NCBI GenBank assembly: GCA_029210175.1
Contig: JARGPL010000037.1
Coordinates: 62,001-126,000, forward strand
DNA from: Minwuia sp.
GTDB lineage: Bacteria > Pseudomonadota > Alphaproteobacteria > Minwuiales > Minwuiaceae
Reading direction: 5' to 3'
Length of the DNA stretch: 64,000 nucleotides
Numbering within the stretch: the first letter of the stretch is position 1; every line of letters starts with the position of its first letter. Both the position numbers and the translations under genes were made by a program. This document shows, piece by piece, positions 1 through 64,000 of this stretch. The notes below the pieces were generated by a model. The model searched no databases. It had not been told where the DNA came from and worked only from the letters and a program-made list of their open reading frames with translations.

Positions 1-477
1 TGGGGCAAGCACATCATCCTGCGGACGGCCTGGGTCTTCGGCGCAATGGGGGGCAATTTCGTCAAGACCATGCTGCGGCTTGCCGCGTCAGGACAGTCCG
101 ATCTGAAAGTGGTCGATGATCAGGTGGGTGGCCCGACGCCAGCGGATGCCATCGCCGATGCCTGTCTGGATATTGCGGCCCATGTCGCGCAGGCAGACAT
201 CATTCCATGGGGCACATATCACTTCGGCGGCGCACCGACCGTCTCCTGGTTCGGCTTTGCGCAAGCCATTCTGGCTCACTATCCGGACATGAAGATCGCG
301 CCCTGCACGACGGAAGCCTTCCCGCGCCCGGCACCCCGACCGGCCAATTCGGTGCTGGATTGCGCGCGCATTCGTGCAGCGTTCGGCATCGCCCAACCAG
401 ACTGGGCCCCATATCTGGCTCAGCTCTTGCGTGATCTCGGTGAGACAGTCTCGAAAGATGGAAAGGGTATTTCATGA
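1..477 (+). CDS. rfbD: dTDP-4-dehydrorhamnose reductase, C-terminal part (5' end outside window)
   Basis: NADPH-dependent reductase that makes dTDP-L-rhamnose, the last step of nucleotide-rhamnose synthesis for surface polysaccharide. The reading frame is open from base 1 and reads [14 protein letters not shown] followed by [12 protein letters not shown], the conserved segment after the catalytic YxxxK of this SDR-type family. The N-terminal Rossmann half lies before the window. About 158 residues are visible. The stop overlaps the start of the following rfbA by four bases (ATGA), so the two are translationally coupled. The family call is firm because of the motif and the neighbour; only the extent is incomplete. 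Confidence 0.9.
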
Positions 478-1346
478 AGGGAATCGTGCTCGCGGGTGGG
501 GCAGGTACGCGGCTGCATCCCATGACCCGGGTGGTCTCGAAACAGCTCTTGCCGGTCTATGACAAGCCCATGGTCTATTACCCGCTCTCGACGCTCATGC
601 TGGCGGGTATCCGCGACATCATACTGATCTCGACCCCGGAAGACCTGCCCCGCTTCGAGAACCTGCTGGGTGATGGTCGCGACTGGGGGCTGAACCTGCA
701 CTATGCCGAACAGGCGGCGCCGAAGGGCATTGCCGAGGCATTGATCATTGCCGAGGATTTCGTGGGTGGTGACCGTTCGGCCCTCGTGCTGGGGGACAAT
801 ATCTTTTACGGGCGCGGATTTTCCGGGATGCTGCGGGATGCGGCGACCTTTGAAGATGGCGCGGTCGTCTTTGCCTATCAGGTGGTGGATCCGGAACGGT
901 ATGGCGTTGTCAGTTTCGACAAGGACAATCGGGCAATCGACATTCTGGAAAAGCCGAAGAACCCGCCGTCCTCCTTTGCCGTAACCGGCCTTTATTTCTA
1001 CGACCGTCATGCAGCCGATGTCGCCCGCGCAATCAAGCCGTCACCCCGCGGAGAGCTGGAGATCACGGACGTCAATCGCCATTACCTGGAACGTGGTAAG
1101 CTGCGCGTGGAGACATTGGGGCGAGGTTTCGCCTGGCTCGACACCGGTACGCCGGGCAGCCTGCTGGATGCGGCCGAGTTCATTCATGCCGTGGACAAGC
1201 GTCAGGGGCTGAAGATCTCAGCACCGGAAGAGATTGCCTGGCGGTCCGGATGGATCGACGATGCCCGCCTGCAGTCGCTGGCCGACGCGATGAAGGGCAA
1301 TGACTACGGGACGTATCTGTCTCGGCTGATAGGGAAACCTGACTAG
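474..1346 (+). CDS. rfbA: Glucose-1-phosphate thymidylyltransferase
   Basis: Makes dTDP-glucose from glucose-1-phosphate and dTTP, the first committed step to dTDP-rhamnose. The 290-residue length is normal for RfbA/RmlA. The N-terminus has the nucleotidyltransferase signature [13 protein letters not shown] followed by the sugar-phosphate loop [12 protein letters not shown], and the GDNIFYG and EKPKNPPSS motifs follow. It overlaps rfbD by four bases, which makes it part of the rhamnose operon entering from the left edge. The next gene follows after ten bases, so a shared transcript is possible although its function is unrelated. Confidence 0.96.
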
Positions 1347-1356
1347 GGAGAGTGAC

Positions 1357-2118
1357 ATGACCATCCGTCTCTACGCCATGACCTGTGGCTGGCTGACCAT
1401 GAACCTGAAGGCGATGCTGGACGGGGCAGAGGGGAAGATCAAGATTCCCGTTCCCTGTTTCCTGGTGGAACATCCGAAGGGGCGTGTGCTGTTTGACAGT
1501 GGCCTGAACCGTCAATTGCAGACGGATCCAGCGGCCCGGCTGGGCAAGATCGCGCGATACTACGATATCTTTTTCGAAGCAGGCGAGGACATTGCGGCCC
1601 GTCTGAATACACTTGGCCTTGATGTCGATGACATTGACTACCTGATCAATTCGCACCTGCATTTCGATCACGCGGGCGGGAATGACGCCATTCCCAACTG
1701 TCAGATGGTGGTGCAACGGCGGGAGTGGGACGCCGCCACCGATGACGATATGGCAGTCAAGAACGGTTTCATGCGTCAGGATTTCGATCACGGGCATGAC
1801 CGGCTGCTTGTCGACGGCGAGCATGACATCTTCGGCGACGGCAGCGTGGTGTGCCTGCCCACCTATGGCCATACTCCGGGACACCAGTCCCTGAAGGTTC
1901 GGCTGGATTCGGGCGATGTGGTGCTGACCGGCGACGCCTGCTACCTGCGCCAGACGCTTGAGGAAATGCGATTGCCGATGATCCTGCATGACGCCGAAGA
2001 GATGCGTCGCAGCCTGCGCAGCCTGAAAATGCTGCAGCAACGCGGCGCGCGCATCTTCTATGGCCATGACCCTGAATTCTGGGCAACGGTTCCCCAGGCC
2101 CCGGCACGGATCGAATAG
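1357..2118 (+). CDS. N-acyl-homoserine-lactonase-like metallo-beta-lactamase-fold hydrolase
   Basis: A 253-residue zinc hydrolase of the metallo-beta-lactamase fold. The di-zinc motif H100-L-H102-F-D104-H105 is intact. It is followed by a conserved GHTPGHQSL histidine region and LTGDACY, with YGHDPEFW near the C-terminus. This arrangement and length match the AttM/AiiB/AhlD branch of AHL lactonases that open the homoserine lactone ring of quorum signals. No signal peptide is visible, so it should be cytoplasmic. It starts ten bases after rfbA with a GGGAGAG Shine-Dalgarno. Substrate is inferred from family only; related hydrolases act on other lactones. Confidence 0.75.
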   Translation: MTIRLYAMTCGWLTMNLKAMLDGAEGKIKIPVPCFLVEHPKGRVLFDSGLNRQLQTDPAARLGKIARYYDIFFEAGEDIAARLNTLGLDVDDIDYLINSHLHFDHAGGNDAIPNCQMVVQRREWDAATDDDMAVKNGFMRQDFDHGHDRLLVDGEHDIFGDGSVVCLPTYGHTPGHQSLKVRLDSGDVVLTGDACYLRQTLEEMRLPMILHDAEEMRRSLRSLKMLQQRGARIFYGHDPEFWATVPQAPARIE

Positions 2119-2176
2119 CGCTCGGGAACGTGTGCGTTCATGAAGTCTCAGATTTGGTGGCGGTATTGCGTATCGT

Positions 2177-4393
2177 ATGGGTGATGTGCTTTCGATCAAA
2201 TCAGCGCAGACCGGGTCTGACGTGATCGATCAGGTGCTGGTCGACGCATTCGCGCGACTGGATGCACCCGTGGTGGTGACGCGCGACGCGCCCGGTGTTT
2301 CATCGCCGATCATTGCCAGCAGCAAGGCATTCGATGCGCTCGTCGCCGATGGTGTCGAGCCTCTCGACACCATCGGCCCGCTTTCCGATCTGTCTTCCAG
2401 GCCCCTGCGCGGGGTCGAAGGCTGGACCGTGGCCGGCAAGGCTCTGCGAGATAACGCAACACTCTGGCAGTGCACGCGCGATGAAATCCGGACCGAGCAG
2501 GTGATCATCGATCTTCTGTCCGAAGCGTCGGCAGAGAATATCGCTCTGATGTATTTCGGTCCTGATCGCAGGATCAAGGCCTGGACCCCCGGGATGCATG
2601 CGTTCTTTCCCGACAAGGACCTGTTCCCGGTCCCCAACGGGACCATTGAAGACCAGATCGACAACATTCTGAAGCATGACCTGATCCCCGGGGCGGCAGG
2701 GTACGAGCATGTGCTGAGAGAGAACCTGCTGCGCGGCTTCGACAACCCGGAAAAACCCCTGGTCGACAGGACCGCATCCGGCCTCTGGTCGATATCCGTG
2801 ACCTGCATGTTGCCGAATGGCGGTCGCCTGCATGTGATGGGTGATGTTTCCGACTTCAAGCATCGTGAAGAGCAATTGAAGACCTACATGTCGAATGTCG
2901 ATGGCATCCTGTTCTGCCGTCGCCGACAGGGCAGCGAGCATGTCCAGGTCTGGGGACGGCTCGCGCGCTTCATGGGCCCCGACCAGTCCAGCACGAGCCA
3001 CAGGATAAGGCCTGAGGACTGGTTCCATACCTTCGATGAAGGTTGCAGGCAGCCATACATCGACATGATGGAGGAACATCGCCGGACCCTGGAGCCCTAC
3101 CTGATTGAGTTCGGCTGGACCAATCCGGTGACAAGGGAACACCACTGGGCGCGGGAGGAGGGCTGGACAACGCGCGACAGGTTTGGCGAGGTCTACCATG
3201 ACAGTGTCATTGTCGACGTCACCGAGCAGAAGATTGCCATGCTGCGTCATGAGGACAGCGAGGCGCGCTTTCGCGGCTTCGCGGAACTGGCGTCCGACTG
3301 GTACTTCGAGATCGATGCCGACATGCGTTTCACCTATATCTCGGATCGCTGCGAACTGCTGTTCGGCCTCAGTGGCGAGTTTGTCATTGGTCGGGAATGG
3401 GCCGAGATCGTTGGCATGGGCCGCCCGGCGCAATTGCCCGCAGCCCGCATTGCCTGGCTGGGTGTCATGGATGACCTTGTCGCCCGGCGACCGGTGCAGC
3501 GTGTGCAAGTGCCGCTCCTGATCGGCAAGATCAGGAAGGACGTGGAGATTTCAGCGGCCCCGATGATTGACAGTGACGGGACCTTTGTCGGCTATCGCGG
3601 TGTCGGTCGCGACATCACGGAGATGGTGGAGGCCCGCGAGCAAGCCGTCGAGGCCCTGCGTCACGCTGAGGATGCCAATCGCGCGAAGTCGGCATTCGTG
3701 GCCAACATGAGCCACGAACTGCGCACGCCCCTCAACGCGATCATCGGATTTTCGACAGTGATGAAGAGCGAACTGCTCGGTCCGATGCAGAACGCGAAGT
3801 ACCTGGGCTATGTCGGCGACATCGCCGCCAGTGGTGAACATCTGCTGAGCCTGGTCAACGATGTACTCGACATTTCCCGCGTCGAAGCCAATCGGATGGA
3901 CATCGATCCTGAACAGATCGATCTGAAGGCTGAACTGCGCAGTCTCGCCGATCTTTTCCGCCAGGATCTGCAGGAACGCGATTTCGAACTCGTTGTGGCT
4001 GCGGATTTGCAACCGCCACTGCATGCAGACCGCCGCGCCTTGCGCCAGATGGTCATGAACCTGCTCAGCAACGCCATCAAGTTCAGTGGCCGCGGCAATC
4101 GTGTCGTGCTGCAGGCCGCACGCGATGATGCCGGTGACTACATGATCACGGTTCAGGACAGTGGCCGCGGCATTCAGGCGGACGAGATCGAGAAGGTCAT
4201 GGAACCGTTCGGACGCGGCGGTGATCTGGACGTGACCCCTGGCACCGGTCTGGGCCTGCCCCTGACCCGGCAACTGGCAGAGCTGCATGGCGGGCGTCTG
4301 GCACTGACAAGCACCTACGGCGAGGGCACCATCGTCACGATCTTCCTGCCCGCCGAACCCGTGCTGGAAATCGACGACAATCCCGTCGACTGA
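2177..4393 (+). CDS. PAS-domain sensor histidine kinase (orphan)
   Basis: A 738-residue soluble sensor kinase with no transmembrane segment that I can see. The long N-terminal half contains PAS-like blocks, one around residues 150-230 and a clear one at roughly 365-470 ending in GVGRDITE. A HisKA domain follows with H-box NMSHELRTPLNA (phospho-accepting His513). The HATPase domain has the N box NLLSNAIKFS and the G boxes DSGRGI and GTGLGLPL. All catalytic motifs are intact. No response regulator lies beside it, so its partner is elsewhere. It may sense a cytoplasmic ligand or redox state. It is convergent with msrP. Confidence 0.88.
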   Translation: MGDVLSIKSAQTGSDVIDQVLVDAFARLDAPVVVTRDAPGVSSPIIASSKAFDALVADGVEPLDTIGPLSDLSSRPLRGVEGWTVAGKALRDNATLWQCTRDEIRTEQVIIDLLSEASAENIALMYFGPDRRIKAWTPGMHAFFPDKDLFPVPNGTIEDQIDNILKHDLIPGAAGYEHVLRENLLRGFDNPEKPLVDRTASGLWSISVTCMLPNGGRLHVMGDVSDFKHREEQLKTYMSNVDGILFCRRRQGSEHVQVWGRLARFMGPDQSSTSHRIRPEDWFHTFDEGCRQPYIDMMEEHRRTLEPYLIEFGWTNPVTREHHWAREEGWTTRDRFGEVYHDSVIVDVTEQKIAMLRHEDSEARFRGFAELASDWYFEIDADMRFTYISDRCELLFGLSGEFVIGREWAEIVGMGRPAQLPAARIAWLGVMDDLVARRPVQRVQVPLLIGKIRKDVEISAAPMIDSDGTFVGYRGVGRDITEMVEAREQAVEALRHAEDANRAKSAFVANMSHELRTPLNAIIGFSTVMKSELLGPMQNAKYLGYVGDIAASGEHLLSLVNDVLDISRVEANRMDIDPEQIDLKAELRSLADLFRQDLQERDFELVVAADLQPPLHADRRALRQMVMNLLSNAIKFSGRGNRVVLQAARDDAGDYMITVQDSGRGIQADEIEKVMEPFGRGGDLDVTPGTGLGLPLTRQLAELHGGRLALTSTYGEGTIVTIFLPAEPVLEIDDNPVD

Positions 4394-4442
4394 TGGTGCG
4401 CGCCATGCGGCGACCCGGAACAGCCGGATCGCCTGCACTGCG

Positions 4443-5417
4443 TCACATGTACAGGGACCGCTGGCCTTCCATGCCCTTGTAGAGGTCGGCCACGAACTCG
4501 CCATACCCGTTGAACAGCTGCGTCGGGACACGCTTGCCACCGGTGCCCAGAACCTCTTCGGTCGCCTGGCTCCAGCGCGGGTGGTCGACTTCCGGGTTCA
4601 CGTTGGCCCAGAAGCCATACTCACGGGGCTGGATCTCCTCCCAGAAACTGGTTGGTTGCTTGTCGGTGAAGGTGATGCGGACAATCGACTTGATCGACTT
4701 GAAGCCATACTTCCATGGCAGGGCGAGGCGCAATGGTGCCCCCATCTGTTTCGGCAGGGACTTGCCATAGGCGCCCGTCACCATGAACGGCAATTCGTTC
4801 TTCGCCTCTTCCAGCGTCACGGATTCGATATACGGCCAGGGGTACCAGCGCTGCCGCTGACCGCTGGCGACATCCTTGTCCAGAAAGGTCTCGAAGCGGA
4901 CATAGCGGGCATCGCTGGTCGGTTCGGCCAGGGCCACCAGCTTCTGCAGCGAAAACCCGCTCCAGGGCGCAACCATTGACCAGGCTTCGACGCAACGGTG
5001 CCGGTAGACGCGTTCCTCGACACCCATCTTGCGCACCAGGGCGTCGATGTCCCAGGTCTTTTCCTGCTTCACCATGCCGTCAATGGTCACGGTCCAGGGC
5101 CGCACCTTCAGGTCCTGAGCATCCCGGTAGATCCGCTTGTGGGAGCCGAACTCGTAGAAATTGTTGTAGGTGAGATTGATGTCTTCTTCGGTGATGTCGC
5201 GATCCACGCGATAGCGCAGGTTCGGGGCAGCCGGGTACATGTCGGCGGTGGGGATCAGTTCGTCTTCTGCCTGTGCCTGCCCGGAAAGCCCCAGTGCGGA
5301 AACGCCGATGGCGCCCAGCCCCATGCCCTTCAGCAGGCTGCGGCGGTTCAGGAACACGTGCTCCGGTGTGGCGGCGCTTTCGGGAAGCTCCCAGCCACGG
5401 GTTTTGCGAATAAGCAT
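4443..5417 (-). CDS. msrP: Protein-methionine-sulfoxide reductase, molybdopterin catalytic subunit MsrP (YedY)
   Basis: Periplasmic molybdoenzyme that repairs oxidised methionines in envelope proteins. The 324 residues begin with a twin-arginine signal (NRRSLLKG at 24-31, hydrophobic stretch, cleavage near AQA at 48-50). The Mo-coordinating cysteine lies in YRHRCVEAWSMV (Cys142). The conserved WKYGFKSIKSI and YGFWANVNPEV blocks are present toward the C-terminus. The heme-binding membrane partner MsrQ, usually the next gene, is not adjacent here. The gene lies 74 bp downstream of a hydratase gene on the same strand. Confidence 0.93.
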   Translation of the reverse strand: MLIRKTRGWELPESAATPEHVFLNRRSLLKGMGLGAIGVSALGLSGQAQAEDELIPTADMYPAAPNLRYRVDRDITEEDINLTYNNFYEFGSHKRIYRDAQDLKVRPWTVTIDGMVKQEKTWDIDALVRKMGVEERVYRHRCVEAWSMVAPWSGFSLQKLVALAEPTSDARYVRFETFLDKDVASGQRQRWYPWPYIESVTLEEAKNELPFMVTGAYGKSLPKQMGAPLRLALPWKYGFKSIKSIVRITFTDKQPTSFWEEIQPREYGFWANVNPEVDHPRWSQATEEVLGTGGKRVPTQLFNGYGEFVADLYKGMEGQRSLYM

Positions 5418-5491
5418 TCTGGACCTCCTGCAAGCATGCTGACTTGCACAATAGCTGGGATCAGGCCCTGATTCCGCAATTCAAGCGAATG

Positions 5492-6286
5492 TTATGTCAG
5501 CGTCAACTCGATGCGCCCCAGGGCGCCGAAATCGGCCACGAGATGATCACCCCTGGCGGCGTCATAGACGACGATCGTCGTGCCTGTGGAAACCCTGTCG
5601 CCCGCACGCAACCCGTCACGGGCATAGACCGCACGCACGTTGGCGAGCCATGTCAGCGCGTTGATCGGATGCCCCATCACGTTGAAACCCTGGCCCTCGC
5701 GGACCAGTTCGCCGTTGGCGTGCAGGGTCACGGCCATGTCTGCCAGATCGATGTCGTGCCAGTCGCTGACCGGCGTGCCGTGCACCCAGGCACCGTGGCT
5801 GCCGTTGTCAGCGATGATCTGCATCGGGCCGATGGTGGTCCAGTCCCGGAACCGGCTGTCGACGATCTCGATGGCCGGGAACGCGCTGCCCACGGCCTCG
5901 GAAACGGATCCGGGATCATAGGGCGCGGCAGCGGCGGGCAGGTCGGATGCCATCTCGAATCCCACTTCCGCCTCGATCACCGTCATGAAGAATTCACTGG
6001 TGTCGAACGTGGCGGGGGATGGTCGTGAGGTATTGGCAAACAGGCCGCCGTAAAAGGGCTCATGCACACCGATCTGGCGCTGTGCGGTTTCGTTGGTGCA
6101 GCCGATCTTCCAGCCGATCTGACGGCCACCGCCTGCTGCACCGATCGCCTTTCGCACAGCGGGCTGCACGGCGTAGGCTTCTTCGATGTCTTCAGGATAG
6201 GCATCGGGTGGCAGGACGGGCAGGCGTTGGCGCGTGGCGCGCGCGTTCATCAGAAGTTCCGCCGCGCGGGCTGCCCGTGTCGTCAT
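5492..6286 (-). CDS. 2-keto-4-pentenoate hydratase / fumarylacetoacetate-hydrolase-family protein
   Basis: Probable 264-residue hydratase or decarboxylase of the FAH superfamily, as used in meta-cleavage of aromatic compounds (2-hydroxypenta-2,4-dienoate hydratase, MhpD-like). Diagnostic segments are IGWKIGCTNETAQ, EPFYGGLF, EVGFEMASDLP, AIEIVDSRF and the C-terminal GDRVSTGTT. I chose the ATG at 6286 (MTTRAARAAELL) because a GGAG sits about ten bases upstream; the frame stays open to 6370. No other aromatic-degradation gene is adjacent, so the exact substrate is unknown. Confidence 0.8.
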   Translation of the reverse strand: MTTRAARAAELLMNARATRQRLPVLPPDAYPEDIEEAYAVQPAVRKAIGAAGGGRQIGWKIGCTNETAQRQIGVHEPFYGGLFANTSRPSPATFDTSEFFMTVIEAEVGFEMASDLPAAAAPYDPGSVSEAVGSAFPAIEIVDSRFRDWTTIGPMQIIADNGSHGAWVHGTPVSDWHDIDLADMAVTLHANGELVREGQGFNVMGHPINALTWLANVRAVYARDGLRAGDRVSTGTTIVVYDAARGDHLVADFGALGRIELTLT

Positions 6287-6393
6287 CTGTCTGCTCCGGT
6301 TTTCTGGTTCGTTGCCAGTGTTCGAAATCATTGAAACCGACAGATCACGAAACTGAAGGTCGGGGCGCATCCGGTCAAGGATCGGGATTCCGG

Positions 6394-6422
6394 TTGTGCC
6401 GATTCTGTTCGACCCCTACATT
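6394..6422 (+). promoter_or_regulatory. Candidate sigma-70 promoter of the gcv operon
   Basis: TTGTGC (6394-6399) and TACATT (6417-6422) are separated by 17 bases, placing a transcription start near 6429. That is about 15 bases before the first helix of the glycine riboswitch, which is the expected geometry. Prediction by eye. Confidence 0.45.
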
Positions 6423-6443
6423 GACGGTGTCCGAATGAACCCA

Positions 6444-6655
6444 GCGGGAGAGATCATTCCGCGATCTGGTGACAGGTCGTGGAAGGACGCCGAAGGAGCA
6501 ACCGCCCCGGAAACTCTCAGGCAAACGGACCGTTGGGTGACGGCACTCTGGAAAGCGGGGGCGTCCTGAAAGGGGCGCGTCACACCGAAGGGGTACGATC
6601 AGACCACTGCGCGGTCTGTTCCAGTCTCTCAGGTTCCACGACAGAGGGGGCGTGC
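6444..6655 (+). promoter_or_regulatory. Tandem glycine riboswitch (two aptamers)
   Basis: Two successive glycine aptamers form the leader of gcvT. Aptamer I (about 6444-6557) shows the signature blocks GCCGAAGGAGCAA at 6489-6501, ACTCTCAGGCAAA at 6513-6525 and ACTCTGGAAAGC at 6545-6556. Aptamer II (about 6558-6655) shows CACCGAAGGGG at 6583-6593, TCTCTCAGG from 6625 and ACAGAGGGGG at 6641-6650. The tandem arrangement and its place in front of a glycine-cleavage operon match the well-known element, which turns on expression when glycine is in excess. The coding start follows about 60 bases later. Confidence 0.93.
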
Positions 6656-6713
6656 TGGTCGGAGCTCTTGCGGGCTTTGGCAAGGTGCGTGTCCATGTCT
6701 GAAGGAGCCTGAT

Positions 6714-7823
6714 ATGAGTGCCGAGACCGACGAGACAGTCCAGAAGACACCGTTGAACGACCTGCACCGCGCCCTGGGTGGCCGCATGGTGCCGTTTGCC
6801 GGCTACGACATGCCGGTGCAGTTCGACGGCATCATGGCGGAGCACACCCATACCCGTGCCTCGGCCGGGCTTTTCGATGTCTCGCATATGGGGCAGGTGC
6901 GGCTGGTCGGGGCCAACGCCGATGCGGCGCTGGAGAGTTTGATCCCCAGCAACATGCGGGAGCTGAAATCCGGCAAGCAGCGCTACAGCATGTTCCTGAA
7001 CGATGCCGGTGGCATTCTGGATGACCTGATGATCACGCGGCGCGACGACGACCTGCTGCTGGTGGTCAACGCAGCCTGCAAGGATGCCGATATCGCTCAC
7101 CTGCAGGCGGCGATGCCCGCCGATGTGGCGGTGGTTCCCATGCCGGAACGGGCGCTGATCGCCCTGCAGGGGCCGCAGGCGGTCGCGGTGCTGGCTGGCC
7201 TGATCCCCGGTGTCGATGACCTGACCTTCATGACAGCCGGCGGCTTCACGTGGGACGGCGCGGATCTCTGGATCTCGCGTTCCGGCTACACGGGGGAGGA
7301 CGGCTGCGAGATTTCGGTGCCGGAGGGCAGGGTTGCCGCCTTCGCCGAGGCCCTGCTGGCCGACGACCGGGTGAAACCCATCGGCCTCGGCGCACGTGAC
7401 TCGCTGCGGCTGGAGGCGGGCCTCTGCCTCTACGGACACGACATCGACACGACCACCTCACCCGTCGAGGCCAATCTGGTCTGGGCCATGCAGAAGCGTC
7501 GGCGCGAAGCAGGCGATTTCCCGGGGGGCAGGCGCATTCTGGCAGAGATCGCCAGCGGGCCGTCCCGTCGCCGTGTCGGGTTGAAGCCGGAGGGCCGGGC
7601 GCCGATTCGCGAGGGCGCGGCCATCCTGGACGGAGACGGCCAGAATGTCGGTCGGATCACGTCTGGCGGCTTTGGTCCCAGCGTCGGTGCGCCGGTGGCC
7701 ATGGGCTACGTCGCGTCTGCCCTGGCTGAGCCAGGCACGGCGCTTTTTGCAGAACAACGGGGCAAGTCACTGCCGATGCAGGTCGTGGCCATGCCATTTG
7801 CACCCCACAACTACAAACGCTGA
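6714..7823 (+). CDS. gcvT: Glycine cleavage system T protein (aminomethyltransferase)
   Basis: Transfers the methylene group from aminomethyl-lipoyl GcvH to tetrahydrofolate and releases ammonia. The 369-residue length is typical. Conserved segments include GGRMVPFAGYDMPVQF, LFDVSHMGQ, SGYTGEDGCEISVP and LGARDSLRLEAGLCLYGHD. The start is fixed by a GAAGGAG ribosome site at 6701-6707. It is the first gene behind the glycine riboswitch and is followed 33 bases later by gcvH. The operon gives the cell one-carbon units from glycine. Confidence 0.97.
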   Translation: MSAETDETVQKTPLNDLHRALGGRMVPFAGYDMPVQFDGIMAEHTHTRASAGLFDVSHMGQVRLVGANADAALESLIPSNMRELKSGKQRYSMFLNDAGGILDDLMITRRDDDLLLVVNAACKDADIAHLQAAMPADVAVVPMPERALIALQGPQAVAVLAGLIPGVDDLTFMTAGGFTWDGADLWISRSGYTGEDGCEISVPEGRVAAFAEALLADDRVKPIGLGARDSLRLEAGLCLYGHDIDTTTSPVEANLVWAMQKRRREAGDFPGGRRILAEIASGPSRRRVGLKPEGRAPIREGAAILDGDGQNVGRITSGGFGPSVGAPVAMGYVASALAEPGTALFAEQRGKSLPMQVVAMPFAPHNYKR

Positions 7824-7856
7824 ACACAGAACAGGCTAGCCGCGCAGGAGGGCACC

Positions 7857-8234
7857 ATGTCGGACCGCAAGTACACCAAGGAACATGAGTGGATCGAGGT
7901 TTCCGGGTCGGAGGCGACCATCGGGATCAGTGACTATGCACAGGACCAGCTCGGCGATGTCGTCTACGTCGATCTGCCGGACGTCGGACGGGAAGTCGAG
8001 AAGGGCGCGGAAGCGGCAGTCATCGAATCCGTCAAGGCGGCTAGTGAGGTCTATGCCCCGGCCAGTGGCGAGGTCACGGCACGCAACGATGCGCTGGACG
8101 ACAATCCGGCGCTGGTCAACGAAAGCGCGGAAGGCGATGGCTGGTTCTATCGCATGAAGCTGTCCGATCCGTCGCAGCTGGACGACCTGATGGACGCGGA
8201 CGCCTATGCCAAGTTCCTGGAGACACTCGACTGA
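7857..8234 (+). CDS. gcvH: Glycine cleavage system H protein (lipoyl carrier)
   Basis: Small 125-residue carrier that shuttles the aminomethyl group between P, T and L proteins on a lipoyl arm. The lipoylated lysine is Lys60 in ESVKAAS, in the classic setting between two hydrophobic beta hairpins; the [16 protein letters not shown] segment is also characteristic. A GGAGGG ribosome site precedes the ATG. Its TGA shares a base with the ATG of gcvPA, so translation is coupled. Confidence 0.97.
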
Positions 8235-9580
8235 TGCGCTACCTGCCCCAGACGCCCGATGACCGGGCCGCAATGCTGTCGGCGATTGGCGTCGCCAGCA
8301 TTGATGATCTGTTCAGCGATGTACCTTCTGCTGTTCTGAATGCACCGATCGACAGTCTGCCCGACCATCAGGGCGAAATGGCGGTGGAGCGCTATTTCCA
8401 AGGCTTCGCGCGGCAGAATCTCAGCCCTGCCAGTGCGCCGTGCTTCATCGGTGCCGGTGCCTATCATCATCACATTCCGGCAACCGTGGATCATCTGATT
8501 CAGCGGTCCGAGTTCCTGACATCCTACACACCGTATCAGCCGGAGATCAGCCAGGGCACGCTGCAGTACCTGTTCGAGTTCCAGACTCAGGTGGCGATGT
8601 TGACCGGCATGGATGTGGCCAATGCGTCCATGTACGACGGCGCGACGGCCACGTCGGAGGCCGTGCTGATGGCCCACCGCATCACCAAGCGGAAGAAGTC
8701 GATCATTTCCGGGCGTCTGCACCCGCACTACCGCGAGACGACGGAGACCCTGCTGCGTTTCACGCCCTATGATCTGGAAGTCCGTGACCCTGTCATCGGC
8801 GGTCAGGGAGGACTTGAGGAGGCGATCGACAAGGACACGGCCTGTGTCGTGGTCCAGAACCCGGACGTCTTTGGTGAGTTCAAGGACCTGACGGCGCTGG
8901 CCGAAGCATGCCATGCGCAGGGTGCGCTGCTGATCGTTGCGGTGACGGAAGTCGTGTCGCTGGGCCTCGTGACGCCGCCGGGTGCGATGGGCGCGGATAT
9001 CGTCACGGCAGAAGGGCAGAGCCTCGGCGTGCCCCTGTCGTTCGGTGGCCCGCATGTCGGCCTGTTCGCCTGTCGCCAGAAGTACGTGCGCCAGATGCCC
9101 GGGCGGCTGGCAGGTGAAACGCTGGATGCCGATGGCAAGCGCGGGTACGTGCTGACGCTGAATGCGCGCGAACAGCACATCCGCCGCGAGAAGGCGACGA
9201 GCAACATCTGCACCAACGCCGGGCTGTGTGCGCTGGCGTTCTGCATTCATGTGACCCTGCTGGGGGAAGCGGGGATTACGGGATTGGCTGAAGTCAATCA
9301 CCGCACGGCGTCGCTGCTGGCTGACCGGCTGACGGCCCTGCCGGACGTGAAGCTGTTGACCAGGCGGTTCTTCAATGAATTCGCGCTGGATATCGGCCGA
9401 CCTGCCGAACCGGTGGTCGAGGCGCTGGCTGCGCTTGGCATTCTGGGTGGGGTGCCAGCGTCACGTCTGTTCCCGGGTGAGCCATCGCTGGAGAACGTGT
9501 TGCTGGTTGCGGCAACGGAGACGGTGACTGTCGCGGATATCGATCGGCTGGTCACCGCGATGCAGGAGGTGTCGGCATGA
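8234..9580 (+). CDS. gcvPA: Glycine decarboxylase P protein, subunit 1 (alpha)
   Basis: First half of the two-subunit type of glycine decarboxylase, 448 residues. Conserved features: [15 protein letters not shown] at the N-terminus, [16 protein letters not shown], the [19 protein letters not shown]-like segment, and KATSNICTN near the C-terminus. This half structures the dimer and lacks the PLP lysine, which sits in gcvPB. The start overlaps the gcvH stop by one base and its own stop overlaps the gcvPB start (ATGA). Confidence 0.96.
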
Positions 9581-11085
9581 GCCGCGAACGCGAGACCATT
9601 TCCGGGGCGCGAGGCCTCGATCGTGATGAGGCCTTGAGTTTCGAGCAGGATTCACCGGGACGTTCCGGCGTCGACCTGCCGCCCGTACCGGATGCGCCGG
9701 ATCGCCTCGGTGATCTGCGCCGCAAGGATGCCATCGGCCTTCCCGGTCTGGCCGAGCCGCAGGTGGTGCGCCACTTCGTGCGCCTGAGCCGGATGAACTA
9801 CGCCATCGATTACGGGCTCTACCCGCTCGGGTCCTGCACGATGAAGCACAATCCGCGCCTGAACGAGCGGCTGGCGCGTCTGCCGGGCATCGGCGACGTG
9901 CATCCGATGCAGCCGCAGTCCACGACCCAGGGCGTGTTGCGCCTGATGTCGGAACTGGCCCACTGGCTGACCGAACTGACCGGCATGGCCACGGTTGCAA
10001 TGACGCCAGGCGCCGGTGCGCAGGGGGAGATGTGCGGCATGATGGCGATCCGTGCAGCGCATGAGGCACGCGGCGAGCCACGCAAGCGTGTGCTGGTGCC
10101 GGAATCTGCCCATGGCACCAACCCGGCAACCGCAGCGATCTGTGGCTATGAGGTGGACAGCATTCCATCCACCGCGGACGGGCGCGTCGACATGGCAGCG
10201 TTCGAGGCCAAGCTCGGTCCCGATGTGGCGGGCCTGATGCTGACCAATCCGAACACCTGCGGATTGTTCGAGCGTGACATCATCCGCATTGCCGAGCTGA
10301 TCCACGGTATCGGTGGCTACTTCTACTGCGATGGCGCGAACTTCAACGCCATCGTCGGCAAGGTACGCCCCGGCGACCTGGGCATCGATGCGATGCACAT
10401 CAACCTGCACAAGACCTTCTCCACGCCGCATGGTGGTGGCGGACCGGGTTCCGGGCCGGTCGTGTTCTCTGAAGCGCTGGCGCCCTATGCCCCCTTGCCG
10501 AAGGTCATCGAGCGCAATGGCGCCTTCGAGCTGGTGGAACAGGAAGATGGTCCGCGTGTCGGCCGCATGAAGGGTTTCCACGGTCAGTTCGGTATGTTCG
10601 TGCGGGCGCTCGCCTACATGCAGAGCCATGGCCGTGACGGTCTGAAGCAGGTGGCCGAAGATGCCGTGCTGAATGCGAACTATGTCATGGCGAAACTGCA
10701 GGACCTGCTGCCGCCGGCCTTTCCGGGACCGTGCATGCATGAAGTGCTGGTGTCCGACAAGGGGCTGGATGGTACCGGTATCGAAACGATGGACCTGGCA
10801 AAGGCTCTGATCGATGAGGGGTATCACCCGATGACCGTCTATTTCCCGCTGATCGTGCATGGCGCGATGCTGATCGAGCCGACGGAAACCGAAACCCGGC
10901 AGACGCTGGATGATTTCATTGCCGTCATGCGCGGGCTTGTCGAGCAGGCCAAGGCCGGGGAGGCCGAATACTTCAAGGAGGCCCCGACCATGACACCGCG
11001 TCGCCGTCTGGATGAAACCCTGGCCGCGCGGAAGCCCGTGTTGCGCTGGGTGCCGGATGTGCCTCTCGCAGATGCTGCGGAATAG
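9577..11085 (+). CDS. gcvPB: Glycine decarboxylase P protein, subunit 2 (beta, PLP-binding)
   Basis: Second, PLP-carrying half of split glycine decarboxylase, 502 residues. The cofactor lysine is Lys279 in [18 protein letters not shown], and the other PLP-pocket segments [23 protein letters not shown] and CDGANFNAI are intact. Decarboxylates glycine and loads the aminomethyl group onto GcvH. It closes the riboswitch-controlled gcv operon. The lipoamide dehydrogenase (L protein) is not encoded here and is presumably shared with other complexes. Confidence 0.97.
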
Positions 11086-11093
11086 GCGGCGGC

Positions 11094-11528
11094 ATGGCTG
11101 AGTTCGAAGTTGACCCGCGGCTGGTTGCGGACAGTGTCCAGGTCATGGACCTGCCATTGTGCGCCGTTCGGCTGGTCGATGACAGTCGCTGGCCGTGGTT
11201 GTTGCTGATCCCGCGCAGGCCGGGGGTGACGGAGATCTTCGAACTGAACCAGGCCGACCGTGGCCGGTTGATGGAGGAAACTGCGGCGGTGGCACGCGCT
11301 GTCACCGCCGTGGGTCCGTGCGACAAGACCAACGTGGCAACGCTGGGCAACATGGTGGCCCAGATGCATGTGCACGTCATCGCCCGCCAGATCGGTGATC
11401 CGGCCTGGCCGGGGCCGATCTGGGGTATTGGCAAGCCCGTGCCCTATGCGCGCGCGGAACGGGTATTGACTGTCGAAACCGTCCGCGTGCTGATTGAGAC
11501 AGAAATCGTGACCAGCGTGTCGGAATGA
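11094..11528 (+). CDS. HIT-family nucleotide hydrolase-like protein
   Basis: A 144-residue protein of the histidine-triad superfamily. The catalytic stretch is MHVHVIAR (His92 and His94), preceded by TNVATLGNMVAQ, the usual alphaproteobacterial variant of the HIT core. Such proteins hydrolyse nucleoside phosphoramidates or adenylylated compounds; the physiological substrate here is unknown. It follows gcvPB after eight bases and is probably co-transcribed, but there is no obvious functional link with glycine cleavage. Confidence 0.85.
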   Translation: MAEFEVDPRLVADSVQVMDLPLCAVRLVDDSRWPWLLLIPRRPGVTEIFELNQADRGRLMEETAAVARAVTAVGPCDKTNVATLGNMVAQMHVHVIARQIGDPAWPGPIWGIGKPVPYARAERVLTVETVRVLIETEIVTSVSE

Positions 11529-11547
11529 GACTCGAAAGGGCCAGCAT

Positions 11548-11925
11548 ATGGACTTCGCAAATCTCAAACTCAGCCGGAAACCGAACCAGTTCCTGATGGC
11601 GCCACCGGGTCTGTGCCAGATGGCCCAGCCCCATGCCGACAGCCCTGTGTTCCCCATGACCCCGGCTGAACTGATGCAGCGGGTCGACGCGCTCGCCCGG
11701 GGTGAGGATCGCGTCAGTGCGGCGAAAAAGGCACCCGACGGACTGTCCGCGACATATGTCGCAAGGTCCAAGGTCTTCCGGTTCCCCGATATTATCGATA
11801 TCAGCGCGCAACCGCATGAAGATGGCGGCGCAACGCTGGCGATCTATTCCCGCGCACGCTACGGCGTCCGCGATTTCGGGGTCAATCGTGCGCGGATCGA
11901 GGACTGGATCAGCCGTCTGAAGTGA
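11548..11925 (+). CDS. DUF1499-family protein
   Basis: 125-residue protein of unknown function. The C-terminal half has the family features: ATYVARSKVFRFPDIIDI, an acidic turn, AIYSRARYGVRDFGVNRARIEDW. I see no signal peptide, although many relatives are secreted. It starts 19 bases after the HIT gene and is the last gene of the co-oriented gcv run. The family assignment rests on the SRxRxGxxDxGVNxxRI pattern. Confidence 0.75.
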   Translation: MDFANLKLSRKPNQFLMAPPGLCQMAQPHADSPVFPMTPAELMQRVDALARGEDRVSAAKKAPDGLSATYVARSKVFRFPDIIDISAQPHEDGGATLAIYSRARYGVRDFGVNRARIEDWISRLK

Positions 11926-12063
11926 TCAGGCGTCTGCTGCGTGGGCCGCGTTCGAACGTGATTGGCATCACACTGCACAGACTCCGCCGCGCAGGCCGCG
12001 AGTCTGGCACTCCCCTTGCCTATTGCCAGGGCAAGTAACGTAAGGGTCAAGGGGAGCGAAACG

Positions 12064-12516
12064 ATGTCCGACGACATTCTGAATCTTCTGGAAAGCTATT
12101 GGCGGAGCAAATGTGTCGCCAGTTCCCTGCCGACCCGTCGCGACATCGACCCTGCGGAAATCCGACGCTTGCTGGCACATATCGCGTTGATCGACGTGGA
12201 TCCGGACAGCGGTGCCTTCAGCTATCGGCTGGTCGGCACCCGGGTGGTGCAGCAACTGGCCTACGATCCGACAGGTGAGGACCTGCAGGACTGTGCGGGC
12301 ACCGAGCAAGGTTCACCCTTCTGGGTCTTCCTGAGCGCCATCGCAGCCAACCTGGCGCCCCGCGCGGCGGAGGTGCCGTACTTCGGGAACAATGCATCCT
12401 TCGGCACTGTCCGGCTCAATGGCTTCCCGCTGGTGATCGGCGGACGCATCGACAAGATACTCCTCGGCTTCAGTTTTGCCGGTGCAACGATGATGAAGGA
12501 AGCGGCAAGCAGATAA
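12064..12516 (+). CDS. PAS_5-family (PF07310-like) PAS-domain protein
   Basis: 150-residue single PAS domain without an output domain. The pattern LLESYWRSKCVASSLPTRRDIDPAEIRRLLAHIALIDV, then FSYRLVGTRVVQQLAYDPTGEDL, matches the small PAS proteins common in Rhodospirillales. I placed the start at 12064 because AGGGGAGCGA precedes it at good spacing; the frame is open upstream, but the upstream codons have no homologous look. Role unknown, possibly an accessory sensor. Confidence 0.72.
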   Translation: MSDDILNLLESYWRSKCVASSLPTRRDIDPAEIRRLLAHIALIDVDPDSGAFSYRLVGTRVVQQLAYDPTGEDLQDCAGTEQGSPFWVFLSAIAANLAPRAAEVPYFGNNASFGTVRLNGFPLVIGGRIDKILLGFSFAGATMMKEAASR

Positions 12517-12911
12517 TACATATTTTATTTGTATAAATAATTATTTGCCGTCGACGTAAGATAATTATATTGACTTGCATGCCGAGGGGATGATTTCATC
12601 CTCATGCAAACAGTGGCACGCGAAATTCGAAACGAACTTCCGGCGTGTCGCGGATCACACCTGACGGGTGATCTTCTGTTGCACGAAACGGACTGGCCTA
12701 CCGACCATTCGGGCCCGCGGAATTTGATTGGGCAGCTTGCACCCGCGTCATCAAATGCTAAAGCGCCACGGAGCGAACTCCGTGGGCCCTCGTATGGCAC
12801 GGAGTTCGGGACAATGTTTCCCACGCAGTCACGTCTGTTTTCGTATGTGCTGGTTTTCCGGCTGTTTTCGCCTGTTGTCAGGTTCACTCCGCATGAGGGA
12901 GGAGCCTGATC
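12517..12911 (+). promoter_or_regulatory. 395-bp leader upstream of the cysG operon with AT-rich start and hairpins
   Basis: No convincing gene. The first 60 bases are AT-rich and contain two palindromes (AATAATTATT at 12536-12545, ATAATTAT at 12561-12568). An inverted repeat TTGCATG/CATGCAA (12575-12581 and 12603-12609) encloses GGATGA-TT-TCATCC. A perfect 8-bp hairpin CCACGGAG-CGAA-CTCCGTGG occupies 12666-12685 plus 100 (12766-12785). A GGGAGGAG ribosome site precedes cysG. A TTGACT at 12570 could be a -35 but its -10 is poor. This looks like a control region for sulfur assimilation; no known riboswitch was recognised. Confidence 0.4.
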
Positions 12912-14312
12912 ATGCAGGCGTTTCCGATATTCCTGAAGCTCGACGGACGCCCAGTCCTGCTGGCTGGCGGGGGCGATGCCGCCGCCGCGAAACTGCGCCT
13001 GCTGCGCGCCGCCGGTGCATCCGTGCGGGTGGTCGCAACGGATCCCGAGCCTTGCGTTGCCGATCAGGTGGATGGCGTGCAGGTGCAGCTCTTTCGATCC
13101 GAGACCATCAATGAACACCTGGAAAATGTGATATTCGCCATTATCGGAACCGAGGACGAGGACACCGACAGGTCGTTCGCAGCGGTCGCCCGTGCGGCGG
13201 GTGTCACGGTGAATGTGGTCGACCGTCCGGCGCTCTCGGATTTCACGATGCCCGCCATTGTCGACCGGTCACCGGTGACGGTGGCAATTTCCACGGGCGG
13301 CGCCGCCCCGGCGCTGGCGCGGCAGGTGCGCGGGGCTGTTGAAGCGGCGTTGCCCGCCCGGCTTGGCGCGCTCGCTGGTTTCATCGACAGTTTCCGCAGC
13401 GCCGTCGCCGCAGGACGCGCGACGCCGAAGGCACGCCGCAAGTTCTGGGACGCGTTCCTGTCCGGCCCGGTCGCCCGCAAGGTGCTGGACGGGGAAGAGG
13501 AAACCGCCCGGCAGGACATGCTGACGCTGGTCAATCAGGACGACAGGTCGATCACCACGGGTCGTGTTGCCATCGTCGGCGCAGGTCCGGGCGATGCCGA
13601 ACTGCTGACCCTGAAGGCGCACCGGCTGCTGAAGCAGGCCGATGTCATTGTCCATGACAAGCTGGTCGGTGCCGGTGTGCTGGAACTCGCCCGCCGTGAT
13701 GCCCGACTGGTCTATGTCGGCAAGTCGCGCGGCAATCACCATCGCACCCAGGACGAGATCAATGCCCTGCTGGTGGCGGAGGCGCAGGCGGGTCATCTGG
13801 TGGTCCGGCTGAAGGGCGGTGACCCGTTCATCTTCGGTCGCGGCGGCGAGGAGGTTGCGTTCCTGCACGCCCATGACGTCGAAGTCGAGGTCGTGCCCGG
13901 CATCACCGCAGCCGCCGGGTGTGCGGCAGCCGCCGGCTTCCCGCTGACCCATCGTGGCAAGGCCAGTGCCGTGACATTCCTGTCCGGTCAGGGCAGGGAC
14001 GGTGCACCGGACCTGGACTGGCAGGCGCTGGGCCAGTCCAACCACACACTGGCCATCTACATGGGCATCGACACCGCCGAGGTTTCGGCACGGGAACTGA
14101 TCGCCCACGGGCGCAGCCCGGCGACGCCCGTTGCGGTGATCGAGAACGGGACCCTGCCGACACAGCGGGTCTTGAGGGGGCGGCTGGATGCACTGCCGGC
14201 CCTGGTGCGATCCGAACGGGTGACCACCCCGGCCCTGCTGGTGATCGGCGACGTCACTGGCGAGACAATCGATACGGCGGTGGCGCAGGATCGCCGCGCG
14301 CTGGCCCATTGA
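12912..14312 (+). CDS. cysG: Siroheme synthase (bifunctional dehydrogenase/ferrochelatase and uroporphyrinogen-III methyltransferase)
   Basis: 466 residues with both CysG halves. The N-terminal ~205 residues are the NAD-binding precorrin-2 dehydrogenase/sirohydrochlorin ferrochelatase (PVLLAGGGDAAAAKLRLL, IVDRSPVTVAISTGGAAPALAR). The C-terminal SUMT half starts near residue 217 with VAIVGAGPGDAELLTLKAHRLL and contains VRLKGGDPFIFGRGGEE and PGITAAAGCAAAAGFPLTHR. It supplies siroheme for the sulfite reductase encoded two genes downstream and opens the sulfur-assimilation operon. Confidence 0.97.
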   Translation: MQAFPIFLKLDGRPVLLAGGGDAAAAKLRLLRAAGASVRVVATDPEPCVADQVDGVQVQLFRSETINEHLENVIFAIIGTEDEDTDRSFAAVARAAGVTVNVVDRPALSDFTMPAIVDRSPVTVAISTGGAAPALARQVRGAVEAALPARLGALAGFIDSFRSAVAAGRATPKARRKFWDAFLSGPVARKVLDGEEETARQDMLTLVNQDDRSITTGRVAIVGAGPGDAELLTLKAHRLLKQADVIVHDKLVGAGVLELARRDARLVYVGKSRGNHHRTQDEINALLVAEAQAGHLVVRLKGGDPFIFGRGGEEVAFLHAHDVEVEVVPGITAAAGCAAAAGFPLTHRGKASAVTFLSGQGRDGAPDLDWQALGQSNHTLAIYMGIDTAEVSARELIAHGRSPATPVAVIENGTLPTQRVLRGRLDALPALVRSERVTTPALLVIGDVTGETIDTAVAQDRRALAH

Positions 14313-14329
14313 ACGAACGGACAGACCCC

Positions 14330-14641
14330 ATGCCAAGCAAAGCGACGCAGACGACAACGACGGAAATCATCACGGCGAACCGCCTTGGCGATGGTCTGGT
14401 GATCTTCCTGACCACCACGGGCTGGTCGGCCAACATCAATGCAGCGGAGGTGTCCGAAACGAAGGACGCGACGGCGGTGTTGCTGGCCCGGGCGGAGGCG
14501 GATGCCGGGAATGTCGTTGGCCCCTATGCCGTTGCCGTGACGCGGCAGGCTGACGGGTCCCTGCACGCCCAGAAATATCGCGAGGCGCTGCGGACCAGAG
14601 GTCCTTCCGTGCGCACCGACCTAGGTTATCAGGCTGCCTGA
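14330..14641 (+). CDS. DUF2849-family protein in the sulfur operon
   Basis: 103-residue protein of unknown biochemical role, starting at the ATG 17 bases after cysG. It has the family look: a LGDGLVIFLTTTGWSANINAAEV segment followed by AVLLARAEAD and VVGPYAVAVTR. Genes of this family sit between cysG and cysI in many alphaproteobacteria, which fits the position here. An accessory role in sulfite reduction is an inference from synteny only. The reading frame is open far upstream over cysG; that extension is a shadow. Confidence 0.82.
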   Translation: MPSKATQTTTTEIITANRLGDGLVIFLTTTGWSANINAAEVSETKDATAVLLARAEADAGNVVGPYAVAVTRQADGSLHAQKYREALRTRGPSVRTDLGYQAA

Positions 14642-14665
14642 GCGCAGCAATCGGGAGTATCGGAC

Positions 14666-16321
14666 ATGTATGTCTATGACGAACTGGATCGCGGGCTGGT
14701 CGAAGACCGCGTCGAGGAGTTTCGCGATCAGGTCCGCCGCCGGATTTCCGGTGAGCTGACGGAGGAGCAGTTCCGCCCCCTGCGCCTGATGAACGGCCTC
14801 TATCTGCAACTGCATGCCTACATGCTGCGTGTGGCGGTGCCGTACGGCGTGCTGTCTTCGGTGCAGATGCGGAAGCTGGCACGGATCGCGCGGGTCTATG
14901 ACCGGGGCTATGGCCACTTCACCACACGCCAGAACATCCAGTTCAACTGGCCGAAGCTGGAGGAAACGCCCGACCTGCTGGCGGAACTGGCAGAGGTGGA
15001 GATGCACGCCATCCAGACATCCGGCAACTGCATCCGCAACACCACGGCGGACCAGTTTGCCGGTGCAGCCGCCGATGAACTGGAAGACCCGCGCATCTGG
15101 TGCGAGATCATCCGGCAGTGGTCCACGTTCCACCCGGAGTTCACCTTCCTGCCGCGCAAGTTCAAGATCGCGGTGACAGGGGCCGTCAGCGATCGGGCCG
15201 CCATCAAGGTGCACGACATCGGAATCGTGCTGGTGCAGGGCGAAACGGGGGAGACCGGTTTCGAGATCTGGGCCGGTGGTGGTCTGGGACGGACACCGAT
15301 GATCGCGAAGAAGATCCGTGACTTCCTGCCTGCCGCCGACCTGCTGAGCTATCTGGAGGCGATGCTGCGGGTCTACAACCGCTTCGGCCGCCGCGACAAC
15401 AAGTACAAGGCGCGCATCAAGATCCTGGTGCACGAGATCGGGGCCGACACCTATCGGGACGCTGTCGAGGCGGAATGGGCCGACATCCGCCACGGCGCCC
15501 TGGCGCTGCCCGATCAGGAAATCCGGCGTATCCGGGATGCCTTCGCCCCGCCGGCGTTCGCGGCATTGCCGGTGTCATCAACCGGGTTCGAGGCGCGGAA
15601 GTTCGAAGACCGCGCGTTTGCCCGCTGGGTCGCCACCAACGTCCGTCGTCACAAGGCGCCGGGCTATGCCATCGCCAATATCTCGCTGAAGCCTGTCGGC
15701 GGCATTCCCGGGGATGCAACGGCAGAGCAGATGGATGCGGTGGCTGGCTATGCCGACCGCTGGTCATTCGGTGAAATCCGGGTGGCGCATGAGCAGAATC
15801 TGGTGCTGCCTCATGTTCGCCAGGATGATCTCTACGACCTCTGGCTGGCGCTTGGTTCCGTTGAACTGGACACACCCAACATCGGCACCATCGGCGACAT
15901 CATCGCCTGCCCGGGCATGGACTATTGCAGCCTGGCCACCGCGCGCTCCATTCCCGTGGCGCAGCAGATCTCGGAACGGTTCGCCGATCTGGACCGGTTG
16001 CACGACATCGGCTCGGTCAGCCTGAACATCTCCGGCTGCATCAATGCCTGTGGGCATCATCACGTGGGCAATATCGGCATCCTCGGCGTCGACAAGAAGG
16101 GTGAGGAATTCTACCAGATCACCCTTGGCGGACAGGCTGACGAGAATGCCGCCATCGGTCGCATCATCGGCCCCGGCTTTCCCGCCGACGAGATTGTCGG
16201 CGCCATCGAGACCATCATCGAAACCTATCTGTCGGTGCGGCAGGACGGCGAGGCCTTCATCGCCACCCTGAACCGCCTCGGCCAGACCCCCTTCAAGGAG
16301 AAACTCTATGGCACTGCTTAA
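14666..16321 (+). CDS. cysI: Siroheme nitrite/sulfite reductase (CysI-type)
   Basis: 551-residue ferredoxin-like siroheme and [4Fe-4S] reductase reducing sulfite to sulfide. Two nitrite/sulfite reductase repeats are visible. The cluster ligands are CPGMDYC and, further on, ISGCINACGHHHVGNIGILG (C-x5-C and C-x3-C). The N-terminal substrate segment RGYGHFTTRQNIQFNW and TSGNCIRNTTAD are also typical. Sulfite rather than nitrite is inferred from the neighbours cysG, cysH and metZ. A GGGAG ribosome site lies before the start at 14666. The stop lies inside the next gene. Confidence 0.93.
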   Translation: MYVYDELDRGLVEDRVEEFRDQVRRRISGELTEEQFRPLRLMNGLYLQLHAYMLRVAVPYGVLSSVQMRKLARIARVYDRGYGHFTTRQNIQFNWPKLEETPDLLAELAEVEMHAIQTSGNCIRNTTADQFAGAAADELEDPRIWCEIIRQWSTFHPEFTFLPRKFKIAVTGAVSDRAAIKVHDIGIVLVQGETGETGFEIWAGGGLGRTPMIAKKIRDFLPAADLLSYLEAMLRVYNRFGRRDNKYKARIKILVHEIGADTYRDAVEAEWADIRHGALALPDQEIRRIRDAFAPPAFAALPVSSTGFEARKFEDRAFARWVATNVRRHKAPGYAIANISLKPVGGIPGDATAEQMDAVAGYADRWSFGEIRVAHEQNLVLPHVRQDDLYDLWLALGSVELDTPNIGTIGDIIACPGMDYCSLATARSIPVAQQISERFADLDRLHDIGSVSLNISGCINACGHHHVGNIGILGVDKKGEEFYQITLGGQADENAAIGRIIGPGFPADEIVGAIETIIETYLSVRQDGEAFIATLNRLGQTPFKEKLYGTA

Positions 16322-16817
16322 GAACGGTCGCCTCATCCAGGACCGCTGGACCACTGTCGACACCCTCACCGACGCCCTGAAACCTGGTGGTGTTCTGGTC
16401 CCCCTCGATCTCTGGCTGGCGGAGCGCGAGACCCTGCGTGGCAAGAGTGCCGTCGGCGTCATCCTGCCGAACGACGCCGATCTGTCGGCCCTGGCTGACG
16501 ACTACGAGCGTATTGCGGCCATTGTGCTGACCTTCCCGTCGATGGTGGATGGGCGGGCGTTCAGCCAGGCGCGCCTGATCCGTGAACGCTTTGGCTTCGA
16601 TGGCGAGATCCGGGCACGTGGCCCCGTCATCGCGGACCAGTACCTGTACCTGCTGCGCTGTGGCGTCGATGCCGTCGAAGTGCCGGATGACACGAATGTG
16701 GAGACCTGGTCGCACAACGCGCGCCGGTTCTCGACAGTCTATCAGCCGGCCGCTGACGACCGCATCCCGGCCTATCGCCGTCGTCATTTGGGCATACAGA
16801 CTGCCATCGCATCCTGA
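16308..16817 (+). CDS. DUF934-family protein in the sulfur operon
   Basis: 169-residue protein of the DUF934 family, always found beside cysI/cysH in alpha- and betaproteobacteria. Visible family features: LWLAERETLRGKSAVGVILPNDADLSALADD, IVLTFPSMVDGRAFSQARLIRERFGFDGEIRARGPVI, QYLYLLRCGVDAVEV. No cofactor motif is seen. It overlaps the end of cysI by 14 bases, so translation is coupled. A structural or electron-transfer helper for sulfite reductase is plausible, but this is an inference. Confidence 0.88.
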   Translation: MALLKNGRLIQDRWTTVDTLTDALKPGGVLVPLDLWLAERETLRGKSAVGVILPNDADLSALADDYERIAAIVLTFPSMVDGRAFSQARLIRERFGFDGEIRARGPVIADQYLYLLRCGVDAVEVPDDTNVETWSHNARRFSTVYQPAADDRIPAYRRRHLGIQTAIAS

Positions 16818-16844
16818 TGCGATTGCCTTGAGGAATACCTGACC

Positions 16845-17591
16845 ATGTCGCAGCAGACCCCGCAGCCATTCCCGGACGTCGAACGCCTGATCCGATCGTC
16901 CAATCGCGCCCATGAACTGACCGCGTCCTGTGGCGAGATGCAGGGCATGGACCTGATCGCGGCCGCAAGGGATGCCTTTGGCGACCGGCTGACGCTCGTA
17001 TCATCGTTCGGTACCGAGGCGGCTGTGCTGCTGCACATGGTGGCGGAAGTGGATCCGTCGATCACCGTGACCTTCGTCGATACCCGCAGGCTGTTCGGTG
17101 AAACATTGCGCTATCGCGATCAGCTGGCATCGCGGCTGGGCCTGATGGATGTGCGGACCGTGGCGCCGGATCCACGCCGGGTGAAACAGCTTGATGACGA
17201 TCAGATGCTGTTCGACCGCGACAGCAACCTCTGCTGCCATATCCGCAAGGTGGAACCGCTGGAACGTGCCCTGAACGGCTTCGATGCCTGGATCACGGGC
17301 CGCAAGGCCTATCAGGCGGAGACCCGGCGTTTCATGCCTGCGGTCGAGGCTGCGGGCGGCAGGGTCAAGTTCAACCCCCTTGCCACCTGGGCACCGCAGG
17401 CCGTCACAGACTGGTTCACGCGCCACAATTTGCCGCGCCACCCGCTGGAGGCTGACGGTTTCCTTTCTGTCGGCTGCATGCCATGCACGGTTCGCGTGGC
17501 CCCGGGCGAAGACCCGCGTGCCGGGCGCTGGCGCGGGCAGGCCAAGACCGAATGCGGCATCCATGAAGGCGTCGCCGGTGACGGCATCTGA
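16845..17591 (+). CDS. cysH: Assimilatory adenylylsulfate (APS) reductase, CysH family
   Basis: 248-residue thioredoxin-dependent reductase producing sulfite. The four [4Fe-4S] ligands that mark APS reductases rather than PAPS reductases are present: Cys130-Cys131 in NLCCHIRKVEPL and Cys211-x2-Cys214 in VGCMPCT. The catalytic C-terminal cysteine is Cys237 in ECGIHEG. The PP-loop-like SSFGTEAAVLLH segment is near residue 53. The substrate is therefore APS, and no APS kinase is needed. It lies between DUF934 and the rhodanese gene in the cysG-metZ operon. Confidence 0.95.
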   Translation: MSQQTPQPFPDVERLIRSSNRAHELTASCGEMQGMDLIAAARDAFGDRLTLVSSFGTEAAVLLHMVAEVDPSITVTFVDTRRLFGETLRYRDQLASRLGLMDVRTVAPDPRRVKQLDDDQMLFDRDSNLCCHIRKVEPLERALNGFDAWITGRKAYQAETRRFMPAVEAAGGRVKFNPLATWAPQAVTDWFTRHNLPRHPLEADGFLSVGCMPCTVRVAPGEDPRAGRWRGQAKTECGIHEGVAGDGI

Positions 17592-17620
17592 AGACGAAAT
17601 CCAAGTTGGGAACAGACATC

Positions 17621-18043
17621 ATGAGTGATGGATATGCGGGCGACAAAAGCCCCGGGGACACTTTTGCGACCTTGAAGGCCGATGCGGATGCGGTGCTGGT
17701 TGATGTACGCACGGTGCCGGAATGGCAGTTCGTGGGCGTGCCGGACCTGGCGGATCTTGCAAAGGAAGCGCTGTTCGTCGAATGGCAGGCCTATCCCGAA
17801 ATGAAGATCAACGCCGGTTTCGTGGAGGCTGTGACGGCCAAGGGCGTGACGCCGGATCAGACCGTGTTCCTGCTGTGCCGGTCGGGGGTCCGCTCCAAGG
17901 CCGCCGCAAAGGCGCTGACCGCTGCCGGTTTCAAGGCCTGTTACAACATCCTCGAAGGTTTCGAGGGCAATGCCGATGCGGATGGTCATCGCGGCAAGGT
18001 GGGCGGCTGGAAGCATGCCGGCCTGCCCTGGCGGCAGCAATGA
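17621..18043 (+). CDS. Rhodanese-like domain protein
   Basis: 140-residue single rhodanese domain. The active-site loop is CRSGVRSKAAAK with Cys86 expected to carry the persulfide, and the domain opens with ADAVLVDVRTVPEWQFVG. I chose the ATG at 17621; a TTG start 15 bases upstream is also in frame. The stop overlaps the metZ start (ATGA), so the two proteins are made together. In this operon it may channel sulfane sulfur toward homocysteine synthesis by MetZ; that role is an inference. Confidence 0.9.
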   Translation: MSDGYAGDKSPGDTFATLKADADAVLVDVRTVPEWQFVGVPDLADLAKEALFVEWQAYPEMKINAGFVEAVTAKGVTPDQTVFLLCRSGVRSKAAAKALTAAGFKACYNILEGFEGNADADGHRGKVGGWKHAGLPWRQQ

Positions 18044-19236
18044 CCGGCAAGCCTGCCGATCCAGCGTCTGAATGGGCGCTGGAAACCCGCATGGTGCGCG
18101 GCGGTATCGAGCGGTCCGGCCATGGTGAGACCAGCGAAGCACTGTTTCTGAATTCCGGCTTCGTCTACGAGACGGCGGCGGATGCGGAGGCACGTTTCAA
18201 GGGCGAACAGGATGGTTTCGTCTATTCCCGCTATGGCAACCCCACGGTTGCGATGTTCGAGGAACGGATGCGCCTGCTGGAAGGGGCCGAGGCCTGTTTC
18301 GCCACCGGGTCCGGCATGGCTGCGGTCTTTGCTGCCCTCATGAGCCAGTTGAAGGCCGGCGACCGCGTCGTGGCCTCCCGCGCGCTGTTCGGCAGTTGCC
18401 ACCACATCCTGACCCAGATCCTGCCGCGCTATGCCATCGAGACCGTGCTCGTGGACGGCACCGATCTCGACCAGTGGGCGGAGGCGCTGAAGCCCGGCGC
18501 GGCGGTGGTGTTCCTCGAAACCCCGGCGAACCCGACCCTGGAACTGATCGACTTGCGCGCGGTGTCCGACCTGGCCCATGCGGCGGGCGCGAAGGTGATC
18601 GTCGATAACGTCTTTGCCACCCCGGTGCTGCAGCGCCCGATGGAACATGGCGTTGATATCGTTGTCTATTCGGCCACCAAGCACATTGATGGTCAGGGGC
18701 GCGTGCTGGGCGGCGTCGTGCTGTCGAGCAAGGATTTCGTCGATAACACCTTGATGCCGTTCCTGCGCCACACTGGCCCGGCCCTCAGCCCCTTCAACGC
18801 CTGGGTGATGCTGAAGGGGCTTGAGACCCTGACGCTGCGGGTGGAACGCATGGTGGAGAACACGGCCAAGGTCGCCGCCCTGTTGTCAGGGCAGCCGGGC
18901 GTGGCGCGGGTCATCTGGCCCGGCGCGGACGATTTCCCTCAGAAGGCGCTGCGGGAACGCCAGATGTCCGGTGGCGGGACCCTGATCGCGTTCGAGGTTG
19001 CGGGTGGCAAGGCACCGGCGTTCCGATTCCTTGACCGGCTGCGGATCATCGACATCTCCAACAATCTGGGCGATTCAAAGAGCCTGATCACCCACCCGAC
19101 CACCACGACCCACCGCGCCATGTCAGCCGAAGACCGCGCCCGCATCGGTATCGACGAGGGGTTGTTGCGTCTGTCCGTCGGCCTGGAAAACCCGGAAGAT
19201 CTGAAGGCCGATCTGGCACAGGCCCTGGCGGGCTGA
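18040..19236 (+). CDS. metZ: O-succinylhomoserine sulfhydrylase
   Basis: 398-residue PLP enzyme of the Cys/Met metabolism family that combines O-succinylhomoserine with sulfide to give homocysteine. The PLP lysine is Lys214 in VVYSATKHIDGQGRVLGG. Other signatures are FVYSRYGNPTV, ETPANPTLELIDL and the C-terminal HPTTTTHRAMSAEDR with RLSVGLENPEDL. The ATG at 18040 overlaps the rhodanese stop by four bases; the frame is open further upstream, but that part is shadow. It ends the sulfur operon and is convergent with meaB eleven bases away. Confidence 0.94.
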   Translation: MTGKPADPASEWALETRMVRGGIERSGHGETSEALFLNSGFVYETAADAEARFKGEQDGFVYSRYGNPTVAMFEERMRLLEGAEACFATGSGMAAVFAALMSQLKAGDRVVASRALFGSCHHILTQILPRYAIETVLVDGTDLDQWAEALKPGAAVVFLETPANPTLELIDLRAVSDLAHAAGAKVIVDNVFATPVLQRPMEHGVDIVVYSATKHIDGQGRVLGGVVLSSKDFVDNTLMPFLRHTGPALSPFNAWVMLKGLETLTLRVERMVENTAKVAALLSGQPGVARVIWPGADDFPQKALRERQMSGGGTLIAFEVAGGKAPAFRFLDRLRIIDISNNLGDSKSLITHPTTTTHRAMSAEDRARIGIDEGLLRLSVGLENPEDLKADLAQALAG

Positions 19237-19247
19237 GACCCGAACCG

Positions 19248-20258
19248 TCAGTCCTGGGTGGCTGAACCGTCCACCCTGCCCATGAACATCTCCCGCAGGG
19301 CGTCGGCAGCGGCGCCGGGTGTGGCGGTTCCGGCCATCACCTGGCGTTCCCAGTCGGGCAGGGCCTTGGCCACGTTCGGGTCGCGGGTCAGGGCATGGAT
19401 CAGGGTGTCTGTCAGTTCCTGCCACATCCAGGACCGCGCCTGTTCGGAACGCAGGGTGTCCAGGGCACCCGCCGCGGTCATGTCCTCGCGGAACCTGGTG
19501 ATGTCGCGCCAGACTTCGGAGATTCCCGTGCCCTTCACGGCGGAGGCCATGCGCACACGCGGGGTCCAGTGCGGTGTTTTCGGGCGCATCAGGCCCAGCG
19601 CCCCGCGATATTCCGTGGCCGCCCGGCGGGCGGCGGGCAGCAGGTCGCCATCGGCCTTGTTGATGATGACCAGATCGGCCAGTTCCATGACGCCGCGCTT
19701 GATGCCCTGCAATTCATCGCCCCCGCCGGGCGCAAGCAGCAGGCAGAATATATCCACCATCTCCGCCACCGTCGTCTCCGACTGACCGACACCGACCGTT
19801 TCCACCAGCACGACGTCGAAACCCGCAGCCTCCGTCAGCAGCATGGTTTCCCGCGTGCGCCGGGCAACACCGCCAAGGGTTCCGCCAGAGGGGGAGGGGC
19901 GGATGAAGGCGTTCGGGTCGCGGGCCAGGAACTCCATCCGGGTCTTGTCACCCAGGATCGATCCGCCGGTGCGTTTCGACGATGGATCGACGGCCAGCAC
20001 GGCGACTTTCAGTCCCTGTTCCGTCAGGTGCTGGCCAAAGGCTTCGATGAATGTCGACTTGCCGACGCCGGGGGTGCCGGAGATGCCGACGCGGATGGCC
20101 CCGCCGGTGGCGCTGACCAGCTCTTCGAGCAGGGTCTTGGCCTGTTCCCTGTGGTCCTGGCGGCTGGATTCGATCAGCGTGATCGCGCGGGCCAGTGACC
20201 GGCGCTGCCCATCCCTGATCCGGTCGGCCATGTCCTGCAATCGTTCAGTCAACATCAT
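19248..20258 (-). CDS. meaB: MeaB/ArgK-family P-loop GTPase chaperone
   Basis: 336-residue G3E-type GTPase that protects and reloads adenosylcobalamin enzymes such as methylmalonyl-CoA mutase. The Walker A motif is GISGTPGVGKST, followed by AVDPSSKRTGGSILGDKTRM, VETVGVGQSE and the NKADGD guanine-specificity motif. The start is at 20258 (MMLTERLQDMAD), seven bases after the tsaD stop, so the gene is in an operon with tsaD. The mutase itself is not in the window; propionyl-CoA synthetase PrpE at 38.3-40.2 kb would feed the same pathway. Confidence 0.93.
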   Translation of the reverse strand: MMLTERLQDMADRIRDGQRRSLARAITLIESSRQDHREQAKTLLEELVSATGGAIRVGISGTPGVGKSTFIEAFGQHLTEQGLKVAVLAVDPSSKRTGGSILGDKTRMEFLARDPNAFIRPSPSGGTLGGVARRTRETMLLTEAAGFDVVLVETVGVGQSETTVAEMVDIFCLLLAPGGGDELQGIKRGVMELADLVIINKADGDLLPAARRAATEYRGALGLMRPKTPHWTPRVRMASAVKGTGISEVWRDITRFREDMTAAGALDTLRSEQARSWMWQELTDTLIHALTRDPNVAKALPDWERQVMAGTATPGAAADALREMFMGRVDGSATQD

Positions 20259-20265
20259 GCGGGCC

Positions 20266-21324
20266 TTATGCCTTGACGCCCGCGAAGGGCAGGGGTTCTG
20301 CGCCAGGGTCCAGCGGCCAGCGTGCGCGGGCCGGGATGTCCAGCGGATCGGTTTGTCCGGCCTGCAGCCGCTCAACTCCGGCCCAGGCGACCATGGCGCC
20401 ATTATCTGTGCAGAGCGCGGGCGGCGGCGCGATCATCGGCAGATCACTGTCCCGCGCGGTCCGGGTCAGGCGATCTCGCAGCATCTGATTGGCTGCAACG
20501 CCGCCTGCAATGACCAGCGCAGTCGGTGCTGTGGGGTTGGTGCGACAATGGTTGATGGCCCGGCTGACACGGTCGTGCAGCACGTCGGCGACAGCCGCGT
20601 GAAACCCGGCACAGAGGTCGGAGAGGTCCCGCGCCGAAGGCGGCTGGGACAGGCCGGATGCAGCCTGCCGGACGGCGGTCTTCAGGCCGGAGAAGGAAAA
20701 GTCCATGTTGTCGCGTCCACGCATGGGACGGGGCAGATCAAATCGGGTCGGGTCGCCGCCAGCCGCCGTCTTCTCCACGGCCGGGCCGCCAGGGAAACCC
20801 AGGTCGAGCAGCTTGGCTGTCTTGTCGAAGGCTTCACCCACCGCGTCATCGATGGTGGACCCCAGCCGGCGATAGCTGCCAACCCCTTCGACAAGCAGGA
20901 TCTGGCAATGCCCGCCGGATACCAGCAGCAGCAGGAAAGGGAACGCCACGTCGGCGGTCAGCCGCACGGTGAGCGCGTGCGCTTCCAGATGATTGACGGC
21001 GATCAGGGGCTTGCCCGTTGCCATGGCAAGAGCCTTGGCGGTGGTCAACCCGACGATCACGCCGCCGATCAGGCCGGGGCCTGCGGTCGCGGCGATGGCA
21101 TCCACATCGCGCAGGTCGGTCGCGGCCTCTTCCAGACAGCGTTCGATGATGCCATCCAGCTTTTCGACATGGGCGCGGGCCGCGATCTCCGGCACTACCC
21201 CGGCGAAGGGGCGATGCGCGTCGGTCTGGCTGTGCACCACGTTGGCAAGGATGTGACGACCCGACGTGACAATCGCGGCGGCGGTCTCGTCACAACTCGT
21301 CTCGATGCCCAGAACGATGCTCAC
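20266..21324 (-). CDS. tsaD: tRNA N6-threonylcarbamoyladenosine synthase, TsaD
   Basis: 352-residue Kae1/TsaD ASKHA-fold protein that transfers the threonylcarbamoyl group to A37 of ANN-decoding tRNAs. Characteristic segments are [16 protein letters not shown] at the N-terminus, [20 protein letters not shown] with the metal-binding histidines, [10 protein letters not shown] and [14 protein letters not shown] chose the GTG at 21324, which has GGGGAG ten bases upstream; an in-frame start at 21378 is less likely. It is divergent from hemC, an arrangement common in alphaproteobacteria. Confidence 0.95.
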
Positions 21325-21420
21325 GCGATATGGCTCCCCGGTCTTCGTGCAGGCCAGCATCACAATCGTGCTGGTCAAGCGCCAGACCTCCGGGTAACAC
21401 CATGCCCATCAACGGACAAG

Positions 21421-22365
21421 GTGGCGAAGACAGTGAAACACCCTTTGCGGATCGGAACGCGTGGCAGTCCTCTGGCTCTCTGGCAGGCGCAGGAGGTGAA
21501 GCGGTTGCTGCACGCGGCGCATCCGGACCTGGACGACGCGGCGGTGGAGATTGTCGTCATCACGACCACGGGCGACCGCATTCTCGACCGGGCGCTGGCG
21601 GCGGCTGGCGGCAAGGGCCTGTTCACGAAGGAGATCGAGGAATCGCTGCATGATGGCAGTATCGATCTGGCCGTGCATTCCATGAAGGACATGCCGACGA
21701 CGCTGCCCGACGGGATGGAGATCAGTTGCCTGCTGCCGCGCGAGGATCCGCGCGACGCCTTCATCAGTCTTGTCGCGAACTCCATCGATGAATTGCCGGA
21801 AGGCGCGGTGGTCGGCACCGCCAGCCTGCGTCGGCAGTCGCAGTTGCTGTTCCGCCGGCCGGATCTGAAGGTCATCACGTTCCGAGGCAATGTGCAGACC
21901 CGGCTGGCGAAACTGGAAGCGGGCGAGGCGGCGGCGACGTTCCTGGCCAATGCCGGGCTGACGCGGCTGGGTATGACGGATCGCATCACGGCCCTGATCG
22001 AGCCGGAGGACATGCTGCCCGCAGTGGCGCAGGGGGCCATCGGGATCGAGATCCGCAGCAACGACGACGCGACCCGGGGCCGGCTGACCGCGCTGCACGA
22101 TGCGCGGACGGAAGCGGCACTGGGGGCGGAGCGGGCCATGCTGGCCGCGCTCGATGGATCATGCCGGACCCCGATCGCAGGCCTGGCGCTGGATGACCCG
22201 AACGGCGATGGCATGTGGTTCCGGGCAGAGATCGTGATGCCCGACGGCAGCCGCCGCCATGTGACGGAGCGCCGGGGGGCATGGAGCGATTCGGTTGCGC
22301 TGGGACGGGATGCGGGTGAGGAATTGAAGGCGCTGGCGGGGCCGGAGTTCCTCGCCGCGATCTGA
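21421..22365 (+). CDS. hemC: Hydroxymethylbilane synthase (porphobilinogen deaminase)
   Basis: About 314 residues; polymerises four porphobilinogens. N-terminus LRIGTRGSPLALWQAQEV, KGLFTKEIEESL, HSMKDMP and TASLRRQSQLL are diagnostic. The dipyrromethane-binding cysteine lies in LDGSCRTPIAGLA. No ATG is available: GTG at 21421 or GTG at 21433, the second with AAGGTGG nine bases upstream, are the candidate starts. The frame extends far upstream over tsaD without meaning. The stop shares a base with the hemD start, so the tetrapyrrole genes are coupled. Confidence 0.94.
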   Translation: MAKTVKHPLRIGTRGSPLALWQAQEVKRLLHAAHPDLDDAAVEIVVITTTGDRILDRALAAAGGKGLFTKEIEESLHDGSIDLAVHSMKDMPTTLPDGMEISCLLPREDPRDAFISLVANSIDELPEGAVVGTASLRRQSQLLFRRPDLKVITFRGNVQTRLAKLEAGEAAATFLANAGLTRLGMTDRITALIEPEDMLPAVAQGAIGIEIRSNDDATRGRLTALHDARTEAALGAERAMLAALDGSCRTPIAGLALDDPNGDGMWFRAEIVMPDGSRRHVTERRGAWSDSVALGRDAGEELKALAGPEFLAAI

Positions 22366-23078
22366 TGCGGGTCCTGGTCACCAGACCGGAGGCAGATGCG
22401 GCTGAAACCGAAACGCTGCTGCGTGCCATGGGGCATGAGGTGCTGATCGACCCGGTTCTGGACATCCGGTTCCACGATGGGTTTCAGCTGGATGCAACCG
22501 ATGTTCAGGCCTGGCTGGCGACCAGCCGCAATGGCGTCCGCGCACTGGCCCGATGCGGTGCAGACAGGCGTCTTCCGCTGCTGGCCGTTGGCGGCAGCAC
22601 TGCAGAACTGGCACGACAGGCGGGGTTCGGCGATGTCCGGGATGCGGATGGTGACGTCGACGATCTGGCCCGGCTGGCAAACGCGACGCTGGACCCGGCT
22701 GACGGGGCGCTGTTTCACGCCGCCGGATCCGAGGTGGCTGGTGATCTGGCGGGCCGGCTGCGGGCCAGTGGCTATACGGTGCAGCGGCAGGTGCTTTATG
22801 AAGCGGTCATGGCCCGGCAACTGCGGCCTTCGACGCTGGGTGCCCTTCATGCAGGCGCCGTGGATGCTGCCCTGTTCTACTCGCCGCGTTCCGCTGCGGG
22901 TTTCGCAGATCTGATTGCGGCATCGGGAACGCTGGACGAATGCCGGGCAATCGCGGCATGCTGCATGAGTGAGCGCGCTGCGGCAGCCCTGAAGGGAGTT
23001 CCCTTTCGGCTTGTGCTGCCTGCGCCGCGACCCAAACAGTCGGCCCTGCTGGCCCTGCTGGAACAATGCGTATTGTAG
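22365..23078 (+). CDS. hemD: Uroporphyrinogen-III synthase
   Basis: 237 residues, the usual size. Closes and isomerises hydroxymethylbilane to uroporphyrinogen III. Weakly conserved as always, but MRVLVTRPEADAAETETLLRAMGHEV at the start, the WLATSRNGVRAL strand and YSPRSAAGFADLI near the C-terminus are typical. The start overlaps the hemC stop (TGATG). It is followed by the mitofilin-like gene, as in many alphaproteobacteria. Confidence 0.92.
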   Translation: MRVLVTRPEADAAETETLLRAMGHEVLIDPVLDIRFHDGFQLDATDVQAWLATSRNGVRALARCGADRRLPLLAVGGSTAELARQAGFGDVRDADGDVDDLARLANATLDPADGALFHAAGSEVAGDLAGRLRASGYTVQRQVLYEAVMARQLRPSTLGALHAGAVDAALFYSPRSAAGFADLIAASGTLDECRAIAACCMSERAAAALKGVPFRLVLPAPRPKQSALLALLEQCVL

Positions 23079-23095
23079 ATGACGGGATTTCATCC

Positions 23096-24697
23096 ATGAC
23101 GGACAAGGACGACAAGAAGCCGAAGCCGGATGAGGTGGCGAAGAATGCCGCTGATGACGCCGCGAAGGAAGGCTCTGCCACAAGCGACCAGGAAGTCGTG
23201 GAGGTCGTGGTCGGTCAGACTGCCGTGCCGGTAACGGTGGTCGAAACGGATGACGCTGACAGCAAGGCCGATGGGTCGGACAAGGACGCTGACGGGGGCG
23301 AAACCTCTGGTGGCGCGAAATCCGATGACCCTGACAGCGTTGAATCCCCGGCATCGGACAAGGATGCCACTGCTGGGACAGACCCTTCCGAAGACCCGAA
23401 ACCATCCGAAGACGAGGCTACGCCGCCCCCGCCCCCGCCCCCGCCCCCGCCCCCGCCCCCGCCCCCGGCCCAGGCCGCAGCGCCGCGCCGGGCCGACAGG
23501 GGTGCCCGTTTTCTGGCCTTCGTCGCCATCCTGCTGGCCCTGGCCGTGGGTGCGACGACGATCCTGCCGCAGGTGCAGGGTGGATCTGCTGATCGCATTG
23601 CCCGATTGCAGTCGGATATCGACACGCTGACAGCCCGCAACCGCGCCCTGCAGCAGCAGGTGGAGGGCGGGGGAACGGTCGCTCAGGCGGCCCCCGTCGA
23701 CCTTTCGGAGATCGAGGCGCGGCTTGCCGCCCTGGAAGCCCGCCCGGCGGCGGAGGTTTCCGGCTTGCAGGACAGGCTGGCGGCGCTGGAGAGCGGTGCG
23801 CAGGCCGCTGATCAGGTGCCTGCGATGGCTGCGGATGCCCCCAGCCGCGCCGATATCGAAGCGCTGCGGGCGGAGATTGCTGCCGTGGCTGCGGCTGGGC
23901 CGAGCGGGGCGACCGTGAATGTCGCGCCATCCACCGATGCTGCCTCAGGCGCGGCGAATGAAGCCCTGATGAATGAGCTGAACGGGCTTGAGGATCGGCT
24001 GGCTGCCATTGAACGCAATACCGGTGATGCCGGCGCGGCAGCCGGTGACCTGCGCAACAGCGTGGCGGACCTGCGCGATCGCATGACCGCGCTCGCCAGC
24101 GAAGCGGATTCCCTGTCGGAGCGTGTGGATGCGGTGGCGGAAGCCGCCGAAGGACGCCAGACCCAGGCCGATGCGGAATCGGCACAGAAGGCGGCACTTG
24201 TGCTGGCGCTCGGGCGGCTGCGGGATGTGGCTGCCACCAGCGCAGCCTTCCCCGGTGCCTGGAACTCCGTCGTTGAACTCGGTGTTGATCCCGCCGCCCA
24301 TGCGGCCATCGCGGACGCGGCGCAGCATGGCATTGCCACTGTGGATGACCTGCGCCAGCGCTTCGCCGGTGTGGCGAACGCCGCACTGACGGCAGAGCGC
24401 ATCGGTGGCGACGAGACCTGGTACGGGGCCGCGTTCCAGCGGCTCGGCAATCTGGTCAGCGTGCGCCGGGTCGGCGATGTGGAAGGGACCAGCGTCGAGG
24501 CCATCGTGACCCGCGCTGAATATCGCCTGCAGGAAGGCAATCTGGAGGGGGCACTGGCCGAACTGGATGGCCTGAGCGGACCACCGGCGGAGGCTGTTGC
24601 GTCATGGCGCAGCACTGCTGAGGCCCGGCTGGAGCTTGAGCAGTCGATCCGCGCCCTGCAGCAGGGCATCTTCCAGAACATGGCACAGGAAGACTGA
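23096..24697 (+). CDS. Mitofilin/Mic60-like inner-membrane protein (COG4223)
   Basis: 533-residue bacterial relative of the mitochondrial cristae-organising protein Mic60. An acidic disordered cytoplasmic N-terminus (1-108) is followed by fifteen consecutive prolines (110-124), a basic patch RRADRGARF, one transmembrane helix (about 138-157) and a long Ala/Leu/Arg/Glu-rich periplasmic coiled coil. The C-terminal region, about 390-533, is the mitofilin-signature part. Position between hemD and hemY is the recognised alphaproteobacterial location. In this clade the protein shapes intracytoplasmic membranes and contacts outer-membrane partners. Start ATG 23096 lies 18 bases after hemD. Confidence 0.85.
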   Translation: MTDKDDKKPKPDEVAKNAADDAAKEGSATSDQEVVEVVVGQTAVPVTVVETDDADSKADGSDKDADGGETSGGAKSDDPDSVESPASDKDATAGTDPSEDPKPSEDEATPPPPPPPPPPPPPPPAQAAAPRRADRGARFLAFVAILLALAVGATTILPQVQGGSADRIARLQSDIDTLTARNRALQQQVEGGGTVAQAAPVDLSEIEARLAALEARPAAEVSGLQDRLAALESGAQAADQVPAMAADAPSRADIEALRAEIAAVAAAGPSGATVNVAPSTDAASGAANEALMNELNGLEDRLAAIERNTGDAGAAAGDLRNSVADLRDRMTALASEADSLSERVDAVAEAAEGRQTQADAESAQKAALVLALGRLRDVAATSAAFPGAWNSVVELGVDPAAHAAIADAAQHGIATVDDLRQRFAGVANAALTAERIGGDETWYGAAFQRLGNLVSVRRVGDVEGTSVEAIVTRAEYRLQEGNLEGALAELDGLSGPPAEAVASWRSTAEARLELEQSIRALQQGIFQNMAQED

Positions 24698-24699
24698 TC

Positions 24700-26085
24700 G
24701 TGATCCGCTTCATCATCCTGTTCGCCATCGTCGTCCTTGTCGCTGTCGGTGCCGCGTGGCTGGCCGATCATCCGGGCAGCATGGCGCTGTCCTGGGCCGG
24801 ATGGCGCATCGAGACCTCGATCCCCGTGCTGGTGCTGTTCCTGCTGGTGGTGATGGGGCTTTCGGCGGTGCTCTATCGCATCTGGCTGTGGGTCCTGGGC
24901 AGCCCGGGACGCATAGGCTCCGTTCTGCGCGGCAACCGGAAGGAACGCGGCTACAAGGCGTTGACCGAAGGCATGGCGGCGATTGCGGCGGGGGAGGCGC
25001 ATGTGGCGTCCCGCGCGGCGGAACAGGCCGAGAAGCTGTTGAACGGCACGCCGATGGCGCAGTTGCTGCGTGCACAGGCGGCGCAACTGGCCGGAGATGA
25101 CAAGACGGCGGAGAAGTACTTTCGTGCCATGCTGGACACCAAGGAAACCCAACTGGTGGCCCTGCGCGGCCTGCTGATCCAGGCCGGGCGGCTGGGTGAT
25201 CATGAACAGGCGCTGGCGCTGGCGGCCAGGGCGCGCAACCTGCGCCCCGGGGCCGGATGGGCCGTCCGCTCCCTGTTCGACCTGCAGGTCTCGGCTGAGG
25301 ACTGGACCGCAGCGTCCCAGACCGTTGCCGGTGGACAGCGCGCCGGTGTCTATACCAGGGAAAACGCGTCCCACAAGCTGGCGGTGCTCTACACGGCTGA
25401 TGCCCTGGCCAAGGAAGCGGCGGGCCAGCGGCATGAAGCCCTGACCCATGCGGCCGACGCCATCAAGCAGAACCCGTCGCATGTGCCTGCGGCGGTGCTG
25501 GAGGCGCGGTTGCTGGCCGCGTCGGGCAAGGAACGGAAGGCCGTGCGCCATCTGACATCCGCCTGGCAGCAGACCCGCCATCCGGCCATTGCCGAAGCCT
25601 TCCTGGCCCTGAAGCCGGGGGAAAGCCCGGCGGCACGTCTGGCCCGGTTCGAAGGGCTGCACAAGTCCACGCCGGGCGATGGGGAGAGTCTGCTGGTGCT
25701 CGCCCGCCTGGCGCTGGAAGCCGACGAGATGATGCAGGCGAACGAGGCCGCGCAGCGTGCCATCGACAAGGCGGACATCGTTGATCAGCGCCACTGTCGC
25801 CTGATGGTCAGCCTGGCGGAACGCTCCAACGACGGGGCGGAAAAGGCCCGCGAGTGGCTGATGCGTCTCGCCGACGCCCCGGCCCCGGCCCACTGGCAGT
25901 GCACCGAATGCGGCGAGACTCCGCCGGACTGGCACCCGCGCTGCCCGCGCTGCAGCACCTTCGACAGCCTGAACTGGCAGACGGTGAAGCCGTCGTCGGA
26001 CTCCGTGCTGCTGCTGGATACGGCAGCCGCCGAAAAGGCCAGTGACACGCCGGAAGAAGTCGAAGTGGAAACCGTCGCCCGCTGA
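24700..26085 (+). CDS. HemY-like TPR membrane protein with C-terminal zinc ribbon
   Basis: 461-residue protein of the HemY N-terminal family (not protoporphyrinogen oxidase). Two transmembrane helices are visible at about 2-22 and 41-62, then tetratricopeptide-like helical repeats over residues 85-370. Near residue 405 a CTECG...CPRCS four-cysteine zinc ribbon is followed by a variable tail. Function in tetrapyrrole metabolism is inferred from the operon. The start is a GTG two bases after the Mic60 stop, so this is the last gene of the hemC operon. Confidence 0.87.
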   Translation: MIRFIILFAIVVLVAVGAAWLADHPGSMALSWAGWRIETSIPVLVLFLLVVMGLSAVLYRIWLWVLGSPGRIGSVLRGNRKERGYKALTEGMAAIAAGEAHVASRAAEQAEKLLNGTPMAQLLRAQAAQLAGDDKTAEKYFRAMLDTKETQLVALRGLLIQAGRLGDHEQALALAARARNLRPGAGWAVRSLFDLQVSAEDWTAASQTVAGGQRAGVYTRENASHKLAVLYTADALAKEAAGQRHEALTHAADAIKQNPSHVPAAVLEARLLAASGKERKAVRHLTSAWQQTRHPAIAEAFLALKPGESPAARLARFEGLHKSTPGDGESLLVLARLALEADEMMQANEAAQRAIDKADIVDQRHCRLMVSLAERSNDGAEKAREWLMRLADAPAPAHWQCTECGETPPDWHPRCPRCSTFDSLNWQTVKPSSDSVLLLDTAAAEKASDTPEEVEVETVAR

Positions 26086-26131
26086 TCACGTACCGGTGGC
26101 GGACGGGCATCTGCGCCTGTGCGGCTGTCAT

Positions 26132-26208
26132 ACCGGCCTTGAGCCGGTATCCCCGCCTTGCAGCCATCGTGGCTGGCAAGAAGAGTGGCCCCCGCATCAG
26201 GTGCGGGG
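26132..26208. repeat. Cluster of three REP-like hairpins
   Basis: Between the HemY-like gene and the next coding region three perfect palindromes follow each other: ACCGGC-CTTGA-GCCGGT at 26132-26148, CAGCCA-TCG-TGGCTG at 26161-26175 and CCCCGCA-TCAGG-TGCGGGG at 26190-26208. They resemble the interspersed extragenic palindromes of alphaproteobacteria and could also end transcription of the hem operon. The rest of 26086-26320 holds no gene that I can support. Confidence 0.65.
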
Positions 26209-26320
26209 TGACAAGTGAGTGGGGTGTCATCTGCACACACAGCCCTTCCAGGGCGATCCCGGACCTCGTGCGTGCATCCAGCCTCTCGACATGAAATGCG
26301 CTTTCCCGTTCAGATCGTGC

Positions 26321-26644
26321 TCACGGCATGCCATCCCTGTCCGGCCAGCCGGGGCGGTTGTCGGGGGAAAAGCTGGCGGAATGAAACTCGCGCGGTGGTG
26401 GCGCGATATGCAATTCGATGCTCTCTGTCTGCGTGTCGTAGACGGCAACCGAATACATCGTCCGCCGCCTCTCATCCGCGCTGAGTTGATAGAAATCGAA
26501 CGCCATGTAGCGTCCGTCGCTCGACAGCACCGTGCGCTTGATCTGGTAGGGATCGAGCACCTTCTGTGCCTGGGCAGAAACCCCGGCAAGCAGGGGCAGC
26601 AGGGCGAGCAGCGCCGCGCCGCTTGTGGCCAATCGTCTAAGCAT
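26321..26644 (-). CDS. Small secreted protein, probable truncated beta-propeller (PD40-like) fragment
   Basis: 107 residues. A clear Sec signal peptide (MLRRLATSGAALLALLPLLAG, cleavage near AQA) is followed by one or two blades of a TolB-like propeller: VLSSDGRYMAFDFY, then MYSVAVYDTQTESIELH and SASFSPD. After FSPD the family pattern is lost and a stop comes ten residues later. Complete proteins of this kind are several hundred residues long, so this is probably the 5' remnant of a larger gene whose rest is replaced by the extragenic palindromes. It might still be secreted. Confidence 0.5.
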   Translation of the reverse strand: MLRRLATSGAALLALLPLLAGVSAQAQKVLDPYQIKRTVLSSDGRYMAFDFYQLSADERRRTMYSVAVYDTQTESIELHIAPPPREFHSASFSPDNRPGWPDRDGMP

Positions 26645-26715
26645 CAGTCCTGCATTCCTGTCGCCTGAACTCCCGTTCAGATAGGCATGGCGACGGGATC
26701 GGCAACCTGTTTCCG

Positions 26716-27381
26716 TCAGGTGATCCGCGCGATGGCGGCGTCGAGCTGGTCGAAATGGTCGATCACCGCGTCCGCGCCCAGATCGTGGGCTGAACCCCGG
26801 CCATAGCCGAAGCTGACGGCGACCACGGGAACACCGGCGTTGCGGGCGGCGCCGACATCGGTCGCGGAATCACCCACCATGATGGCCCGTTCCGCGTCAC
26901 CGCCGGCCAGCCGGATGGTTTCCAGCAGGTGGCGGCCGTCCGGTTTGCGGAACGCGAAGGTGTCCGACCCGACCACCGCGTCGAAGTGGTGGTGCAGGCC
27001 CAGCAGGTCCAGCATCCGGTCGGTGAAGTCGAAGCGCTTGTTGGTGCATATGGCGACCCTGGCGCCGCGCGCCTTCCAGCGCAGCACGGCGGCGATGGCA
27101 CCGGGAAAGGGTTCGCTCCGGTCGGCCAGATGGGCGCGGTAATGTTCCAGAAACAGGCCCATCAGGCGGTCGTAGGCTGCGCCTTCCGGCAGGTCACCGG
27201 TATCGCGGAAACTGCCCTGGATCATCGGTCCGGCCCCGTCGCCGATCAGGTCCTTCACCCGCGCGTAGGACACATCCGCCCGGCCTTCGTGCCGCAGCAG
27301 CCAGCGCACCGTGCCATAGAGGTCGGGGGCGGTGTCGATCAGGGTGCCGTCGAGATCGAATACGATGGTGTTCGCGATCAT
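26716..27381 (-). CDS. gph: HAD-superfamily hydrolase, probable phosphoglycolate phosphatase
   Basis: 221-residue HAD phosphatase. The nucleophile motif is VFDLDGTLIDTAPDL, motif II is ICTNKRFD, and motif III/IV is MVGDSATDVGAARNAG. The helical cap of the Gph subfamily lies between residues 20 and 85. It removes 2-phosphoglycolate from DNA repair and oxygenase side reactions; other small phosphate esters are possible. It is divergent from glmU across 167 bases. Confidence 0.82.
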   Translation of the reverse strand: MIANTIVFDLDGTLIDTAPDLYGTVRWLLRHEGRADVSYARVKDLIGDGAGPMIQGSFRDTGDLPEGAAYDRLMGLFLEHYRAHLADRSEPFPGAIAAVLRWKARGARVAICTNKRFDFTDRMLDLLGLHHHFDAVVGSDTFAFRKPDGRHLLETIRLAGGDAERAIMVGDSATDVGAARNAGVPVVAVSFGYGRGSAHDLGADAVIDHFDQLDAAIARIT

Positions 27382-27548
27382 GTCGGCCCGCCCATGTGAA
27401 GTACATTCTCCAAGAGGCGCGGTTTACAGCAGGAATGGCACGGTGTCTGCAACCCTCTGAAACATCGTTTGAATTGTTGTGCAACATGGGACTGTGCAAC
27501 TGTCGCCCCGCGTCGGGGTGCGAGGCAGATTTCTGGAAGGGGTCGGGT

Positions 27549-28922
27549 ATGGGTTCGAAGCCGGGTGGATCAAGGGCACTGGCAGCCGTCGTGCTGGCCG
27601 CAGGCAAGGGCACGCGGATGAAATCGGACTTGCCGAAGGTGCTGCACCGGGTCGCCGGCAAGCCGATGATCAACCACATTCTGGATGCGCTGGCACCGCT
27701 GCAACCCGCGCGCACGACGGCGGTCGTGGCCCCGGGCTATGACGATGTGGCCGCCGCCGTTGCCCCTGCCGAGACCGCGATCCAGAGCCCTGCACGCGGC
27801 ACCGGTGACGCGGTGCTGGCGGCGCGGGAGACCCTGACGGATTTCGACGGCACCGTGCTGGTACTGTTCGGTGATACGCCGCTGCTGACCACCGCCACCA
27901 TCACCGCGATGGTCGATGCCATGGACGGGTCGGAAGATCCGGCGGTCGCCGTGCTGGGGTTCCGCCCCGAAGATCCGGCGGCCTATGGTCGGCTGGTGAC
28001 ATCGGGTGAGGGGCAGCTGGAAGCCATTGTCGAATTCAAGGACTGTTCCGACGCGCAGAAGCAGATCACGCTCTGCAATGCCGGGATCATGGGGCTGGAC
28101 GGCCGGGTGGCGCTGTCGCTGCTGGAACGGATCGACAGCAACAATGCGCAGAACGAATTCTACCTGACCGATGTGGTGGCCATCGCCCGCAGTGACGGGC
28201 GCGCCTGCGTCGTCGTCGAAGGCGATGAGGAAGAGGTCATGGGCGTCGACAGCCGGCTGAAGCTGGCGGAGGCGGAAGCCGTGGCCCAGCGTCGCCTGCG
28301 GGCGGCGGCGATGGCCAACGGGGCAACCCTGATCGCGCCGGAAACCATCTGGTTTTCCACTGACACCGCGCTGGGCCGCGATGTGGTGATCGAACCGCAT
28401 GTGGTCTTCGGCCCGGGCGTGACTGTGGCCGACAATGTGCGCATCAAGTCGTTCAGTCATCTGGAAGGGGCGACCCTGGCGACCAAGGCCGACATCGGAC
28501 CCTACGCCCGCCTGCGCCCCGGCGCGGATGTGCGCGAAGGGGCAAAGATCGGCAACTTCGTCGAGGTGAAGAAGGCGGTGATCGAAGAGGGCGCGAAGGT
28601 CAATCACCTCAGCTACATCGGTGACGCGCATGTCGGGGCAGGGGCGAACATCGGTGCCGGTACAATCACCTGCAACTACGACGGTTTCCTGAAGTATCAG
28701 ACCAATATCGGTGCCGGGGCCTTCATCGGGTCCAACAGCGCGCTGGTGGCACCGGTGACCATCGGCGCCGGTGCCATCGTTGGTGCCGGTTCGACCATTG
28801 CCAAGGATGTACCCGAAAATGCGCTGGTCGTGACCCGCGCCAGGCCTGTTGCAAAGGACGGCTGGGCAGCGGATTTCCGCGTCCGGCAAGCCGCCGCCAA
28901 GGCTGCGCAGAAGAAAAGATAG
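27549..28922 (+). CDS. glmU: Bifunctional GlcNAc-1-P uridyltransferase / GlcN-1-P acetyltransferase
   Basis: 457 residues with both GlmU activities for UDP-N-acetylglucosamine, precursor of peptidoglycan and LPS. The N-terminal uridyltransferase has VVLAAGKGTRMKSDLPKVLH; the C-terminal left-handed beta-helix acetyltransferase has many hexapeptides, with NFVEVKKAVIEEGAKVNHLSYIGDA and GTITCNYDGF. The ATG at 27549 is chosen because GGAAGG sits eight bases upstream; an in-frame upstream extension to 27396 lacks homology. Upstream, two TGTGCAAC repeats (27478, 27493) and a CCCCG-CGT-CGGGG hairpin (27506-27518) lie in the divergent control region. Confidence 0.96.
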   Translation: MGSKPGGSRALAAVVLAAGKGTRMKSDLPKVLHRVAGKPMINHILDALAPLQPARTTAVVAPGYDDVAAAVAPAETAIQSPARGTGDAVLAARETLTDFDGTVLVLFGDTPLLTTATITAMVDAMDGSEDPAVAVLGFRPEDPAAYGRLVTSGEGQLEAIVEFKDCSDAQKQITLCNAGIMGLDGRVALSLLERIDSNNAQNEFYLTDVVAIARSDGRACVVVEGDEEEVMGVDSRLKLAEAEAVAQRRLRAAAMANGATLIAPETIWFSTDTALGRDVVIEPHVVFGPGVTVADNVRIKSFSHLEGATLATKADIGPYARLRPGADVREGAKIGNFVEVKKAVIEEGAKVNHLSYIGDAHVGAGANIGAGTITCNYDGFLKYQTNIGAGAFIGSNSALVAPVTIGAGAIVGAGSTIAKDVPENALVVTRARPVAKDGWAADFRVRQAAAKAAQKKR

Positions 28923-28947
28923 AACCGCCGTCTCTCTGACGGCAGAA

Positions 28948-29032
28948 GCCTGCATCGGCCCTCGCCCCCACCCGACTGCCTGCGCCCGTATCCTGATTGG
29001 ATGGCCGGGTGGGGGCGAGGGCCGATGCAGGC
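28948..29032. repeat. Perfect 27-bp inverted repeat between glmU and glmS
   Basis: Bases 28948-28974 are exactly complementary to 29006-29032, leaving a 31-base loop (28975-29005). The arms are very GC-rich (GGCCCTCGCCCCCACCCG core). The RNA would be an extremely stable stem. It lies 26 bases after the glmU stop and 32 before the glmS start, so it may serve as terminator, attenuator or transcript-end protector, or it may be a copy of a genomic palindromic repeat. No poly-U follows. Confidence 0.92.
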
Positions 29033-29064
29033 GCCAATCAACAAGCGATCTGAGGAACTGAGCC

Positions 29065-30888
29065 ATGTGTGGAATTGTCGGTGTCATCGGGAACGATACG
29101 GTTGCGGCCCGCCTGGTCGAGGGGCTGCGACGGCTGGAATATCGCGGCTATGATTCCGCCGGGATCGCGACCCTGGTCGACGGCGGCATCGACCGCCGCC
29201 GGGCCGAGGGCAAGCTGATCAATCTGGAGAACGTGGTGCGCGAGCAGCCGCTGGACGGCATCATCGGCATCGGCCATACCCGCTGGGCCACCCATGGTGT
29301 ACCGAACCAGACCAACGCACACCCGCATGCGACCGACAAGGTGGCGCTGGTCCACAACGGCATCATCGAGAACTACCGCGAACTGGCTGCCGAACTGTCC
29401 GCAGCCGGGGCGGTTTTCGCCTCCGAAACCGATACCGAGATCGTTGCGCACCTGATCACCCGCAACATCAATGACGGTGACACGCCGCAACAGGCCGTGG
29501 CCCGCGCCCTGAAACGGCTGGAAGGCGCTTTCGCCCTGGCCATCATCTTCGCCGGTCATGACGGCATGATGATCGGTGCCCGCCGTGGCAGCCCGCTGGC
29601 CGTGGGTTATGGCGACGGGGAGATGTTCCTGGGCTCCGACGCCATGGCGCTGGCCCCCATGACCAACCGCATCAGCTACCTGGAAGAAGGGGACTATGTC
29701 GTTCTGGGCAAGGACGGCGGCACCTTCTACGACGCCGATGACAATGAGGTCGTGCGGGAGGTCAAGCAGTCCGCGATCTCCGGTGCCATGATCGGCAAGG
29801 GCAATCACCGCCACTTCATGCTGAAGGAGATATTCGAACAGCCTGCCGTCATCGGTGACACGCTGCACAGCTATCTCAACCCGGCGACGGGCGAGATTCA
29901 CATGCCGCCGATGCCGTTCGACATGGCCAAGGTAACCAAGGTGACGATCATCGCCTGCGGCACGTCGTTCTATGCGGCGATGGTGGCGAAATACTGGTTC
30001 GAGAGCGTGGCACGGCTGGCGGTCGAGGTCGATGTGGCCTCCGAATTCCGCTATCGCGAGGCACCGCTGCCGGCGGGGGGACTTGCCATCTTCATCTCCC
30101 AGTCCGGGGAGACGGCGGACACGCTGGCGGCCCTGCAGTACGCGAAGGCCAACGGCCAGCATATCGCGGCAATCGTGAACGTGCCCGAAAGCTCCATCGC
30201 GCGCGAAGCCGATCTGGTGCTGCCGACGCTTGCCGGCCCAGAGATCGGTGTTGCCTCCACCAAGGCGTTCACCTGCCAGCTGGCCACGCTGGCCTGTCTG
30301 GTGATTGCCACTGCCCGCGCCAGGGGCGCGATCGACGAGGCGGAGGAAGACCGCCTGTCCGCCGCCATCGCCCATGTGCCGGCCATGGCCGCCGAGGTAC
30401 TGAACCATGACGACAGGATCCGCGCGTTGGCACACAACATCTTCGAAGCGCGCGACGTGCTGTATCTGGGGCGCGGACCCGGTTATCCGATCGCGCTGGA
30501 AGGTGCGCTGAAACTGAAGGAAATTTCATACATCCACGCCGAAGGCTACGCCTCCGGCGAGATGAAGCATGGCCCCATCGCCCTGATCGATGAACTGGTG
30601 CCGGTGATCGTCATTGCGCCGAGTGACAAGTGGTTCGACAAGACGATTTCCAACATGCGCGAAGTCATGGCCCGTGGCGGACGGGTGATCTTCCTGTCCG
30701 ACAAGGTGGGCCTGGACGAGGTGGGTGATGATGCCTGGGCCACGGTGGAATTGCCGATAGCTGACCCGTTCGTGGCGCCGATTCTCTATTCCATCCCTGT
30801 GCAGTTGCTCGCCTATCATGTGGCGGTGCTGAAGGGGACAGATGTGGACCAGCCGAGGAACCTCGCCAAGTCAGTCACCGTGGAATAG
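29065..30888 (+). CDS. glmS: Glutamine-fructose-6-phosphate aminotransferase (isomerising)
   Basis: 607 residues, full length. Makes glucosamine-6-phosphate, the substrate chain for GlmU. The catalytic N-terminal cysteine is Cys2 in MCGIVGVIG; RRLEYRGYDSAGIA and GHTRWATHG follow in the glutaminase half. The two SIS isomerase domains carry ACGTSFYAAMVAKYW, SQSGETADTLAAL and the C-terminal DQPRNLAKSVTVE. GlmS and glmU are co-oriented and separated only by the 27-bp inverted repeat. No glmS ribozyme is present, as expected outside Firmicutes. Confidence 0.97.
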   Translation: MCGIVGVIGNDTVAARLVEGLRRLEYRGYDSAGIATLVDGGIDRRRAEGKLINLENVVREQPLDGIIGIGHTRWATHGVPNQTNAHPHATDKVALVHNGIIENYRELAAELSAAGAVFASETDTEIVAHLITRNINDGDTPQQAVARALKRLEGAFALAIIFAGHDGMMIGARRGSPLAVGYGDGEMFLGSDAMALAPMTNRISYLEEGDYVVLGKDGGTFYDADDNEVVREVKQSAISGAMIGKGNHRHFMLKEIFEQPAVIGDTLHSYLNPATGEIHMPPMPFDMAKVTKVTIIACGTSFYAAMVAKYWFESVARLAVEVDVASEFRYREAPLPAGGLAIFISQSGETADTLAALQYAKANGQHIAAIVNVPESSIAREADLVLPTLAGPEIGVASTKAFTCQLATLACLVIATARARGAIDEAEEDRLSAAIAHVPAMAAEVLNHDDRIRALAHNIFEARDVLYLGRGPGYPIALEGALKLKEISYIHAEGYASGEMKHGPIALIDELVPVIVIAPSDKWFDKTISNMREVMARGGRVIFLSDKVGLDEVGDDAWATVELPIADPFVAPILYSIPVQLLAYHVAVLKGTDVDQPRNLAKSVTVE

Positions 30889-31006
30889 CCGACGACCCTC
30901 GTGAGATATCCGGGAGCTTGTGTCCAACAGGACTTGTGCCAACGATCGCATTTTGGCAATTTCACAGATGTGCTTGGGGGGCGCTGTATTCAGGCGGAAA
31001 CTGGGC

Positions 31007-31856
31007 ATGGCTGAATTGCCACCGACGTCGGCGATCGATGAACAGACCGACAGCGGGTTGGCGGATGCGGTGCTGCGACTCCAGGCTGAGAATGCCCTGC
31101 GCAAGGAAAGCGCGGACAATCGTGCGAAAAAGGGCATCTTCCTGACCAGCATGAGCCATGAACTGCCATGACCGCTGAATGCCATCGTTGGTCTTGCTGA
31201 ATTTCTGCTGACGGATGTCGGGCGTGCATTGGGGGAAACCAGGCAGGCGCAGTACCTGAGCGATATCGTCTTCTCCAGCCGCCACCTGAGTGCGATCATC
31301 AACGACATCCTGGATCTGAGCAGTGCGGAGACTGGCCAGTACAGGATCTGCCTGACCGATGTGCCTGTACGCGAGAATCTGGAACGCGTGCGGCGCATGT
31401 TTGCTGCGAAGGCGGCGGAACAGGACGTGCAACTGATCATCGACATGGCGGAAGATGACGAGATCTCGATCCGGGTCGATCAGCGCGCGCTCAATCAGAT
31501 GTTGATCAGTCTGGTGGCCAACAGCCTGCGACATACGACTGCCAACGGGACGATCCGGCTTGAATGCCAGGCATCCGACGCCGGTCTCGACATTGCTGGT
31601 GCGCGACACCGGTTCAGGTATCGCGGTCGATGAGATCGACATCGTCCTGCGTCCGTTTCAGCGCGGCAGCAATGTCGGCACCGGGGACAATGGCATCGGG
31701 CTGGGGCTGGCGCTGACGCGCGAATTGATGGACTCGCATGGTGGCCAGCTGCGCCTGGAGAGCGCCGTGGGTCAGGGCACAACCGTCACCCTGCATTTCC
31801 CCGATGCCATGGTGTTCGCGAGCCTGGGCACCATGACCGAGCCGGATGTCGCCTGA
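31007..31856 (+). pseudogene. Broken histidine kinase (stop in H-box and a frameshift)
   Basis: Remnant of a PAS-less sensor kinase. A coiled segment (VLRLQAENALRKES) leads to FLTSMSHELP and then a TGA at 31169-31171, where a normal kinase has HELRTPLNAI; the frame continues after the stop with PLNAIVGLAEFL and a good HisKA/HATPase sequence including NQMLISLVANSLRHT. Near 31585 the frame shifts: the next part, LLVRDTGSGIAVDEID to GIGLGLALTRELMDSHGG, is read in another frame to 31856. Two independent lesions make a working product unlikely. The ATG at 31007 has GGCGGAAA upstream. Confidence 0.85.
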
Positions 31857-31886
31857 CCGGCAGGACGCCCGACGCCCGATCTCGAA

Positions 31887-32417
31887 TTACGCAGACTGTG
31901 CGGCTTTCATGGCCTTTTCGATCAGCTTGCAGGCCTCTCCCGCTTCACCCCAGCGCTGAACCTTCACCCACTTGCCACTCTCCAGATCCTTGTAATGCTC
32001 AAAGAAGTGGGCGATCTGGTCCAGCAGGATCTGGGGCAGGGCGCGGTAGCTTTCGACGTTGCTGTAGTACGGATGCAGGGAATCATGCGGCACGGCCAGC
32101 AGCTTCTCATCCAGCCCGGCCTCATCTTCCATGATCAGCACACCGATAGGGCGCGACCGCAACACCGCGCCTGGCACCACGGGCACGTTGCCCGCGACCA
32201 GCACGTCCACCGGATCGCCGTCATCGGCCAGCGTGTGCGGGATGAAGCCATAGTTGCAGGGATAGAACATCGACGTGTGCAGGAACCGGTCCACGACCAT
32301 GGCCCCGGACGCCTTGTCGATCTCGTACTTCACGGGCACGCCGCCAATCGGAATCTCGATGATGACATTGATGTCCCAGGGAGCGTTCTTGCCGACCGGG
32401 ATGTTGTCTATGATCAT
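31887..32417 (-). CDS. ppa: Inorganic pyrophosphatase (family I)
   Basis: 176 residues, standard for bacterial soluble family I PPase. Hydrolyses PPi released by biosynthetic reactions. Conserved: [18 protein letters not shown], the metal-binding [10 protein letters not shown] and [15 protein letters not shown] near the C-terminus. The ATG at 32417 has AGGAGAA eight bases upstream; the open frame beyond it has no homology. It is divergent from the flavoenzyme gene across 114 bases. Confidence 0.96.
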
Positions 32418-32531
32418 GGTAGTGTTCTCCTGCGCGAGGGTCGGTTTCATAGCATGTTCGCGCCGGGAACAGGGACAGAGTTTGGGGTTGGGGGGACTGT
32501 GGTGTGAACGCTTTGGCCAGGAGACTGCCGC

Positions 32532-33956
32532 GTGAATGATCTTGCACCCAGCGTTCTGGATCGGCTGAAGGGCGTTGTGGGCTCGCGGGGCTTCATCGAT
32601 CAGCCCGACGACATGCTGCCCTATACGGTGGAACACCGCGACAAGTGGCAGGGTGTCTCGCCCCTGGTGGTCCGGCCAGGGTCGGTGGCCGAGGTGCAGC
32701 AGGTCATGGCGATCTGCAACGAAACCCGGACGCCGGTGGTGCCGCAGGGCGGCAATACCGGGCTGGTGGGGGGCTCCATACCCTTCGGCCACGGGGATGA
32801 AGTGATCCTGTCGCTCAACCGCCTGAAGGCTATTCGCGGTGTCGATGCCATGAATGACACGATCACGGTGGAGGCCGGTTGCGTGCTGCAGGATGTGCAG
32901 CAGGCAGCGGACGCCGTGGATCGGCTGTTTCCGATGCGCATCGCGTCGGAGGGCACGTGCCAGATCGGTGGCAATCTTTCCACGAACGCGGGCGGCACGG
33001 CCGTGCTGCGCTACGGCAACATGCGCGACCTGGTGCTGGGGTTGGAGGTGGTGTTGCCCGACGGCTCACTCTGGGAAGGGTTGCGTGGCCTGCGCAAGGA
33101 CAACACGGGTTATGACCTGAAACACCTGTTCGTCGGCGCCGAGGGCACGCTGGGGGTGATCACCGCAGCGGTCCTGAAACTGTTTCCGAAGCCGGCGGAT
33201 CGCCAGGTGGCCTTTGCCGCGCTGCCGGATCCGAAAGCGGCGGTGGCCTTGCTGTCGCTGGCCAAGTCGATCTCGGGTGGGCAGGTGACGGGGTTCGAGA
33301 TCATGCCGCGTCTGGGCCTGGACCTCGTGCTGCAACTGCTGCCGGACGCGCGTGACTCCATGAATGACAAGCACCCCTGGTACGTGCTGGTCGAGATGTC
33401 ATCGGGGGAGGGTGACGGTGCCCTGCGCGCCGCGCTGGAGCGGACGCTGGAACGCGGCTTCGAGAAGGAACTGGTGCTGGATGCCGTGATTGCCGAATCC
33501 GCCAGCCAGACGGATGCACTCTGGGCCTTGCGCGAAGGTCTGTCGGAAGCGCAGAAACTTGGCGGCGGCTCCATCAAGCATGATGTCTCGGTTCCCGTGC
33601 CGTTGATGCCGGACTTCATCGCCGCCGCCGATGCGGCCCTGCAGGACGTGGTGCCTGGGTTCCGGTCCGTCGCGTTCGGCCACATCGGGGACGGCAATGT
33701 CCATTACAACCCGCTGCAGCCGGAAGGGGCAGACAAGCAGGCATTCCTCGACCGCTGGCAGGACGTGGCCGTGGTGGTGCATGACATCGTGCACAGCATG
33801 GGCGGGTCCATCAGCGCAGAGCATGGTCTGGGTCGGCTGAAACGCGATGAGATCGAACGCTACAAGTCACCCGTGGAACTGGGGATCATGCGCGGCATCA
33901 AGCACACGCTGGACCCCAACGGCATCATGAACCCGGGCAAGGTGCTGAACTTCTAG
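32532..33956 (+). CDS. FAD-binding 2-hydroxyacid dehydrogenase (GlcD/LdhD/D2HGDH type)
   Basis: 474-residue flavoprotein. FAD_binding_4 domain: [16 protein letters not shown], then [38 protein letters not shown] and [16 protein letters not shown]. The C-terminal FAD-oxidase domain has [14 protein letters not shown] and [16 protein letters not shown] with the metal-binding histidines, ending in [12 protein letters not shown]. Relatives oxidise D-lactate, D-2-hydroxyglutarate or glycolate; the sequence does not decide among them. The start is GTG at 32532. It is a stand-alone gene. Confidence 0.87.
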
Positions 33957-33958
33957 GG

Positions 33959-33987
33959 TCCCGGGTCGGCGCTGCGCGTGCCCGGGA
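33959..33987. repeat. Short extragenic palindrome after the flavoenzyme gene
   Basis: TCCCGGG (33959-33965) and CCCGGGA (33981-33987) form a 7-bp stem around a 15-base loop immediately after the stop codon at 33956. It is either a transcription end or another extragenic palindrome, followed 17 bases later by the tandem repeat. Confidence 0.5.
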
Positions 33988-34003
33988 TGGCAATCGGGTG
34001 TGG

Positions 34004-34134
34004 TGATCCGCCCGCTTGCCTCAAACCCACGGCGCACGCGGACTTGATCCGCCCGCTTGCCTCAAACCCACGGCGCACGCGGACTTGATCCGCCCGCTTG
34101 CCTCAAACCCACGGCGCACGCGGACTTGATCCGC
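34004..34134. repeat. Three perfect 41-bp tandem repeats plus an 8-bp partial copy
   Basis: Units occupy 34004-34044, 34045-34085 and 34086-34126, identical to each other, followed by the first eight bases of a fourth at 34127-34134. Each unit begins TGATCCGCCCGCTTGCC and ends GGCGCACGCGGACT. At the last junction the sequence forms a 9-bp stem GCACGCGGA/TCCGCGTGC around the loop CTTGA (34116-34138). The intact, disrupted copies look like an expanded extragenic palindrome. No gene lies between 33957 and 34207. Confidence 0.95.
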
Positions 34135-34207
34135 GTGCCCAGCCCTGCAGCGTTCGGGCGGCCCATCAACATTTCCCCGGTCTCTGTCAGCGGGGATCGG
34201 CGCCTGT

Positions 34208-35236
34208 TCAGCCGGCCAGAACGTCCAGGCAGCCCGTGGGGGCGAGGGTGGCGTCGGCGCGGGCCTTGTGGTCGCCCTTCAGGTGACCGTATAGGCTGCG
34301 CAGGCGGCTGAGGCATTTCACCTGATAGCGGAACGGTGCCTGGGCATAGGGACGGTCGAAGATCGTCATGCGGACTTCTTCATCATCGTTCTCGACGCTT
34401 GCCGCGTTCGCCGCCAGGAATGGCAGATAGGCTTCCCCGCATATGTGCAGCAGCGCGTGCAGCGCCTCGGGCAGGTCGGCATCGGTCGCCGCCCATTCGC
34501 CATCGCAGCCGGACAGGTCATCGGTCTGCCGGATCCAGTGGACAAGGGTTGGCGCACGGCGTCGCATCTCGGTCATTGATGTCGGATCATCGGCCAGGGT
34601 GCGAAGCTGCCCGAACAGGCCGAAATCCCCCAGCGACGGGCGGGTGCCGAACAGGTAACTGCCCAGACCAACGTGGGTTTCCAGCGCATCGACAGTGCGG
34701 GCAAAACTCTCTTCGATCACGCCACGGTTTTCTTCCGTGCAGCCAACCATGGCCATGCGGCTGACCTGGCGGTCACAGATTTCCCTGGCGAAGGCGCGGC
34801 GTTCCTCCAATGGGGCGGAGCCCGGGAAATGGTCGGTGGTTATCCACCAGGACGCGAAATCACGGTCGGCGGCATAGAACCACCGATAATGGAACATGGC
34901 CTTGGTCAGCCATTCGTCGCCCATGTCCTCGATCAGGTGAGACAGGAACGCGTGGACCGGATCTGTCGGCAGGATGGAACGCTCCTTGAACCGCTGTTCC
35001 AGTTCCATCGCGATGGGCGTGGAATCGACGCGCCAGGCGACGTCATCGGCGAACTGCACCATGGGGATGACCTGCGGCTTCACGTGGGCGGTATCGGCAC
35101 GCCGTTCCATGGTCCGCTGTTCCCAGATGTAGGGCAGTCGCCGGTAGCGCATGATCGCCCGCATCTTCACCGAATAGGGTGAGCCATTCTGGCCGAGAAG
35201 CCTGATCGGATCCGTCATCGTTCTGTTCGTCCCCAT
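34208..35236 (-). CDS. Glutathione S-transferase family protein
   Basis: 342 residues, longer than classical GSTs (about 210). The N-terminal thioredoxin-like domain reads IRLLGQNGSPYSVKMRAIMRYRRLPYIW, followed by PQVIPMVQFADD (cis-proline) and WRVDSTPIAMELEQRF. An all-helical C-terminal domain contains LGSYLFGTRPSLGDFGLFGQL. The C-terminal extra ~90 residues are of unknown purpose. An alternative start is ATG 35218. Such long GST-like proteins are common in alphaproteobacteria; the substrate is unknown. Confidence 0.83.
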   Translation of the reverse strand: MGTNRTMTDPIRLLGQNGSPYSVKMRAIMRYRRLPYIWEQRTMERRADTAHVKPQVIPMVQFADDVAWRVDSTPIAMELEQRFKERSILPTDPVHAFLSHLIEDMGDEWLTKAMFHYRWFYAADRDFASWWITTDHFPGSAPLEERRAFAREICDRQVSRMAMVGCTEENRGVIEESFARTVDALETHVGLGSYLFGTRPSLGDFGLFGQLRTLADDPTSMTEMRRRAPTLVHWIRQTDDLSGCDGEWAATDADLPEALHALLHICGEAYLPFLAANAASVENDDEEVRMTIFDRPYAQAPFRYQVKCLSRLRSLYGHLKGDHKARADATLAPTGCLDVLAG

Positions 35237-35309
35237 GCGCGACCAGCCCCTTCCCCAAGGGCTGATACCATCGCCGCATCATACAGAACCGATGGCAGAG
35301 CCCAACGTT

Positions 35310-36731
35310 CTAACTGCTGTTCTCGGGCAGCCATGCAGTCGCCGCAAGTCCGCCTGTGTCACGGTTGGCCAGGGCCAGATCACCGCCCAGGCGCCGGAAC
35401 ACGTCGCGGGCGAGGGCCAGGCCCAGACCTGATCCCCCGGTTTCCCGATTGCGGGACGTCTCGACGCGATAGAACGGCTGAAACACCTTGTCCAGTTCGT
35501 CCTCCGGCAGGCCGGGACCATTGTCGGCGACGGTCAGCGTCGCGCGACCTCCCCCCTTGACCAGCAACAGCCGCACCTCGCCACCGCCATAGCGCAGCGC
35601 GTTCTCCACCAGATTGCCAACCGCGCGTTTCAGCGCCACGGGACGCCCATCGACAGGGAACCGCTCCGGCCCGTCAAAGGCCACGTCCTGGCCGCGTGTG
35701 GCGCAGTCTTCGGCCAGGTCACGCAGCAGTCCGGCCAGATCGATCCGGGTGATTGCCTCCGTCGCCTGATCGCCGCGGATGAACCCAAGCGCCTGATCGA
35801 CCATCTGCTGCATGTCTTCGATGTCGCCGATGGCGCGCTGCTGCTGGTCCGGGTCCTCGATGAATTCCGCGCGCAACCGCAGACGGGTCAGGATGGTCTT
35901 CAGATCATGGCTCAAGGCCGCAAGCATCAGGGTGCGATCGTCGATCAGGCGCTTGATGCGGGTCTGCATGCGATTGAATGCCGTCGCGGTCTTGCGCAGT
36001 TCTCTCGGTCCCTGCTCATCCAGCGGCGGGGCATCCACATCCAGACCCAGCCGGTCAGCCGCCATCGCCAGTTCACGCAGGGGACGGGTCGCGCGCCGCG
36101 CCGCCCAGATGGCGAAGATGATGATCAGCAGCCCCGTGCTGACAATCCAGAACAGGCCACGGAACGCCCATCGAAACGCCAGACGGTCGGTCGAGACCAG
36201 GAAATGCACCCAGGTGCCGTCGGTCAGGGTGGTGGCGACGATCAGCTTTCGCCGGCTCGGCGTCAGGTCCGGTTCCGGTGGCCCGCCCGGGTGCAGGACC
36301 CGCCCCCGCTTGCCTTCATCGTCGTCATCATCATCCAGCGGTACGATGACCATGGGACGGCCACGCAGGGCTGGCAGGTTGCGGTCCACGAAACGACGGA
36401 TGCCGCGCTGCAGATCTTCATGGTGGTCGTGTTCATGGTCGTGGGCCTGGCGTGGCGGGTGACTGCGGATTCGCACGCCGAGTGTCGGGCCGGAGATCAC
36501 CCGTGCCAGTTCTCGCCGCTCCGCCATTGGCGTCCGGTCCAGCAGGACAACGATCTGTTCCGTCCGGCGCGCGGTGTGGTCGAGCAACTGCCGCGCCGTC
36601 TCGGTCCTGTCCTTGGCATACCAGCCGATGGTGCCCGCCAGCGCGATGGCCAGCAGCAGCATCAGGATCAGCGCCAGACGGCCCGCGATGCCGCCGACAT
36701 GCAGCCGGTTCAGGAAGCGGTGACGTCGCAT
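35310..36731 (-). CDS. Two-component sensor histidine kinase with His/Asp-rich periplasmic loop
   Basis: 473-residue EnvZ-type kinase: TM1 about 17-37, periplasmic domain 38-188, TM2 about 192-211, HAMP, then H-box ALSHDLKTILTRLR (phospho-His about 275) and HATPase boxes NLVENALRYGGG, ADNGPGLPED and GGSGLGLALARDV. The H-box has Ile where many kinases have Pro. The periplasmic loop carries HDHEHDHHED (97-106) and six consecutive Asp plus Glu (133-139), a likely metal-binding surface. It overlaps the response regulator gene by 22 bases. Metal or envelope-stress sensing is an inference. Confidence 0.9.
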   Translation of the reverse strand: MRRHRFLNRLHVGGIAGRLALILMLLLAIALAGTIGWYAKDRTETARQLLDHTARRTEQIVVLLDRTPMAERRELARVISGPTLGVRIRSHPPRQAHDHEHDHHEDLQRGIRRFVDRNLPALRGRPMVIVPLDDDDDDEGKRGRVLHPGGPPEPDLTPSRRKLIVATTLTDGTWVHFLVSTDRLAFRWAFRGLFWIVSTGLLIIIFAIWAARRATRPLRELAMAADRLGLDVDAPPLDEQGPRELRKTATAFNRMQTRIKRLIDDRTLMLAALSHDLKTILTRLRLRAEFIEDPDQQQRAIGDIEDMQQMVDQALGFIRGDQATEAITRIDLAGLLRDLAEDCATRGQDVAFDGPERFPVDGRPVALKRAVGNLVENALRYGGGEVRLLLVKGGGRATLTVADNGPGLPEDELDKVFQPFYRVETSRNRETGGSGLGLALARDVFRRLGGDLALANRDTGGLAATAWLPENSS

Positions 36732-37438
36732 GCGAAGTAATACCCCCCATGGCGAACGGTCTTGAACATGCGCGGGTTCTTCGGGTCTTCACCCAGCTTG
36801 CGGCGCAGGCGGCTGAGGGCGACATCGATGGAGCGATCGAATGGGCCCAGCGACCGGCCTGTGGTCAGGTCCGCCAGCTGGTCACGACTGAGGATCTGCT
36901 GCGGGCGTTCGGCAAAGGCTTCCAGCATGTCGAATTCGCCCGATGTCAGGGTGACAAGCGTGCCCTCGGGGTCACGCAGTTCACGGGCGGCGAGGTCGAT
37001 CTGCCAGCCCTCGAACGTCAGTACACGCGGGCGGTCCTGTGCCGCGCCATCCGGTTCGCCCATGTCTGCCGACCGGCGCAGCACCGCGCGGATGCGCGCC
37101 AGCAGTTCGCGGGGGTTGAACGGTTTCGGCAGATAGTCGTCCGCACCGACCTCCAGGCCCACGATACGGTCGGCTTCCTCCCCCAGGGCCGTCAGCATGA
37201 TGATGGGTGTCTTCACACCGCTGCCGCGCAATCGGCGGCAGATCGCAAGTCCGTCTTCCCCCGGCATCATCAGGTCCAGCACCAGCAGGTCGAAGCGGCC
37301 GCTGGCGAGTTTCGCGTCCATGTCACGCCCATCGCGGGCGGTGTCGACGCGCAATTCGTGACGCACCAGAAACCGCGCCAGCAGGTCGCGTATTTCCCGG
37401 TCGTCATCGATGATCAGCAGATGTGGTGTCCGTTGCAT
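36710..37438 (-). CDS. OmpR-family response regulator
   Basis: 242 residues. Receiver domain with acidic pocket LLIIDDDREIRD, phospho-acceptor Asp in FDLLVLDLMMPGEDG, and the conserved Lys in VGADDYLPKPFNPREL. The C-terminal winged helix reads LVTLTSGEFDMLEAFAERPQQILSRDQLADLT and ends IDVALSRLRRKLGEDPKNPRMFKTVRHGGYYF. The ATG at 37438 is chosen because the receiver begins ten residues later. It is the first gene of the regulator-kinase operon and is divergent from a Spy-like gene. Confidence 0.95.
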   Translation of the reverse strand: MQRTPHLLIIDDDREIRDLLARFLVRHELRVDTARDGRDMDAKLASGRFDLLVLDLMMPGEDGLAICRRLRGSGVKTPIIMLTALGEEADRIVGLEVGADDYLPKPFNPRELLARIRAVLRRSADMGEPDGAAQDRPRVLTFEGWQIDLAARELRDPEGTLVTLTSGEFDMLEAFAERPQQILSRDQLADLTTGRSLGPFDRSIDVALSRLRRKLGEDPKNPRMFKTVRHGGYYFACDVTAS

Positions 37439-37482
37439 GCCCCTGAATATATGCCTGAAGCCGGCAGGTCGGGCAGCATTTC

Positions 37483-37536
37483 GTAACCGCTTGTAACCAT
37501 CGCAGGCCCCGTTACGCGCCGTTACCGACCGTTGCA
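37483..37536. promoter_or_regulatory. Candidate response-regulator binding sites (10-bp-phased repeats)
   Basis: In the 220-bp region between the divergent regulator and Spy-like genes, GTAACC occurs at 37483 and 37493, and GTTAC at 37511 and 37521 with GTTGC at 37531. Each set repeats every ten bases, one helical turn, and the two sets are in opposite orientation. This is the usual pattern for OmpR-family dimers binding in tandem. Autoregulation and control of the Spy-like gene are inferred. Confidence 0.55.
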
Positions 37537-37658
37537 CCCGACGGGTCGCAGCGCCCGAACCACAAGCCCATGTTCAGGAGGCGCCGGGATGATCGCCGAT
37601 GAGGATCATCTGGCCAGGCTCTTCCGGTCGATGTTCGGCCCAACCAAGGAGAATTCAC

Positions 37659-38192
37659 ATGAACCGTCGCCTCAAGATAATGCTGATCGGTGTCGTCGCT
37701 GCCATGGGCATCACCGGCGGTGCCGCCGTGCTGCACGCCCAGTCCGGTGACGGCTGGAAACACGACGCCCGGATGGGTGGACACCATGGCGGCATGAAGT
37801 ACGTCTGCGAGAACGGCAGCGAGCGGCTGGACGACGTGATCACGTTCGCTGACATTCGCCTCGGCATCCGCGATGACCAGCAGGCCACGTGGGACAGTTT
37901 TGCAGCTTCCGTCCGCGCCGGTGGTCAGGACCTGTTGAGTGCCTGTGACAGCATGGACGTCATGCGCGGTGGCAATGCACCGGAACGCCTGGCGGAGATG
38001 GAAGTGATCATGGAAAAGGCGCTGGGCGCGCTGAAGCAGATCCGCACATCGTTCGACCCGCTCTACACCGTGCTGGATGAGGATCAGAAAGCCACGCTGG
38101 AGCGTCTGACCCATCGCCGCCATGGCCGCTACGACGACGACGACGACCATGATCGCGACGATCATGATCGCGACGATCACCGCAAGGGCTGA
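37659..38192 (+). CDS. Spy/CpxP-like (LTXXQ-type) periplasmic protein with Asp/His-rich tail
   Basis: 177 residues. A signal peptide (MNRRLKIMLIGVVAAMGITGGAAVLHAQ) leads to a helical periplasmic domain. The segment FADIRLGIRDDQQATWDSFAASV and the later VLDEDQKATLERL are the two Spy/CpxP-like repeats. HHGG near residue 42 and a C-terminal tail of about 17 residues rich in Asp and His (158-174) suggest divalent-metal binding. AAGGAG lies eight bases before the ATG. The position opposite the two-component operon suggests that it is a target and feedback partner of that system, like CpxP with CpxAR. Confidence 0.75.
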   Translation: MNRRLKIMLIGVVAAMGITGGAAVLHAQSGDGWKHDARMGGHHGGMKYVCENGSERLDDVITFADIRLGIRDDQQATWDSFAASVRAGGQDLLSACDSMDVMRGGNAPERLAEMEVIMEKALGALKQIRTSFDPLYTVLDEDQKATLERLTHRRHGRYDDDDDHDRDDHDRDDHRKG

Positions 38193-38294
38193 CACCGAAG
38201 TCCAGACTTCCCTGACTGATCCTGGTGCCCATGCGTTCGACGCCGGGTGCCCGGATCACGTTCGGGACAACAGAAAGTGCAATGTGGAAGCCCC

Positions 38295-40190
38295 TCAGCC
38301 TCTGGGGTAGCCCAGGGTGCTGAGCGACTCGCGGATTTCGTCCAGGATTGCAGGATCGTCGATGGTGGCTGGAGCCTTGAACTCCACACCGTCGGCGATC
38401 TTTTGCATGGTGGCGCGCAGCACCTTGCCTGACCGGGTCTTGGGCAGACGCTTCACAGCGGTGATCAGCTTGAAAGCGGCCACCGCACCGATCTGCTGGC
38501 GGACCATGGTGATGCAGTCCTTCTCGATATCCGCGACCGCCCGTTCGGCGCCGGATTTCAGCACCACCACACCCAGGGGCAGCTGGCCCTTCAGCTTGTC
38601 CTCGATACCGAAGACCGCGCATTCGGCCACATCCGGATGCTGCGACAGCACTTCTTCCATCGCACCGGTCGACAGCCGATGACCCGCCACATTGATGACG
38701 TCATCGGTGCGCGACAGGATATAGACGTAACCGTCTTCGTCGATCATGCCCGCATCGCCAGTGTTGTAGTATCCGGGGAAGGCCTCCAGATAAGCCGACT
38801 TGAAGCGCGCATCGGCATTCCAGAGGGTCGGCAGGGAGCTTGGCGGCAGCGGCAGTTTCACCGCAATGGCACCCATCTGACCCGCCGGAACCTGGTGTCC
38901 GCCTTCGTCCAGGGCATGGATCTCGTAGCCTGGAACGGGACGTGTGGGGCTACCGTATTTCACGGGCAGAGGCTCGATCCCCATCGGATTCATCGCCATC
39001 GGCCAGCCGGTCTCGGTCTGCCACCAGTGATCGATCACCGGCACCTTCAACTGGTTCTCGGCCCACTGGATGGTGTCAGAGTCGGCGCGCTCCCCGGCCA
39101 GGAACAGGATGCGGAACTTCGACAGGTCGTACTTGCCGATGAAGCTGCCATCCGGATCCTGCTGCTTGATGGCGCGGAACGCGGTGGGGGCGGTGAACAT
39201 GACCCGCACGTCATGGTCGGCGATGACCCGCCAGAACGTGCCGGGGTCGGGGGTGCCGACCGGCTTGCCCTCGAACAGGATCGTCGTGGCACCATGCAGC
39301 AGCGGCGCATAGACGATGTAGGAATGGCCGACGACCCAACCCACATCCGACGCGGCCCAGAAGGCTTCGCCCGGGTTGGCGTCATAGAGGTTCTTCATGG
39401 ACCATTTCAGGGCCACGGCGTGCCCGCCGTTGTCGCGGATCACGCCCTTCGGCTGACCGGTGGTGCCGGACGTATAGAGGATGTAGAGCGGGTCCGTTGC
39501 CTTGACCGACACGCAATCGGCGGGCGATGCCCCCAGCAGGGCGTCGGCCCAGAGCACGTCGCCGTCGCGCACATCGAAGTCCGCCACCTGCTCACGCGGA
39601 AAGATGACGCAGCCGTCCGGCTTGTGCCTGGCCATGTCGATGGCTGCATGCACCAGCGGCATGTATTCGATCACCCGACCCGGCTCCAGCCCGCAGCTGG
39701 CGGTCACGATCAGTTTCGGCGTTGAATCGTCGATACGTGTGGCCAGCTCGTTCGGGGCAAAGCCACCGAACACCACCGAGTGCACGGCACCGATGCGGGT
39801 GCAAGCCAGCATGGCGATGGCAGCTTCGGGGATCATTGGCATGTAGATGATGACCCGGTCACCCTTGTCGACACCACGAGCCTGCAGTGCGCCGGCGAAG
39901 TGGGCGACGCGGTTCAGCAATTCCTTGTAGGTGAATTTCTGAACCGTGCCGGTGATCGGGCTGTCATGGATCAGCGCCAACTGATCGGCCCGACCCCCCG
40001 CCACATGCCGGTCGAGGCAGTTGTGGCAGGTGTTCAGTTCGCCGCCGGGAAACCAGTGGACGAAGGGTGCATTGCTGTCGTCGAGAACCTGATCGAAGGG
40101 CTTGTACCAGTCGATGCCCTTCGCCGCTTCCGCCCAGAAACCTTCAGGATCAGCTTTCCAGCCATTGTAGACGTCATCATACGCACCCAT
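38295..40190 (-). CDS. prpE: Propionyl-CoA synthetase (acetyl-CoA synthetase family)
   Basis: 631-residue AMP-forming ligase. N-terminal YNGWKADPEGFWAEAAKGIDWYKPFDQVLDD is typical of PrpE, as is WFPGGELNTCHNCLDRHV. The ATP motif is ILYTSGTTGQPKGVIRDNGG, and the C-terminal catalytic lysine region is LPKTRSGKVLRATMQ. Activates propionate, and less well acetate, to the CoA ester. It lies five bases downstream of the DmdB-like ligase and probably shares its transcript. Propionyl-CoA would also be consumed via methylmalonyl-CoA mutase, whose chaperone gene meaB is in the window. Confidence 0.9.
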   Translation of the reverse strand: MGAYDDVYNGWKADPEGFWAEAAKGIDWYKPFDQVLDDSNAPFVHWFPGGELNTCHNCLDRHVAGGRADQLALIHDSPITGTVQKFTYKELLNRVAHFAGALQARGVDKGDRVIIYMPMIPEAAIAMLACTRIGAVHSVVFGGFAPNELATRIDDSTPKLIVTASCGLEPGRVIEYMPLVHAAIDMARHKPDGCVIFPREQVADFDVRDGDVLWADALLGASPADCVSVKATDPLYILYTSGTTGQPKGVIRDNGGHAVALKWSMKNLYDANPGEAFWAASDVGWVVGHSYIVYAPLLHGATTILFEGKPVGTPDPGTFWRVIADHDVRVMFTAPTAFRAIKQQDPDGSFIGKYDLSKFRILFLAGERADSDTIQWAENQLKVPVIDHWWQTETGWPMAMNPMGIEPLPVKYGSPTRPVPGYEIHALDEGGHQVPAGQMGAIAVKLPLPPSSLPTLWNADARFKSAYLEAFPGYYNTGDAGMIDEDGYVYILSRTDDVINVAGHRLSTGAMEEVLSQHPDVAECAVFGIEDKLKGQLPLGVVVLKSGAERAVADIEKDCITMVRQQIGAVAAFKLITAVKRLPKTRSGKVLRATMQKIADGVEFKAPATIDDPAILDEIRESLSTLGYPRG

Positions 40191-40195
40191 GCCCC

Positions 40196-41839
40196 TTAAT
40201 CCGCCGCGGTCTGTGCGGTCGGGAGGGTGTAGTCCTTGAACTGCTCCCTCAGGGTCGTCTTCTGGATCTTGCCCGTGGCCGTGTGCGGGATCTCATCGAC
40301 GAACTGCACATCGTCGGGCATCCACCATTTGGCGATCTTGCCATCCAGGAAGGCCATGATGTCATCCTTGGATACGTCCTTGCCCGCCTTCGTGACGATA
40401 CAGAGCAGCGGGCGCTCATCCCATTTCGGGTGGAATATGCCGATCACGGCTGCTTCGGCCACCGCCGGATGACCCATGGCGGCGTTCTCCAGGTCGATGG
40501 AACTGATCCATTCACCGCCGGACTTGATCACGTCCTTGGCGCGGTCGGTGATGGTCATGAACCCATCTTCGTCCAGGGTCGCGACATCACCGGTATTGAA
40601 CCAGTTTCCGTTGTCCAGGACATTGCCGCCCTCGCCCTTGAAGTAGCCGTTGGTGATCCAGTAGCCACGGGTGAGCAGGTTGCCGAACGCCACGCCATCA
40701 CGGGGCAGTTCATTGTCCTCGTCGTCGGTGATCTTCAGCTCCACGCCATAAATCACGCGGCCCTGCTTGGCCTTGTAGGGAAGCTGCTCCTCGAACGGCA
40801 ACTGCTCGATGGCCTTTGTCATCACGCCGGAGGTGCCGAGCGGGCTCATTTCCGTCATGCCCCAGGCGTGGATGACGGTGACGTCGTACTTGGTCTCGAA
40901 CGTGCGGATCATGGATGCCGGTGCGGCGGAGCCGCCAATGACCGTGCGGCTCATGTCTGGCAGGCCCAGGCCATGTTCTTCCATGTAATTCAGCAGCATC
41001 AGCCAGACCGTCGGCACACCTGCGGACATGGTGACCTTCTCGTCGGCCATCAGGTCATAGACCGACTTGCCGTCCAGGTCCTTGCCGGGCAGCACCAGCT
41101 TGGCACCGCACATCGGCGCGGCATAGGCCAGGCCCCAGGCGTTGGCATGGAACATCGGCACCACGGGCAGCACGGCATCACGCGATGTCAGGCCCAGGCA
41201 GTCGCCCATACAGGCGGCGAAGCTGTGCAGAACGGTGGAGCGATGCTGGTAAAGCACGCCCTTGGGATTGCCGGTGGTGCCGGACGTGTAACAAAGGCTG
41301 GATGCGGTCTTCTCGTCGAACTCCGGCCATTCGAATTCGGTGCTCTCCGCGGCCAGCAGATCTTCGTAGCAGTGCACGTTCTTGAGGGTCGTCTGGGGCA
41401 TGTGGGCGCTGTCCGTCATGACAACGATGCCCTTCACGCTCTTCAGTTCGTCCTGCACCTTTTCCAGCAAAGGCACGAAGGTCAGATCGACGAAGATGTA
41501 GCTGTCTTCGGCGTGGTTCGCGATGTAGACGATTTGTTCTGGAAACAGGCGCGGGTTGAGCGTGTGCAGAACTGCACCCAGGCCCGACACACCATAGTAG
41601 CATTCCAGATGACGGTGCGTGTTCCAGGCCAGGGTGCCGATGCGGTCTCCCAGTTTCACGCCAAGACGGGTCAAGGCATTGGCGAGTTGCTTTGAACGCT
41701 GGCGGGCATCGGCGTAGGTGTAGCGATGGATCGGTCCTTCCACCGTGCGGGTCACGATTTCCGTGCGGCCATGATAGTCGGCGGCATAGTCGATCAGCGT
41801 GTGGATCAGAAGCTGCTTTTCCTGGATCAGCCCGAGCAT
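40196..41839 (-). CDS. 3-(methylthio)propionyl-CoA ligase-like (DmdB-type) AMP-dependent acyl-CoA synthetase
   Basis: 547-residue AMP-forming ligase. N-terminus [29 protein letters not shown] resembles the DmdB branch that activates methylmercaptopropionate from [68 protein letters not shown] and the C-terminal [13 protein letters not shown] are all intact. Medium-chain fatty acids are alternative substrates. AGGGAGGA lies seven bases before the ATG. No dmdA, dmdC or dmdD is seen nearby, so the DMSP link is a family inference. Confidence 0.8.
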
Positions 41840-41900
41840 CGTTTCATCCTCCCTGAAATCAATCCGAAGTCCCTGTCAGAGACCCGTCAAATTGGCGCGG

Positions 41901-41928
41901 AACATACGCGAGCGACAGGTCGGGTCAA
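41901..41928 (-). promoter_or_regulatory. Candidate promoter of the DmdB-like/prpE operon
   Basis: Read on the minus strand: TTGACC (41928-41923) and TATGTT (41906-41901) with a 16-base spacer, placing a start about 55 bases before the ATG at 41839. The rest of 41840-42094 shows no gene. Confidence 0.5.
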
Positions 41929-42094
41929 GCATTCCGCATCGATTTTTCGCCGAAAATGCTCACCTCACCGCGATCTGTCGCTGCATGACAGAATGGCGGT
42001 TCAGCGCAGTCATTCAAACAGGTCATGTTGGCGCAACACGAAAAGCCGTTCCAGGTCCATGCGCCGCCCGTGGCAGGTCCGCCCAGGGCAGTGC

Positions 42095-43339
42095 TCAGTA
42101 TCGACCCGTATAGGCGCTGAGCAGGTCCTGGCCTTCGCCTTGCTTTTCCTCCAGCCGGAATATGGTCTGCAGATGGACCTCGTCGGGGCCGTCGTAGATG
42201 CGGAACGCGCGCGCCGTTGCCAAGGCCTCTGCGAACGGCGCGTCCTCCGTGACGCCCATCGCACCGAAGATCTGGATGCCATGGTTGCAGATGTCGTGGT
42301 AGGCGCGGGCAACGGCGACCTTGATCAGCGACACGTCCTTGCGGGCGGCCTTGTTGCCTTCGTTGTCCAGCCGCCAGGCCGTTCGCTGGACCAGCAGACG
42401 CGCCTGTTCCAGGGCCACACGGGATTCCGAGATTGCCGCCTGGACGGAGCTGTATTCGCGGATTGCCTTGCCGAAGGTGCTGCGGCGTGACGCCCGTTCC
42501 ACCATCAGGCGGATCAGGACCTCACAGCGTCCGATGGCGCGCATGCAGTGGTGCACCCGCGCCGGACCCAGCCGCGCCTGACCAATCAGGAAACCGCCAC
42601 CTTCCTCGCCCAGACGGTTGCTGACCGGCACCTCCACATCCTCGAACAGCAGTTCGGTATGTGGTGTGCGGTGATCCACATGATGCAGCACCGAAAGGTT
42701 ACGCACGATTGTCAGGCCGGGGGTGTCGGTCGGCACGATCACCATGGATTGCTGGCGACCACGCGGCGCGTCCGGATTGGTGACACCGACGACGATCAGG
42801 AACCTGCAGTTCGGATTGCCTGCACCGGTTGCGAACCACTTGCGGCCATTGATGACATAGCTGTCACCGCGCCGTTCGATCCGGGTGGCGATGTTGTTGG
42901 CATCGGATGATGCGACATCCGGCTCCGTCATGGCGAAGGATGACCGGATTCCCCCCACCAGCATGGGCGCCAGCCATTCGGCCTTCTGCGCTTCCGTCCC
43001 GAACATCTGCAGGATCTCCATGTTCGGCGTATCGGGCGCATGGCAATTGAAGACTTCGGATGCCCAGCCGACGCGGCCCAGGATCTCGGCAACTGCAGCG
43101 AATTCCAGATTGCTCAGGCGCGTGCCAGGGTCGTCGTCGCCCAGTTGCGGCAGGGCCATGTTCCATAGTCCAAGCCCGAATGCCTTCTTCTTCAGGTCGG
43201 TCAGCAGCGCGGGTGTCAGGTCGTGGTCCCGCTCCGCCGCAACCATGTATTCCCGGTTTCGCGGCAGGATGTCGTTCTGGAAGATGTCCTCCACCTGGGC
43301 GGCGATCGCCTGCGTGCGCGGTGCGTGATCGAAGTCCAA
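42095..43339 (-). CDS. Acyl-CoA dehydrogenase (ACAD10/11-like)
   Basis: About 414 residues. Typical segments: FAMTEPDVASSDANNIATRIER (flavin- and substrate-binding), GRKWFATGAGNP, RTPHTELLFEDVEVPVSN, GQARLGPARVHHCMRAIG and the C-terminal IFGAMGVTEDAPFAEALATARAFRIYDGPDEVHLQTIFRLE with the catalytic-base region. I placed the start at TTG 43339 because GGGAGG sits five bases upstream; a second in-frame TTG is at 43360. Alpha,beta-oxidation of an acyl-CoA, possibly the ester made by the neighbouring ligases. It is divergent from the TetR regulator. Confidence 0.88.
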   Translation of the reverse strand: MDFDHAPRTQAIAAQVEDIFQNDILPRNREYMVAAERDHDLTPALLTDLKKKAFGLGLWNMALPQLGDDDPGTRLSNLEFAAVAEILGRVGWASEVFNCHAPDTPNMEILQMFGTEAQKAEWLAPMLVGGIRSSFAMTEPDVASSDANNIATRIERRGDSYVINGRKWFATGAGNPNCRFLIVVGVTNPDAPRGRQQSMVIVPTDTPGLTIVRNLSVLHHVDHRTPHTELLFEDVEVPVSNRLGEEGGGFLIGQARLGPARVHHCMRAIGRCEVLIRLMVERASRRSTFGKAIREYSSVQAAISESRVALEQARLLVQRTAWRLDNEGNKAARKDVSLIKVAVARAYHDICNHGIQIFGAMGVTEDAPFAEALATARAFRIYDGPDEVHLQTIFRLEEKQGEGQDLLSAYTGRY

Positions 43340-43457
43340 GGCAGCCTCCCGAAAGACCAATGTTTTCTGGTTGGAATTAATGAAGCTAGATTAATCAGTC
43401 TGTGGTGGTCAATCGATCCTGCCGCCGAACCACCAGCACGTTCAGGGGCTTGATTAT

Positions 43458-43475
43458 CTAATGCACCTGTATTAG
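43458..43475. promoter_or_regulatory. Candidate TetR operator palindrome
   Basis: CTAATGCA-CC-TGTATTAG is an 18-bp inverted repeat with one mismatch in eight pairs, between the divergent acyl-CoA dehydrogenase and TetR genes. GATTAATC at 43389-43396 is a second, shorter palindrome in the same region. Location and symmetry fit autoregulation by the adjacent regulator; this is an inference. Confidence 0.45.
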
Positions 43476-43527
43476 CGTTCCTGCAGACCTTGGGCACCCT
43501 CATGTTGGCGTAGTGGAGGCATATCTG

Positions 43528-44184
43528 TTGGATACCCGTGAACACCTGCTGCTGACGGCGGAAAAGCTGCTGGGTGAACGTGGCATCAACGGCGTGTCCT
43601 TGCGGGAGATCACGCGGGTGGCGGGGCAACGCAACGCGTCAGCCCTGCATTATCATTTCGGATCACGCGACGGCCTGATCGAGGCGATCTTCGACAAGCG
43701 CATGCGCCTGATCGATGAAGAACGCATGCGCCTGATCGCGGATATGGAGGCGGATGGGCGCATGTCGCATGTTCGCGGTGTTGCAGAAGCTGTCGCCATG
43801 CCTGTTGCCGCCTTCCTGTGGCGGAAGGACGGGTCCGCGAACTACATCCGGTTCCTGACGGAGGTGTTCCTGTCCCCAGACATCAACATCGATGACTTCG
43901 TGCGGGGGCGCTACGACAACGGTCTGCGCAAGGTTTACGGTATCCTGCAGGGGCTTCTGCCCGACGTGCCGGAGCAGGTGGTGCGCCAGCGGTTCGTGAT
44001 GATGACGCGGGCCGGTACATTCGCCCTGGCGGATATCGACACGCATCGCGCCAGAACCGAAGCTGCGGGGCGACCCTTCGATCTGGAACGCGCGATCGAG
44101 ACACTGATCGACATGTGGGTGGGCGGTATCACCGCACCGCAAAGTGAAAGAGCAACGGACAAGTCCGGGCGCGTGGCCGCGTAA
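43528..44184 (+). CDS. TetR-family transcriptional regulator
   Basis: 218 residues. The N-terminal helix-turn-helix is REHLLLTAEKLLGERGINGVSLREITRVAGQRNASALHYHFGSRDGLIEAIF. The C-terminal ligand-binding domain is all helical and not specific. The start is set at TTG 43528 because GGAGG lies eight bases upstream; a GTG at 43513 is also in frame. It probably controls the divergent acyl-CoA dehydrogenase and the following dioxygenase-transporter genes, responding to an acyl-CoA or related ligand. Confidence 0.88.
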   Translation: MDTREHLLLTAEKLLGERGINGVSLREITRVAGQRNASALHYHFGSRDGLIEAIFDKRMRLIDEERMRLIADMEADGRMSHVRGVAEAVAMPVAAFLWRKDGSANYIRFLTEVFLSPDINIDDFVRGRYDNGLRKVYGILQGLLPDVPEQVVRQRFVMMTRAGTFALADIDTHRARTEAAGRPFDLERAIETLIDMWVGGITAPQSERATDKSGRVAA

Positions 44185-44227
44185 GCGCCGCGACGACAAT
44201 CGGGCATCCTGGGGAGGAGACGCGACG

Positions 44228-45076
44228 ATGGGATATGAGCGAATCGAGGTAAAGCCGATAGCCGGGGCGCTGGGGGCGGAAATCAGCGGCGTCAGCATGG
44301 CGGAGCCGATGGGCAACCAGGTCTTTCAGGAAGTGCATGACGCGCTGATGGCGCATCAGGTGATCTTCTTCCGCGACCAGAACGTGACGCCTGCGGAACA
44401 TGTCGCCTTTGCACGGCAGTTCGGCACCCTGCACATCCACCCCTATGCGCCGAGCCTTGAGGGTCATCCGGAAGTGCTGATCCTCAAGAGTTCCCGGGAA
44501 AACCGATCTTCGGCCAGCGCCTGGCATTCGGATGTCACGTTTCAGGAAGAACCGCCGCTCGGCTCCATCCTGCTGGCGCGGCAGGTGCCGGAAAATGGTG
44601 GCGATACCATGTGGGCCAACATGTACCTGGCGTACGAGGCGCTGTCGGCATCAATGAAGCGGTACCTGGAAGGGATGACCGCGTTGAATTCACCCGGCAA
44701 GGCCGCCTTCGAGAAAGCCTATGACAAGGAAATTTCCGATGGCGACAAGGGCGGTATCCGCGCTGAACGCAGTTCCCTCGCACCCGTCGCGCACCCGGTC
44801 GTCCGTACCCATCCGGTGACCGGTCGGAAGGCGCTGTACGTGAATTCCATCTTCACGCAAAAGCTTGAAGGCGTGTCCAGCATGGAATCCAAGGCGGTGC
44901 TTGGCTACCTGTTCGATCACCTGAAACGGCCCGAGTTCACCTGTCGGTTTCGGTGGGAAAAGGGGTCGGTGGCGTTCTGGGACAACAGATGCACGCAGCA
45001 CTACGCGATTGCCGATTACGGCGATGCGACGCGCGAGATGCATCGCGTGACCGTCAACGGCGACAAGCCGGTTTGA
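44228..45076 (+). CDS. TauD/TfdA-family alpha-ketoglutarate-dependent dioxygenase
   Basis: 282-residue Fe(II)/2-oxoglutarate oxygenase. Iron ligands His100 and Asp102 in WHSDVTF, and the distal His in NRCTQHYAIADY (about 256). The 2-oxoglutarate-binding Arg lies in REMHRVTV near residue 274. Family members hydroxylate taurine, other sulfonates, sulfate esters or aryloxyacetates; residues do not settle the substrate. GGGGAGGAG before the ATG at 44228 fixes the start. It opens a co-oriented set with a TRAP transporter, so substrate may be imported by it. Confidence 0.9.
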   Translation: MGYERIEVKPIAGALGAEISGVSMAEPMGNQVFQEVHDALMAHQVIFFRDQNVTPAEHVAFARQFGTLHIHPYAPSLEGHPEVLILKSSRENRSSASAWHSDVTFQEEPPLGSILLARQVPENGGDTMWANMYLAYEALSASMKRYLEGMTALNSPGKAAFEKAYDKEISDGDKGGIRAERSSLAPVAHPVVRTHPVTGRKALYVNSIFTQKLEGVSSMESKAVLGYLFDHLKRPEFTCRFRWEKGSVAFWDNRCTQHYAIADYGDATREMHRVTVNGDKPV

Positions 45077-45086
45077 GGGCGCATTC

Positions 45087-47075
45087 ATGAGCAATGCGGA
45101 TCAGACCCTTCCGGGACCTTCGCCGGAAGACGGTGAGGTGCCTGTCACCGGCAACGCGTTCGCCCGGACCCTGAAGTGGTGCGGTCTGATCATCGCGGTC
45201 GGCCTGGCGGTACATTCGATCTTCATCGCCTATTACGGACAGTACGTGAATCCGGAAATGATCCGGGCAGGTGCCCTGTTCCTCTGTGCGGTTGTCGTCG
45301 TGTTCACGTCCCCGCTCGCCCATGAAATCCGCTGGAAAGGGCCGGTGGCCGGCACGCTTGCATGGGCAGTGGATTTCGCCCTGGCCGCCAACCTTGGGTA
45401 CGCCTGCCTGAACTTCCTGAACAAGATCGACGATATCGAGAACCTGATCGTCGATTTCAGCACGCTGGATCAGTGGACGGCGCTGATGGCGATTGTCGCG
45501 CTGCTGGAGTTCACCCGCAGGACATTCGGTTTCATCCTGGCTGCGGTCGGCGGCCTCAGTCTGCTCTATTGCCTGTTCGGCCAGGACCTGCCGTGGTTCT
45601 TCCGCCATTCCGGTTTCAGTCTGGAACTGACGATGGAGATCATCTGGTTCGGGTTGCAGGGGGTCTTTGGCTTTCCCACCGGTATCGTTGTCCTGCTCGT
45701 CTTCATCTTCATCGTCTTCGGCGCCTTGCTGGAAGGTACGGGGGCAGGTGGGGTGATGATCCGCATGGCGCTGGCCGCGACCAGCCGCAGCCGGGGAGGA
45801 CCGGCACATTCCGCCATCATTGCATCGTCGATATTCGGCATGTCATCGGGCAGCGTGACTGCCAATGTGGTGGGGACGGGGGCCATCACGATTCCACTGA
45901 TCAAGAAACGTGGTTTCAGACCGGAATTCGCCGGCGCTGTGGAAGCCGCAGCATCGACAGGTGGGCAGATCATGCCGCCGGTCATGGGGGCGGCGGCATT
46001 CCTGATGACGCAGCTTTCGGGTGAGTCCTATCAGACCATCTGCATTGCCGCGCTGGTTCCCGCGCTGCTGTACTACGGCAGCCTTTTCGTTGCCACCGGA
46101 CAGGAAGCCCGCCGCATCGGCCTGAAACCGTTCCCGAAGAACGAACGCCCGAAACTGGAACCGAGTGACGGCCTGAAATCGCTGATGTTCTTCCTGCCGC
46201 TGTTTGCCATCATCGCCACCCTGGCCATGGGGCGTTCCCCCAGCATGGCCGGGTTCTGGGCTGTGGTTGTCACCATCATCACGGCCTTCGTCCTGAACCC
46301 GGCGTTGCGTCGTGACCCGAAGCAGTTGATTGTCGCATTGGCCAAGGGCGGGGTTGCGGGTGCGCGGATCATGATGGCGGTCGGGTCCATCGGCGTCATG
46401 ATCGGCGTGTTCGAACTGACCGGTGTCGGCCTGAAATTTGCCACGCAGGTGGCGCTGCTGGGGGACCAGACGCTGTTCGTCGCGCTGCTGCTCGCCGCTG
46501 CATCCTGTCTGGTGCTGGGCATGGGCATGCCCACATTGCCGGCCTATCTGATCGTTGTCCTGGTGCTGGGCCTGGCGATGAAGAAGCTCGGGCTGCCGGA
46601 CCTGTCGGTGCATCTGTTCGTGTTCTACTTCGGTGTGCTGTCGGCCATCACGCCCCCTGTCGCCCTGGCGGCGGTTGCAGCCGCCCCCATCGCCGGGGGG
46701 GAACCGATTCGCACCGGCATCACCGCCTTGCGGCTGTCCATGGTCGGTTTCATCATCCCCTTTGTCTTTGTCTATGAGCCGAGCCTGCTGCTGGTCTACG
46801 ATGATTTCAGCCTGCCTGATTTTGTCTGGATCCTGTTCCGGCTCTGCCTGGGCATCTGGTTGCTGACGACGGCGATGAGCGGGTTCGAGATGAACAGGTT
46901 GCCTGTCTGGTCGCGGGCACTGCGCCTGCTGTCCGGCGTCGCGATGCTTGTCGTTTTCTGGGAATTGCAGGTTGCCTCCGTCGCGCTCGGCATTGCGCTG
47001 ATCGTGCTGGAGAGAATCAGGAACCGTCGGCTGGCGGCAGAATTGCCATCCGTTCAGGCGGATGGCCTGAACTGA
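45087..47075 (+). CDS. TRAP transporter fused permease (DctQ-DctM type)
   Basis: 662-residue membrane protein, starting ten bases after the dioxygenase gene. The first ~200 residues hold the small DctQ-like subunit (helices such as WCGLIIAVGLAVHSIFIAYYG), the rest the large DctM-like permease with SRSRGGPAHSAIIASSIFGMSSGSVTANVVGTGAITIPL and AAASTGGQIMPPVMGAAAFLM. The fusion and these motifs are typical of the TAXI-type TRAP family. It uses a sodium gradient and the binding protein encoded next to import an organic acid. Confidence 0.92.
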   Translation: MSNADQTLPGPSPEDGEVPVTGNAFARTLKWCGLIIAVGLAVHSIFIAYYGQYVNPEMIRAGALFLCAVVVVFTSPLAHEIRWKGPVAGTLAWAVDFALAANLGYACLNFLNKIDDIENLIVDFSTLDQWTALMAIVALLEFTRRTFGFILAAVGGLSLLYCLFGQDLPWFFRHSGFSLELTMEIIWFGLQGVFGFPTGIVVLLVFIFIVFGALLEGTGAGGVMIRMALAATSRSRGGPAHSAIIASSIFGMSSGSVTANVVGTGAITIPLIKKRGFRPEFAGAVEAAASTGGQIMPPVMGAAAFLMTQLSGESYQTICIAALVPALLYYGSLFVATGQEARRIGLKPFPKNERPKLEPSDGLKSLMFFLPLFAIIATLAMGRSPSMAGFWAVVVTIITAFVLNPALRRDPKQLIVALAKGGVAGARIMMAVGSIGVMIGVFELTGVGLKFATQVALLGDQTLFVALLLAAASCLVLGMGMPTLPAYLIVVLVLGLAMKKLGLPDLSVHLFVFYFGVLSAITPPVALAAVAAAPIAGGEPIRTGITALRLSMVGFIIPFVFVYEPSLLLVYDDFSLPDFVWILFRLCLGIWLLTTAMSGFEMNRLPVWSRALRLLSGVAMLVVFWELQVASVALGIALIVLERIRNRRLAAELPSVQADGLN

Positions 47076-47107
47076 GTGAGAATCAAAATTTGGGAGGACT
47101 AAACAGT

Positions 47108-48136
47108 ATGAACCGCAGAACAGTCATGAAGGGGGCGGCAGCCATCGCGCTGGCAGTCGGCCTTACCACCGGTGTCATGGCACAGGACAAGTCATTCCTG
47201 ACCATGGACGGCTTCCCCGCCGGCACGACCCCGGGGCAGTTCGGCATTGCCTTCACGCAGATGGTGCAGAAGCATCTGCCCGTGGAAATTCAGGTGTCCG
47301 TCGGCAAGCCCGCCACGAAATCGGCACTTGATGCGGCGCAGGGCAAGGTCGACCTGTTCCTCAGCGCACCCACGATCAACCAGTTCATGCAGACCCAGAC
47401 GGCGATGTTCAAGAAGGTCAATGCCGCGCCGGAACTGAACAAGAATCTGCGTGGTTTCATCAACTATCCGCTCGGCCCGTACCACATCGTTGTCTATGAA
47501 GACTCCGGCATCAGGTCGATCGCCGACTTCAAGGGCAAGAAGGTCTTTCTGGGCCCACCCGCGGGTGCCGCGACAACGGTTGCAACACAGCTTGTGGCCG
47601 GCGCATCCGGTCTGGTGCCGGGTGATGATTTCGATGTCGTGAAGTTCGACTGGAAGTCTGCCGAGACGGCGTTCATTGACCGCCAGATGGATGTCTACAT
47701 CGGCCCGACCACGGTGCCGAGTCCGTCCATTCAGCAATTTGCACTGGTGTCCCCGATCCGGATTCTCGGCATCAGTGAAGAGGCTTTCAAGTCGGAACCG
47801 GTCAGGAAGGCCCTGTCCTATCCTGGGCGCACGATCGTCGATATCCCGAATGGAATTTATGACAATCAGGTCAATGAGGCTCCTGTCCGTACTGTCGGCT
47901 CATGGGTTGGTCTCGGTACCAACAAGGACATGGATGAGGAGCTCGCCTACAACATGATGAAGGTGTTCTGGGAGCATCTGGACGAGGTTCATCAGACCGC
48001 TGACTGGATGAAGGTCATCAATCGCGAAACTGCGCTGCTGGAGATGAACATCCCGCTGCATATCGGTGCCTATCGTTACTACAAGGAACTCGGTTGGGAC
48101 ATTCCGGCCCACCTGGTACCGCCCGAGGCGAAGTAG
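47108..48136 (+). CDS. TRAP transporter TAXI-family solute-binding protein
   Basis: 342 residues. N-terminus MNRRTVMKGAAAIALAVGLTTGVMAQ is a signal peptide with a twin-arginine-like NRRTVMKG, so Tat export is possible. FPAGTTPGQFGIAFTQMV, ALDAAQGKVDLFLSAPTINQF and KGKKVFLGPPAGAATTVATQLV match the TAXI binding-protein fold. Start fixed by GGGAGGA at about 47094. Ligand unknown; C4-dicarboxylate, sulfonate or aromatic acids are all seen in the family. It pairs with the permease just upstream. Confidence 0.88.
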   Translation: MNRRTVMKGAAAIALAVGLTTGVMAQDKSFLTMDGFPAGTTPGQFGIAFTQMVQKHLPVEIQVSVGKPATKSALDAAQGKVDLFLSAPTINQFMQTQTAMFKKVNAAPELNKNLRGFINYPLGPYHIVVYEDSGIRSIADFKGKKVFLGPPAGAATTVATQLVAGASGLVPGDDFDVVKFDWKSAETAFIDRQMDVYIGPTTVPSPSIQQFALVSPIRILGISEEAFKSEPVRKALSYPGRTIVDIPNGIYDNQVNEAPVRTVGSWVGLGTNKDMDEELAYNMMKVFWEHLDEVHQTADWMKVINRETALLEMNIPLHIGAYRYYKELGWDIPAHLVPPEAK

Positions 48137-48156
48137 GCTTCTGTCGTTGCAACGGG

Positions 48157-48190
48157 AAGGGGCGTGGCCGGTTCGCCGCGCCCTTTCTGT
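48157..48190 (+). terminator. Probable rho-independent terminator after the TAXI gene
   Basis: Stem AAGGGGCG/CGCCCTT with an internal bulge (TGGC), topped by CGG-TTCG-CCG, a stable UUCG tetraloop, followed by a TTTCTGTTT tract. It starts 21 bases after the stop codon of the binding-protein gene and separates the transporter genes from the acyl-CoA synthetase. Confidence 0.65.
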
Positions 48191-48277
48191 TTCTGCGCCA
48201 ACCGACAACGATCCGTCAGTTCCGCCATGGACCGACCATTCAAGGACGAAACAGGCGAACTCCCGGGGAGGGATGCG

Positions 48278-50383
48278 ATGCTCGACGCCAATCTGAAACG
48301 CATGTTCGAGGCCCGCTCCGTCGCGGTGATCGGTGCTTCTGCCGACGCGACACGGATTGGCGGTCGACCGGTCGCCATGCTGCGCGACAAGGGCTACACG
48401 GGCGAGATCTATCCGGTCAACCCGAAGCGCGAAGAAATCCAGGGCCTGAAGGCCTATCCGAACATCGCTGCCGTGCCGGGATCTGTTGACCTCGCCATCT
48501 GTGCGGTACCCGGGCAGCTGGTGGAAGATGTCGTGCGCCAGTGTGCTGACAAGGGTGTTGCGGGCACCGTGATATTCGCCGGTGGTTTTGCGGAAGTCAG
48601 TGATGAAGGGGCGACCCAGCAGGCCCGCCTGAGCGCCATCGCGCGGGAAACGGGCATGCGCCTGAATGGCCCCAACTGCATGGGTTTTGCCAATTTCGCC
48701 AACAAGATGACCGCCAGCTTCCATCCGGCCTTCGCGCGTGACATGCCGGAGGGCAAGATCGGTCTGGTCAGCCAGTCCGGGGCGTTCGGTGGTCTGTCCG
48801 CGATGATGGCCGTGGACCGGTGTGTTGGATTCCGACACGTGCTGACAACGGGCAACGAGAGCGATATCGGCGTTGCGGATTGCCTGGATTATCTGGTTGC
48901 TGACGCCGGAACGGAGGTCATCCTGCTCTATATCGAAGGGGTGCGCGACGGCCCGGCGCTGCTGGATGCCCTGGCCCGCGCACGCCAGGCAGGCAAGCCC
49001 GTCGTGGCGGTGAAGCTGGGGCGGACAGAGGCCGGTGCCAAGGCTGCTGCGTCCCACACCTCCGCCCTTGCCGGCGCGGACCGCATCTATGACGCCGTAT
49101 TCAGCCAGTTCGGCGTTCACCGGGTAAATGCGATCGAGGAATTCTTCGACCTCGGTGCGTCGATCGCCGTTGGTGGCTTGCCCGAAGGGGATGAGGTGGC
49201 GCTGGTCACCGTGTCCGGTGGGGTCGGTGTTCTGATGGCGGATGATGCGGACGCGCGCGGCCTGAAGGTCACGCCGCTGCCGGCTGCCACCCAGGCCAAG
49301 TTCAAGAAGCTGGTACCCTACGCCGGGGTCAACAACCCGCTGGATGTGACAGGTCAGATCATCAATGAACCGGATCTGTTCGAGAAGGCCATGCGGCTGG
49401 TTCTGGAAGAAGGCAGCTATGACACCGTCGTCGGTTTTCAGGGCGCGGCCCTGACCCAGCCGGGCGCCGTGCAGCCCAGTCTGGAGATGTGGGATGCCCT
49501 GCGGGTCGCATACCCGAGCAAGCGTTTCGCCATTGCCAGCCTGATGCCACAGGACGTGCAGCAGCTTTTCGAGGCGCAGGGTATTCCCGCCTTCCGCGAA
49601 CCAACCCATGCAACGCGCGCCGCCGCCGCCGGAGCTCATTTCAAACGCGTCTTCCGGCGCGGGTTCACCTGGGCACCGGATGCGCCTGCCGCCGCGGACC
49701 CCGGAACCGGCCCGTTCACTGAGTCAGCGGCGCTCGATCTGCTGGGTGCCGCCGGTGTGCCAACCATGCCGCACCGGATCGCCCATACGCCTGAAGAAGC
49801 GGCAGCGGCAGCCGAAGAACTCGGCTTTCCGGTTGTGATGAAGATCCTGTCCCCCGACATCGTCCACAAGACGGACGTCGGTGGCGTTCGCCTCAGCCTC
49901 GCCAGTTCCGATGCCGTGCAACAGGCGGCGGAGGACATGCTGGCCAGTGTGGCGGCACGGGTGCCCGATGCGCAGATCGACGGCGTGCTGCTGGCACCGA
50001 TGATCAGCGGCGGTGTGGAGACGATCCTGGGCGTCCACGTGGACCCGGTGTTCGGCCCTGCGGTCATGTTCGGGCTGGGCGGCATCTTCGTGGAAGTACT
50101 GCAGGACGTGACCTTCCGCATGGCCCCGTTCGATACTGACGAAGCGCTGCGCATGATTGACGAGATCAGGGGGCGACCCATGCTGGACGGCGTGCGCGGG
50201 GCACCCGCAGCCGACATTCCGGCGCTGGCAGAGGCGCTGGCTGCCCTGTCGCGCTTTGCCGTGGCGCATCGCGACAGGTTGCTGTCGGTCGATCTCAATC
50301 CGTTCGTCGTGTTGCCAAAGGGGCAGGGGGCGATGGCGCTGGATGCGGTTGTCGAGATGAAGGGGAGCGACGGTCATGACTGA
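48278..50383 (+). CDS. NDP-forming acyl-CoA synthetase (acetate-CoA ligase, ADP-forming, fused)
   Basis: 701-residue fusion of the alpha and beta subunits. N-terminal CoA-binding Rossmann domain (ARSVAVIGASADATRIGGRPV), succinyl-CoA-ligase-like domain with catalytic His260 in ASHTSALAG, and a C-terminal ATP-grasp domain (GFPVVMKILSPDIVHKTDVGGVRL). Reversibly converts an acyl-CoA plus ADP and phosphate to the acid plus ATP. The start is ATG 48278 with GGGGAGGG just upstream; an ATG at 48227 is in frame. Substrate unknown. Confidence 0.9.
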   Translation: MLDANLKRMFEARSVAVIGASADATRIGGRPVAMLRDKGYTGEIYPVNPKREEIQGLKAYPNIAAVPGSVDLAICAVPGQLVEDVVRQCADKGVAGTVIFAGGFAEVSDEGATQQARLSAIARETGMRLNGPNCMGFANFANKMTASFHPAFARDMPEGKIGLVSQSGAFGGLSAMMAVDRCVGFRHVLTTGNESDIGVADCLDYLVADAGTEVILLYIEGVRDGPALLDALARARQAGKPVVAVKLGRTEAGAKAAASHTSALAGADRIYDAVFSQFGVHRVNAIEEFFDLGASIAVGGLPEGDEVALVTVSGGVGVLMADDADARGLKVTPLPAATQAKFKKLVPYAGVNNPLDVTGQIINEPDLFEKAMRLVLEEGSYDTVVGFQGAALTQPGAVQPSLEMWDALRVAYPSKRFAIASLMPQDVQQLFEAQGIPAFREPTHATRAAAAGAHFKRVFRRGFTWAPDAPAAADPGTGPFTESAALDLLGAAGVPTMPHRIAHTPEEAAAAAEELGFPVVMKILSPDIVHKTDVGGVRLSLASSDAVQQAAEDMLASVAARVPDAQIDGVLLAPMISGGVETILGVHVDPVFGPAVMFGLGGIFVEVLQDVTFRMAPFDTDEALRMIDEIRGRPMLDGVRGAPAADIPALAEALAALSRFAVAHRDRLLSVDLNPFVVLPKGQGAMALDAVVEMKGSDGHD

Positions 50384-51455
50384 ACAGAGTCCGATACAGA
50401 CGGAACTGGGACGCCGGATGGGTCTGAAGCATCCGATATTCGGCTTCGCCCATTCCATCGACGTCATCTGTGCCCTGGCAGAGGCCGGTTGCATGGGCGT
50501 CTGGGGTGCCACGCGGGAAACGCCGGAAGAGATCGAGGCGGGTCTGAAGGAAATCCGGCGCCGGGTCGGTGACCGCCCTTTCGGCATCGATCTGGTGCTG
50601 CCCAGGGGCATGCCGAAGACCGCCAACAAGGCAGCGATCGAGGCGGAATTGCCCGAAGAGCACACGGCCTTCGTTCAGGACATCTACGCCAGATACAATA
50701 TCCCCAAGCCAACCAAACCAGGCATGCGATCCCGCTTCCTGCGCTCCGATGAGGTGGCGGATGCTCAGATCGCCGCAGTTCTGGCGTCGGACGTGAATGT
50801 CTTTGCCTGCGGCATCGGCGCCCCGGCAGAGGCGGTGTCCCGTGCCAAGGCCGACGGCAAGGGCACCATGGCGCTGGTCGGCAGCCCGCGCCATGCGGAG
50901 GCCGCGATCCGCAATGGTGCGGAAGTCATCGTCGCCCAGGGGTTCGACGCGGGCGCACACACCGGCCAGATCGGCACGTTCTCGCTGGTGCCGCAGGTCG
51001 TGGATGCCTGCGGTGACATTCCGGTGCTGGCTGCCGGTGGCGTGGCCACGGGCCGCCACATCGCGGCGTCGTTTGCGTTGGGCGCGCAGGGGGTCTGGCT
51101 GGGCACATCATGGCTGACAACCTACGAACACGCCCTGCATGAACTGATCGTCAAGAAACTTCTGGCGGCGGGCAGCGAGGACACGGTGATCAGCCGCGCG
51201 GATTCCGGCAAGACCTTGCGCCAGATCCGCACCGCCTGGTCGGAGGAATGGGCGTCACCCAATGCGCCGGCTGCGCTGAAGATGCCTTATCAGGACATTC
51301 TGGTCGGTGATCTGCTCGGCGCGATTGACGAGCATGAGGTCGAAGCCCTGATGCATTTCCCCGCCGGACAGTCCATCGCCTACTTCAACGAACGCAAGTC
51401 GGTCGCGCAGGTGGTTGACGAACTGGTCGCAGAAGCGGCTTCGGCACGGCGTTGA
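50376..51455 (+). CDS. Nitronate monooxygenase-family FMN enzyme
   Basis: 359-residue TIM-barrel flavoprotein (2-nitropropane dioxygenase family). GLKHPIFGFAHSIDV, VLAAGGVATGRHIAASFALGAQGVWLGTSWL (FMN phosphate loop) and AQGFDAGAHTGQIGTFSLVPQV are the family motifs; the last region holds the catalytic His. Related enzymes detoxify nitronates or act as 2-enoyl reductases and thus fit with acyl-CoA metabolism. It overlaps the NDP-forming synthetase by eight bases. Real substrate unknown. Confidence 0.88.
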   Translation: MTEQSPIQTELGRRMGLKHPIFGFAHSIDVICALAEAGCMGVWGATRETPEEIEAGLKEIRRRVGDRPFGIDLVLPRGMPKTANKAAIEAELPEEHTAFVQDIYARYNIPKPTKPGMRSRFLRSDEVADAQIAAVLASDVNVFACGIGAPAEAVSRAKADGKGTMALVGSPRHAEAAIRNGAEVIVAQGFDAGAHTGQIGTFSLVPQVVDACGDIPVLAAGGVATGRHIAASFALGAQGVWLGTSWLTTYEHALHELIVKKLLAAGSEDTVISRADSGKTLRQIRTAWSEEWASPNAPAALKMPYQDILVGDLLGAIDEHEVEALMHFPAGQSIAYFNERKSVAQVVDELVAEAASARR

Positions 51456-51953
51456 TCAGCCGGACGAACCGGGCTGCGGCTGCGTATTGTCTGCGGTCTC
51501 TGGTTGGTCGGTAGTCTGGGCGGACGCCAGACCAGCGACGACGCCAGCGGCCAGTGCGGCGAGACCGATGGCCACAGGTGAAAGATCCAGTGCGCGAACA
51601 CCGCACATCACGCGCGCCATGTCACCGGACAGGGCGGCACGTGCCAACGTTGCCTGGGCTTCCGCCTTGCGCCGCGCCTTGCGATTGGCCAGCAACATCG
51701 CAAACAGGATGATCATGAGTGCGACGATGCTCAGTCCGCCACCGACAAGCGCGCCCGCGACAAGCGTGCCGTAAGCAATGGAAAGTGTGCTGTAGGTGCC
51801 AACTGAAAGGAACACCAGCGCCAGGACCAGCAACAGGCTGGCCAGGCCTATGGAGACGGCGCGGATCGCCGTGCCACGTGCCGCGATACGCGCCCGACCG
51901 GCCTCTGCCTGGACAACGGCGATCAGGTCATCGATCAGCCCTGTGGAGATCAT
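51456..51953 (-). CDS. Phage_holin_3_6-family / YqjE-like inner-membrane protein
   Basis: 165 residues. Two transmembrane helices (about 36-56 and 60-86), a short basic loop NRKARRKAEAQ, then a third hydrophobic segment near the C-terminus and a Thr/Gln/Pro tail. The pattern of an amphipathic first helix (LIDDLIAVVQAEAGRARIAARG) and two close helices is the holin superfamily III (YqjE-like) look. It forms an operon with the DUF883 gene, like the enterobacterial yqjD-yqjE pair. Function unknown; possibly a stationary-phase or stress membrane protein. Confidence 0.7.
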   Translation of the reverse strand: MISTGLIDDLIAVVQAEAGRARIAARGTAIRAVSIGLASLLLVLALVFLSVGTYSTLSIAYGTLVAGALVGGGLSIVALMIILFAMLLANRKARRKAEAQATLARAALSGDMARVMCGVRALDLSPVAIGLAALAAGVVAGLASAQTTDQPETADNTQPQPGSSG

Positions 51954-51959
51954 CAGCGG

Positions 51960-52301
51960 CTATTTCCGCATCATGCGACCGATGACGACCCCGATCGCTG
52001 CGGCAACAGCGATGGTTGCCAACGGTCGGTCTGTCGCCTGCGTGGTCAACCAGTTGCGACCGGCAGCATAGGTCTCGTTCGCCTGCTCCCTGACGTCGGA
52101 TGCCTTCTGCCGCGCGGTGTCGGACGCGGCCTTTGTCGTGTCGCGAACCTTGTCGCCGGACAGTTCCGCGACCTGATGCACCAGAGCCGCCATGTCGGCG
52201 CGGAGCTTGTCGAAATCATCCCGCAGGTCGTCCGGCGAAACCTTGTCCTTGTCGGAAGTGCTGGAACCTGTTTTTGCCGTGGTATTCGATTGCGTTGCCA
52301 T
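51960..52301 (-). CDS. DUF883-family (ElaB/YqjD/YgaM-like) membrane-anchored protein
   Basis: 113 residues: an N-terminal low-complexity Ser/Thr segment, a long charged helix (DDLRDDFDKLRADMAALVHQVAELSGDKVRDTTKAASDTARQ), and a C-terminal membrane anchor PLATIAVAAAIGVVIGRMMRK. This is the ElaB/YqjD architecture, in which the helix can bind ribosomes at the membrane. It is followed seven bases later by the YqjE-like gene. Expression often follows stress regulators, but no site is visible. Confidence 0.85.
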   Translation of the reverse strand: MATQSNTTAKTGSSTSDKDKVSPDDLRDDFDKLRADMAALVHQVAELSGDKVRDTTKAASDTARQKASDVREQANETYAAGRNWLTTQATDRPLATIAVAAAIGVVIGRMMRK

Positions 52302-52448
52302 CTGTCTGTCCTTGGTCAGGGCCGGAGCGGGTTCAGCAGGTAAACAATCCTGTGCAGCAATGGTTCCCCGGTCAGGCGGCGCAGCAGCCGGTCATAGGTC
52401 GAAACTCTTCTCCGATTCCGGACCTGGCGCACCGTGCCGTCGGCGAGA

Positions 52449-54365
52449 TCACCCGCCCGAATTGAAGAAGTCATAGATCTGCTGCGCCATCTGGCCGCTG
52501 ATGCCATCGACCTTTTCCAGATCGGCAAGCCCGGCGCGGGCGATCTGCTTGGCAGAGCCGAATTTCAGCAGCAGGGCCTTCTTGCGGCGCGGGCCGATAC
52601 CGGGGATTTCGTCCAGCGGCGACTGGCCGATCTGCTTGGAGCGGCGGTTGCGGTGGGTGCCGATGGCGAACCGATGTGCCTCGTCGCGCAATCGTTGCAG
52701 ATAATAGAGCACCGGGTCGCGCTCCGGCAGGTCGAACTGTGGCTTGCCGGGCAGGAAGAATCGCTCCCGCCCCGCGTTGCGGTCCGGCCCCTTGGCGATG
52801 GATACCAGACCGACGCCTTCCACGCCCAGTTCGGCAAAGACCTTCTCGACAATGCCAAGCTGACCCAGCCCACCGTCGATGATGACCAGATCAGGCCATT
52901 CGCCTGCACCGGTCGCCTCGGCCTGATCATCCTTCTTCAGGCGCTGGAAACGGCGGGTCAGGACTTCGCGCATCATGCCGAAGTCATCACCCGGTGTGAT
53001 GTCGGTCGACTTGATGTTGAACGTCCGGTACGCCGCCTTTCGCATCCCTTCCGGTCCGGCGACGATCATGCCGCCGACCGCGTTGGTGCCCTGGATGTGG
53101 CTGTTGTCATAGACCTCTATCCGGTTCGGCGGTGCGGGCAGCTGGAACAGGTCGGCCACACCCTGCAGCAACTTTGTCTGGGCCGCACTTTCGGCCTGAC
53201 GGCGGCCCAGCGCTTCCTGCGCGTTCAGGATTGCCTGATCCACAAGTTCCCGCTTGCCGCCGCGTTGCGGGCGCAACAGGTGCACCTTGTGACCTGCGCG
53301 AATCCCCAGCGCCTCCGCGATCAGACCGTCGGACGGCACGTCATGGCTGATCAGGATCTGCTTCGGGGCCGGGCGATCATCGTAGAACTGGCCGATGAAG
53401 GCCGCCAGAACCTCCCCTGTTTCATCATCCTTGGCGTGGCTGGGGTAATAGGCGCGGTTGCCGAAGTTCTGCCCGGCGCGGAAGAAGAATACCTGCACAC
53501 AGGTCTGGCCGCCGGCGGAATAGGCGGCGATCACGTCGGCTTCCTCCAGCCCCTCCACATTGACGCCCTGTTTCTGCTGGATCTGCGACAGGGCCCAGAT
53601 GCGGTTGCGGTACATGGCGGCATCCTCGAACGCCAGCGTGTCCGATGCGCGCTGCATCTTCTCTCCCAGTTCGTCGCGCAGGTTCTGGCTGCGGCCGGAC
53701 AGGAAATCGCGCGCTTCCTGCACCATCTCCGCATAGGCCGCCTGATCGATTTCCCCGACGCAGGGGGCCAGGCAGCGCTTGATCTGGAACTGCAGGCAGG
53801 GGCGCTGACGGCTGTCGAAGTCATTGTCGGAACAGCTGCGCAGGGGAAACGCGCGCTGCAGCGCGGTCAGCGTGTGGTTGACAGCGGTGGCGGAGGCAAA
53901 GGGGCCAAAGTATTCCCGGTCCTTCTCCCGCTTGCCCCGATGCTTCACCAGCATGGGATAGGCGTGATCCAGATTGACCTCGATATAGGGGAACGACTTG
54001 TCATCGCGCAGGATGATGTTGAACCGGGGCTTCAGCCGCTTGATCAGGTTGGCTTCCAGCAGCAGCGCGTCGACCTCCGTGTGGGTCGAGATCACCTCCA
54101 GATCGCGGGTCATCTGCACCATGCGAAGGATGCGCATGGAAAGACTGCGGGCGCGGGTATAGCTGGTGACGCGGTTCTTCAGGTTTCGCGCCTTGCCGAC
54201 ATACAGAACGTCACCGGCTGCGTTCAGCATCCGGTATACGCCGGGGCTGCTGGGCAGGGTACTCAGCTTGGCTGTGAGAATGGCAAAGCCATCCGGTTCC
54301 GGAACGTCGGATTCCGGAGTGGTTTCGGGGATGTCGGTTTCAGGTTCGCCGGGCGAGTCGCTCAT
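52449..54365 (-). CDS. uvrC: Excinuclease ABC subunit C
   Basis: 638 residues, full length. Makes both incisions in nucleotide-excision repair. GIY-YIG domain: [30 protein letters not shown] motif [13 protein letters not shown]; RNase H-like domain with [19 protein letters not shown] and [13 protein letters not shown]; the helix-hairpin-helix pair at the C-terminus ([22 protein letters not shown]). The N-terminal 30 residues are acidic and variable. It is co-oriented with the DUF1636 gene upstream and DUF883 downstream. Confidence 0.97.
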
Positions 54366-54396
54366 GCCCTGAATGTAGTGCGTGGACCCGGAACTG

Positions 54397-54777
54397 TCAG
54401 GTCTCGTCGGCAGGCAGCGGCGGCACGCGGGACACGAAATGCCCCTTCACGCCCTGGGGCCACTGCTTGTAAGGGACCTGGCCGGTCTCCGATGCATCAT
54501 ACAGTTCCGCGAACGCCACCAGCGCCGCCGCCGACGCAGCCTCGGGCGCGAACGATCCCATGACGTAGGTGATCTTGCCCGGTGCGGACAGGCCGACATT
54601 GCAATGGTGGTCGCAGCCCATCAGACAGGCATGACGGCGGGTCGCGACGCCCGATACCCCGTCGGCAACCTGTTCCACCAGCCCGCACAGCATCTCGCCG
54701 CCGGTCTGCCCGTCCGGTCCCCGCTTGGTTTCGGGGGCGAAGTTGCAGGTCTCGCAGACGGTCAGCGTGGCGGTCAT
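54397..54777 (-). CDS. DUF1636-family metal-binding protein
   Basis: 126 residues with conserved cysteines: [10 protein letters not shown] near the N-terminus and [14 protein letters not shown] in the middle, then [12 protein letters not shown]. This is the pattern of the DUF1636 small iron-sulfur- or metal-binding proteins. Start ATG 54777 is chosen because the family begins with the TVCETC segment; the frame extends to 54825. The role is unknown, but genes of this family often sit beside cobalamin or metal-uptake loci, which is not the case here. Confidence 0.82.
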
Positions 54778-54892
54778 GGTCGGGTTCCGGGAACGATGTT
54801 TCACCAATGCCGCCTTGTGCGGCACTATGGGCGACGGATCAAGTCAAACCGGCCTGATGACGGGGCCAGCCTGAAATGCGGGGAGAGGCAGC

Positions 54893-55882
54893 ATGCGGAC
54901 GTTTCGGGGACCCTGGCCGGATGGCAGGACCGGTGCAATGGCGCTGACCTTTGACTGCGACGTCACCTATGCCTATGCGCCTGCACGCCCCGGCCCGGAT
55001 GGTCCGCGCACCGGTGCGGCACTGTTCGAAAAGCAGCCAAAGCGCCTGCAGGGCTACAGCCGTGGCCTCTATGGCCTGAATGTCGGCCTGCCGCGTGTGC
55101 TCGACCTGCTGGACCGGCGCAACGTGCGCGGATCGTTCTACCTGCCCGGCGCGAATGTGGAGCGCTGGCCGGACGATTTCCGCCGTATTGTCGACGCGGG
55201 GCATGAGGTCGGTGCGCACGGCCACGAGCATGAGAACCTGTCGCTCTACAAGGACGACCCGGCGGGGGAGGCGCTGATCCTGAAGACCTGCATCGCCGCC
55301 TTCGAGAAGCATCTGGGGCGTCGCCCGACCGGCTATCGCTCCCCCGCGTGGGACATGAACCTGCATTCGGGCCGCATCCTGATGGAGGAGGGGATCACCT
55401 ATGATTCCAGCCTGTTCGCGGAGGAAGCGCCTTACCTGCTGTCGGACGCCTATCCCGATCAGCCCGACCTGCTGGAATTCCCCATCGACTGGTCGCTGGA
55501 TGACGCCACCTATTACATGTGGTTCATGCCGCCGCACCTGATGGCGCAGTTCCATGACCCGGATGAAGTGCTGCGCATCTGGCAGGCCGAACTGGACGGT
55601 ATTGTGGGGGAGGGCGGCGTCTTCACCCTGACCTGCCACCCGTCGGTCATCGGCCGCCACCACCGCATGAACATCCTCGACCGGCTGCTGGACCACGTGG
55701 AAGCCCGCGGCGACATCTGGCTCGCCCCGCTGGACGAGATCGCGGCCTGGGTGGGGCCAAGGATGGCGGAGGTTTCAGCGAGCGAGGCTGCGGATCAGGA
55801 TAAACAACGATCTCAAATCCGAAGTCACTTAAAGGGTGTCTCTGGCAGTATTTCAAAGAATCGCCTGCAAGGTTCGCGATGA
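54893..55882 (+). CDS. Polysaccharide deacetylase family protein with a foreign C-terminal tail
   Basis: 329-residue NodB-type deacetylase. Motifs: TFDCDVTY near the start, SFYLPG, VGAHGHEHENLSLY (metal-binding His-x3-His), GYRSPAWDMN, and LTCHPSVIGRHHRM near the end. The native domain seems to end near IAAWVGPRM (about residue 296); the last ~28 residues are coded by AT-rich island sequence and overlap the 3' end of the opposite CDPS-like gene. The original C-terminus was probably lost or extended by the insertion. Activity may persist because all catalytic motifs are upstream. Confidence 0.85.
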   Translation: MRTFRGPWPDGRTGAMALTFDCDVTYAYAPARPGPDGPRTGAALFEKQPKRLQGYSRGLYGLNVGLPRVLDLLDRRNVRGSFYLPGANVERWPDDFRRIVDAGHEVGAHGHEHENLSLYKDDPAGEALILKTCIAAFEKHLGRRPTGYRSPAWDMNLHSGRILMEEGITYDSSLFAEEAPYLLSDAYPDQPDLLEFPIDWSLDDATYYMWFMPPHLMAQFHDPDEVLRIWQAELDGIVGEGGVFTLTCHPSVIGRHHRMNILDRLLDHVEARGDIWLAPLDEIAAWVGPRMAEVSASEAADQDKQRSQIRSHLKGVSGSISKNRLQGSR

Positions 55883-56460
55883 TCCAAAATACCTTCTATG
55901 ACATCAATTCTCGAATTATAAATCCAATTCGCAAATATCCAACGGCCTTTGGCGTAGAATTCGTCATTGTATCCAAGAATTTCAGCGCAATAAATGGCCA
56001 ATGCCGTTTCATCCAGTATGTATTTGTTTTGTATAGACAGCAATTTTTCAGTTGCTTGTCCGTAAATACGATTGCACCAGTAATTCTTGTATTCTTCAAA
56101 TTTTGACAATACGTCAATATCTTTCCTGATCGAGTCGTTCAGCTTGAATACAAAATTCTGGTACGCCATATTTTTCTCTATTTCCGAAAAAAGACGAATT
56201 TCGTAACTAATGTCAATTCCATCGGCCAGTGTATCTCTGTATGTATTTTGGATTAATCGGGTGAGATCTAATACTTGCTGCTCAACTAATCTCTTTGGGT
56301 GTAATTCTTCTTTGCCTTCATAAGCTAAGTAGCGCAGCGTATCGCACGGCACAATCAAAGTGGATGAGTATTCTTTCAAATATACCTTGAAAAGGTATCT
56401 CAGAGAATCCTTAGTGTAAAAAGGGTTGGATAAACTGATTGGGATAAAGGCTTTTCTCAT
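55825..56460 (-). CDS. Putative tRNA-dependent cyclodipeptide synthase-like protein
   Basis: 211 residues. Motif comparison with class CDPS enzymes (AlbC as reference): AFIPISLSNPFYT has Ser9 and Asn12 in the place of catalytic Ser37 and Asn40; STLIVPCDTLRYLAYEG is the second strand; a basic helix ELHPKRLVEQQVLDLTR follows; EIRLFSEIEKNMAYQNFVFKLNDSIRKD parallels the RVRSLSELQETPEY helix region; and YILDE gives Tyr147 and Glu151, matching Tyr178-x3-Glu182, with Ser-to-Tyr spacing 138 against 141. CDPSs join two aminoacyl-tRNAs to a diketopiperazine. ATG overlaps the upstream stop (ATGA). Assignment is by eye. Confidence 0.55.
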   Translation of the reverse strand: MRKAFIPISLSNPFYTKDSLRYLFKVYLKEYSSTLIVPCDTLRYLAYEGKEELHPKRLVEQQVLDLTRLIQNTYRDTLADGIDISYEIRLFSEIEKNMAYQNFVFKLNDSIRKDIDVLSKFEEYKNYWCNRIYGQATEKLLSIQNKYILDETALAIYCAEILGYNDEFYAKGRWIFANWIYNSRIDVIEGILDHREPCRRFFEILPETPFK

Positions 56461-56981
56461 CTCTTTTTCGCCAGAGTTAAATCAATGAGCACTGAAAAAA
56501 TACTGTCTTCCATATACTTGGGGTGCAATTCAATTAAGTGTTCAAAAAAACCCGAAAAAATTTTGATTGCAACATGAGAAATTTGAAACAGGACTGCCAA
56601 AAAAAGGCAAGAAATTTGTATAAATCCATGATCCCATGAGCTTAAGTCAACACCTGCAGTTTGAGCAAAAAGAATTGCAATCGCTATTGCGTATAAAACC
56701 GCAGGTGACACTGCGGTAAACCGTAATAATGGAACAAACCATATTTGATTGCGTAATAAATCTCCCACAGAAATTTCTGGAGAATCGGAAATATTTGCCT
56801 TCAGAAGTTTTCTCAACCCGACTTTCGGAGGTATGTTCTCATTATCAATTTGAAATTGAAGTTCAATGCAAATATCTCCGTAATCAAAAAGTTGACCTGA
56901 ATTTTTCAAAAAACCGGAAAAACACAAAGCCAACGCATGAAAGCCAAATGTGGGTATGAAAAGCACAAAAAGATCACTCAT
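56457..56981 (-). CDS. Three-helix membrane protein of unknown family in the CDPS-like operon
   Basis: 174 residues, not recognised. Transmembrane segments about 3-24 (LFVLFIPTFGFHALALCFSGFL), 86-108 and 119-145, with a hydrophilic domain of ~60 residues between the first two and an amphipathic C-terminus. I take ATG 56981; an in-frame TTG at 57002 is possible. The stop overlaps the CDPS-like start by four bases, so they are co-translated and probably cooperate, for example as an anchor, exporter or target of the cyclodipeptide. No function should be assumed. Confidence 0.72.
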   Translation of the reverse strand: MSDLFVLFIPTFGFHALALCFSGFLKNSGQLFDYGDICIELQFQIDNENIPPKVGLRKLLKANISDSPEISVGDLLRNQIWFVPLLRFTAVSPAVLYAIAIAILFAQTAGVDLSSWDHGFIQISCLFLAVLFQISHVAIKIFSGFFEHLIELHPKYMEDSIFSVLIDLTLAKKR

Positions 56982-57007
56982 CTGAATCTTGTGTCCTAGC
57001 AAAAAGA

Positions 57008-58453
57008 CTAAATCTGACTGTTGCGGTTCATGTAAACAATAACACTCATGACAGCTGCCGTTAATAAGAAGCCTACAGGCGCGCCAAACGCTACATTCAT
57101 TGGTGATGAAAAGTAGCTAACCAGAACGATAGCCGTAGCTCCCGCATACACAGATAAGACCGCAGTTTTCTGAACAATTGGCAAACGCATTACTTCCGGA
57201 GCGAAAAGGGCTGTTATGACAACCGGCCCTGTTACTATAACAAGTCCAAATATTGTAAACAGAAGTTGGAGGAAATTGTAGCCCAAAAGTGTGAATATGA
57301 CATAGTACATACCGTTCGCAATAAGCAAGAATATCGCTATCCAAATTCTAGGTAGGAGAAGGTTGCTCTGGTCGATGCCAGATTTTTCACAAACAAATTG
57401 CGATAGTGGAAGCAACGCGCTGTCTGCTGTACTAATTAGAGCAGATAGACAGGCAACAAAAAAGATCGGGAGCGCAATATACGCGATCAATGGCGATTCT
57501 GAACGAGCCATTGATCGCAAAAAGGCATCAATTGTTTGTGTATCCAGACCGAGTAGCGGGCCGGATACTATTCCAACGATAGCAAAAAATGACCACAAGA
57601 GAGCCGTCGAGAACGCACCATTTACGATTCCAACTCTCAATACCTGAATACTCTCAGAAGCGGCAACCATTTGCCAAGTCCGCAATTGGGTAAACTGCAG
57701 AAAAATATTTACAACTATGACATTCGCAGTGATGGCAATTGGCAAAATAACAAATCCATCTCCAAACATTGGGTTGGGAAACCAATCTATCTTCGGTATT
57801 GATGCCGTTTCTGTTAATCTGGTAATGACCAAATAGAGGCAAATGCCTAGTGTTGTAAGGGCGCCAAGCCAGATAAGAGACCACTGAATCAAATCGGTTC
57901 GTACTACCGCGGGAAACCCACCTATAGCTGTATAAAGCAGAATTATTGCCGATACGAAGGCCAAGCTAAGTTGCAAATTCACTGTTCCAGGCGCGGCGAA
58001 AACTGAAAATATTGACACTCCAACATATAGTTCAATTAGCAAAATGCTGAGAACGCCTAAAGCGGGGACGAGACAAATCATAAATGAAGTGTTCGAACTT
58101 CTTGTGGTTTTTGACAAAAACTGGAAAAGACTGGTGCCGCTTTCTAAGGTGTCTGTTATGCCGCGTTTGTTGATGAATTTGGCAAACAGAAGAGCTCCTA
58201 GAAAATACGTAAGTGGCGCAAGAAGTATAGGAATGCCAAAAAAAGAACCCAAAGTAACAAAAAAAATCAACGCGGTGGCCAAGGATGTCGAGCTTGCTGC
58301 AAATGAACCCGAGAATTGTTTTTTATTCAAATGCTTGCCGAGCAAAAAAAAGTCACGTTGTGTTTGAATTTTTACGTATGAATTTATTCCAACGTAAACA
58401 AAGTACAGGAGGATTATCAAAGAAAACGCTGCTACTATCGTCATGGGTTGCAT
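57008..58453 (-). CDS. Sodium:solute symporter family (SSS) transporter
   Basis: About 481 residues with roughly 13 hydrophobic segments. SSS features: SFAASSTSLATALIFFVTLGSFFG near the N-terminus (unwound TM1 region), YTAIGGFPAVVRTDLIQ, and SALISTADSALLPLSQFV, the family sodium-site signature. ATG 58453 is chosen because GGAAGGA lies about eleven bases upstream; an ATG at 58489 is also in frame. The substrate is unknown; relatives carry sugars, amino acids, nucleosides or acids. It is the first gene of the three-gene island operon, 26 bases before the membrane-protein ATG. Confidence 0.88.
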   Translation of the reverse strand: MQPMTIVAAFSLIILLYFVYVGINSYVKIQTQRDFFLLGKHLNKKQFSGSFAASSTSLATALIFFVTLGSFFGIPILLAPLTYFLGALLFAKFINKRGITDTLESGTSLFQFLSKTTRSSNTSFMICLVPALGVLSILLIELYVGVSIFSVFAAPGTVNLQLSLAFVSAIILLYTAIGGFPAVVRTDLIQWSLIWLGALTTLGICLYLVITRLTETASIPKIDWFPNPMFGDGFVILPIAITANVIVVNIFLQFTQLRTWQMVAASESIQVLRVGIVNGAFSTALLWSFFAIVGIVSGPLLGLDTQTIDAFLRSMARSESPLIAYIALPIFFVACLSALISTADSALLPLSQFVCEKSGIDQSNLLLPRIWIAIFLLIANGMYYVIFTLLGYNFLQLLFTIFGLVIVTGPVVITALFAPEVMRLPIVQKTAVLSVYAGATAIVLVSYFSSPMNVAFGAPVGFLLTAAVMSVIVYMNRNSQI

Positions 58454-58514
58454 ATCTATCTTCGTCCTTCCGCAATCTTTGGAAATCATGCAAGCGCGTA
58501 CTAGGGGAGCGTTA

Positions 58515-58542
58515 ATTTTAGCACAATATTCTGTGATGAAAA
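58515..58542 (-). promoter_or_regulatory. Candidate promoter of the island operon
   Basis: Minus-strand reading: TTTTCA (58542-58537) and TAAAAT (58520-58515), spacer 16. It lies 60 bases before the symporter ATG, inside the AT-rich island, so the operon may carry its own promoter. Confidence 0.35.
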
Positions 58543-58620
58543 GAGTGTCGAGAAAGACTGTGAATTAGTGAGCCGTTGAGCGAGCACCCAATTGCGGGTT
58601 AACTCGGTTCGGTGCAGGGT

Positions 58621-59496
58621 TTACCCCAGCTTCAGGTCGATCAGCACCGTTTCCGTGTACAGATGATCCACGCGCCAGTCGGGCAGGGGCGGGTTGGCGC
58701 GGCGGACCATACGGCGATAGGGCAGCGGCACGCGGGTGCCGCCCACGGGATTGTCGTCCAGGAACCGTTCGTCGACGATCAGTCTGGCGCGCGGGTCGTT
58801 GCCCATGATCGCACCAGCCGCGCCGTCGATCATCCGGGCCAGTGCCACCGGGTCGCCGGTATAGATCAGGTCGTGGCAGAATCCCTTGTCACCCCGGTCC
58901 TGCTGCAGGAAGAAACACAGCACCTGCCCTTCGCGATCGCGCAACAGCACCGGGTGAGCAGTCAGGTCGCGATGGTCATCCAGATAACGCTGTTCCTCTG
59001 CGCCCACCAGGGGACGGATGGTGCCGTGGTCGGTGATCGCGTCCACACCAGCGTTCGCGGCGGTCTGGTCCGGCTCCCACACGAAGCGGTAATGATCGAG
59101 GTCGCGGAAGCCGCAGCTTTCCAGGATGGCGTGGACCCGCTTGCTGGGGTCGAACACCGTGTAGGTGATGTCCGGGCGTTCCTCATAGGTGCGCATCATC
59201 CGTACACCCAGATCCTCACCGCGCCAGTCGCGCAGCACGTAGATCGACGTGAAGCTGCCGAAGATGCGCTCCCGCCCGTCGATCACCCGCATGGAATAGA
59301 CGTTGCCGTGGAACCCGACGATCTTGCCATCCGCCTCCGACACCATGCCGATGTGCGGTTTCTCTCCGGCCCAGCCATAGTTCATCAGGCGGGCAAAGAC
59401 CTCCGGCGAGACGTTCCTGTTCATGTGCTGATGCAGCAGATCGGCAACCTGCGGAATGTCCGTATCGGAGCCGGGACGGATGATCGCCGGGGTCAT
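58621..59496 (-). CDS. GNAT-family N-acetyltransferase-like protein
   Basis: 291 residues. The N-terminal GNAT fold has IIRPGSDTDIPQVADLLHQHMNR, KIVGFHGNVYSMRVIDGRERIFGSFTSIYVLRDWRGEDLGVRMMRTYEER (acetyl-CoA-binding loop R-x-x-x-x-G) and HAILESCGFRDLDHYRF. A C-terminal second GNAT-like domain is probable. Start ATG 59496 overlaps the deacetylase stop by four bases. Together they look like surface-polysaccharide modification or sugar N-acetylation partners. It lies just outside the AT-rich island. Confidence 0.82.
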   Translation of the reverse strand: MTPAIIRPGSDTDIPQVADLLHQHMNRNVSPEVFARLMNYGWAGEKPHIGMVSEADGKIVGFHGNVYSMRVIDGRERIFGSFTSIYVLRDWRGEDLGVRMMRTYEERPDITYTVFDPSKRVHAILESCGFRDLDHYRFVWEPDQTAANAGVDAITDHGTIRPLVGAEEQRYLDDHRDLTAHPVLLRDREGQVLCFFLQQDRGDKGFCHDLIYTGDPVALARMIDGAAGAIMGNDPRARLIVDERFLDDNPVGGTRVPLPYRRMVRRANPPLPDWRVDHLYTETVLIDLKLG

Positions 59497-60269
59497 TGCG
59501 CTGCCCATGTCGGCATCAGTCTGGCATGATCGAGCCAGCATGCGGCAGGGTGGTCGTTGACCAGCCGCAGAACGGCCTCCAGCGCCACCCAGCAGTCTTC
59601 GTCCTGCGCCCAGACATGGGTCAGCAGCCCGGTTGGCTCCGCCGTATCGACGTCGCCCGTGCGCCTCGCGGTCAGGTGTTCGACCAGTCGGTTGGCGGTC
59701 TTCTCTGCACCGATGAAGGTGCGCCCGCGTTTCCAGGCGATCAGGTCGCAATGACCGTTGATCATTGTCAGGCCGGGGGCGACATCGGCTGTCACCCTGG
59801 GGGCGAAGACGCTGACGACGTCAAAGCCAAGGTCCGGCAGATGCGGGAAGATCTCCGGTGCGATGCGGTTCCATGGCGGGGCCAGCATCGGACAGACCCG
59901 ATCACCGAACAGGTCCGTCATCCGCAGCGAGCCTGCGCGCAGTTCCCCCAGAATATTGTCCAGGGGGCGATGCAGGCCCAGTTCCCACTTGCCCTTCACG
60001 TCGGCGGGGGAGTGGTCGGCGTGGGCAAAGCCATGTTGCAGCGGAATGGCACCTGCGCAGGCCAGCAATGGCTGCGCGATCTCATCGACGGCCTTGTCCG
60101 GTACAACGGCGATGAACACAGGCGCGCCCGTGGCGTCGGAAAGCGCCAGCATCCGCAGGATCGGGGCGGTGGGCGCATCCGCGTCATCATCACGCCACCA
60201 CAGCGTTGCGGTCTCACCCGCTTCGCCCCAGAGGTCCAGTTCCCGGCGCAGGGGATCGAGTGCGTTCAT
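59493..60269 (-). CDS. Polysaccharide deacetylase-like protein
   Basis: 258 residues. WWRDDDADAPTAPILRMLAL at the start resembles the first motif, LQHGFAHADHSP the metal-binding second motif, and MLAPPWNRIAPEIFPHLPDLGFDVVS the third. This is the short, divergent NodB-like subfamily that pairs with glycan-modifying enzymes. It starts upstream of the GNAT gene and overlaps it by four bases. Divergent from a thioesterase gene across 45 bases. Confidence 0.85.
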   Translation of the reverse strand: MNALDPLRRELDLWGEAGETATLWWRDDDADAPTAPILRMLALSDATGAPVFIAVVPDKAVDEIAQPLLACAGAIPLQHGFAHADHSPADVKGKWELGLHRPLDNILGELRAGSLRMTDLFGDRVCPMLAPPWNRIAPEIFPHLPDLGFDVVSVFAPRVTADVAPGLTMINGHCDLIAWKRGRTFIGAEKTANRLVEHLTARRTGDVDTAEPTGLLTHVWAQDEDCWVALEAVLRLVNDHPAACWLDHARLMPTWAAQ

Positions 60270-60314
60270 CTGAAGACCTGTTCCCTTGGATCATGTTGCG
60301 GCATAAGTCGGCCC

Positions 60315-60743
60315 ATGACAGAGAAAAGCCACGATCTGACCGACCCCGCAAGTTTCGAATTCTGGGCGCACGACATCGTCCGCTTCGGGGATATGGATTC
60401 AACCGGGCACGTGAACAACGTGTCATTTGCCCGCTATGTCGAAACCGGGCGCGTGCCCTTCATGCGCGCGGATTATCTGCCGGCCTATGACGATCGGCAG
60501 CGGTTCGTGGTCGGCAACCTGTCGATCCGCTTTCGCGCCCAGGCATTCTGGCCAGCCGATGTGCGCATCGGGACGCGGGTGGCAAAGCTGGGAAAGACAT
60601 CCGTCACCCTGGGTCATGGCGTGTTCATCGACGACACCTGCATCGCAACGTCGGAAACCGTGATGGTCTATATCGTTGAGGGCAAGTCCAGCCCCCTGCC
60701 GGAAAGCGTGCGGACAGTACTGACCAAGAAGTTCGATCTATAA
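60315..60743 (+). CDS. Acyl-CoA thioesterase (hotdog fold, 4-hydroxybenzoyl-CoA type)
   Basis: 142 residues. The hotdog signature is HDIVRFGDMDSTGHVNNVSFARYVETGR, with the catalytic Asp in D-x-D-xx-GHVNN. VVGNLSIRFRAQAFWPADVRIGTRVAKLGKTSVTLGHGVF forms the central sheet. ATG 60315 is chosen because the family begins 15-25 residues before the Asp motif. It is convergent with the CocE remnant, the stop codons overlapping by six bases. Substrate unknown. Confidence 0.88.
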   Translation: MTEKSHDLTDPASFEFWAHDIVRFGDMDSTGHVNNVSFARYVETGRVPFMRADYLPAYDDRQRFVVGNLSIRFRAQAFWPADVRIGTRVAKLGKTSVTLGHGVFIDDTCIATSETVMVYIVEGKSSPLPESVRTVLTKKFDL

Positions 60744-61492
60744 GTGATCACGCGGTATCGCGTCCGTGAAATCCCGCTCGAACACGCGGCGACCGCTCTC
60801 GTAGGCCTCAATCCGGCCACGCAAGTGGAAGGTGGTGGCGTCGGACCACATGTCGGCAAAGGTTTCAGTGCGGATTGACCAGCCGTCGCGGGCCAGGGTC
60901 TGGGTCCAGTGGGTTTCGCCACGGGCGGACAGGGGATCATCGGGCTGGATGGTCCAGCGTTCACGGGCGACAGAGCCGGTAATCAGGCCATGGCCGGTGT
61001 CCCGGAAGGCACCGAAGTCATCCTCGATCACCAGCGTCGTGGTCCCTGCCTGCAGGTCCTGCTCCACCCGGCGGACATGCCGTGGCGGGCGCAGTTCTTC
61101 AGGTTTCCATGGCACGGCGTTCTTGTATGCGTCACCCCAGCCGCCGATGGCCAGGGTCGCGGCCTTGATGCGACTGAAATCCTCACAGCCCGAGCCATGC
61201 TGCCAGTAGGCGTCACGATGCTGATGGCGCAGCCATGTGGCTGGCAGGAACGGTTCGTTCTCCAGCCGGTCGAGCCACATCTGCCGCCATCGTGCCCCTA
61301 CGATCTCCGGGTCCGGCGGGCGACCGTTCCGTCGCGCTTGCGGTAGGGCAGATACTCCAGGATGGCTGGCAGGGGGGCGCCGCTGGCGTTCTCAGGCATC
61401 CAGACGCGGGCCGACAGACGACACCCGTCCGCCAGCACGATAGCCATGTCTGCCTGTTCGGTGATGGACCGTGTCATTGGCTCTCCGCTCAT
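60738..61492 (-). pseudogene. Decayed CocE/NonD-family hydrolase
   Basis: Intact members have about 650-680 residues. Here the N-terminus is recognisable from 61492 (IVLADGCRLSARVWMPENASGAPLPAILEYLPYRKRDGT), then shifts frame near 61320 directly into a later part of the family, PPDPEIVGARWRQM followed by MWLDRLENEPFLPATW and GCEDFSRIKAATLAIGGWGDAYKNAVP. A second jump joins that to the C-terminal lipase-like lid region and RERWTIQPDDPLSARGETHWTQT. So two large internal deletions and a frame change removed the catalytic Ser region. It follows the DMT gene by four bases. Confidence 0.88.
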
Positions 61493-61496
61493 GGAC

Positions 61497-62462
61497 CTAC
61501 TCGCGCCGGACAGGGACCTGAGCGGCCACCCAGCGCCGCCGCACGGTCTCGCGCCAGGTGATGTAGATGCCGCTGGTGATGATCAGGATGATACCGGCGA
61601 TGGTCCACTGGTCGGGGTATTCGTCGAAGAAGGTGATGCCCCAGATCACGGCGAGCGGCAGGGCGACATATTCGAACGGGGCCACCAGCCCGGCATGGGC
61701 CAGCCGGTAGGCCTGCGACAGGCAGTAACCGGTGATGGCCACGGTCACGCCACAGATGCCCAGCAGGATGGCATCGTCCCTTGGTGGCCAGACCCAGGCG
61801 CGCAGCAGGAAATCGATGCTCGGGTCGCCGCTGCGGCCAAAGCGCCCGTCGCCGAAGGCCAGGCCGAAGGCGATGCTGAAGATCAGGAACACGAACTGGA
61901 TGTAGAACGCCATGCACGACGCCTTGTCGGCGACGCCGATCTTGCGTGTCAGCACGCTCATCATCGCGTAGCTGAAGGCGGCCAGCATGGGCAGGATCGC
62001 AATCAGGCCGAAGATGCCGCTGCCCGGGCGCACCACCACAAGTACGCCGATGAAACCGATGGCGATGCCGGTGACCCGGTGCAGGCCGACGCTTTCCTTC
62101 AGGATCAGCACGGACAGGATGGTGATGAAAAGCGGCGCGACGAAGTAGAGCGCCGTCGCCTCCGCCAGGGTCATGCTGGCCAGCGCGGTGAAGTAGAGCA
62201 TGTTGGCGCAGATGACCAGACCGCCGCGCGCCAGATGAATGCGCCAGTGCGGCGTCCGCAGGATGCGCCAGCCGCCTTCGATCTGGACCAGGACCAGCGT
62301 GAAGCAGAGACCGATCAGGCTGCGCGCGAAGACGATCTGGTGCAGCGGGTAGCCGTCGCTGAGGCCCTTGATCAGCACATCCTGCACGGAGATCGACGCC
62401 ATGCCGAGCATGACGAAGAATATCCCTGCTGCCGGACGGTCCGATGCCGCGATGACTGTCAT
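61497..62462 (-). CDS. DMT/EamA-family transporter
   Basis: About 321 residues with ten predicted helices in two EamA halves. AGIFFVMLGMASISVQDVLIK opens the first half; ALYFVAPLFITILSVLILKESVG and GFIGVLVVVRPG close it; HAGLVAPFEYVALPLAVIWGITFFDEYPDQWTIAGIILIITSGIYI closes the second. Probably exports or exchanges a metabolite. ATG 62462 has GGGGA six bases upstream; a TTG at 62474 is also in frame. It is upstream of the CocE remnant. Confidence 0.9.
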   Translation of the reverse strand: MTVIAASDRPAAGIFFVMLGMASISVQDVLIKGLSDGYPLHQIVFARSLIGLCFTLVLVQIEGGWRILRTPHWRIHLARGGLVICANMLYFTALASMTLAEATALYFVAPLFITILSVLILKESVGLHRVTGIAIGFIGVLVVVRPGSGIFGLIAILPMLAAFSYAMMSVLTRKIGVADKASCMAFYIQFVFLIFSIAFGLAFGDGRFGRSGDPSIDFLLRAWVWPPRDDAILLGICGVTVAITGYCLSQAYRLAHAGLVAPFEYVALPLAVIWGITFFDEYPDQWTIAGIILIITSGIYITWRETVRRRWVAAQVPVRRE

Positions 62463-62609
62463 TTCGATCCCCAATGAATGCGCCGGTCACGGGATACCCG
62501 CCCAATGAACCTGTCAAGCAGGCGATTGACGGCTATCATGAGACGGGGAGCGGATCACGACAGACACGATTGTCCGGTGAGGCGCTGAAATTGCGAGGGG
62601 AGAAGTCTG

Positions 62610-63530
62610 ATGAAATTTGGCATGTCGATCATCGTGCGTGGCGACGAGGCCACGCCGGCGACCTTTGACCGGATGGCGGAGACAGCGGAGGCGACCGGTC
62701 TCGAAAGCCTGTGGTCCAGCGATCACCTGCTGATGATGCCGACCATCGTCTCGAAGTATCCCGGCACCGCCGATGGCCAGATGCCGGAGAGCTGGAAGCG
62801 GCGGTATTTCCAGCCCTTCAGCGTGCTGAACTATCTTGCCGGACGGACGACGAAGGTGCGTCTGGGAACCAGCGTCCTTGTCCTGCCCATGCGCAACCCG
62901 ATGGAAGCAGCGGCACAGGTCGCGGAACTGGATCAGGTCAGCGGTGGTCGTGCCAATTTCGGCGTCGGTGTCGGCTGGTTTCAGGAGGAATATGACGCGC
63001 TTGGCTATCCGTTCCGCAAACGCGGGAAGCGCTGTGACGAGGGGCTGGACATTGCCATTCGCCTCTGGCGTGGCGAACCGACGGACTACGACGGGGATGC
63101 CTACAGTTTCAAGGGCGCGCGCCTGGGTCCTGGCCCGGTGCAACGGCCGCACCCGCCCATCTATATCGGCGGTCATTCACCTGCGGCGCTGCGCCGGACC
63201 GCACGGTTCGGTGATGTCTGGCACCCGTTCAAGGTCTCCCCGGACGACGTTGCGACCCTGCGCCCGAAACTTGAAACGCTGCTCGGCCAGCAGGGGCGGG
63301 AGGCGAAGGACTTTCCCATCGCGCCGAAGGTGACCATCGTGTTTCAGGACGGCCCGGCAGGCGATGGCGAGCCGCCAACCCATGGCCGCCCGCAAGACAT
63401 CATCGATGCCATTCGGCGGTTCGAGGACGCAGGCGCGACGGAGTTGTGCTTCGACATCGTGCCGGAGACGGCGGATAACGCCGTCGACACCATGAATCGC
63501 TTCGCCAACGAGGTGCGGGCGAAACTCTGA
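62610..63530 (+). CDS. LLM-class (luciferase-like) flavin-dependent oxidoreductase
   Basis: 306 residues of the bacterial luciferase superfamily. Features: MKFGMSIIVRG, GLESLWSSDHLLMMP, KVRLGTSVLVLPMRNPMEAAAQVAELDQVSGGRANFGVGVGWFQEEYDALG and HPPIYIGGHSPAALRRTARFGDVWHP. The family uses F420 or FMN; a specific substrate cannot be read off. A GGGGAGAAG lies before the ATG. It is divergent from the DMT transporter and convergent with the final partial gene. Confidence 0.9.
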   Translation: MKFGMSIIVRGDEATPATFDRMAETAEATGLESLWSSDHLLMMPTIVSKYPGTADGQMPESWKRRYFQPFSVLNYLAGRTTKVRLGTSVLVLPMRNPMEAAAQVAELDQVSGGRANFGVGVGWFQEEYDALGYPFRKRGKRCDEGLDIAIRLWRGEPTDYDGDAYSFKGARLGPGPVQRPHPPIYIGGHSPAALRRTARFGDVWHPFKVSPDDVATLRPKLETLLGQQGREAKDFPIAPKVTIVFQDGPAGDGEPPTHGRPQDIIDAIRRFEDAGATELCFDIVPETADNAVDTMNRFANEVRAKL

Positions 63531-63554
63531 CGCCTGTGCTTGCTGGTATTGCCG

Positions 63555-64000
63555 TCAGTATCCGAACATGTGGTCCAGGCTGAAGGCGACGCCGGGGCGC
63601 AGCAGCCCGTGGAATCCGAACAGGCGACAGGTGGTGTCGCGGATCTGGACATAGGCGTCCGGCCCGGCAGTCTTCAGCTCAGCCGCTGAGAATGTCTCCG
63701 ACACCCGCCAGTGGCGGGACCCGCCACAGGGAATGGCGACGCGGGTCGTGGCGATCTGCTCACCACCGCCGCTGAACAGGTTCAGGTCGGTGCTGGACGT
63801 CGGTGCCCAGGGCATCGATGCAGGATAGAGCAGATGGCACATGGCATCTGCCGTGTCGCCACCCAGACGCAGGAACAGGCGTGTTGAAAGCCCCGGCGGG
63901 CGGCCTGAATAGGACTGCGGTTCGTCGCGAAAGATCAGCGGCATGTTGAACATGTGTGCGCCGAAGATGGTCTCGGCACGATGCCCGCTGGCACGCTGTT
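63555..64000 (-). CDS. Hypothetical protein, C-terminal part (start beyond the window)
   Basis: About 147 residues are visible and the reading frame continues to the window edge, so the start is outside. Not recognised. Visible features: MFNMPLIFRDEPQSYSGRPPGLSTRLFLRLGGDTADAMCHLLYPASMPWAP, then GSRHWRVSETFSAAELKTAGPDAYVQIRDTTCRLFGFHGLLRPGVAFSLD. It has a coding look (good codon use, no stops) and no signal peptide or membrane segment in the visible part. Convergent with the LLM oxidoreductase, 24 bases between the stops. Confidence 0.6.
   Translation of the reverse strand, partial: QRASGHRAETIFGAHMFNMPLIFRDEPQSYSGRPPGLSTRLFLRLGGDTADAMCHLLYPASMPWAPTSSTDLNLFSGGGEQIATTRVAIPCGGSRHWRVSETFSAAELKTAGPDAYVQIRDTTCRLFGFHGLLRPGVAFSLDHMFGY

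Follow-up and report, generated by a model that had tools for sequence, protein, structure and literature searches.

An Asp/His-rich sensor loop and a divergent Spy-like partner in a Cpx-like two-component locus of Minwuia: a candidate cation-tuned envelope circuit

A three-gene locus in the 64,000 nucleotides of Minwuia DNA analyzed here (the window) encodes an EnvZ-like kinase and an OmpR-like regulator, both on the minus strand, and a divergent LTXXQ/Spy-like protein on the plus strand. The best reading of the core of this system, judged from its conservation in seven of seven Minwuia genomes and the footprinted array between the divergent genes, is autoregulation combined with CpxP-like feedback. 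The trio resembles Cpx; what sets it apart are its Asp/His-rich segments and the matching of these segments between sensor and partner across the family. We give roughly even chances to a fuller interpretation, an autoregulated Cpx-like envelope two-component system (TCS) in which the kinase's Asp/His loop and its partner's tail are putative divalent-cation sites tuning the association of the two proteins. The features of the locus are as follows.

35310..36731, minus strand: EnvZ/CpxA-like sensor histidine kinase P0002, 473 aa (Pfam, NCBIfam)
36318..36335, minus strand: Asp6 run DDDDDD, kinase residues 133-138, in the loop before the DGxW strand (sequence)
36414..36443, minus strand: HDHEHDHHED cluster, kinase residues 97-106, in the TM1-TM2 periplasmic loop (sequence and codons)
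36710..37438, minus strand: OmpR-family response regulator, 242 aa (Pfam, NCBIfam)
37483..37497, plus strand: operator-like direct repeat GTAAC-N5-GTAAC, 10-bp period (exact pattern, alignment)
37511..37535, minus strand: second array in the opposite orientation, three half-sites GTAAC/GTAAC/GCAAC, 10-bp period (alignment)
37659..38192, plus strand: Spy/CpxP-like periplasmic protein P0001, LTXXQ family, 177 aa (PF07813)
37782..37787, plus strand: HH pair, Spy-like residues 42-43, within the N-terminal MGGHHGGM (sequence)
37806..37946, plus strand: span from C50 to C96 of the Spy-like protein (alignment of 14 LTXXQ partners)
38133..38180, plus strand: C-terminal Asp/His tail DDDDDHDRDDHDRDDH, Spy-like residues 159-174 (sequence)

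The regulator reading frame overlaps the start of the kinase gene, and the Spy-like gene lies 220 bp away on the opposite strand. The kinase consists of TM1, a periplasmic domain of ~155 residues, TM2, HAMP (41.8 bits in Pfam), HisKA (30.6 bits) and HATPase_c (86 bits), and the regulator contains Response_reg (105.6 bits) and Trans_reg_C (73.6 bits) domains. Their best NCBIfam matches are the EnvZ and OmpR equivalogs, yet both scores, 225.5 and 280.5 bits, are below the cut-offs of 415 and 331; the CpxA and CpxR models gave 166.3 and 178.7 bits and did not reach their cut-offs of 486 and 341. The Spy-like protein matches PF07813 with 45.9 bits, over the curated cut-off of 24.3, and its gene is the sole LTXXQ match in its own genome. 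All seven Minwuia genomes contain the trio in this divergent layout, as do a member of another genus (G002), with two LTXXQ genes in tandem, and a member of another family (G009), with one. The first of the tandem paralogs in G002 (L096:2981-4360) has an additional hydrophobic stretch and an RHRHRHRHH run.

The locus shares with the CpxRA-CpxP systems of enterobacteria and pseudomonads a divergent exported LTXXQ protein, an OmpR-family regulator, a CpxA/EnvZ-like kinase and a direct-repeat operator 5' of the LTXXQ gene (PMC5063474, PMC6737893). In Cpx, CpxP is strongly induced and restrains CpxA via the CpxA sensor domain (PMC6737893). The Minwuia system differs from Cpx in its Asp/His segments, in a kinase and regulator that are nearer to EnvZ and OmpR, and in its box, which is GTAAC-N5-GTAAC instead of GTAAA-N5-GTAAA, with identical spacing. 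The LTXXQ gene is divergent from the kinase-regulator operon, as in CpxRA-CpxP; we do not file the trio as Cpx because two defining features, scores above the CpxA/CpxR cut-offs and a GTAAA operator, are absent.

Intergenic alignment revealed a footprint, TCGTAACCGCTTGTAACC followed by GTTAC-N5-GTTAC-N5-GTTGC, in a surrounding background that has diverged. The array is kept in the seven Minwuia genomes and has a variant form in G002. Of the three exact GTAAC-N5-GTAAC sites in the 4.1-Mb genome, two lie between the kinase-regulator and Spy-like genes. Among loci with an LTXXQ partner, 15 of 22 carry the box just 5' of the regulator gene (3.8 per kb versus 0.011 per kb elsewhere). Because the footprint is conserved and the box is enriched 5' of the regulator, these sequence comparisons lend good support to the idea that the regulator controls both its own expression and that of the Spy-like gene. 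A CpxP-like feedback circuit had been proposed in the original prediction; the divergent Spy/CpxP-like gene and the conserved operator-like array bear out its architecture, and the feedback itself we infer.

The third exact box, GTAACAGTGGGTAACAAAGAGTGAC, is located between ftsZ and lpxC (G000:C9:23021-23045; locus L112:1501-1525), directly 5' of a promoter-like TTGAGC-17-TATAAA, and overlaps an inverted repeat (GCGCTGTCAGGG/CCCTGACAGCGC). It is present and nearly invariant in all seven Minwuia genomes. We did not accept lpxC as a proven target: similar half-sites occur 5' of lpxC in G001, which has no close ortholog of the kinase or the Spy-like gene, and a paralogous regulator may therefore own this box. 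The probable paralog loci had no box of their own. On contig C37 of G002, boxes at L193:14111-14125 and 18886-18900 lie 5' of genes for serine palmitoyltransferase and fatty acyl-AMP ligase, both within 16 kb of the TCS, and a search of G002 for LpxC gave no PF03331 match. G002 is possibly a lipid A-free, sphingolipid-making bacterium whose lipid genes are under the TCS regulator. A one-mismatch box scan for a wider regulon was discarded, as its matches were mostly within long reading frames, and the GTAAC array is distinct from the CenR box (TGA-N8-TGA).

The Asp/His tail and the HH pair near the N-terminus of the LTXXQ-like protein were found where the original prediction had placed them, as were the HDHEHDHHED cluster and the six-Asp run of the kinase loop. 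The Spy-like protein has a Sec-type signal (by inspection) and degenerate LTxxQ motifs, IRDDQ (residues 70-74) and LDEDQ (139-143). Across 14 aligned alphaproteobacterial LTXXQ partners, Q143 is invariant and Q74 almost so, C50 and C96 are both invariant, and there is no conserved His; the His/Gly-rich N-terminal stretch varies between orthologs. The two Cys residues suggest a possible disulfide and a disulfide-locked or redox-sensitive Spy-like subfamily. In the tail, 13 residues of a 15-residue window are His or Asp (H/D), a density matched by none of 20000 residue shuffles. The underlying DNA is in part a 15-bp tandem repeat with an ACG run; therefore, slippage probably contributed to the origin of the tail. 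An AlphaFold monomer model built on a shallow alignment has helices at residues 43-68, 72-104, 107-138 and 141-152, which form a confident core (43-152), and the tail lies outside this core with low pLDDT. A sequence search of solved structures with P0001 gave no match, and fold matches obtained through VIA-align were generic helical bundles and uninformative.

In the kinase loop, the best 15-residue window contains 8 H/D, which was matched by 483 of 20000 residue shuffles, so taken alone its H/D density is modest. Windows with at least 8 H/D per 15 residues occurred in 3 of 258 sampled genes of the same genome: the kinase, the Spy-like protein and one unrelated gene. The Asp run lies in a disordered stretch (residues about 132-160) between strands of an alpha/beta periplasmic domain, as modeled by AlphaFold with a whole-model pLDDT of 66.9 and a shallow alignment. 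HDHE-type clusters of varying form are found in five of the seven Minwuia orthologs, the four besides the present one carrying DHDHE/SDHEH variants. Both loop clusters are missing in two Minwuia genomes (G003 and G007, 60% identical), and the Asp/His loop is missing in G002; the circuit is kept in all three, so these clusters are not essential to it.

We searched 386 alphaproteobacterial genomes and one further order by profile and collected gene neighborhoods, which yielded 89 kinase loci; the order-level search around G071 covered one genome. The position immediately preceding the DGxW strand, where the Asp6 run lies, is a hot spot for inserts. Asp/His-rich inserts recur there in G009, G071 and many sister-clade lineages (e.g., DDDGDHDHHDDHLDDDDDD in L280), and an Asp/His loop has undergone at least 11 state changes on a quick tree of the 89 kinases. 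In loci that lack LTXXQ, the divergent partner is often an exported protein bearing two to four EF-hand motifs (24 of 89 loci, called by motif, with a Pfam check on two), and many of these proteins end in Asp/His-rich C-terminal tails. Members of this exported family with Asp/His-rich tails, divergent from EnvZ-like TCSs, include L251:2491-3081, L258:2666-3313, L266:6478-7011, L280:6315-6827 and L283:2697-3323. No common box was found among the EF-hand-partner loci. In the first 71 loci, the Asp/His loop goes with the EF-hand partner (8/18 versus 5/53, Fisher p 0.0024, with kinship ignored); most loci that combine the two are in one part of the tree. A third type of divergent partner, at L261:2698-3147 and L268:6462-6911, is a short exported protein beside Asp/His-loop kinases, with a His/Met-rich N-terminal front and a GNDNLxVGxI-type stretch.

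The original prediction had also stressed that sensor and partner match in Asp/His composition. With one row per clade, loop and partner-tail richness are correlated (Spearman 0.63; permutation p 0.001 within partner type), and 46 kinase-partner pairs gave the same Spearman value of 0.63, with phylogenetic contrasts of r 0.37 (sign-flip p 0.010). The contrasts are stronger for EF-hand pairs (r 0.66, p 0.003). These p values are to be read with thresholds and a 35-residue tail picked after viewing examples, EF-hands called by motif and the quick tree in mind. The match thus recurs across Alphaproteobacteria beyond phylogenetic expectation; it is not significant in LTXXQ pairs alone (Spearman 0.34, p 0.12; contrasts r 0.19, p 0.23). 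When 250 other genes from these loci were examined, their tails gave values against the loop of 0.23 and 0.12, neither of them significant, and all 15 of the 424 neighborhood genes with at least 9 H/D per 15 residues encode the kinase or the divergent partner. Counter-examples are L203, with a rich loop and a plain tail, and L316, with a plain loop and an acidic tail. The independent starred-branch pairs available for a sign test numbered four, too few for use.

A strong rival, and the main one, is an ordinary Cpx-like envelope-stress circuit, in which the Spy-like protein would act both as a chaperone and as a feedback inhibitor that misfolded proteins titrate, the Asp/His segments being near-neutral slippage products in tolerant loops. 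We regard it as a real, if minority, possibility. Its layout and box are Cpx-like, G003 and G007 keep an intact circuit without the clusters, the tail contains repeat DNA, and the LTXXQ-only correlation falls short of significance. Acidic low-complexity tails can equally serve solubility or disorder. A Sinorhizobium meliloti relative responds when TolC, whose loss is an envelope stress, is missing: mutation of tolC induces the CpxP-like, regulator and kinase genes SMb21562-SMb21561-SMb21560 69-, 27- and 14-fold (PMC2912261). This set, too, combines an alphaproteobacterial CpxP-like protein with a CpxR/CpxA-like pair and a Cpx-type box upstream (PMC2912261); compared by description, it differs in being one predicted operon rather than divergent and in having no reported Asp/His segments. 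However, neutral slippage leaves unexplained why H/D-rich windows are concentrated in exactly the kinase and its partner, and why loop and tail covary beyond descent with no link to other genes.

Another reading is a sensor for resistance to transition metals (Cu, Zn, Ni, Co) with a metal-buffering Spy/CnrX/ZraP-like protein, which we consider improbable. ZraP and CnrX, metal proteins of the Spy superfamily, are helical and periplasmic, with flexible His-rich ends. The Minwuia protein, in contrast, has an Asp-rich, disordered tail, and its His residues lack conservation among the aligned partners. In favor of this reading are weak Foldseek matches to CnrX (probability 0.8-0.85, E about 1), the His residues in both segments and, in Kiloniellales (L006 and L007), a Met/His-rich insert, HMRHMRDMGM, that takes the place of the Asp/His loop beside a Met/His-rich divergent protein. 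That exported protein is Met/His/Gly-rich and has no Pfam match over cut-off. The ions Cu, Zn, Ni and Co, named in the original prediction, have nevertheless lost ground: the segments are Asp-dominated, sister-clade partners are EF-hand proteins, and the heavy-metal models TIGR01386 and TIGR01387 scored far under their cut-offs (105.5/292.55 and 143.2/279.2 bits). No gene for efflux or resistance was recognized in the adjoining reading frames (33-41 kb), and neither these frames nor the family models support a heavy-metal resistance locus.

Equally doubtful is an electrostatic sensor whose acidic loop, close to the membrane, would respond to cationic antimicrobial peptides, pH or lipid charge without any specific site for a metal. 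The presence of an acidic loop in a periplasmic domain that is short, the analogy to PhoQ and the recurrence of acidity itself across relatives fit this idea, but it leaves His enrichment and EF-hand partners unexplained.

The evidence instead suggests divalent cations, for instance calcium or magnesium, as the signal that the circuit would read; Ca/Mg-like ions are preferred over Cu, Zn, Ni and Co because the segments are Asp-dominated and the sister-clade partners are EF-hand proteins. In the proposed mechanism, the phosphorylated regulator would bind the GTAAC array and raise expression both of the operon that encodes it and of the Spy-like gene, and the Spy-like protein would feed back on the periplasmic domain of the kinase, as CpxP does on CpxA. 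With less certainty, the Asp/His loop and the partner tail would serve as weak multivalent sites for Ca/Mg-like divalent cations, possibly tuned toward Zn by their His residues. Cation occupancy would then set kinase-partner association, so that the circuit would read both the cation status and the integrity of the envelope, much like the acidic patch of PhoQ. That periplasmic patch, which binds Mg, Mn and Ca (PMC4473727), is one precedent for this reading, and the tolC-responsive S. meliloti set is another. PhoQ-PhoP with MgrB resembles the proposed Minwuia circuit in its acidic periplasmic segment and small-protein feedback, the latter only proposed in Minwuia; it differs in that Minwuia has a Spy-like partner unrelated to MgrB and carries its acidic segment as a disordered, variable insert. 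Another alphaproteobacterial EnvZ-like envelope TCS is EssS-EssR of Brucella, whose mutants are sensitive to EDTA, polymyxin and SDS (PMC10746171). The Minwuia genome probably has its own EssRS in a widespread paralog of ~36% (G000:C5:43926), which lacks LTXXQ and EF-hand partners.

More tentatively, these loci may belong to an alphaproteobacterial family of EnvZ-like cation sensors in which the loop and a fold-swappable divergent partner (LTXXQ, EF-hand or Met/His-rich) share metal-ligand chemistry and co-evolve, a secreted cation buffer thereby setting the sensitivity of its own sensor. A periplasmic EF-hand protein of Caulobacter has been reported to connect calcium with stress regulation (PMC13171946), and none of the papers in the collection that we searched combines EF-hand, CpxP and histidine kinase. 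If true, this idea would provide a ligand class for a large uncharacterized group of alphaproteobacterial envelope sensors. It would also represent a case in which a bacterial sensor and its secreted partner stay matched in ligand chemistry despite replacement of the partner fold, from Spy-like to EF-hand, and would suggest a reason why many CpxP/Spy-like and periplasmic EF-hand genes adjoin kinases.
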